Assembly: GCA_043817485.1 (NCBI GenBank) | Contig: JBDRGX010000092.1 | Location: forward strand, 1 to 32,798 | Origin: JBDRGX01 sp043817485 [NCBI: bacterium] | GTDB lineage: Bacteria > JBDRGX01 | Length of the DNA stretch: 32,798 nt | Direction of reading: 5' to 3' | Shown here: one piece after another, positions 1-32,798 of the stretch | Numbering within the stretch: the stretch's first letter is position 1 | Layout of the letters: each line of letters starts with the position of its first letter | Notes under the pieces: model-generated | Databases searched by the model: none | What the model saw: only the letters and a program-made list of their open reading frames with translations | Told to the model about the DNA's origin: nothing | Program-made: the position numbers and the translations under genes

Positions 1-23
1 TATTTTTAAAATGATCATCTATG

Positions 24-140
24 AGACTGTGTCATAACTCTAAATCTAGACATCCATACCATAACATATTGTGGTTTTGTGGAAACCTACCACTTTATGT
101 TGTAAAACAATTGCCGTGAAATTGAATTATGACACAGTCT
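24..140. mobile_element. MITE-like element, 117 bp, 14-bp perfect terminal inverted repeats
   Basis: Bases 24-37 read AGACTGTGTCATAA and bases 127-140 are its exact reverse complement, enclosing about 90 bp with no reading frame. The trinucleotide TGA occurs at both outer edges (22-24 and 140-142) and could be a short target duplication, which would shift each end by one base. The structure is that of a non-autonomous element or an internally deleted IS. The ends recall several IS families, but I do not assign one. It sits at the 3' end of a nucleotidyltransferase fragment and supplies that fragment's stop codon. Confidence 0.6.
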
Positions 141-306
141 GATGAATTGCCCCCTTGTGAAAATTGACTAGAATATCAATGTCGCTATCTTCTTTGGCTT
201 CATCTCTGGCATAAGAACCAAAAATACCCTTCAATTCAGCATTATATTGTCTATTAACTTTATATTTCAATCCTTTAAGAATTTCAAGAATTTGGTTTTG
301 GGTCAT
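127..306 (-). pseudogene. MNT-type nucleotidyltransferase, truncated (59 codons)
   Basis: Reading from the ATG at 306 gives a 59-residue product whose middle (residues 30-47) reads GSYARDEAKEDSDIDILV. This is the GSxAR...SDIDxxV signature of minimal nucleotidyltransferases, usually found as MntA-like antitoxins paired with HEPN toxins. Intact members are about 95-110 residues. Here the frame ends at a TAA lying inside the terminal repeat of the adjacent MITE-like element, just after the catalytic aspartates, so the C-terminal half is missing. A GAGG about 10 nt upstream of the ATG could be the ribosome site. No HEPN partner is visible, although the window edge is only 126 bp away. I read it as a broken antitoxin-type gene; activity of the fragment is unlikely. 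Confidence 0.65.
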
Positions 307-559
307 AGTATTACTACCTCAAATCAAAATACTTCGAAGATCAGCTGAAGCGATTTAATAATTTTTTTTTATTTCAACCGCTTTTCATACAGCAAATCAA
401 TATTTTTTTGTTAAAGATACTTTTTGTTTTTTTTATTCGTTTAAACCAATCTACTTATTTCTCTTTATCACGCATTTCAACAATTATCTTTTTTTGAAAT
501 AAAATCAATATCATACATCTGGTAATTTGAACACAAGTATCACTAAAAATTCAATAACA
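307..559. other. Gene-free AT-rich spacer
   Basis: T-rich sequence between the nucleotidyltransferase fragment and the 3' end of the UDP-sugar dehydrogenase gene. I see no reading frame with coding character, no RNA gene and no clear terminator hairpin. Confidence 0.5.
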
Positions 560-1861
560 TTATATTGTAATAATTTTTTCTCTATTTGTTTTTATTTCAG
601 ATAAAGCATTTCGTGTATCAAAAATTTTTGTTGCATTTTTTGCTATCCATTTATAATCATAATTGCTATGATCTACAAGAATAACTACACAATCTATTAT
701 TTTAAACAATTTTGTATCTAATTTACTATTTTTTAAACTAAATAAATTAGACTCAAAATTATCTACATAAGGATCATTATAATATATTTTAGCCCCTTTT
801 TTTATTAAACTTTCTATTATTTCAAAAGCAGAAGACTCTCTTGTATCTCCAACATCTTTTTTATAAGAAACTCCTAAAATAAGAATATTTGAATTTTTAA
901 TACATTTTTCATTTTCATTTAAAATATCTCCTATTTTAGAAACTACATATGCTGGCATTTTATTGTTAATTTTTCCAGCCAATTCTATAAATGCAGCATC
1001 AAAATTATAAGTACGAGCTTTCCAAGAAAGATAAAAAGGATCTACAGGAATACAATGTCCACCTAATCCTGGACCAGGATAAAAAGCCATAAATCCATAA
1101 GGCTTAGAAGAAGCTCCTTTAATAACTTCCCATACATCTATTTTTAATGTATCACACAACAAACACATTTCATTAGCTAAACCAATATTAACACTTCTAA
1201 AAGTATTTTCCCATAACTTAATCATTTCAGCTACTTTAGTAGAAGAAACTTCGATTACAGTATCTATTGCTTGTTGATAAAATAATTTTACTAATTTTTT
1301 ACATTTTAAAGTAAATCCTCCTACAATTTTAGGAGTATTTTTTATAGTATATTTTTTATTTGCAGGATCTACTCTTTCTGGAGAAAAGGCCAAATAAAAA
1401 TCTTTTCCTACTTTTAATCCAGATTTTTCTAACATAGGTAAAACTATTTCTTCTGTTGTTCCTGGATAAGTAGTACTTTCTAAAATAATCAATTGATCTT
1501 TTCTTAAATATTGAAAAATATTTTGGACACTATTAACAATATAAGAAATATCTGGTTCTTTAGTTTTTGTTAAAGGAGTAGGAACACATATTACTATTAC
1601 ATCCATTTCTTTAAAAAAACTTTTTTGTAAAGTAGCTTTTAGTTTTTTAGATTTCACTAATTTTTGAATTTCATCAGATGAAATATCTGTTATATATGAT
1701 TTCCCATTATTTATCAAATCTACTTTTTTTTCATCTATTTCAAAGCCCAAAACATCATATCCAGATTTAGCAAATTCAACACTTAAAGGAAGTCCTACAT
1801 AACCTAATCCAATAATACCTATTTTTGCTTGTTTTTTTAAAATTTTTTCCTGCAAATCCAT
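560..1861 (-). CDS. UDP-N-acetylglucosamine 6-dehydrogenase-type nucleotide-sugar dehydrogenase (WbpA/WecC family)
   Basis: A 433-residue NAD-dependent UDP-sugar 6-dehydrogenase, which oxidises C6 of a UDP-hexose to the uronic acid for cell-surface polysaccharide. The N-terminal Rossmann motif GLGYVG is at residues 18-23. LESTTYPGT follows near 128-135, FSPERVDP at 159-166, the conserved EMIKLWENTFR helix at 212-222, and the catalytic-cysteine motif GGHCIPVDP with Cys270. The ATG at 1861 is preceded by GGAG at normal spacing. The gene follows the Ser/Thr kinase gene by 12 bp on the same strand, so the two are probably cotranscribed. The GGHCIPVDPFYL signature fits the UDP-GlcNAc/UDP-ManNAc dehydrogenase branch better than UDP-glucose dehydrogenase, but substrate cannot be fixed from sequence alone. 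Confidence 0.9.
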   Translation of the reverse strand: MDLQEKILKKQAKIGIIGLGYVGLPLSVEFAKSGYDVLGFEIDEKKVDLINNGKSYITDISSDEIQKLVKSKKLKATLQKSFFKEMDVIVICVPTPLTKTKEPDISYIVNSVQNIFQYLRKDQLIILESTTYPGTTEEIVLPMLEKSGLKVGKDFYLAFSPERVDPANKKYTIKNTPKIVGGFTLKCKKLVKLFYQQAIDTVIEVSSTKVAEMIKLWENTFRSVNIGLANEMCLLCDTLKIDVWEVIKGASSKPYGFMAFYPGPGLGGHCIPVDPFYLSWKARTYNFDAAFIELAGKINNKMPAYVVSKIGDILNENEKCIKNSNILILGVSYKKDVGDTRESSAFEIIESLIKKGAKIYYNDPYVDNFESNLFSLKNSKLDTKLFKIIDCVVILVDHSNYDYKWIAKNATKIFDTRNALSEIKTNREKIITI

Positions 1862-1873
1862 AATATCTCCTTT

Positions 1874-4315
1874 TTATTTTATTATCAAGGATTCTTCCTT
1901 CATTGTTATTTTATATTCTTTCTTTTTATCTGTAATGCTAATAGTTTGTATTTTAGGGGAGGCATAACTTGAATGTGTTATTTTAATTGTATGCATTCCA
2001 AAAGAAATTCCTTCTTTAACAACAATCCCTTGTCCTAAATATACATCATCAAGATATATATAAGCATTTTCTGGAGAAATTTTAAATATTATTTTGCCTT
2101 TAATTGGCATCAAATAAACTCTAAAAGCTTCTTTATCATTTTGTTTTAAAGAAATATCTTTTTTCGTATACATATCATAACCATATTTTTTTACAAAAAG
2201 AATATATTTTCCTGTTGGTACTTCAATTTCTTTTTGAGATGTAAGTAAATAAGTAATATTTGTATTTTCTGTAAAATTTCTTTCATCTGCAAGTTTTATT
2301 TCACAAGATGGAATTGTTTGAAAAGTGTCTTTATCATATACAGACACTTCTATTTTAGGAGAATATATATAAACTTTTTTTTCTTCTACCTTTTCTTCTT
2401 TTTTTTCTATTTTTTCTAATTTATTTAAAACAATATTTATATTTTGTTGTTCATCATTTTCTATGTAAATTTTTTTTATAAAAGGATGAAATTCTGGCTT
2501 ACTAATAAAAATTTCATAACTATTATCTGGAAATAAAGAATATTTAATAGGAGTTTGACCTATATTTTGACCATCTATTTTTACATCAGCATTTTCTGGT
2601 TTTGAAATAATATTGATATATTTACTTAAAATAATATTTACACTAAAAGTTTTGAGTTCATTTGAAATTATTTTAGTATGTTTTGTTTGATTTAAAAGTT
2701 TTACTGAACCATCTTCTTGAATTTCAATTTTACATTTATAAGAAACAAAATTAGGTCTTTCTACTTTTATTTCATTTATTCCAAAAGGCAAAGGAAAATT
2801 AAATAAAGAAGTATTTTCTAAATTTTCTTTAATACAACTAATTTTTGCTTTAAAAGAAGAAATACTAATATTTTTTCTAAGATGGGCTTCTATTAAAATA
2901 TTATTTTTATCTTTAACATTTATTATCTCTTCATAAATATTAAAAGGTGATTTACTTATTTTTATTGTATATTTACCAAATGTAATTTTTTCCAAAACAA
3001 ATGGTGTTATTCCCATTTCTTTATCATTTATAATAACTTTTGCTTGTGAAGGATAAGAATTTATTTTCAAAGCTGCTTTCAAAGATGATACTGAAGAAAC
3101 ATTTTCTTTTTTTGTTTTTTCTGAAATAATTGTTTTTACATTTTGATTATTTATCAATTTATAAACAATTATAGAAATTGTAATACATAAAATACTACAT
3201 AAAAATATAATTGTTAATAAAGATTTTTTAGGATACAGATTCGAGCCATTAATTAAAATTTCTTCTTTTTTTTCTTCCTCTTCTTTTTTTGTAACTTCAG
3301 ATTCATCTCCTTTATAAAAAACTTCTGTTTCCATTCCATCTATATCATTTTTTTCTAATGGAACTAACAACATTTCTTCTCTTGCTTCTTCTTTTAATTC
3401 AGCTTCAAAAGTTTTTTTTACAAAATCTGATAGATTGATAGAGGTTCTTACAAGATGATGTTCATGAAGAAATTTTACAATATCTTGCCACATTTGATAC
3501 GCATTTTGATATCTTTTATCAAGTGGTTTTTGAAGAGCTTTTAAAATTATTTTTTCAGCTTCATGAGAAATTTCTGAATTAAATTTTCTCGGTGAAATTA
3601 TTTTTCCTTCTTTTACTTTTTCAAGCATTAAAAATTCGCTATCACCTTCAAAAACTTTTCTACCAGTAAGCATTTCATAAATTATAATTCCTAAAGCATA
3701 TATATCAGTTCTTTTATCTACTAATTGTCCCATTGCTTGCTCTGGAGACATATAGCCAATTTTCCCTTTTAATAAACCAATAGTTGTTGTATGAATTTGA
3801 GAAGTAGCTCTCGCAATACCAAAATCACTTAATTTAACTTCACCTTCATAAGAAATTAAAATATTCGAAGGAGATACATCTCTATGAACAATTTCCATAT
3901 TTTGAAAATTTTTACTCTTTTTTTTATGAGCATAATCTAATGCACTACACATTTTTTCTGCAATAAAAAAAGCAATGTCTATTGGAATTGTTTTATTTTT
4001 AGCTTTTTCTTTTTTTAAAATTTCAGATAAATTTTTTCCATAAATATATTCCATTGCAATATAATAAGTATCTTCAATTTTTCCTAATTCATCTATATAA
4101 ATAATATTCGGATGTGAAAGATCAGCTGCAATTTTTGCTTCATCAATAAACATTTCAATAAAATCTTTATTATCACTTAAATGCCCTAATATTCTTTTTA
4201 TAACTACTAATTTTTCAAAACCTTCTATTCCCTTTTTTTTAGCTAAAAATATTTCAGCCATACCAGCTACTGCAATTTTTTTTATAATAAAATAATTTCC
4301 AAAAGTATTTTTCAT
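1874..4315 (-). CDS. Transmembrane Ser/Thr protein kinase with C-terminal PEGA repeats
   Basis: An 813-residue Hanks-type kinase. The cytoplasmic kinase domain covers about residues 8-285: VVIK with ATP-binding Lys40, catalytic loop HRDVSPSN at 144-151 with Asp146, DFG at 164-166, and SPE at 190-192 in place of APE. The glycine-rich loop is AVAGMAEIF, keeping only the last glycine, as in other 'GGMAE' kinases. An acidic linker (310-355) leads to one membrane helix at about 366-386. The rest should be outside the inner membrane and holds at least three PEGA-like beta modules (about 417-470, 568-620, 740-790), which are thought to bind surface carbohydrate or protein. AAAGG lies upstream of the ATG. 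It is cotranscribed with the UDP-sugar dehydrogenase, so an envelope-sensing role is plausible but inferred. Confidence 0.9.
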   Translation of the reverse strand: MKNTFGNYFIIKKIAVAGMAEIFLAKKKGIEGFEKLVVIKRILGHLSDNKDFIEMFIDEAKIAADLSHPNIIYIDELGKIEDTYYIAMEYIYGKNLSEILKKEKAKNKTIPIDIAFFIAEKMCSALDYAHKKKSKNFQNMEIVHRDVSPSNILISYEGEVKLSDFGIARATSQIHTTTIGLLKGKIGYMSPEQAMGQLVDKRTDIYALGIIIYEMLTGRKVFEGDSEFLMLEKVKEGKIISPRKFNSEISHEAEKIILKALQKPLDKRYQNAYQMWQDIVKFLHEHHLVRTSINLSDFVKKTFEAELKEEAREEMLLVPLEKNDIDGMETEVFYKGDESEVTKKEEEEKKEEILINGSNLYPKKSLLTIIFLCSILCITISIIVYKLINNQNVKTIISEKTKKENVSSVSSLKAALKINSYPSQAKVIINDKEMGITPFVLEKITFGKYTIKISKSPFNIYEEIINVKDKNNILIEAHLRKNISISSFKAKISCIKENLENTSLFNFPLPFGINEIKVERPNFVSYKCKIEIQEDGSVKLLNQTKHTKIISNELKTFSVNIILSKYINIISKPENADVKIDGQNIGQTPIKYSLFPDNSYEIFISKPEFHPFIKKIYIENDEQQNINIVLNKLEKIEKKEEKVEEKKVYIYSPKIEVSVYDKDTFQTIPSCEIKLADERNFTENTNITYLLTSQKEIEVPTGKYILFVKKYGYDMYTKKDISLKQNDKEAFRVYLMPIKGKIIFKISPENAYIYLDDVYLGQGIVVKEGISFGMHTIKITHSSYASPKIQTISITDKKKEYKITMKEESLIIK

Positions 4316-4341
4316 TTTTATTTAACCTTTGTTTTTAATCT

Positions 4342-5196
4342 TTATTTTTCAATTACTTCCAATAAACTAAAAAGAAAAATTATCATAGAAATAAAAGCAT
4401 TTATTGCAAAAAAAGATTTATTAATACTTTCTATTTTTTGTTTTCTTGCTAAAAAATGTTCATAAATTAAAAGACCTGCAATAAAAAATAAGCTTATTTT
4501 AAAAATTTTTAAATCAAGCAAATAAATAAACAATCCTAATAAAAATAAACAAAAAAAATGAAATAAGCCAGAAATTTTTAAAGATTTTTTAATTCCTAAT
4601 TTTGCAGGTAACGAAAAAAGGAAATTTTTTTTGTCAAATTCATAATCAAGAGTGCTATAAATAATATCCATTCCAGCAATCCAAAAAATTATAACACTAC
4701 CTAAAATAAAAGGAGGTAAAGCAAATTTTCCAGTAATAGCAATCCATCCACCAATGGGCGCACAAGATTCTACTATTCCTAAAAAAATATGTGACAAAGA
4801 ACTAAATCTTTTAAAATAAGAATAACTCCATAAAAGAATTATAGATAAAGGACAAAGATAAAAACATAAAAGATTAAGTTTAAAAGCAGAAAAAAGTAAA
4901 AGAAAAATAGATATTACAATTATTATTTTTACTTGAAAAGGAGTAATTTTCGTGAACAAAAAAATTCTTTGGCAAGTACGAGAATTTTTAGCATCTATAA
5001 ATCTATCAATCAGCCGATTAAACAACATACCAGTTGTTCGAGCACTAATCATTGCTAATGTAATCCAAAATAATTTATTAAAGGAGGGAACCCTATGTTC
5101 AGCAAAAAAAGCCCCAGCATAAGCATAGGGAAGAGCAAAAATAGAATGTTCTATTTTTATAAGTTCTAATATAGTTTTAATTTTTTCCCATAACAT
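4342..5196 (-). CDS. UbiA-family prenyltransferase, probably menaquinone-pathway MqnP-like
   Basis: An integral-membrane aromatic prenyltransferase of 284 residues. The first Mg-prenyl-diphosphate site is N60-RLID-RFID-AKNSRT, close to the 'NRxIDxxIDxxNPRT' form of MqnP/'UbiA-other' enzymes. The second is D177-IIYSTLD-YEFD (residues 177-188). About eight hydrophobic helices are visible. The frame is open to an ATG at 5262, but a TTGACA promoter at 5277-5282 would start transcription inside that extension, and residues before MLWEKIK have no family character, so I use the ATG at 5196. AAAGGTG lies about 17 nt upstream of it. MqnP-like enzymes act in futalosine-route menaquinone synthesis; no other men/mqn gene is in the window, so the substrate is inferred. 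It lies 26 bp before the kinase gene on the same strand. Confidence 0.8.
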   Translation of the reverse strand: MLWEKIKTILELIKIEHSIFALPYAYAGAFFAEHRVPSFNKLFWITLAMISARTTGMLFNRLIDRFIDAKNSRTCQRIFLFTKITPFQVKIIIVISIFLLLFSAFKLNLLCFYLCPLSIILLWSYSYFKRFSSLSHIFLGIVESCAPIGGWIAITGKFALPPFILGSVIIFWIAGMDIIYSTLDYEFDKKNFLFSLPAKLGIKKSLKISGLFHFFCLFLLGLFIYLLDLKIFKISLFFIAGLLIYEHFLARKQKIESINKSFFAINAFISMIIFLFSLLEVIEK

Positions 5197-5251
5197 TTTT
5201 AATATTTTTGTAACACCTTTTTTATGAAAATATATAGTTAATTCATAAATG

Positions 5252-5282
5252 CAATAATGCATACTTTGTCAATGTTTTTCAA
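5252..5282 (-). promoter_or_regulatory. Candidate sigma-70 promoter for the UbiA-kinase-dehydrogenase operon
   Basis: On the minus strand TTGACA (5282-5277) is followed after 19 bp by TATGAA (5257-5252). The -35 is perfect; the -10 and spacer are weak. Its position supports the short UbiA start at 5196. Confidence 0.4.
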
Positions 5283-5391
5283 AAAATTATAATTATTAAA
5301 TAAAAACCATTCTTGATTTTTTTATAATAACACGAATTTGCAAAAAGTATGAAAAAAAACTTGACAATAAAAAATTTTATATTAAAAAATG

Positions 5392-5421
5392 AACATCATT
5401 ATAATTTTTATAAATGATATT
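5392..5421. promoter_or_regulatory. Imperfect dyad overlapping a TATAAT, candidate operator
   Basis: AACATCATT (5392-5400) and AATGATATT (5413-5421) are inverted repeats matching at 8 of 9 positions, separated by 12 bp. A TATAAT lies at 5400-5405 inside the dyad and a strong Shine-Dalgarno, AAGGAGG, follows at 5427-5433. A repressor bound here would block the promoter of the beta-barrel/ECF metal importer genes. Which regulator it would be (NikR, Fur or other) cannot be told; the half-sites do not match the E. coli NikR consensus. Confidence 0.4.
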
Positions 5422-5440
5422 TATTTAAGGAGGTATTTTT

Positions 5441-6121
5441 ATGTTTAAGAAAATTTCAATTTTTTTTGGAGCATTATTTTTTTGTTTTTTTATTAATAGT
5501 TTAATGGCTATTGATGATGCATCAACTCTTGACCAAGGAAAATTTGAATTAGAAAATAACCTCAATTTTGTTATAAATCCCGATAAAAGCAAAGATACAT
5601 TAATAAATACATCTTTAAAACATGGCATAACTGAAAAATTAGATTTTTGCATTAACATTCCTTATGAAATACAGCCAAAACAAGGATTTAATGATGCAGA
5701 AATAGGAATAAAGTTTGCTCTTTTAAAAGAAAAAATATATCTGCCAAATATTTCTCTTTCTTTCTCTTCTGAATTAGGATCTTCTGATTACACTCTTATT
5801 GGTATTCTAAGCCAACAATTTGGTAAAATAACTCTTCATATTAATGCTGGTTATACAACAAATAAAGATATATCTATAATGTATCTTAATCCTATATCAT
5901 TGGAATTATTTCTTTCTGACGCAATTGAAATACCAATTAGTAAAAAAATAACCTTAATTGGAGAAATTGTTAGCGAAAATAACTTAAAAAATTTAGGAGC
6001 ATTTTTAAGTGGAAATTTAAAAATTTCGGATACAGTAAATTTTGTTTTAGAATTTGGATTTCAAAGTAAAAATAATAATATTAAAAAACAAATAACTTCA
6101 GGTTTAATTTATGAGTTTTAA
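5441..6121 (+). CDS. Probable outer-membrane beta-barrel protein next to a nickel/cobalt importer
   Basis: A 226-residue secreted protein. A Sec signal peptide covers residues 1-23 (MFKK, a hydrophobic core, then SLMA before the likely cleavage). The mature part is a series of alternating amphipathic strands and ends in EF, the aromatic C-terminus typical of outer-membrane barrels. The start of the mature region (DASTLDQGKFELEN) and TSLKHGITEKLDF resemble the 'MetA-pathway of phenol degradation'/transporter-like barrel family. Length is slightly short for that family. The ATG has a strong AAGGAGG 8 nt upstream and sits behind a candidate operator. It is followed by cbiM after 131 bp on the same strand, so a role in outer-membrane passage of the metal is a reasonable guess, not a demonstrated function. 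Confidence 0.65.
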   Translation: MFKKISIFFGALFFCFFINSLMAIDDASTLDQGKFELENNLNFVINPDKSKDTLINTSLKHGITEKLDFCINIPYEIQPKQGFNDAEIGIKFALLKEKIYLPNISLSFSSELGSSDYTLIGILSQQFGKITLHINAGYTTNKDISIMYLNPISLELFLSDAIEIPISKKITLIGEIVSENNLKNLGAFLSGNLKISDTVNFVLEFGFQSKNNNIKKQITSGLIYEF

Positions 6122-6195
6122 AAATATTTGTATTAATTTAATACTCAGTTGTATTTAAAATAATAACAAGGCGGCAAGAAGAAGGCGATAAAAAA

Positions 6196-6215
6196 GAATA
6201 CAGAATACAGAATAG
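6196..6215. repeat. Short GAATACA-type tandem repeat
   Basis: GAATACAGAATACAGAATAG lies between the barrel gene and cbiM. Degenerate relatives occur at about 25204-25222 (AGAACACAGAAGTCAGAAT) and 32039-32057 (AGAATACAGAAGTCAAAAT), so this is a dispersed low-complexity family. No cobalamin riboswitch is visible in the same gap. Confidence 0.45.
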
Positions 6216-6252
6216 ATGTAAATTTTTTCATAAATAAAATAGGAGAAATAAA

Positions 6253-6888
6253 ATGCATATACCAGATGGTTTTTTAGATATTAAAACATGTGTAAGTTTA
6301 AGTATAGTTTCTATCGGAATAATAAGTTTTGCTATTAAAAAAATTAATAAAAAAATTGAAGAAAAACATATTCCCATGATGGGAGTAATCTCTGCTTTTA
6401 TTTTTGCTGCTCAAATGTTAAACTTTCCAATAGCAGGAGGAACTTCAGGACATTTTATGGGTGGAGCATTAGCTGCCATTCTTTTAGGCCCTCTTACTGG
6501 TGTTCTTGTAATGACAACTATTTTAATAGTACAATGTTTTGTTTTTCAAGATGGTGGATTAACAACACTTGGTGCTAATATTTTCAATATGGGAATAATT
6601 GGGAGTTTATTATCTTATTATTTATATCTTGGAATAAATAAAATAATAAAAAACAAAAAAGGCAATTTTATTGGTGCTTTTATTATAAGCTGGTTATCTA
6701 TAGTTTTGGCTAGTGGTTTTTGTGCTATTGAATTAGCTATTTCTAAAACAGTTCCTTTAAAAATTGTATTATTTTCTATGGTCGGAATTCATTCTTTAAT
6801 TGGAATTGTAGAAGGATTAATTACTTTAGTAGTATTAAATTTTATTTTAAAAATAAGACCTGATTTATTAGAAATTAAAAAAATATAG
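6253..6888 (+). CDS. cbiM: ECF transporter substrate-binding subunit CbiM/NikM
   Basis: The membrane S-component of a cobalt or nickel energy-coupling-factor importer, 211 residues. It begins MHIPDGFLD; His2 of the mature N-terminus and the downstream histidine in GTSGHFMGGALA (about residues 62-73) are the metal ligands known in this family. Six or seven hydrophobic helices follow, and a GGAG ribosome site precedes the ATG. It is the first of four tightly packed transporter genes (M, PDGLE, Q, O). Sequence does not settle Co versus Ni: the PDGLE partner is common in nickel systems, while the separate short N-like subunit also fits cobalt systems. No riboswitch is seen upstream. Confidence 0.92.
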   Translation: MHIPDGFLDIKTCVSLSIVSIGIISFAIKKINKKIEEKHIPMMGVISAFIFAAQMLNFPIAGGTSGHFMGGALAAILLGPLTGVLVMTTILIVQCFVFQDGGLTTLGANIFNMGIIGSLLSYYLYLGINKIIKNKKGNFIGAFIISWLSIVLASGFCAIELAISKTVPLKIVLFSMVGIHSLIGIVEGLITLVVLNFILKIRPDLLEIKKI

Positions 6889-6897
6889 GAGAATATT

Positions 6898-7194
6898 ATG
6901 AAAAAAATAATTTTATTAGGGCTTTTTATATCAATTGCACTTGTTTTTTTTATTGCACCTTTTGCATCATCATCTCCAGATGGATTAGAAAAAGTAGGTC
7001 AAGATAAGGGCTTTTTACATAAAGGAGAAGGACAAGAAGTTTTTAATGCACCATTTCCTGATTATACTATTTCATGGATACAAAATGAAAAAATATCTAC
7101 TTCTTTATCGGGATTAATAGGAATATTTTTTACTTTTTTAATAATTTATATTTTAGGATATTTTGTTAAAAAGCAGCTTACTAAAAAAATATGA
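6898..7194 (+). CDS. PDGLE-domain protein, CbiN-like accessory subunit
   Basis: A 98-residue membrane protein with an N-terminal helix (residues 1-22), an extracytoplasmic loop and a second helix (about 66-90). The loop holds SSSPDGLEKVGQDKGF, the defining motif of the PDGLE domain. In Ni/Co ECF importers this domain is either fused to the M subunit or, as here, a separate small protein in the position of CbiN; it helps metal loading of the M subunit. Its stop overlaps the start of cbiQ (ATGA), indicating translational coupling. The ATG at 6898 follows AGGAG. Annotation as cbiN or nikN would be equally fair. Confidence 0.88.
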   Translation: MKKIILLGLFISIALVFFIAPFASSSPDGLEKVGQDKGFLHKGEGQEVFNAPFPDYTISWIQNEKISTSLSGLIGIFFTFLIIYILGYFVKKQLTKKI

Positions 7195-7958
7195 ATCACT
7201 TATTTTTAGACAAATATAGCAATTTAAAAAGCCCAATTCATCAATTAGATCCAAGAAGTAAAATTATATTTTTTTTGTTATATATTTTTTTTGTTATTAC
7301 AATTTTGCCTAATGACTTTTTACAATTTATTGCATATTTTATCATTATGTTTATTGTGATTTTAATAAGTCGGATTCCTTTAATCTATATTTTAAAACGA
7401 ACCTGTGTTATTATTCCATTTATATTATTAATTGCTATTTTTATTCCTTTTTCTAAAAAAACCCAAATTGAAAATTCTTATAATATAGGTTATTTATTTG
7501 TAAGCCATAATAGATTATGGATATTTTGGAATATGTTAATTAAATCTTTTCTTACAATTTTAGCAATGATTGTTCTTTCTTCTACTACAAAATTTTCAAC
7601 ACTTTTAAAAGGTTTAGAATTTTTTAAAATCCCAAAAATATTAATAATGCTTCTTTCTTTTATGTATCGATATATTTTTGTTTTAATTGATGAAGCACAA
7701 CGAATAGAACACGCACGTAATTCAAGATATTTTGGTGGAGAATATTTAAGACAAATAAAAACCATAGGAAATATAATTGGATGTCTTTTTATTAAAACAT
7801 ATGAACGAGGAGAAAAAATCTATCAAAGTATGCTATCAAGGGGCTTTAATGGAGAAATAAAAATATTAAATAGATTAAATTTTTCAATTTTGGATATTTA
7901 CTTTTGTATATTATTTTTAGGAAGTTTATTGGCAATAAAAATATGGAGCATTTTATGA
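7191..7958 (+). CDS. cbiQ: ECF transporter transmembrane coupling protein CbiQ (EcfT)
   Basis: A 255-residue T-component linking the metal-binding M subunit to the ATPase. The N-terminal IHQLDPRSKI is the family signature. Four to five helices follow, and the two Ala-Arg-type coupling helices are seen as EHARNSRYFGG (about residues 169-179) and SMLSRGFNG (about 212-220), which contact CbiO. It starts inside the stop of the PDGLE gene and its own stop overlaps the ATG of cbiO, both as ATGA. Length and topology are normal for the family. Confidence 0.92.
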   Translation: MNHLFLDKYSNLKSPIHQLDPRSKIIFFLLYIFFVITILPNDFLQFIAYFIIMFIVILISRIPLIYILKRTCVIIPFILLIAIFIPFSKKTQIENSYNIGYLFVSHNRLWIFWNMLIKSFLTILAMIVLSSTTKFSTLLKGLEFFKIPKILIMLLSFMYRYIFVLIDEAQRIEHARNSRYFGGEYLRQIKTIGNIIGCLFIKTYERGEKIYQSMLSRGFNGEIKILNRLNFSILDIYFCILFLGSLLAIKIWSIL

Positions 7959-8689
7959 AAAAAGTAATTGAAATAAAAAATTTAAGTTATGCTTATCCAA
8001 ATGGAAAATTTGCAATTAAAAATATAAATTTAGATATTTTTGAAAACGAATCTATTGGGATTATTGGTCCTAATGGTGCAGGAAAAACTACTTTACTCCT
8101 TCATCTTAATGGAATTTTACAGGGAAAGGGTCAAATAAAAATATTAGATATGGAAATGCATAAAAAAAATCTTAATAACATCAGAAGTAAAGTAGGAATA
8201 GTTTTTCAAAATCCAGATGATCATTTATTTTCACTTAATGTTTTTGATGATGTATCTTTTGGTCCTCTTAATATGAAACTGCCACATGATACAGTAATTA
8301 AAAGAACCAAAGAAGCCTTAACTCAAGTAAAAATGGAAGGATTTGAAAATCATTTTTCTTATCATCTTAGTTTTGGGGAAAAAAAAAGAATTTCTTTGGC
8401 TACAATTTTAGCAATGAAACCAAAAATTTTAATATTAGATGAACCAACCAGTAATTTGGATCCACAGCTTCGAAAACAATTAATTGATTTATTAAAAAAA
8501 AATAAAACAACTATGATTATTGCAAGTCATGACTTAGAAATGGTTTTAGAATTATGTCAAAGAGTAATAGTCTTAAATCAAGGAAAAATAATTATAGATG
8601 GAAAAACTACAACGATAATGAAAGATAAAAATATAATGGAATCTAATAGTTTAGAAGTTCCTTTTTCAATTCGTTTCCAAAAATCATAA
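7955..8689 (+). CDS. cbiO: ECF transporter ATP-binding protein CbiO
   Basis: The ABC ATPase of the Ni/Co importer, 244 residues. Walker A GPNGAGKTT is at about residues 38-46, the Q-loop near VFQNPDDHLF, an ABC signature variant LSFGEKKR, Walker B ILILDEPTSNLDP and the switch histidine in ASHDLEMV. The frame is open from 7904, but the ATG at 7955 has GGAG 6 nt upstream, overlaps the cbiQ stop and starts the conserved MKKVIEIKNLSYAYPNG region, so it is preferred. Only one ATPase gene is present, which implies a CbiO homodimer. Confidence 0.94.
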   Translation: MKKVIEIKNLSYAYPNGKFAIKNINLDIFENESIGIIGPNGAGKTTLLLHLNGILQGKGQIKILDMEMHKKNLNNIRSKVGIVFQNPDDHLFSLNVFDDVSFGPLNMKLPHDTVIKRTKEALTQVKMEGFENHFSYHLSFGEKKRISLATILAMKPKILILDEPTSNLDPQLRKQLIDLLKKNKTTMIIASHDLEMVLELCQRVIVLNQGKIIIDGKTTTIMKDKNIMESNSLEVPFSIRFQKS

Positions 8690-8719
8690 AAAAATATTAT
8701 AAATAAAAATATAACATTT

Positions 8720-8821
8720 CTATTTATTTTCTTCCTTTTTACATTTACCGATACTTTCCTTCTCAATAACAATCGCCTTAATTAAACAGTCATAAGAAAT
8801 TCCAAAATTAAAAATTGCCCT
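8720..8821 (-). pseudogene. Unrecognised C-terminal gene fragment
   Basis: Between cbiO and trxB the minus strand has a short open frame without a start codon, about 34 codons, ending in TAG at 8722-8720. It reads like real protein (for example NFGISYDCLIKAIVIEKES) and uses GAG, AAG and GCG codons more than its neighbours. I do not recognise the family. It may be the tail of a decayed gene whose front was lost, or chance coding. Confidence 0.25.
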
Positions 8822-8822
8822 A

Positions 8823-9800
8823 TTAAATTTTAGTCAATTTTATTTTTTCTACATATTTTTCAGCAAAAGTAGCAGCAATAGATCCATCAGCACAAGCAGT
8901 TATTACTTGTCTTAAAACTGTTTTTCTACAATCTCCACAAGCAAATATTCCAGGACAAGAAGTATTCATATATTCATCTGTAATAATATATCCAAATTCA
9001 TCTAAATCTACAATTTTTTCTTGAAATGAAGTTTCAAGAAACTTAGTTTCAAGCCCCCCAGTTCTAATAAAATTAGTTTTCAAAAAATTTGTATTCGGAA
9101 TAAACCCAACAAAAATAAATACACCATCACAAATAATTTGCGATTCTTCTTGTGTTTGAATATTCTTAATTTTAACTGCTTCAACTTTATTTTCTCCTAA
9201 AATTTCCATGATTTGAGAATTCCAAAGAAAATTAATTTTAGGATGAGATAATGCTCTTTCTTGTAAAACTTGTGTAGCTCGCAATTTATCTTTTCTATTA
9301 ATTACAATAATTTGTTGAACAAAATTTGTTAAATATAACACTTCTTCTATGGCTGTATTTCCTCCACCAATAGCTATTATTTTTTTATTTTTAAAAAATC
9401 CTGCATCACAAATTGCACAATAAGAAATACCTTTTCCTTTTAATTTAATTTCTCCATCCACTCCTAATGTTTTAGGAACAGCACCTACAGCAATAATTAC
9501 AGAAAAAGAATTATAAATATTATTGTTTGTAATTACTTCATATCCCTTAGATGATTTTTTAATATTTATTACTTCTTCTTGTACAAAAATAGATTCTTTA
9601 GATTGTTCTTTAAATTTACTTAATAATTCAAAGCCATTAATTCCATTTGGAAAACCAGGATAATTTTCAATTTTGTTAGCAAAAAAAATTTGAGAAGATT
9701 GAAAACTTTCAATTACTAAAGTTTTTAATTTGGATCTTGTTGCATATAACGCTGATGTTAAACCTGCAGGCCCTGCACCAATAATAATTACATCAAACAT
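8823..9800 (-). CDS. trxB: Thioredoxin reductase with an in-frame insertion
   Basis: A 325-residue flavoprotein of the NADPH-thioredoxin reductase family, reducing thioredoxin through FAD and a redox-active disulfide. The FAD motif GAGPAG is at residues 8-13, the active site C128-AI-C131 (usually CATC), the second dinucleotide motif GGGNTA at 145-150, VGFIPNT at 231-237, and the FAD-closing GIFACGDC at 284-291. The usual GGQ near residue 36 is SSQ here. The frame is open to 9848, but the ATG at 9800 directly starts the Rossmann strand and follows AAGGA. Residues about 242-262 are extra relative to the family and come from a palindromic insertion. It is the only gene of its operon I can see; a repeat block separates it from the radical SAM genes. 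Confidence 0.93.
   Translation of the reverse strand: MFDVIIIGAGPAGLTSALYATRSKLKTLVIESFQSSQIFFANKIENYPGFPNGINGFELLSKFKEQSKESIFVQEEVINIKKSSKGYEVITNNNIYNSFSVIIAVGAVPKTLGVDGEIKLKGKGISYCAICDAGFFKNKKIIAIGGGNTAIEEVLYLTNFVQQIIVINRKDKLRATQVLQERALSHPKINFLWNSQIMEILGENKVEAVKIKNIQTQEESQIICDGVFIFVGFIPNTNFLKTNFIRTGGLETKFLETSFQEKIVDLDEFGYIITDEYMNTSCPGIFACGDCRKTVLRQVITACADGSIAATFAEKYVEKIKLTKI
9015..9077 (-). repeat. Palindromic element inserted in frame within trxB
   Basis: This segment encodes about 21 residues absent from the usual trxB alignment between 'PNTNFLK' and 'VDLDEFGYI'. It contains a perfect 10-bp inverted repeat, TTTCTTGAAA (9017-9026) and TTTCAAGAAA (9032-9041), with a 5-nt loop. A second palindrome, GAAACTTAGTTTC, overlaps it at 9038-9050, and a run of six C follows at 9054-9059. 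The reading frame is kept. It resembles in principle the coding palindromic elements of Rickettsia, though not in sequence. Confidence 0.6.
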
Positions 9801-9858
9801 TTTTATTTCCTTAAAGTTCACAAAGATTTTTTCATCTTTCATAAACATATTTTAAATA

Positions 9859-10079
9859 CCCCGTCATTCCTTCGGAATGCCACCCCTTTAATAAAGGGGA
9901 ATTTAATAAATCTCCATTCTCATATTTGCAATTCACCAGCACCTCATCATATTACTCCAACTCATAATACTTGAAAAAGCTACCACTTAATTATTCTCCC
10001 CGTCATTCCTTCGGAATGCCCTACCACTTCTTAATCATTCCCCTTTTTTAAAGGGGTGGCTGCGTAGCAGACGGGGTAT
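9859..10079. repeat. Dispersed hairpin repeat block (copy of the 137-bp repeat)
   Basis: Two hairpin cores starting CCCCGTC at 9859 and 9998 are 139 bp apart, and the unit between them is nearly identical, in reverse orientation, to the tandem repeat at 32501-32798. Each core has a CCCCTTT/AAAGGGG stem next to a second hairpin. At 9863-9880 the second hairpin is ATTCC-TTC-GGAAT. At about 10060-10079 it is replaced by CTGCGTAGCAG while the flanking TGG and ACGGGGTA are unchanged. No reading frame is supported. It separates trxB from the upstream radical SAM operon and could act as a transcription end. Confidence 0.8.
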
Positions 10080-10108
10080 TTTACCTTTTTTAAAAAAATT
10101 TGTAAAAA

Positions 10109-11155
10109 TTATTTTACTTGATTTATTAAAGAACAACAATATTCTGAAAAGACTGGTTTTAATTTTTGATTTTTTGCAAATTCTATTGTTCCTTCTGATG
10201 GATAGGCAATCCCATTAAACCCTATTTGTACTGCATATTTTTCCAATTCTTTGCTATAAATACCACCAGAATGTGCACAACCTAAAAGAATAGAAGTATT
10301 AAAAAACATTTTTCTTGCTTTCATAAAAAAATTTTTGACTTCTTTTAAATCTGGTAATTTAATATTTTCCATTGAAGTATTTAAAAAAGGAGAAATAATT
10401 ACTAAAACTAAAGAATTAATTTTATAACGACTAATTATTTCTAAAGCTTTTTCTTCTCCAAGCAATTTTCCAAAATGAAGCCCTATAATAATATGAGGAG
10501 ATACCTCAATTCCTCTTTCAACTAACAATTTCAATGATTTTTCATAATCATCAATAGATGCTTTCAAATGATACACTTCGTTAATAGTTTCATTTGAACC
10601 AATAATATCAATCATTGCTGAACTAATATTTGCTTGTTTTAAAGCATCTGCTAATTTTTCATCAACTAATCCAGTATGAACAACAATTTTTAAACCAAAT
10701 TCTTCATTTAATTTTTTCATTACTTTTGTATATTTTATTAAAGGAACAGCCCCATCTTTATTAGCACCACCACTTATAAGAAGACCAGTTCCTCCTTTTT
10801 GAAATAAATCATTGCCTATCTGATATAATTCTTCTGGAATATTTACTTCTTGCATTGTTTCTAAAATTTTCCCTTTACAATGTTCACAAGACAAAGCACA
10901 ATTTTTTCCTGTAATTGAAATACAAGAAAATAAAGGAATTTTGTGATTTGAAAATTCATCTGTTTCATATTTTTTAATACTTGGAGCAAAAAAATAAATT
11001 TGATTTTTTAACACAATTTTTTTCCTTATTTTCAATATTTTTATTTGAGAGTGCCAAGAATACCCCATCCTTTGAGACAGAAATGAATTAGCACAATAAT
11101 AATATATTTTTCTTGAGAGAAAATATCCCCAGCCATTTATGCGGAAAAAATTCAT
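10109..11155 (-). CDS. Radical SAM protein, LipS-type lipoyl synthase subunit (COG1856-like)
   Basis: A 348-residue radical SAM enzyme. The iron-sulfur motif is C86-ALS-C90-EH-C93, followed by GKILETM and SGGANKDGAVPL (about 115-135). A further Cys78, an LLGCAHSGGIYS motif near residues 291-302 and the C-terminal EYCCSL could hold an auxiliary cluster. These features match the 'biotin synthase homologue' group that includes one half of the two-protein lipoyl synthase LipS1/LipS2, which inserts sulfur at C6 and C8 of octanoyl-protein. The partner-type gene lies 17 bp upstream, which supports that reading. The ribosome site is weak (GGGA close to the ATG). I do not say which of S1 or S2 it is. 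Other radical SAM functions remain possible. Confidence 0.7.
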   Translation of the reverse strand: MNFFRINGWGYFLSRKIYYYCANSFLSQRMGYSWHSQIKILKIRKKIVLKNQIYFFAPSIKKYETDEFSNHKIPLFSCISITGKNCALSCEHCKGKILETMQEVNIPEELYQIGNDLFQKGGTGLLISGGANKDGAVPLIKYTKVMKKLNEEFGLKIVVHTGLVDEKLADALKQANISSAMIDIIGSNETINEVYHLKASIDDYEKSLKLLVERGIEVSPHIIIGLHFGKLLGEEKALEIISRYKINSLVLVIISPFLNTSMENIKLPDLKEVKNFFMKARKMFFNTSILLGCAHSGGIYSKELEKYAVQIGFNGIAYPSEGTIEFAKNQKLKPVFSEYCCSLINQVK

Positions 11156-11172
11156 TTTCCCAAAGCATTAAC

Positions 11173-12201
11173 TTACAAAAATTCTTTTTTGATTTTTTCT
11201 ATATCTTCTTTATCTGGTAAAAATGGAAAATTTCTAATATTGTCTGGCAAAGAATTCGCATAAGGTCTATTACAAACTAATTTTTCATTTTTCCCTGAAC
11301 AACCACTTGTTAGAAATGGATTACCCTCTTGAATAACTTTTTCTAAAAATTTTTCATCTAAACCAAAATTCAATACTTCATCCTTCGAATTAAAAAAAAT
11401 TTGTTCTGCTTTTATTAAATTTTCATCAATTAAAAATTTTCCTAATTGAATTCTTCTATAAGAACTTATTAAAGGAGCTTTTTTATTTTCTAATTTTGAC
11501 CCCATTTCTGGAAAAAAAGAAAAAAGATGCGTATTACTACCATTATTGTGAATTTTTTGAATAACATCAAGCATTTGTTTTTCTGTTTCACCCAATCCAA
11601 CTATTAAATGAATACCAATTTGTTCAGGTCTAAAAATTTTTTGTGCTTGTGTTATAATTTCCCAGTATTTTTCCCATTTATGAGGATTTTTCCCTCTTAT
11701 TTCTTCAAAAATTTGCTCTGTTGCACAATCTAACGCTATTCCTATTTTATCTACACCAACATTTTTAAATTCTAATAAATCTTTTTTTTCAATAATCGTA
11801 GGTGAAATCAAAAAAGATAAAGGTAATGATATTTTTTCTTTTATTTTATAACTTATTTTAATAATATCTGATATAGATTCTTTTCGAGTAACCATTGAAA
11901 TACAAATTCTTTTAATATCATCACAATTTTTTGTTTTTTCAATAATTTCATCTAATTTATAAATTGGCCAATCTACTCTAATAAAACTTTTATTATTACC
12001 AATTCTTTTTGAAGATAACCCACAATAAGAACAATTTGCTATACATCCATTTTCATAAATAAGTAATAAATTTAAGCAATGAGATTTAGCATTACGATAA
12101 AATTTTCCTTGTTTTAACCCTAAAGTTAAAGCAGAGGCCAAACTCATTTTTAAATATTCTGGGCTTTGTTTAATAAAACTTGGTTTAATTTGTTCTAACA
12201 T
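11173..12201 (-). CDS. Radical SAM protein, LipS-type lipoyl synthase partner (COG2516-like)
   Basis: A 342-residue radical SAM enzyme with C53-IAN-C57-SY-C60 and a biotin synthase-like core (IGIALDCATEQIFEEIRG near 153-170; HLIVGLGETEKQM near 198-210). The C-terminus reads FLTSGCSGKNEKLVCNRPY with Cys301 and Cys310; with Cys42 these could bind an auxiliary [4Fe-4S] cluster serving as the sulfur source. This C-terminal 'TSGC...CNRP' pattern fits LipS1/LipS2-family proteins. Its ATG shares one base with the TAA of the upstream pabB/trpE-type gene (TAATG), so translation is coupled. No lplA/lipB-type ligase or LipA gene is present in the window. Confidence 0.7.
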   Translation of the reverse strand: MLEQIKPSFIKQSPEYLKMSLASALTLGLKQGKFYRNAKSHCLNLLLIYENGCIANCSYCGLSSKRIGNNKSFIRVDWPIYKLDEIIEKTKNCDDIKRICISMVTRKESISDIIKISYKIKEKISLPLSFLISPTIIEKKDLLEFKNVGVDKIGIALDCATEQIFEEIRGKNPHKWEKYWEIITQAQKIFRPEQIGIHLIVGLGETEKQMLDVIQKIHNNGSNTHLFSFFPEMGSKLENKKAPLISSYRRIQLGKFLIDENLIKAEQIFFNSKDEVLNFGLDEKFLEKVIQEGNPFLTSGCSGKNEKLVCNRPYANSLPDNIRNFPFLPDKEDIEKIKKEFL

Positions 12202-13616
12202 TATTTTTTGTTTTTAAGTTTATTTAATGTTTCTATTAAAGCTTGAGCTTTATAAAGAGTTTCAAAATATTCTCTTTCTGGAATTGAATCTGCTACTATT
12301 CCAGCTCCAACTTGAATATATGCCTTATTATTCTTTATAATAAAAGTTCTTATAACTATATTTATATCAAAATCACCAGAAAAATCTATAAAACCAATTG
12401 ATCCCGTATAAATACCTCTTTTAATTGGTTCAAGTTCCTCAATAATTTCCATAGATCTTATTTTAGGAGTTCCAGTAATAGTACCTCCTGGAAAACAAGC
12501 TTTTAAACAATCAAAAACATCTATATTATTTTTCAAAACTCCTTTAACATTCGAAACTATGTGAGAAACATGAGAATAATCTTCTATTCCCATTATTTCA
12601 TCAGCTACCACTGTTCCATATTCACAAATTCTACCTAAATCACTTCTTTCTAAATCCACTAGCATAATATGTTCTGCTTTTTCTTTAGGATCTAAAAGTA
12701 GTTCATTATTTTTACCTTTTGGTCTTGTTCCAGCAATAGGTCGTGTTTGAACTATTTTATTTTTTTTATGTAATAATCTTTCTGGAGAGCAACTTACAAT
12801 TTTCAAATCATCAAAATTAAAATAAGAAGCAAAAGGTGAAGGATTTATTTCTCGTAGTAGTTTATAAATTATAAAAGGATGTATTTCTATATCAACATTA
12901 AAGCGTTGAGATAAATTAACTTGAAAAATATCACCCGCTTTAATATATTCTTTAGCAATTTTTACTATTTTTTCAAAATTTTTTTTAGTAAAATTTGATT
13001 TTATTTTCCCTATTTTTTGTTTTGAAATAATTTCATCACAAAAAGGTACATTATTTTTAAAATATTTTTCTTCAATTTCTTTGATTCTTTCTTTTGCTTG
13101 TTTTTTTTCTTCTTCTTTTGCATTTACTACTATAAAAATTTTATTTTTTAAATGATCAAAAACAATTACTTCTTTTACAAAAAGTAAATAACATTCAGGT
13201 AAATCTAAATCATCTATGCTTTTACAAGGGACTTTTTCAAAAAAATGAACAAGATCATAAGAAAAATATCCTACTGCTCCTCCTGTAAAAATAGGTAAAT
13301 TATTTTTTTTCTCTATTTTAAAACTTTTCATTATTTTTTTTAAAGTTTCTATTGGATGAGCTGAAAATTTTTGTTTTTTATTTTGATAAATAATTTCTAT
13401 ATTATTTTTTTTACTTTTAAATATTAAAAAAGGATTGAATCCAATAAATGAATATCTTCCTGTTATTGGATGATAACGAGCACTTTCTAATAAAAAAGAA
13501 AATTTATCATTTGCAAAATTTTGAAAAACATTAACAGGTGAAAAATTTTCCATTGGAAAAAATTTAATTACTGGAACTAATTTTTGAGAAGATAATGTAA
13601 ACAAAATAAACCTCAT
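12201..13616 (-). CDS. pabB: Chorismate-binding synthase component I (PabB/TrpE family)
   Basis: A 471-residue chorismate-utilising enzyme that works with a glutamine amidotransferase. FLLESARYHPITGRYSFIG (41-59) is the N-terminal signature, SRF-like NLSQRFN is at 234-240, and PGGTITGTPKIRSMEIIEELEP (376-397) is PabB-like. However, PIAGTRPKG (293-301) carries alanine, as in anthranilate synthase; E. coli PabB has lysine at that site. I favour aminodeoxychorismate synthase (folate) with TrpE as the alternative. No trpG/pabA or pabC lies nearby. No clear Shine-Dalgarno precedes the ATG at 13616; a GAGG just inside the frame would also serve a TTG at codon 5. It heads the operon with the two LipS-like genes. 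Confidence 0.8.
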   Translation of the reverse strand: MRFILFTLSSQKLVPVIKFFPMENFSPVNVFQNFANDKFSFLLESARYHPITGRYSFIGFNPFLIFKSKKNNIEIIYQNKKQKFSAHPIETLKKIMKSFKIEKKNNLPIFTGGAVGYFSYDLVHFFEKVPCKSIDDLDLPECYLLFVKEVIVFDHLKNKIFIVVNAKEEEKKQAKERIKEIEEKYFKNNVPFCDEIISKQKIGKIKSNFTKKNFEKIVKIAKEYIKAGDIFQVNLSQRFNVDIEIHPFIIYKLLREINPSPFASYFNFDDLKIVSCSPERLLHKKNKIVQTRPIAGTRPKGKNNELLLDPKEKAEHIMLVDLERSDLGRICEYGTVVADEIMGIEDYSHVSHIVSNVKGVLKNNIDVFDCLKACFPGGTITGTPKIRSMEIIEELEPIKRGIYTGSIGFIDFSGDFDINIVIRTFIIKNNKAYIQVGAGIVADSIPEREYFETLYKAQALIETLNKLKNKK

Positions 13617-13708
13617 TATATTTTATTAGATTTTTAAAAATTTTTATTAAATTTGTTATATTTTTAGAAATATTTAAAAAATAGTGTATTTCTGTGTATT
13701 TTTAACTT

Positions 13709-14272
13709 TTAATTATTTTTTATTTCCATCAAATCTCTTATTTGAGATAAAGTATATTTTGTATTCCAATCTAAATGACCTTTTAAAGTTTCTATTTCTT
13801 TTCCTTCTATTAAAACTTGAAAAGATAAAATTGAAAAATTTTCCATTAAAGTATAACCAAGAGAACAAAGAGTTATTAATTCAGTTTTTGTATCTCCAAA
13901 ATAATTTTCAATAAATGAATTAGAAAAATTCAAATAACAAGTTCCTTCTTCATCAAAATATAAATTAAGTAATTTTGTTTCAGAAGGTAAAGTCTTAAAC
14001 AAAAAAGTATTGGTAGGCCCATTAATTAATTCTTCAATTGTTTCTTTTACTTGCATTACAAGATTTTCATAAACATAAATTTTTCTTGTTTCAATGCTAA
14101 GAAAATTATCTTCAAATAAAAAATATAAATTTACTTCTTTTTCTTGTAAATTAGAAGAATTTTCTGTTTGTTTTCCTTTAAAAGAATTTTTTGTTTGTTT
14201 CAAAAAAAAATTATAACAAAAATATCCGAGAATACTTAATAAAATAAATGCTATGAAAATAATTTTTTTCAA
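13709..14272 (-). CDS. Membrane-anchored GerMN-domain protein
   Basis: A 187-residue protein with a TTG start at 14272 and GAGG six bases upstream; the frame stays open further 5', but that part is repeat-derived. Residues 2-22 (KKIIFIAFILLSILGYF...) form a signal anchor. The rest is a GerMN (Germane) domain: ETIEELINGP, SETKLLNLYFDEEGTCYLNFS and the terminal IETLKGHLDWN. GerMN domains occur in spore germination protein GerM and in many non-sporulating bacteria in envelope proteins, and may bind peptidoglycan or other ligands. It lies 92 bp from the upstream end of pabB on the same strand, so the two could share a transcript. Function here is unknown. Confidence 0.75.
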   Translation of the reverse strand: MKKIIFIAFILLSILGYFCYNFFLKQTKNSFKGKQTENSSNLQEKEVNLYFLFEDNFLSIETRKIYVYENLVMQVKETIEELINGPTNTFLFKTLPSETKLLNLYFDEEGTCYLNFSNSFIENYFGDTKTELITLCSLGYTLMENFSILSFQVLIEGKEIETLKGHLDWNTKYTLSQIRDLMEIKNN

Positions 14273-14597
14273 AAATACCTCTTTTGAATTAAAAAAATCT
14301 CGAATAACCAAAATACAAAACAAATTTTCAATTTGAAATAAATGCAAATATTTCTACCGACATTGTGTTCATATAGAACATTGTGGATATTCGTTCCATA
14401 GGAACAAAATATCGGTAAAAACAAAACAATATATTTGAGATATTTGGTAATTTGCAATATTTTATTTTTGCTTGCAATTTGGTATTATATTTCCCTTGTA
14501 ATGAAATTTCAAAACTTGTCAAAGAAATTCCATTATATTTTGTCATATCACCCGTAATATAATAAACAACATCAATCAAATTTACTATTTTTTACCA
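14273..14597. repeat. Gene-free repeat region with a nested-hairpin inverted repeat
   Basis: Inverted arms at 14351-14370 and 14402-14421 match at 17 of 20 positions, and each arm ends in its own small hairpin (GTTCATATAGAAC; GTTCCATAGGAAC). The left arm and its flank (about 14329-14360) resemble 23150-23180. A separate block at 14443-14487 is a dispersed repeat also present at 27680-27723 and, inverted and shorter, at 32297-32327. Open frames crossing this region have no protein-like character. Confidence 0.6.
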
Positions 14598-15743
14598 TTA
14601 TATATAATAGGAAACCTTCACATTCCCTTTATTAAAGGCAAGAAAAAAACACTCTACAATCTTTGGGTCAAACTGACTGCCAGACTTATCCTGTATCTCA
14701 CGAAGTATATCCTCAAGTTTAATTTTTGAACGATAGGCTCTGTTTGAATTCATAGCATCAAAAGTATCTGCTACTGCAATTATCCTGGAAATAAGTGGTA
14801 TTTGTTCCCCTGAAATTCCATCAGGATAACCTTCTCCCTTATATCTTTCGTGATGATGATAAATGCAAGGAAGAATCTCTTTTAATTCCTCAATATTTCC
14901 AATAATATTGACACTTTTAGCTGGATGTTCTTTTATTTTTTCAAATTCTTCATCATTAAGTTTCCCTGGTTTAATCAAAATTGAAGCAGAAATACCAATT
15001 TTACCTATATCATGTAATATTCCAGCTATTTTCACCAAATGTTTTTCTTCATTAGTCAAAGCCATTTCATTAGCAATTGCCTCAGCAATTTCTGCTACTC
15101 GATCTGAATGTCCTTTAGTATCTGGGTCTTTTTGTTCAATAGCAGAAACTAAAGCCTTAACTGTATCAAAAAGTAAAAATTCTATCCTATGGTGAAGTCT
15201 GGAGTTGACAAATATTGCCCCAATATAAATGGTTAGAGTAAAAATAAATTTCTCATCAAATGAATAGAATGGTTCCCCAGAAATTTTATCCCCAAGACAA
15301 ATTACACCAATTTTTTCGTTTCTAATTAATATCGGCACAGCAAGACAGCGTTTTATTCCTAATTGTGCTTCTTCCTTGTCTGAAGTATCACACCAAATAA
15401 TAGGTTTCCCTTGAGAAATTGCCATTCCTGCTATCCCTCTTAATGGATTATATTTATTAAATTTTTTTAATTCCAAGGAATCAAATCCTTTTGATTCCTT
15501 AAGTATTAAATTATTTTCGTCCTCAAAAAGCATAATAAATCCTACTCTGACCTTCAATAACTCAACTGCCTTATTCAATACCTGATTTAATAAGACCTCT
15601 AAGTTAACTAATATCCCCATCTCATTAGTAATTTCATAAATAAGGTTCAGTTCTTCATAGGCATAGGATAACTCTATTGTCATCTTTTCTAAATCACTTT
15701 CTAATTTTATAATCTTTTCATTAGAAATATCATTGTTATTCAT
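14598..15743 (-). CDS. GAF/HD-GYP domain cyclic-di-GMP phosphodiesterase-type protein
   Basis: A 381-residue cytoplasmic signalling protein. A coiled-coil-prone start (8-45) leads to a GAF sensor domain (about 45-185, with the LAVPILIRNEKIGVICLG strand region). The HD-GYP domain follows (about 190-370): GHSDRVAEIA at 211-220, H244-D245 in LHDIGKIGI, HHHERYKGEGYPDG with GYP at 305-307, and RIIAVADTFDAM. All usual metal ligands are present, so c-di-GMP hydrolysis is likely. GAGG lies 7 nt before the ATG. Its base composition is visibly richer in G+C than genes on either side, which could reflect transfer. It stands alone, with more than 300 bp of non-coding sequence on each side. Confidence 0.9.
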   Translation of the reverse strand: MNNNDISNEKIIKLESDLEKMTIELSYAYEELNLIYEITNEMGILVNLEVLLNQVLNKAVELLKVRVGFIMLFEDENNLILKESKGFDSLELKKFNKYNPLRGIAGMAISQGKPIIWCDTSDKEEAQLGIKRCLAVPILIRNEKIGVICLGDKISGEPFYSFDEKFIFTLTIYIGAIFVNSRLHHRIEFLLFDTVKALVSAIEQKDPDTKGHSDRVAEIAEAIANEMALTNEEKHLVKIAGILHDIGKIGISASILIKPGKLNDEEFEKIKEHPAKSVNIIGNIEELKEILPCIYHHHERYKGEGYPDGISGEQIPLISRIIAVADTFDAMNSNRAYRSKIKLEDILREIQDKSGSQFDPKIVECFFLAFNKGNVKVSYYI

Positions 15744-16158
15744 GTTTTACCTCTTTTTTAAAATGCCGCAGGCAGGCTTTTAACCTGTGAAATAGGTTTA
15801 AAGAAAATGCAAAGTAAAACTATTCAAGTGTAATAAATGAATTTTTAAAAATTGTTGATTTTTGATAGCACATTAGGTTTTTTCATTCTATATTCTACAT
15901 TCTATTTAGAATGTTTCACGTGGAACAATTCATATTGTATTAAAAAAATCTTTAAAAATTTGAAAAACTGCTTTTCTTTTTTAAAAAATCATTCAGACAA
16001 ATAGATTCATCGTATACAACAACAAAAAATTGACGAATAATTCAAATTTTATGCAAGCAACTAACATTCGCCTACAAATAAAGTTATTTTTTTTATGTCA
16101 AATAAAATTAAGTCGTTATGTATAATCAAAAAATCAATTTATGGTGGGGAAAATAGTG
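15744..16158. other. Gene-free region holding the parS site
   Basis: About 415 bp between the HD-GYP gene and tRNA-Glu. It contains a parS-like palindrome (15912-15927), an adjacent ATTCTATTTAGAAT palindrome, and a small GCCGCAGGC palindrome near 15764. No reading frame is convincing and no RNA gene other than the flanking tRNA is seen. Confidence 0.55.
15912..15927. promoter_or_regulatory. parS chromosome-partition site
   Basis: TGTTTCACGTGGAACA differs at one position from the 16-bp consensus TGTTTCACGTGAAACA; its reverse complement TGTTCCACGTGAAACA is a well-known functional variant. parS is bound by ParB near the chromosome origin. Nearby rpmH-rnpA and gyrB fit an origin-proximal location. 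parA and parB are not in the window. Confidence 0.85.
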
Positions 16159-16233
16159 TGGTGCCCCCACGGGGACTTGAACCCCGCCGACCACCTTGAA
16201 AGGGTGGTGACCTAACCACTAGTCTAGGGGGGC
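16159..16233 (-). tRNA. tRNA-Glu (anticodon TTC)
   Basis: A 75-nt cloverleaf including an encoded CCA. The anticodon stem CCACC/GGTGG encloses CTTTCAA, the T-arm is CGGGG-TTCAAGT-CCCCG, and the D-arm is GAC...GTC. Acceptor pairs 1-6 are perfect (GCCCCC/GGGGGC), but position 7:66 appears as C opposite T. It lies five bases downstream of tRNA-Lys, so both come from one transcript, probably together with purA. Confidence 0.95.
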
Positions 16234-16238
16234 AAAAA

Positions 16239-16314
16239 TGGTGAGCCAGCTGGGACTTGAACCCAGGACACCTGCCTTAAAAGGGCAGTGCTCTACCAAC
16301 TGAGCTACTGGCCC
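16239..16314 (-). tRNA. tRNA-Lys (anticodon TTT)
   Basis: A 76-nt cloverleaf with encoded CCA. Acceptor GGGCCAG/CTGGCTC has one G-T pair; D-arm GCTC...GAGC; anticodon stem CTGCC/GGCAG with loop CTTTTAA; T-arm CTGGG-TTCAAGT-CCCAG. It begins 16 bp after the purA stop codon, so it may be processed from the serine/purine operon transcript. Confidence 0.96.
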
Positions 16315-16330
16315 GTAATTTTTGAAAAAT

Positions 16331-18531
<2,201 letters not shown>

Positions 18532-18532
18532 T

Positions 18533-19663
18533 TTAATTATTCTCCATTAATACTTCTTCAACTTTTTGTATTCCTTTTCCAAGTTCAACAGGTAATCCTA
18601 ATTCTTTTAAAACCATTTCTAATGCGGATATAATCGTAATTACAGTAAATATATCTGAATATCCCATTGAAGAAATTCTAAATATTTTTCCTTTTAAATG
18701 ACCTTGTCCTCCAGCAATAATAATACCATATTTTGAAGCCAATAATTTGATAATTTTACTAGCTTCAATTGGAGATTTAACAGTAGTTAAAGCATTTGCT
18801 GAAAAACCAGAAAATAATTCTAAACCTAAAGCCATAATTCCAGCTCGTGTTGCTTTAGATAATTTAGCATAACTTGCTATTAAATTTTCTAATCCTTGTT
18901 TTTTAATTAAAAAAAGCGATTCTTTTAAAGCAAACAATAAAGAAATTGCTGGCGTAAAAGGATTATCTTTTTTATCTTGTGCTTTTTTATAATCTCTAAG
19001 ATCCCAATAAAATCTTGGAGATTTTGAATTTTCTACTAATTTCCATGCTTTTTCATTGATAGAAAGAAATGCTAATCCTGGAGGAAGCATTAAAGCTTTT
19101 TGTGAACCAGCGACAACAACATCAACTCCCCATCCATCTGTATCCATTTCTTCAGCTCCTAACCCACTAATAGCATCAACTACTAAAACATAAGGCGTAT
19201 TTTTTAACATTTTGCTTATAGATTTGATATCTGTTAAAACTCCTGTAGAAGTTTCAACTAATGTAGTAAACACTACTTTAATATCTGGAAATTCATTTAA
19301 TTTATTTTTAATTTCATCTACTGAAACTGCTTTTCCCCATTCTACATCTAAAGAAATTACTTCTATATTATATCTTTCACAAATATCAGCCCATCTTTCT
19401 CCAAACTTTCCACCTTTTATTACTAAAGCTTTTTCTCTAGGCGAAAGAAGATTGACAACAGCTGATTCCATAGCACCAGTACCAGAAGATGCAAAAACAA
19501 AAATGTCATTTTTTGTTTTATAAACATATTTTAATCCTTCTATTATCTCTTCAAATAAAATTCTATATTCTTCTGTCCGATGATGAATAATAGGATAACT
19601 TTGAGACAATAATACCGAAGGAGGTATTTCTACAGGACCTGGTGTCATAATATATTTTTTCAT
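18533..19663 (-). CDS. Class V aminotransferase, alanine/serine-glyoxylate or phosphoserine aminotransferase type
   Basis: A 376-residue PLP enzyme. It begins MKKYIMTPGPVEIPPSVL, has SSGTGAMESAV (about 66-76) for phosphate binding, the aspartate in VVDAISGLGAEEMD and the Schiff-base lysine in AGSQKALMLPPG. The family includes alanine-glyoxylate and serine-pyruvate transaminases. Placed directly before serA, it most likely aminates 3-phosphohydroxypyruvate, standing in for classical SerC; this is inference from context. The frame is open to a TTG at 19684, but the ATG at 19663 sits 12 nt after AAAGGA and begins the conserved N-terminus. It heads the operon aminotransferase-serA-purA-tRNA-Lys-tRNA-Glu. 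Confidence 0.85.
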   Translation of the reverse strand: MKKYIMTPGPVEIPPSVLLSQSYPIIHHRTEEYRILFEEIIEGLKYVYKTKNDIFVFASSGTGAMESAVVNLLSPREKALVIKGGKFGERWADICERYNIEVISLDVEWGKAVSVDEIKNKLNEFPDIKVVFTTLVETSTGVLTDIKSISKMLKNTPYVLVVDAISGLGAEEMDTDGWGVDVVVAGSQKALMLPPGLAFLSINEKAWKLVENSKSPRFYWDLRDYKKAQDKKDNPFTPAISLLFALKESLFLIKKQGLENLIASYAKLSKATRAGIMALGLELFSGFSANALTTVKSPIEASKIIKLLASKYGIIIAGGQGHLKGKIFRISSMGYSDIFTVITIISALEMVLKELGLPVELGKGIQKVEEVLMENN

Positions 19664-19736
19664 TTCTTTTATATTTCCTTTCAAAAAATAATTTCATTTA
19701 TTGAATTTTTATAAAATTATGAATTTAGTATGGTTA

Positions 19737-19762
19737 AATATACAATATAAATATTTTGTCAA
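19737..19762 (-). promoter_or_regulatory. Candidate promoter of the serine/purA/tRNA operon
   Basis: On the minus strand TTGACA (19762-19757) is followed by TATATT (19742-19737) after a short 14-bp spacer; TATTTA, two bases further on, gives 16 bp. It lies about 75 nt upstream of the aminotransferase ATG. Confidence 0.4.
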
Positions 19763-19784
19763 TTTTTTTTTAAAAAATGTTATT

Positions 19785-22028
19785 TTAAAAAAATTGTTTA
19801 GATAATTTTTTTGCCATATTTAATTCTTCTTCTTTTTTTTCTATCTTTCCATCTATTTTTGCCAATAATATTTCATTAAGAATTTTTCCTAATAAAGGAG
19901 ATTCTTTAAAGCCATAACTAATTAAACTTTTTCCATTTATTTCTAATTTCATTTCTACTAAATGAGTAAAATAAAAAGAGATTCTTTTTTTGACTCTTAC
20001 TTTTTTACTTTTAGTCATCATATAAAGAAGTGTTTCATTCGGTAAATTTGTTAAATTTTTATAAATTTCACTTTTTTTTATTTTTTGAATTGAAAGTTTT
20101 TGAATTATTTCATCTGTTAATTTTTTAGTAATTGATATCACTACACAAGCATATTTACTCAATTTTAATCTTTTTGTTAAAAATATTGCTTCTTCTTCGT
20201 TTAATTTATCAATTAAAATAAGAAAATAAAAAAGATATTTTTCTACTACTTTTTTTAAAAATAAAAGATCAAACCAATTTAAAATTTGTTTTGCTCGAAC
20301 AAAAATTTCTCTCAAATAATTATCTAAATGAATTTTCGGATGAATAAATTTTAGTATTCCAAAATAATTTAATTTTTCAATAGGTTTTAAAGGGTCTAAT
20401 TCTTTTAACATATAAAACAATTCTTCTCTAAATCTCTCTATAGTTATTTTTTCTAACATTTTTGACTTAACAGCATTTTCTAATAATATAGCACTATGAG
20501 ATTCTATTTTAAATTTATATCTTTGCTCAAACCTAATTGCTCTCATAATTCGAGTAGGATCATCTATAAAACTAAAATTATGTAAAACTTTAATAATGCC
20601 ATTTTTTAAATCTCTTTGTCCTTGAAAAAAATCATACAAATCTCCAAATGAATTTTTATTTAAACTAATAGCTAACCCATTGATAGTAAAATCTCTTCGA
20701 TGAAGATCATGTTTAATCAAACTTTTTTCTACTGAAGGAAGAGCTCCAGGATGTTTATAAGATTCTTTTCGAGCAGAAGTAACATCAATTTTAATTTTAT
20801 TAGGTAAAAAAATAATGGCTGTATGAAATCGTGTATGAATTTTAAGATGTCCTCCTTTTTTTTGAACAAATTTTTTAGCAAATTCTATTCCATCGCCTTC
20901 TACAACAATATCAATATCTGTATTAGGAATAGACAATAAAACATCTCTTACAAAACCTCCTACTGCAAATACAAAATAATTAAATTCATCTGCTACTTTT
21001 CCTATTTCTTGAAGAAGTCCGTAAATATGCTTATAGGATCTACCTTGAATGATTTTTTTTAAATTTTTATGCTCTACTATTTCTTCTTTTTTTTCTAAAA
21101 TAATTTTTTTATTTTTAAGATGTTTTTTTAAAATTTGTAATAATTTTTTTTCTGTTTCTTCTAAAGATAAGTTTTTTACAACGGCTGAAGCAGCTGTGGG
21201 ATGTCCTCCCCCATGAAATTCTTGAAGGATAATATCTACATTAACTAAATCTATTCTACTTCGAGCAATAATTGAAATTCTATCATTTTTTTCAAAAAGA
21301 GTGAACAAACAATCTATTTTTTCTATATCTCGTAATTCGTGAGTTAAACTTGACAAATCTCTTTTATATTCATCTGCTTTTACAGAAGAAATAATGATTT
21401 TAACTCCATTAACAAAATATTCTTTTTGAGATTGAATCAATTTATTTATCAAAACAATTTGATCAACGCTAAGTTTTTCTTGAATAAAATCGGGAATAAT
21501 CTCTAAACGGGCTTTTTGGGTTAAAAGATACGAACACATAGCAATATCTCTTAAAGTAGTAGTTTTATAAGTAAGAAAACCAGTATCTTCATAAATACCA
21601 AAAGCAAATAAAGTTGCTTCTTCTGAAGTAAGCAAAATACCTTTTTTCTTTATAATTTCAGTTATAATAGTAACAGTTGCACCAAGTTCTTCTACATAAT
21701 TTTTTTCTCCAATTAAATCTCCAAAATGAGAAGAATGGTGATCAAAAATATGAAGTTTTAAATGAGGATTATCTAATATTTCTTCAAATTTTCCTATTCG
21801 AGTTTGAACTCTTGTGTCAACAATAATTAAACGAGTAATTTTTTCTAATTCAATATTTTTTATTTTAAAAAATTCATAGGAAAGTTTATGTTTTTCTAAA
21901 AAAATTCTTACATTTTCTTCGCAAGAACCTGGAAGAACAAGTTTAGCAAGAGGATATAATTTTTTAGCGGCAATCATCGATGCTATAGCATCAAAATCTG
22001 CATGAGTATGAGTAATTATAACATCCAA
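19785..22028 (-). CDS. DHH phosphoesterase fused to CCA-adding/poly(A) polymerase-type nucleotidyltransferase
   Basis: A 747-residue fusion. Residues 1-300 are a DHH/DHHA1 phosphoesterase: THTHADFDAIASM at 6-18, IIVDTR at 68-73, DHHSS at 96-100 and GGGHPTAASAV at 273-283. From about 335 a class II tRNA nucleotidyltransferase follows: AVGGFVRD (355-362), DIDIVVEGDG (371-380), HRRDFTINGLA and RIMRAIRFEQRYKF. The same order is known in several phyla, usually with two CBS domains between; here only about 25 linker residues are present. It should repair or build tRNA 3' CCA ends, although both tRNAs here encode CCA. The start is TTG with GGAG seven bases upstream; no in-frame ATG fits. Confidence 0.88.
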   Translation of the reverse strand: MDVIITHTHADFDAIASMIAAKKLYPLAKLVLPGSCEENVRIFLEKHKLSYEFFKIKNIELEKITRLIIVDTRVQTRIGKFEEILDNPHLKLHIFDHHSSHFGDLIGEKNYVEELGATVTIITEIIKKKGILLTSEEATLFAFGIYEDTGFLTYKTTTLRDIAMCSYLLTQKARLEIIPDFIQEKLSVDQIVLINKLIQSQKEYFVNGVKIIISSVKADEYKRDLSSLTHELRDIEKIDCLFTLFEKNDRISIIARSRIDLVNVDIILQEFHGGGHPTAASAVVKNLSLEETEKKLLQILKKHLKNKKIILEKKEEIVEHKNLKKIIQGRSYKHIYGLLQEIGKVADEFNYFVFAVGGFVRDVLLSIPNTDIDIVVEGDGIEFAKKFVQKKGGHLKIHTRFHTAIIFLPNKIKIDVTSARKESYKHPGALPSVEKSLIKHDLHRRDFTINGLAISLNKNSFGDLYDFFQGQRDLKNGIIKVLHNFSFIDDPTRIMRAIRFEQRYKFKIESHSAILLENAVKSKMLEKITIERFREELFYMLKELDPLKPIEKLNYFGILKFIHPKIHLDNYLREIFVRAKQILNWFDLLFLKKVVEKYLFYFLILIDKLNEEEAIFLTKRLKLSKYACVVISITKKLTDEIIQKLSIQKIKKSEIYKNLTNLPNETLLYMMTKSKKVRVKKRISFYFTHLVEMKLEINGKSLISYGFKESPLLGKILNEILLAKIDGKIEKKEEELNMAKKLSKQFF

Positions 22029-22215
22029 AAAATATCTCCATTTTTATACTAATTTGTAATCAAAAATCCGAATATCGAAAAACAAATCCAAATGACAAAA
22101 ATCCGAAATTCAAAACATTGTAGAGACAGTGGCTTGTCCCTGTCCGTTATTAGAAAATTACGAACAATCACAAGGATTGTTTAATTATAATTTGGCATAA
22201 ATTCTAATAATATAA
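22029..22215. repeat. Degenerate repeat filler
   Basis: Contains AATCCGAA/CAAATGAC/AAAATTCAAAAC-type motifs also seen at 23085-23130, and GTCCCTGTCCGTTATTAG (about 22136-22153), similar to TGTTCCGTTATTAG at 23216-23229. No gene is seen. Confidence 0.45.
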
Positions 22216-22446
22216 TCAGTCAATTTTTTCAATATCTTTTATTTCTTGTGTTTTAAAAATTTCTTCTATTCTCTGTTTTACTTTTTCGCTTCTATCTTTA
22301 ACTTTATTCTTTATTTCTATTGCTTTTTGTTTACTTTTCAATAAAGTTTCATTATAAATTTTAACTTTTTTTGAAACACAAGAAAAAAACTTAAATGTAC
22401 AAAAAATAAAAAAAATTAAGAAAACAAGAAATAAAAATTTTTTCAT
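22216..22446 (-). CDS. Small membrane-anchored protein of unknown function
   Basis: 76 residues: an N-terminal hydrophobic segment (about 4-24, with FFSCVS just after it, a possible but weak lipobox) and a highly charged, lysine/glutamate-rich helical tail (28-76) that could form a coiled coil. I do not recognise a family. It starts 18 bp after yidD on the same strand; AGAGGAT lies about 14 nt before the ATG, rather far. It occupies the place where yidC normally follows yidD. Its composition resembles neighbouring genes, so it is probably real, but the evidence is positional. Confidence 0.5.
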   Translation of the reverse strand: MKKFLFLVFLIFFIFCTFKFFSCVSKKVKIYNETLLKSKQKAIEIKNKVKDRSEKVKQRIEEIFKTQEIKDIEKID

Positions 22447-22464
22447 TATTTTTCAATTATCCTC

Positions 22465-22683
22465 TTATATTGGATCATATCCACCTTTATTAAAAGGATG
22501 ACATTTAATTATTCTTTTAAAAAACAACATTATTCCTTTTTTTATTCCATATTTTTTAAAAGCAATTATAGTATATGCTGAACAACTTGGATAAAATCGA
22601 CAACAACGAAAAAAAACAATTTTTTGATAAATCTTTATTAAAAAAATAATCACAAATAATAAATAATTATTCACAAATTTCAT
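22465..22683 (-). CDS. yidD: Membrane protein insertion efficiency factor YidD
   Basis: A 72-residue protein with the family pattern [39 protein letters not shown] and the C-terminal GYDPI. YidD assists YidC-dependent insertion of inner-membrane proteins; it has an amphipathic N-terminal helix (residues 4-24). The ATG lies 17 bp inside the end of rnpA, the usual overlapping arrangement. Confidence 0.95.
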
Positions 22684-23032
22684 TTTTATATATTTTTGCT
22701 AAAATAAATAATTGTTTTATTTTTTGATATATTCCAACATAAGAATAATCATCCAAATTTTTTCTTACTACTAAAACAATTTCAATATTTTCTTTTAAAT
22801 TATTTTTATTTAACCTAAATATTTCTCTTGAAATTCTTTTTATTCTATTTCTTGATACAGCTTTTTTTATTTTTCGAGAAATAGAAATACCTAATTTTCT
22901 AATACCTTCTTTTTCTAAAACAACTAACATAAATTCATTATTAGCACAATAAAACTTTTTCCCTTTTGCAAAAATTTCATCAAATTCTTTTCTTTTTTTA
23001 ATTCTTTCATCTTTTTTGAAAGTATATTTCAT
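22667..23032 (-). CDS. rnpA: Ribonuclease P protein component
   Basis: A 121-residue basic protein that binds RNase P RNA and helps remove tRNA 5' leaders. The diagnostic RNR motif is in [16 protein letters not shown] (about 58-73), and the N-terminal [18 protein letters not shown] is typical. It overlaps yidD at its 3' end. It is unusually far from rpmH, with 275 bp of repeat-rich sequence between them. Confidence 0.95.
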
Positions 23033-23307
23033 TTTAATTTTTATATGCTTTCATTTCCATATTCCATACATTTATATTAATACTAATAAAAAAATCCGAA
23101 ACAAATACGAATGACCAAAATTCAAAACAAATTTAAAATTTCTAATTTTCAATTGAAATAAATACAAAGGTTTCTACCAATAATTCTAACCCCCGAAGGA
23201 ATGGCATTATTGCCCTGTTCCGTTATTAGAGAACCACAGACAACCCCAAGAAATTATCCTCCTTACATTTGAATGATCAAAATACAAAACAATTGAAAAA
23301 CGATATA
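23033..23307. repeat. Repeat-rich spacer between rpmH and rnpA
   Basis: Holds AATCCGAAAC...GACCAAAATTCAAAAC motifs (cf. 22060-22115), a copy at 23150-23180 of the 14329-14360 block ending TTTCTACC, and a degenerate CCGAAGGAATGGCATTATTGCC segment recalling the hairpin repeat core. No gene is seen. Confidence 0.55.
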
Positions 23308-23442
23308 TTAAACTGCTATTTTTTTTCTTCCTTTTCTTCTTCTTCTGTTTAACACTTCTTGTCCATCAGATGTGCTCATTCTTTTAAGAAATCCATGCTT
23401 TTTATGTCTTTTTCTCACATTTGGTTGATATGTTCTTTTCAT
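23308..23442 (-). CDS. rpmH: Large ribosomal subunit protein bL34
   Basis: A 44-residue basic protein beginning [18 protein letters not shown] and ending [13 protein letters not shown], typical of bL34. GGAG lies 8-9 nt before the ATG at 23442. The gene is upstream of rnpA and yidD in the classical origin-region order, but separated from rnpA by repeats. Confidence 0.97.
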
Positions 23443-23514
23443 TAAAAATATCTCCTATGATTTATTTCCTCTATTTTCTAAAAATTACATTAAAAATATT
23501 TTAAACTTTTTAGT

Positions 23515-23781
23515 TTATTTTCTAATGCCTAATTTTTTAATTAAATCTTTATATTTTTCTTTACTTTTTGTTTCTATATATTTAAGTAATTTTCTTCTTT
23601 GTCCAACTAATTTTAAAAGTCCAAGTTTTGATTGATGGTCTTTTTTGTTAGTTTTAAAATGTTCTGTAAGATAACTAATTCTTTCTGTAAGTAAAGCAAC
23701 TTGTACTTCTGAAGATCCAGTATCCTTTTCATGGATTTTGTAATCATTAATTATTTTTTGTTTTTCTTCTACATCAAACAT
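23515..23781 (-). CDS. rpsO: Small ribosomal subunit protein uS15
   Basis: An 88-residue protein with the uS15 signature [19 protein letters not shown] (17-35) and the 16S-binding [28 protein letters not shown] precedes the ATG by 13 nt. It follows dgt by 17 bp and is probably cotranscribed with it. Length is the family norm. Confidence 0.97.
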
Positions 23782-23798
23782 TTTTTTTAAAATACCTC

Positions 23799-24956
23799 CT
23801 ATACTCTTTCATAAGGAATGAAAAGTTTAATATATTCATCTTGAGCATAACGATCTGTCATGCCACTAATATAATCGGTTAAAGATTTTTTAAATTCTAA
23901 ACTATTTTTAATTTTTTCTAATTCTTGTTCGTTTAATATTCTTATGTTTACATTTTGAAAACTACATTTTCTAAATACTTCATCAGGTAATTGTAATGGA
24001 TCTTTTTTATAACTTGTATATAAATCTCTTATAAATTTTCTTGCTTTAGCATCCATTCTTTTTATTCGATAATTGTTATAAATATATTCTAATAAAAAGG
24101 ATCTTAATTCTTGTTCGGATTTTTTAATTTCTAAATTAAAATCAATAATAAATATTTCTTTATTAAAATTAAATAAACTAAAATTTATAATATCTGTCAC
24201 TAAAAAATCAATTAATTTTTTTATAAAAAAATCACTATTTATTTTTTCTGATATTTCTAATTTATTAAAAATAGATAATTTTTTTAATTGTGAAAAAGAA
24301 ATAATTTCTTCTCTTAATCCATCATCTAAATCATGACTATCTTGTGCTATTTCATCAGCAATAGCAACTACTTGTCCTTCTAATGTGCTTAAAATTTCTG
24401 GAAGAAGATCTGGATATACACCTTTTCTAATTAAAGTATGCTTTAAAATACCTTCTCTTACTTCCCAAGTTAAATTTAAACCATCATATTCTTCATATTT
24501 TTTTTCTAATTCATCTACGACTCTAATGCTATGATCATTATGTTTAAACCCATTTAACCCTTCTTCTAAAAGAATAGCATTTAATTCTATTTCTCCAGAA
24601 TGTCCAAAAGGAGTATGTCCTAAATCATGTCCTAATGCAATAGCGCGAGTTAAATCTTCATTTAAGCCCAATGCTCGTGCAATAGTAGTAGAAATTTGAA
24701 CTACTTCAATCGTGTGAGTCAATCGTGTACGAGGATGATCTCCTTCATGATTAACAAAAACCTGTGTTTTATATTCCAATCTTCGAAAAGATTTACTATG
24801 AACAATTCTATCTATATCTCTTTGAAAGGATGTTCTAAAAGTATGTTCTTTTATTTTTATTTTTCTTCCTTTGGAATTAATACTTTTAGTAGCATAAAAA
24901 GCTAAATTTTTTAATTCAAATTGTTCTTGTTGCTCACGAGAAATCATTTTTATCAT
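23799..24956 (-). CDS. dgt: Deoxyguanosinetriphosphate triphosphohydrolase-like HD protein
   Basis: A 385-residue HD-domain hydrolase that splits dNTPs into nucleoside and triphosphate. [17 protein letters not shown] (about 50-66), [10 protein letters not shown] (H in the metal site, 77-86) and [16 protein letters not shown] (106-121) give the HD residues; the last Asp ligand is in [12 protein letters not shown]. The C-terminal region is typical of the family. Two ATGs are close (24956 and 24947), neither with a Shine-Dalgarno. A TTGACA/TATTAA promoter puts the transcript start at about the first ATG, so the mRNA may be nearly leaderless. Confidence 0.9.
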
Positions 24957-24961
24957 ATTTT

Positions 24962-24989
24962 TTAATATCTAATTATATTTTTTTGTCAA
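24962..24989 (-). promoter_or_regulatory. Candidate promoter of dgt-rpsO
   Basis: On the minus strand TTGACA (24989-24984), 16-bp spacer, TATTAA (24967-24962). Initiation would fall at about 24955, at the first ATG of dgt. Confidence 0.45.
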
Positions 24990-25050
24990 TCTTTTTTAAA
25001 AAAACTAATATTGTATTTTTTTTATAATAAAAGAAAAAAAATAAAAAATA

Positions 25051-25079
25051 TTGACTTTCTATTTTTTTAATAAGTTAAT
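25051..25079 (+). promoter_or_regulatory. Weak candidate promoter of the glycosyltransferase pair
   Basis: TTGACT (25051-25056), 17-bp spacer, GTTAAT (25074-25079), each a partial match. The leader to the ATG at 25368 would be about 280 nt and include the GC-rich hairpins. Confidence 0.25.
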
Positions 25080-25367
25080 ATTCTTTGTTTTTTTGTAAAA
25101 AAATTATAACATAAATTTATAAATTTAGCAATTTTAAAAAAGCAAAAATATATCATAGAAAACAGAATATAATTAAAAATGAAGGAAAATAATAATAAAA
25201 AATAGAACACAGAAGTCAGAATGAAATTTTGATAGAAAAATTCCACCCCCTGTCCTAACGGACAACCCCCCGCCAGCGGGGGACATAAGAAATAAACAAA
25301 AAAAATTTTAGATTTTGGATTGAAATTTGAGAATTAAACAAAAATTAATTAGGAGATTTATTAAAAA

Positions 25368-26516
25368 ATGAATGTTTTAATTATAAAAAATGATCCTACA
25401 ATTATTAATTCTATTGGCACAGGTTCTTTACAAAGACATATTACTTATGCAAATTCTCTAAAAAAGCTTTTTGTTGTAACAAAAACAATAGGAGGTAGTT
25501 CTAAAATTTTATATCCAACTGAAAATTTCGAGATCCATCCTACTGCTTTAAAACACAAATGCTTTTTTACACCAATAGCATTTAAACTCGCAAATGAAAT
25601 CATTAAAAAAAATACTATAGATGTAATTATAACTCAAGATCCTTTTGAATGTGGACTTATAGGTTATGTTCTTAGCAAAAAATATAAAATTCCTTTAAGT
25701 GTAGAATTAAGAGCTGATATTATAGATAATTTTTTTTATTTAAAAGAAAAATTTATAAATCTTATATTTAACCAATTAGGTAAATTTATTTTAAAAAAAG
25801 CAGATACTATAGATGTAGGAACATTTTATGAAAAAAAGAAATTAATTTCTTTTTTTAAAATACCAGAACACAAAATTTTAGTAATTCCAACACCTATTAA
25901 TTTTAATTCATTTCTTCAAGAATTTAATGATGAAATAAGAAATTTTTATTTGAATAAAGGCTTTGATAAAATAGTTCTTTCTGTTGGAAGAATAGAAAAA
26001 CAAAAAGATTTTCCTACTTTATTAAAATCTGCCAAAATAATAATTAAATCTTTTCCTAAAACACTTTTTCTTATTGTTGGAGAAGGTAGTAATTTATTGC
26101 ATTTAAAAAAAATAGTTCAAACTCAATTTTTTGAAAAAAATATAATTTTTACTGGATTTATTTCTTATAATGAAATTCCAAAATATTATGCAGCATGTGA
26201 TGTTTTTGTAATGAGTTCTGTATATGAAGGCACTTCTAAAACTCTTCAAGAAGCTGGAGTAACAAAAAAACCATGCATTACTACTAATTTTGCTGGAGCC
26301 AATGAAGTAATCATAAACAATCAAACAGGGTTTGTTGTTCCTATTAAAAATTTTAAAACATTAGCAGAAAAAATTATATATCTTCTTCAAAATTCAGATA
26401 TAGCACAAAAAATGGGAAATGATAGTAAAGAATATATTTTGAATAAATTTTCTGAAAAAAAGAATATTGAAAAATATATTGAAAAAATATTTTTTACAGG
26501 AAAAATAAAAAAATGA
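25368..26516 (+). CDS. Glycosyltransferase family 4 (GT-B fold)
   Basis: A 382-residue cytoplasmic or membrane-peripheral glycosyltransferase. The N-terminal half is the acceptor domain; the C-terminal half has ILSVGRIEKQKDFPTLL-type and SSVYEGTSKTLQEAGV motifs, the latter containing the EX7E-like pair that binds the nucleotide sugar. It should build a surface glycan, but donor and acceptor are unknown. GGAG lies about 13 nt before the ATG at 25368. Its stop overlaps the next glycosyltransferase start (ATGA), so both are coupled and probably act on the same glycan. Confidence 0.88.
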   Translation: MNVLIIKNDPTIINSIGTGSLQRHITYANSLKKLFVVTKTIGGSSKILYPTENFEIHPTALKHKCFFTPIAFKLANEIIKKNTIDVIITQDPFECGLIGYVLSKKYKIPLSVELRADIIDNFFYLKEKFINLIFNQLGKFILKKADTIDVGTFYEKKKLISFFKIPEHKILVIPTPINFNSFLQEFNDEIRNFYLNKGFDKIVLSVGRIEKQKDFPTLLKSAKIIIKSFPKTLFLIVGEGSNLLHLKKIVQTQFFEKNIIFTGFISYNEIPKYYAACDVFVMSSVYEGTSKTLQEAGVTKKPCITTNFAGANEVIINNQTGFVVPIKNFKTLAEKIIYLLQNSDIAQKMGNDSKEYILNKFSEKKNIEKYIEKIFFTGKIKK

Positions 26517-27616
26517 AAAAAATTCTTCATATAATCAAAATAACTGGAATCTCTGGAGCAGAAAAACATCTTTTATCTCTTTTGCCAGAATTAGATAAAA
26601 AAAAATATGATATATCTATTCTTTTTTTAATTGAACCAAAAGATGAAAAAAATAATTTTTTAGAAGTCTTTTCTCAAAATGAAATTAAAACAAATGCTAT
26701 AATTATCAAATCAGATTTTGATTTAACCATAATTTATAAATTATACAAATTTATAAAAAAAAATAAATTTGATATTGTTCATACTCATTTAATTCATAGC
26801 GATATTTATGGAGCATTAGCTGCTAAAATGGCTAAAACTCCTTTTTTAATATCAACTAAACATAATGATGATCCTTTTAGAAAAAATTATTTTTTCCAAA
26901 AAATAAATAAAGTTATTAGTCTTTTTGTTAATAAAATTATTGTAATCTCTTATTATCTTCAAAAGTTTACAGAAAAAGTAGAAAAAATTTCAAGTAAAAA
27001 AATAATTCCTATTCATTATGGAATACAAATTAAAAAAAATGTAATTTCCAATATAAAAAAAGAATACAAAATTTCTGATAATACTATTATTTTAGGAATT
27101 ATTGCTCGTTTAGTCCCTCAAAAAGGACATATTTTTTTATTAAAAGCTTTTAAATTAGTTTTAGAAAAAAATCCAGATACTTTTTTATTTATAATTGGCG
27201 ATGGTTATTTAAAAAATGATTTAGAAAAATTAGCTTCTATTCTAAAAATAGATTCTAAAATAGTCTTTACTGGCTATAAAGAAAATGTTGATGAATTTAT
27301 TAGTAGTTTTGATATTTTTATTCATCCATCTTTATGGGAAGGTTTTGGTTTAATTTTTCTTGAAGTAATGAATTTTGGTAAGCCAATTATTGCTACAAAA
27401 GTAGCAGCTATTCCAGAAATTGTTATAGATAACGAAACTGGAATATTAGTTCCTCCTGAAAATTTTACTGATTTATATTCTGCAATAATCAAATTAATTA
27501 ATGATGAAAATTTAAGAAAAAAAATGGGAGAAGCAGGGAAACAACGATTAGAAAAATATTTTAGTAGAGAAAAAATGATAAAAGAAACAGAAAAAATTTA
27601 TGATATGCTTAAATAA
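26513..27616 (+). CDS. Glycosyltransferase family 4 (GT-B fold), second of a pair
   Basis: A 367-residue glycosyltransferase. The N-terminus has ITGISGAEKHLLSLLPEL (acceptor-domain glycine loop, about 10-27). The donor domain has GIIARLVPQKGHIFLLKAF (about 196-214) and PSLWEGFGLIFLEVMNFGKP with the EX7E pair, then VAAIPEIVIDNETGILVPP. It begins inside the stop codon of the preceding gene. Similarity to the first protein is confined to the general GT4 scaffold. Specificity cannot be assigned; a WbpA-type UDP-sugar dehydrogenase elsewhere in the window could supply donors. Confidence 0.9.
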   Translation: MKKILHIIKITGISGAEKHLLSLLPELDKKKYDISILFLIEPKDEKNNFLEVFSQNEIKTNAIIIKSDFDLTIIYKLYKFIKKNKFDIVHTHLIHSDIYGALAAKMAKTPFLISTKHNDDPFRKNYFFQKINKVISLFVNKIIVISYYLQKFTEKVEKISSKKIIPIHYGIQIKKNVISNIKKEYKISDNTIILGIIARLVPQKGHIFLLKAFKLVLEKNPDTFLFIIGDGYLKNDLEKLASILKIDSKIVFTGYKENVDEFISSFDIFIHPSLWEGFGLIFLEVMNFGKPIIATKVAAIPEIVIDNETGILVPPENFTDLYSAIIKLINDENLRKKMGEAGKQRLEKYFSREKMIKETEKIYDMLK

Positions 27617-27679
27617 GAAAAATTTCGAAACAAATAAAAAACGGGTAAAGCTAAAATATTGAAATATAAAACAAATTCA

Positions 27680-27723
27680 TTTGTAATTTGCAACATTTTA
27701 TTTCTGATTGCAATTTGGTATTA
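27680..27723. repeat. Dispersed AATTTGCAA/GATTGCAATTTGGTATTA repeat
   Basis: Closely similar to 14443-14487 and, inverted, to 32297-32327. It ends exactly over the stop codon of the Kelch-pseudopilin gene, which may therefore have been modified at its 3' end. The rest of 27617-27720, between convergent genes, shows no clear terminator. Confidence 0.6.
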
Positions 27724-29364
27724 ATTACTCGTAGAAACATTTGTCAAAACATCCATTTTTTGAAACTTTTTTCCTAAAACATCATATGGGTCAGTATCTA
27801 ATCCTCTTTTTTCCCATTTTTTAACTTTGAAATTTATTTGAATAGTTTTTTTAGTCCCAGCATTATAAACTTGCATGCTATCTAAATAATTACTGTCTTG
27901 TCTTCCACCAATTACATAAATTTTCTTTTGATAAGAAACAACTGCACCACCTTCCCGAGGAATAAATTCAGTATTAAATGCTTTTACCCATTTGCTATCC
28001 CAGACAAAAGTACTATTAATTTTTTCTTGATAAAAATGAAAAATCTCCATTTGATTAGAATAATCTTTCCCTCCTAAAACATATAATTTATCATTTATAT
28101 TTATAGCTCCATAATTCCATCTCGCAATATTATTTGAAACTTGTGTAATTATATCACCTCTCCACAAAGTATCACTTGTAGGCCAATTAGTACTTTCTTG
28201 AGGTCCCCAAGTATCTAAAGCAGAATTAAATTTAGGTTTATAAAATTGAATCTTCGAAAAAGATGTACCATTTTTATTTCCACTAAAAATAACTGCATAA
28301 TTATAAATTTTTACTGCATTAATTTGAGAAACATTATTATCAAAAGACATTGGAAGTCCTTCTACTAACCAACCATTAGCTATTGGATCATATATTTGAG
28401 TAGATCCATCATTATTTCCTCCAAAAATATACATTCGAAAAACATTTCTTTGAGTAATTGGATCAATTACTTCTAAATAACCACAACCTGCGCCCTTAAC
28501 TGCTTTAGGCAAAGGTCGTAAATGTCCACCATCATGATTAGTATCTGTGTGCCAAACATTTGTAGAAGGATTATAAAACATAACTATATTTGTAGCAGTA
28601 GTTCCATCTGTTGTTCCACCAAAAAAATAAATACGTCCACCATGAACACACGAAGCCATATCATATAAAGATATTGGCATAGGATTTAATAAATCTGCAG
28701 CACCTACAATAGTATCAAACCAAGTATTAGTTGCAATATCATATCTTCTTACTTCATTTCTTGCCCCACTTGAATCTAATCCTCCAAAACAATAAATTTG
28801 ACCTGCATTTTCATAAACACTCATAAAAGCTCTTTGAAAAGGCAAATTCGTTAAATCAACCCATTTTATTCTATTTTGTGCAACAACTTTATTTTCTTCG
28901 GGAATTGGTACTATTGTAAAAGCATCTATATCATTGTCTAAATCATCTTTGCTTTTAGTTATTCCATCAGCAATTTGTACGAAATAATTAGGATTATTCA
29001 AATAATCTGGTTGATAATATAAAAGATATTCCGTCGTGTTAAGAATATTTGCATCGGGATAAAGATAATAACGAAATTTATCTATCATAATTTCATCTCC
29101 AGAAACACTATTAATTCCATTTTCTTTAATTTCAACAGATACAGGAAATACTGTTTCTATTTTTCTAATCAACCCTTTAACTAAACCTTCACTTTTAATT
29201 ATGGACTCTACTCTAAGTTCTGTTTCTTTTGTATATTTTTGAGAAACTTCATATAATCCAAAAATTACTACACAAAGAATAGATAAACATCCCATTGCTA
29301 TTAACATTTCTATAATAGTAAAGCCCGTGTTATTTTTAATTTTCATAGTTTTCGTAGTTTTCAT
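27721..29364 (-). CDS. Minor pseudopilin (PilW-like) with an internal Kelch beta-propeller
   Basis: 547 residues. A class III signal NNTG/FTIIEMLIAMG has cleavage after Gly14 and Glu at +5 (Glu19), then the hydrophobic pilin helix to about 41. Residues 45-165 look like the globular start of a PilW-type minor pilin. About residues 188-490 contain six Kelch-like units: GQIYCFGG, GRIYFFGG, RMYIFGG, a degenerate YAVIFSGN, KLYVLGG and KIYVIGG, several followed by a Y-D/N-P...W motif. The tail (about 505-547; TIQINFKVKKW) again looks like closing pilin strands, so the propeller appears inserted into the pilin fold. The ATG at 29364 has GAGG 9 nt upstream. It follows the smaller pseudopilin gene by 47 bp. 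An adhesive or scaffold role at a pilus or secretion pseudopilus tip is inferred. Confidence 0.85.
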   Translation of the reverse strand: MKTTKTMKIKNNTGFTIIEMLIAMGCLSILCVVIFGLYEVSQKYTKETELRVESIIKSEGLVKGLIRKIETVFPVSVEIKENGINSVSGDEIMIDKFRYYLYPDANILNTTEYLLYYQPDYLNNPNYFVQIADGITKSKDDLDNDIDAFTIVPIPEENKVVAQNRIKWVDLTNLPFQRAFMSVYENAGQIYCFGGLDSSGARNEVRRYDIATNTWFDTIVGAADLLNPMPISLYDMASCVHGGRIYFFGGTTDGTTATNIVMFYNPSTNVWHTDTNHDGGHLRPLPKAVKGAGCGYLEVIDPITQRNVFRMYIFGGNNDGSTQIYDPIANGWLVEGLPMSFDNNVSQINAVKIYNYAVIFSGNKNGTSFSKIQFYKPKFNSALDTWGPQESTNWPTSDTLWRGDIITQVSNNIARWNYGAININDKLYVLGGKDYSNQMEIFHFYQEKINSTFVWDSKWVKAFNTEFIPREGGAVVSYQKKIYVIGGRQDSNYLDSMQVYNAGTKKTIQINFKVKKWEKRGLDTDPYDVLGKKFQKMDVLTNVSTSN

Positions 29365-29411
29365 AAAACATATCCTCATTTTTATTAAAAACTCAATAAT
29401 TTATATATAGG

Positions 29412-31866
<2,455 letters not shown>

Positions 31867-31931
31867 CTAATAATTATTAAAATGCAATTTTAAAACAAAC
31901 ATTACTATTTCTTAAATATGTTTGTATATTT

Positions 31932-31958
31932 TTTATATATTTTTAAAAATTTTGTCAA
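31932..31958 (-). promoter_or_regulatory. Candidate promoter of gyrB
   Basis: On the minus strand TTGACA (31958-31953) and TATAAA (31937-31932) with a 15-bp spacer. It would give a leader of about 100 nt before the gyrB ATG. Confidence 0.45.
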
Positions 31959-32268
31959 TATTTTTATATGGGATAATTATAGAAATTAAAAATTAGAAAA
32001 AGAAAAATTTAGAAGACAGAATAAGAACCAATATTAAAAGAATACAGAAGTCAAAATAAAAGAACTTATATTTTATTTTTGATTACAAAAACTATTTTGA
32101 ACCGACGTTTTAAATCATTGGTTCAAGGGAAAGGTGAAGATAAAAAATTTCAACTCTTGACAATAAAAAACATCTTTTAACGACAATTGAATATGTAACA
32201 AATAATCATTTATATCAAATCATATTTAAACATTAACTGCATTTGAAGCAAAAAATTAAAATAAAAAA

Positions 32269-32296
32269 TTGACAATCTATTTAAGAATTATATTAT
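32269..32296 (+). promoter_or_regulatory. Orphan plus-strand promoter-like sequence
   Basis: TTGACA (32269-32274), 16-bp spacer, TATTAT (32291-32296). It points towards the tandem repeat and out of the window; no reading frame begins behind it here. Confidence 0.4.
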
Positions 32297-32327
32297 TAAT
32301 CCCAAATTGCAATCAAAAATTATTTCC
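32297..32327. repeat. Inverted copy of the dispersed GATTGCAATTTGG repeat
   Basis: Its reverse complement reads AATTTTTGATTGCAATTTGG then GATTA, matching the right half of the copies at 14443-14487 and 27680-27723. Confidence 0.45.
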
Positions 32328-32500
32328 AAATAAATCAGAAATTAAAAATTCCACTCCCTACACTTATGAGATTGTGTTATATATAACGACGAAAAATGGT
32401 TGATAAAATATAATATACTATTTGGTAAATGTTGGCAGATAATAGATAATCATTTTAAAAATATATCTACGAATAGAGTTATGTCTTTATATATAATATA

Positions 32501-32798
32501 ATGAGGTGCTGGTGAATTGTAAATATGAGAATGGAAATTTATTAAATTCCCCTTTATTAAAGGGGTGGCATTCCGAAGGAATGACGGGGTATAATTAAGT
32601 GATAGCTTTTTCAAGTATTATGAGTTGGAGTAATATGATGAGGTGCTGGTGAATTGTAAATATGAGAATGGAGATTTATTAAATTCCCCTTTATTAAAGG
32701 GGTGGCATTCCGAAGGAATGACGGGGTATAATTAAGTGGTAGCTTTTTCAAGTATTATGAGTTGGAGTAATATGATGAGGTGCTGGTGAATTGTAAAT
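32501..32798. repeat. 137-bp tandem repeat, two full copies and part of a third
   Basis: ATGAGGTGCTGGTG begins units at 32501, 32638 and 32775. Copies 1 and 2 differ at only two positions. Each has the stem CCCCTTT/AAAGGGG followed by CATTCC-GAA-GGAATG and ACGGGGTATAATTAAG. The array continues past the window. One unit with partial flanks lies inverted at 9859-10079. No supported reading frame or nuclease/integrase gene is attached. Confidence 0.9.

Follow-up and report, generated by a model that had tools for sequence, protein, structure and literature searches.

The window analyzed here, that is, the whole stretch of 32,798 nucleotides, carries a pair of minor prepilin genes located behind gyrB on the minus strand. 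The second gene of the pair encodes P0001, a protein in which a Kelch propeller is combined with a type IV pilin start and is probably enclosed by the pilin head. The genes and the parts of P0001 are as follows.

29923..31824, minus strand: gyrB, for which GyrB relatives were found; listed as context
29412..29930, minus strand: PilV/GspI-like minor prepilin of 172 amino acids, 47 bases upstream of the Kelch pilin (profile score 52.2 bits V-like)
27721..29364, minus strand: Kelch-bearing minor prepilin P0001, 547 amino acids plus stop (translation, Pfam)
29323..29364, minus strand: class III leader peptide of P0001, residues 1-14, ending at Gly14 (sequence; N_methyl 24.7 bits)
29194..29322, minus strand: predicted long N-terminal helix of the pilin, residues 15-57, including Glu19 (mature position 5) (model and W-like profile)
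28870..29193, minus strand: residues 58-165, putatively the beginning of the pilin head (the profile match of the N-part extends to residue 100)
27853..28869, minus strand: six-bladed Kelch beta-propeller, residues 166-504 (Pfam, alignments, model, structure comparison)
27724..27852, minus strand: C-terminal tail, residues 505-547, interpreted as the final strands of the pilin head (profile test; outside the propeller)

The interval 27721-29364, which the first-pass annotation had described without giving a strand, is an intact frame of 547 residues on the minus strand. It starts with an ATG at 29364 and ends with a stop codon at 27721-27723; a GAGGA sequence lies 8 bases ahead of the start (29373-29377), and further in-frame ATG codons occur at 29379 and 29346. 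The plus strand contains 22 stops over the same interval. Given the dinucleotide composition of the window, 547 codons in a row without a stop would be expected with a probability of about 10^-18, so the frame is not due to chance. Moreover, the GC content of third codon positions is similar in the three parts of the gene (0.133, 0.115 and 0.163) and thus gives no sign of an assembly join. The frameshift or assembly join between two genes, which the first-pass annotation had named as a refutation of its interpretation, is not indicated by this single stop-free frame of even third-position GC.

The beginning of P0001 has the features of a class III prepilin, as claimed before. The Pfam model N_methyl matches residues 10-34 with 24.7 bits, above its cut-off of 21.2; cleavage is predicted from the sequence between Gly14 and Phe15, and the mature protein would start with FTIIE, with glutamate at position +5. 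In the structural model described below, a helix spans residues 17-57 with low to middling confidence. The pilin class was assessed with profiles built in this work from 53 W-like and 44 V-like pilins of fetched loci, whose members were selected by means of seed profiles assembled by eye from 19 and 13 sequences. The W-like profile matches residues 7-100, and residues 1-164 score 51.6 bits as W-like versus 30.0 bits as V-like. Some members of the W-like profile were found with the joined pilin parts of the window protein as the query, so this profile favors the N-part of P0001. The PilW-like character of the N-terminus, proposed in the first-pass annotation, thus stands on home-built profiles, whereas the curated models do not reach it: no PilW or GspJ model matched P0001 at its cut-off, no PilW model was listed among the matches, and the gspJ model gave 13 bits on the joined pilin parts versus a cut-off of 64.85. 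The curated models of PilV, GspI and GspJ likewise all stayed below their cut-offs. P0001 is accordingly assigned, by profile, to a putative PilW/GspJ class, within which these profiles do not separate W from J (or V from I). By its Pfam matches, it joins an N-terminal prepilin motif to a domain foreign to pilus biology, which is a mark of modular pilins (PMC8179133).

The small pseudopilin reported just upstream is also present. The product of 29412-29930 scores 52.2 bits as V-like versus 30.5 as W-like; its N_methyl match (18.5 bits) is under the cut-off of 21.2. The start of this gene shares 8 bases with the end of gyrB, which may be the first gene of the transcription unit. The order of a V-like followed by a W-like pilin was also seen in many ordinary pilus loci that were read. 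Downstream of the Kelch pilin lie two convergent glycosyltransferase genes. Promoter-like sites were about as frequent as expected (18 found, 15.7 expected, sd 3.6), and the search for a terminator found none. Besides the pilin pair, no further pilus genes and no secretion or DNA-uptake genes were recognised in the window. Its GyrB is about 64% identical at best to genome contigs among the matches listed (596 stretches), and 67% identical over 243 residues to a short contig of a viral collection; a tree of GyrB did not give the window a position.

The middle of P0001 is a Kelch domain. Kelch_6 of Pfam matches five stretches (E 3.9e-27), Kelch-type families match stretches between residues 163 and 505, and alignment with free-standing Kelch proteins gives six Kelch units from W168 to about Y500, the same span that the free proteins use. 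The six Kelch-like units noticed in the first-pass annotation are thus borne out. At E up to 1, the Pfam matches of P0001 included no PilY1 family, in a collection that presumably includes a PilY1 model. An AlphaFold2 model was computed from an alignment of 20 Kelch rows from viral contigs that contained no pilin rows, and it reached a mean pLDDT of 61.7; a single-sequence prediction (pLDDT 33.9) was of no use. Means over ten residues are mostly 74-96 over residues 171-330 and 461-500, and lower within the propeller over 331-410 (37-63) and 441-460 (53).

With this model, Foldseek found 552 PDB chains at E <=0.001, the best 50 of which were nearly all Kelch domains. The best match in VIA-align was the Kelch domain of LZTR1 (Z 31.5, 287 residues, 2.7 A, model residues 163-503); Keap1 scored 27.8 over residues 187-504. 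Almost every row of this comparison places the tail, residues 505-547, beyond the propeller. Since closed Kelch matches cover residues 163-503, the propeller appears complete without the last 43 residues. In the model, residues 166-504 are a closed six-bladed Kelch propeller with repeated GG and W motifs, in which the blades at about 331-410 are of low confidence; this is the closed propeller that the first-pass annotation had proposed to look for by structure prediction.

The question of nesting depends on the tail. When the two outer parts of P0001 (1-164 and 504-547) are joined, they align to positions 2-162 of the 181 positions of the W-like profile and score 56.4 bits, compared with 51.6 for the N-part alone. 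With the 53-member profile, only 8 of 1000 shuffled tails reach the score of the real tail, and none of 103 natural C-termini does (0 of 24 from the window, 0 of 79 from other frames). In a first test with the 19-member profile, the joined parts scored 47.0 bits and 5 of 300 shuffles were as high, whereas the tail on its own did not stand out from shuffles, 163 of 290 of which were as high. Although W-like members had been recruited with the joined parts, the tail was not the basis of their recruitment, because the listed matches ended by position 119. In the model, whose alignment was free of pilin rows, most of residues 48-164 and 505-547 has a pLDDT below 50; PilW-like rows were sought in viral contigs, with 0 relatives among 94 stretches. 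Set beside three other pilins (L132, L139 and L140), the tail may be read as the last two strands of the head.

The beta-rich, pilin-like tail suggested earlier is supported in the sense that the joined parts beat 992 of 1000 shuffles and all 103 natural tails, and the tail taken alone in the first test gave no such support. There is moderate statistical support for the tail being the end of the pilin head, and nesting of the propeller within that head is probable but not proven. As a whole, the view of P0001 as a propeller nested in a minor pseudopilin is partly supported, by the PilW-like start, the complete six-bladed propeller, the PilV-like pilin upstream, the tail statistics and an independent, clearly nested Kelch-PilV in Omnitrophota (see below).

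Relatives of P0001 were sought widely. None was confirmed in viral contigs, and plasmids gave no match at E 1e-3. Genomes were searched in sets of 20, 147, 39, 145, 17, 124, 82, 348, 296 and 80, some genomes being counted twice; in the searches of 348 and 296 genomes, up to 4 candidates were scored per genome. Among the matches listed from these sets, none united the pilin part of P0001 with its Kelch part. Thus, the survey proposed in the first-pass annotation yielded no relative with the same insertion point; the query was insensitive, as it did not pick up a Kelch-bearing PilV-like pilin of Omnitrophota in one of the searched genomes (G020).

This second Kelch pilin, P0002, was reached by chance through a pilin query. 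It has a prepilin motif and six Kelch units, and without the propeller it scores 109.8 bits as V-like versus 28.6 as W-like. A survey of 384 Omnitrophota genomes, in which up to 4 candidates per genome were scored and 30 loci among the matches listed were fetched, showed such a Kelch-PilV, with both pilin ends and a propeller between them, in at least 4 genomes (G020, G1388, G1224 and G1440). The 31 frames examined comprise 4 with N-part, Kelch and C-part, 18 with both pilin ends and no Kelch, 5 with the N-part only and 4 with Kelch only. In 12 of the 18 empty frames, namely those whose N match reaches at least position 87 of P0002, at most 14 residues precede the C match, compared with about 300 in P0002, which places the Omnitrophota propeller in a loop. 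Judged from these alignments, it is clearly nested in the pilin head. In a tree of the pilin parts, based on an alignment of the pilin ends of the 4 Kelch proteins and 14 of the 18 empty ones, the four Kelch-PilV proteins form one group with 98/96 support. N_methyl gives 22.1 bits for P0002 (cut-off 21.2) and 20.0 bits, under the cut-off, for the L248 protein; for L200 and L247, where most of the leader is trimmed off, there is no match at E <=0.01, and their starts read as prepilin signals.

The genes around these pilins belong to filament machines. In G020, the Kelch-PilV gene is flanked by a T2SS-F platform gene on one side and a W-like pilin gene on the other, and after the latter Pfam recognises PilO, a T2SSB-like protein (27.9 bits, cut-off 28.4), a secretin and PilM; PilN-like and PilX-like genes have no Pfam match and were named by place and length. 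By reading, G1388 has the same gene row after its Kelch pilin, while in G1224 and G1440 a T2SS-E ATPase and T2SS-F precede the Kelch pilin and a W-like pilin follows it (Pfam). As all four occur among pilus or type II secretion genes, the Kelch pilins appear to be part of filament machines in Omnitrophota.

P0001 and the Omnitrophota Kelch-PilV proteins share a prepilin start and a six-unit Kelch propeller in the head, the nesting in P0001 being probable. They differ in pilin class, P0001 being of the PilW class and its counterparts of the PilV class; the latter also have a Kelch subtype of their own (DVWYSSDG...W) and a pilus gene cluster. Since P0001 is W-like and the Omnitrophota proteins are V-like, insertion on at least two occasions is the simplest reading. 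The failure of the P0001 query to find the propeller of P0002 in the searches of G020 supports separate insertions as well. In other words, a propeller has probably entered pilins at least twice, as far as these comparisons indicate; its exchange between pilin classes is conceivable.

Other candidates were considered. In a motif check, 71 Kelch frames had at least 3 motifs, and a prepilin-like motif lay ahead of them in 2 (L089 and L154). The former is a false alarm, as its motif lies within the repeats; the latter is genuine. The viral-contig frame L382 was rejected because its start reads as protease-like, and two viral-contig relatives of P0002 (L229 and L230) have Kelch units without a pilin start.

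Taken together, P0001 is best read, with a probability of roughly two in three, as a modular minor pilin of the PilW/GspJ class that carries a Kelch propeller in a loop of its head and presents it at the tip as a binding head. The six-bladed propeller would be inserted ahead of the last one or two strands of the head. Once cleaved by prepilin peptidase behind Gly14, P0001 would be held in the membrane by its helix and would join the PilV/GspI-like partner from the upstream gene in a minor-pilin complex that initiates and caps a type IV filament. The propeller would be displayed at the pilus tip, as its roughly 340 residues look too bulky for packing along the shaft, and one of its faces may bind a ligand such as a surface polymer, a protein or a mineral. 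P0001 would thus fulfil by itself, in a single chain, the role of PilY1, which is a tip protein separate from the pilins. Processing, partner joining and tip display are proposed from the known behavior of minor pilins.

Several other explanations have to be weighed against this modular tip pilin. That P0001 is an artefact, made of two genes fused by a frameshift or an assembly error, might be suspected because a single copy of exactly this gene was seen; the uninterrupted, statistically improbable frame, the even third-position GC across both joints, and the similar make-up on four separate contigs of Omnitrophota genomes leave this explanation close to refuted. A plain end-to-end fusion, in which a short pilin stalk is followed by a Kelch propeller and then by 43 unrelated residues, with nothing nested, would agree with the loose tail of the model, with the smaller-profile test of the tail alone, and with PilB and PilC, published modular pilins whose additional module sits at the C-terminus (PMC8179133, PMC9934059). 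It is rather improbable, since it conflicts with the results of shuffling and natural tails under the 53-member W-like profile and with the clear nesting of the Omnitrophota counterpart; additionally, an N-part alone would presumably be without the last strands of a pilin head.

The role of the propeller can also be seen differently. P0001 could be a pseudopilus tip subunit of a T2SS-like secretion or DNA-uptake system, with the propeller serving as a substrate receptor instead of an adhesin. The profiles used leave GspJ/GspI-like proteins inseparable from PilW/PilV, the G020 cluster combines T2SS-F, a secretin and the sub-cut-off T2SSB-like protein with PilM and PilO, and ComZ has been proposed as a competence DNA receptor (PMC6561018). 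Against this stands a window without recognised secretion or DNA-uptake genes, and an orphan pair beside gyrB suits either role; a receptor of this kind is unlikely on balance, yet it is the strongest of the alternatives. Far less credible is a propeller that acts as an enzyme, such as a sialic-acid epimerase or a galactose-oxidase-like protein, held at the cell surface by the pilin. Weak matches to N-acetylneuraminate epimerase (NANM, 29.8 bits) and to a permuted mutarotase family (48.2 bits) point in this direction, but the curated cut-offs are far higher (45 and 243.2, respectively), and the top structural matches come from Kelch domains whose structures were determined together with protein partners; the fold alone gives no function.

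Among known systems, ComZ of Thermus thermophilus may be regarded, by analogy, as the nearest worked example for the proposed tip pilin. In ComZ, a beta-solenoid is inserted between the last two pilin strands, a tip position is argued from packing, and the partner pilin that it binds comes from the adjacent gene (PMC6561018). P0001 resembles it in an adjoining pilin gene for a putative partner and, probably, in a large beta-rich domain within the head sheet; it differs in the inserted fold, a Kelch propeller, and in the site, apparently before the last two strands instead of between them. Also, ComZ was missed as a pilin by PilFind (PMC6561018), whereas the prepilin motif of P0001 is clear. 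GspK, the tip pseudopilin of the T2SS, bears an extra domain inside the pilin sheet and is proposed to form the tip with I and J (PMC8179133, PMC6561018); its insert is helical and at another site, while P0001 belongs to the putative W/J class and has a beta-propeller.

Modular type IV pilins comprise more than 1,200 proteins in 264 make-ups (PMC8179133). In PilB and PilC of Streptococcus sanguinis, the modules hang C-terminally by a short loop (PMC8179133, PMC9934059). Like P0001, they unite a pilin module with a domain that does not belong to pilus biology, and this domain is probably placed at the tip and used for binding, but the propeller of P0001 is probably internal. Published modular pilins point to binding as the common function (PMC8179133, PMC9934059, PMC10191384). 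PilY1/PilC places a beta-propeller at the pilus tip on a minor-pilin complex; PilY1 is a separate, non-pilin chain with a propeller of family IPR008707 (PMC8179133), unlike the Kelch propeller that is part of the pilin in P0001.

Among the titles and abstract openings covered, no description of a Kelch pilin was found. Kelch is unnamed in the main text of PMC8179133, whose data set of 264 make-ups may hold Kelch entries, and in the available part of PMC10580974 the Kelch and pilin genes are separate. As modular pilins occur in so many make-ups and inserted domains exist in ComZ and GspK, P0001 is a variant of an existing theme; the new element seems to be that a propeller is nested in the pilin head, and this in two pilin classes. 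Grafted modules are one published answer to the question of how simple pilus filaments come to serve so many functions. From the occurrence of the propeller in two classes, it would seem that whole domains can be inserted into the tip-forming W and V subunits and that propellers are suited to the tip. Kelch-in-pilin hybrids may therefore represent a recurring way to place a binding head on the pilus tip. A broader idea, tentative and at somewhat less than even odds, is that closed propellers were inserted at least twice, into PilW-type and PilV-type pilins, each time putting a PilY1-like head within the priming complex and so making a PilY1-free tip adhesin across poorly known phyla. P0001 is also a compact system, in which tip presentation could be tested with one or two genes, compared with a set of minor pilins plus PilY1.

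Some minor observations were made along the way. A 332-residue pilin frame (L161) reads as V-like with a long middle and adjoins a W-like pilin; by sequence, it may be another modular pilin. PilV-like pilins of Omnitrophota (L198:8696-10066 and relatives) share a conserved C-terminal stretch, GEDxNLNGxLDAGEDxNGNGxLDSP, which we take to resemble a calcium-binding DxNxDG loop. Two genomes of the phylum of G006 gave ten Kelch matches each, and they contain open frames of 4494 and 4562 residues (G846:C51 and G748:C15; L178 and L179). The GC content of the window is about 20-32%. At 10109-12201 it encodes two adjoining radical SAM proteins (Pfam), presumably similar to the LipS1/LipS2 lipoate synthase pair; at 19785-22028, one 747-residue protein in which a DHH phosphoesterase is fused to a poly(A) polymerase/CCA-adding head; and at 1874-4315, an 813-residue serine/threonine kinase with PEGA domains.
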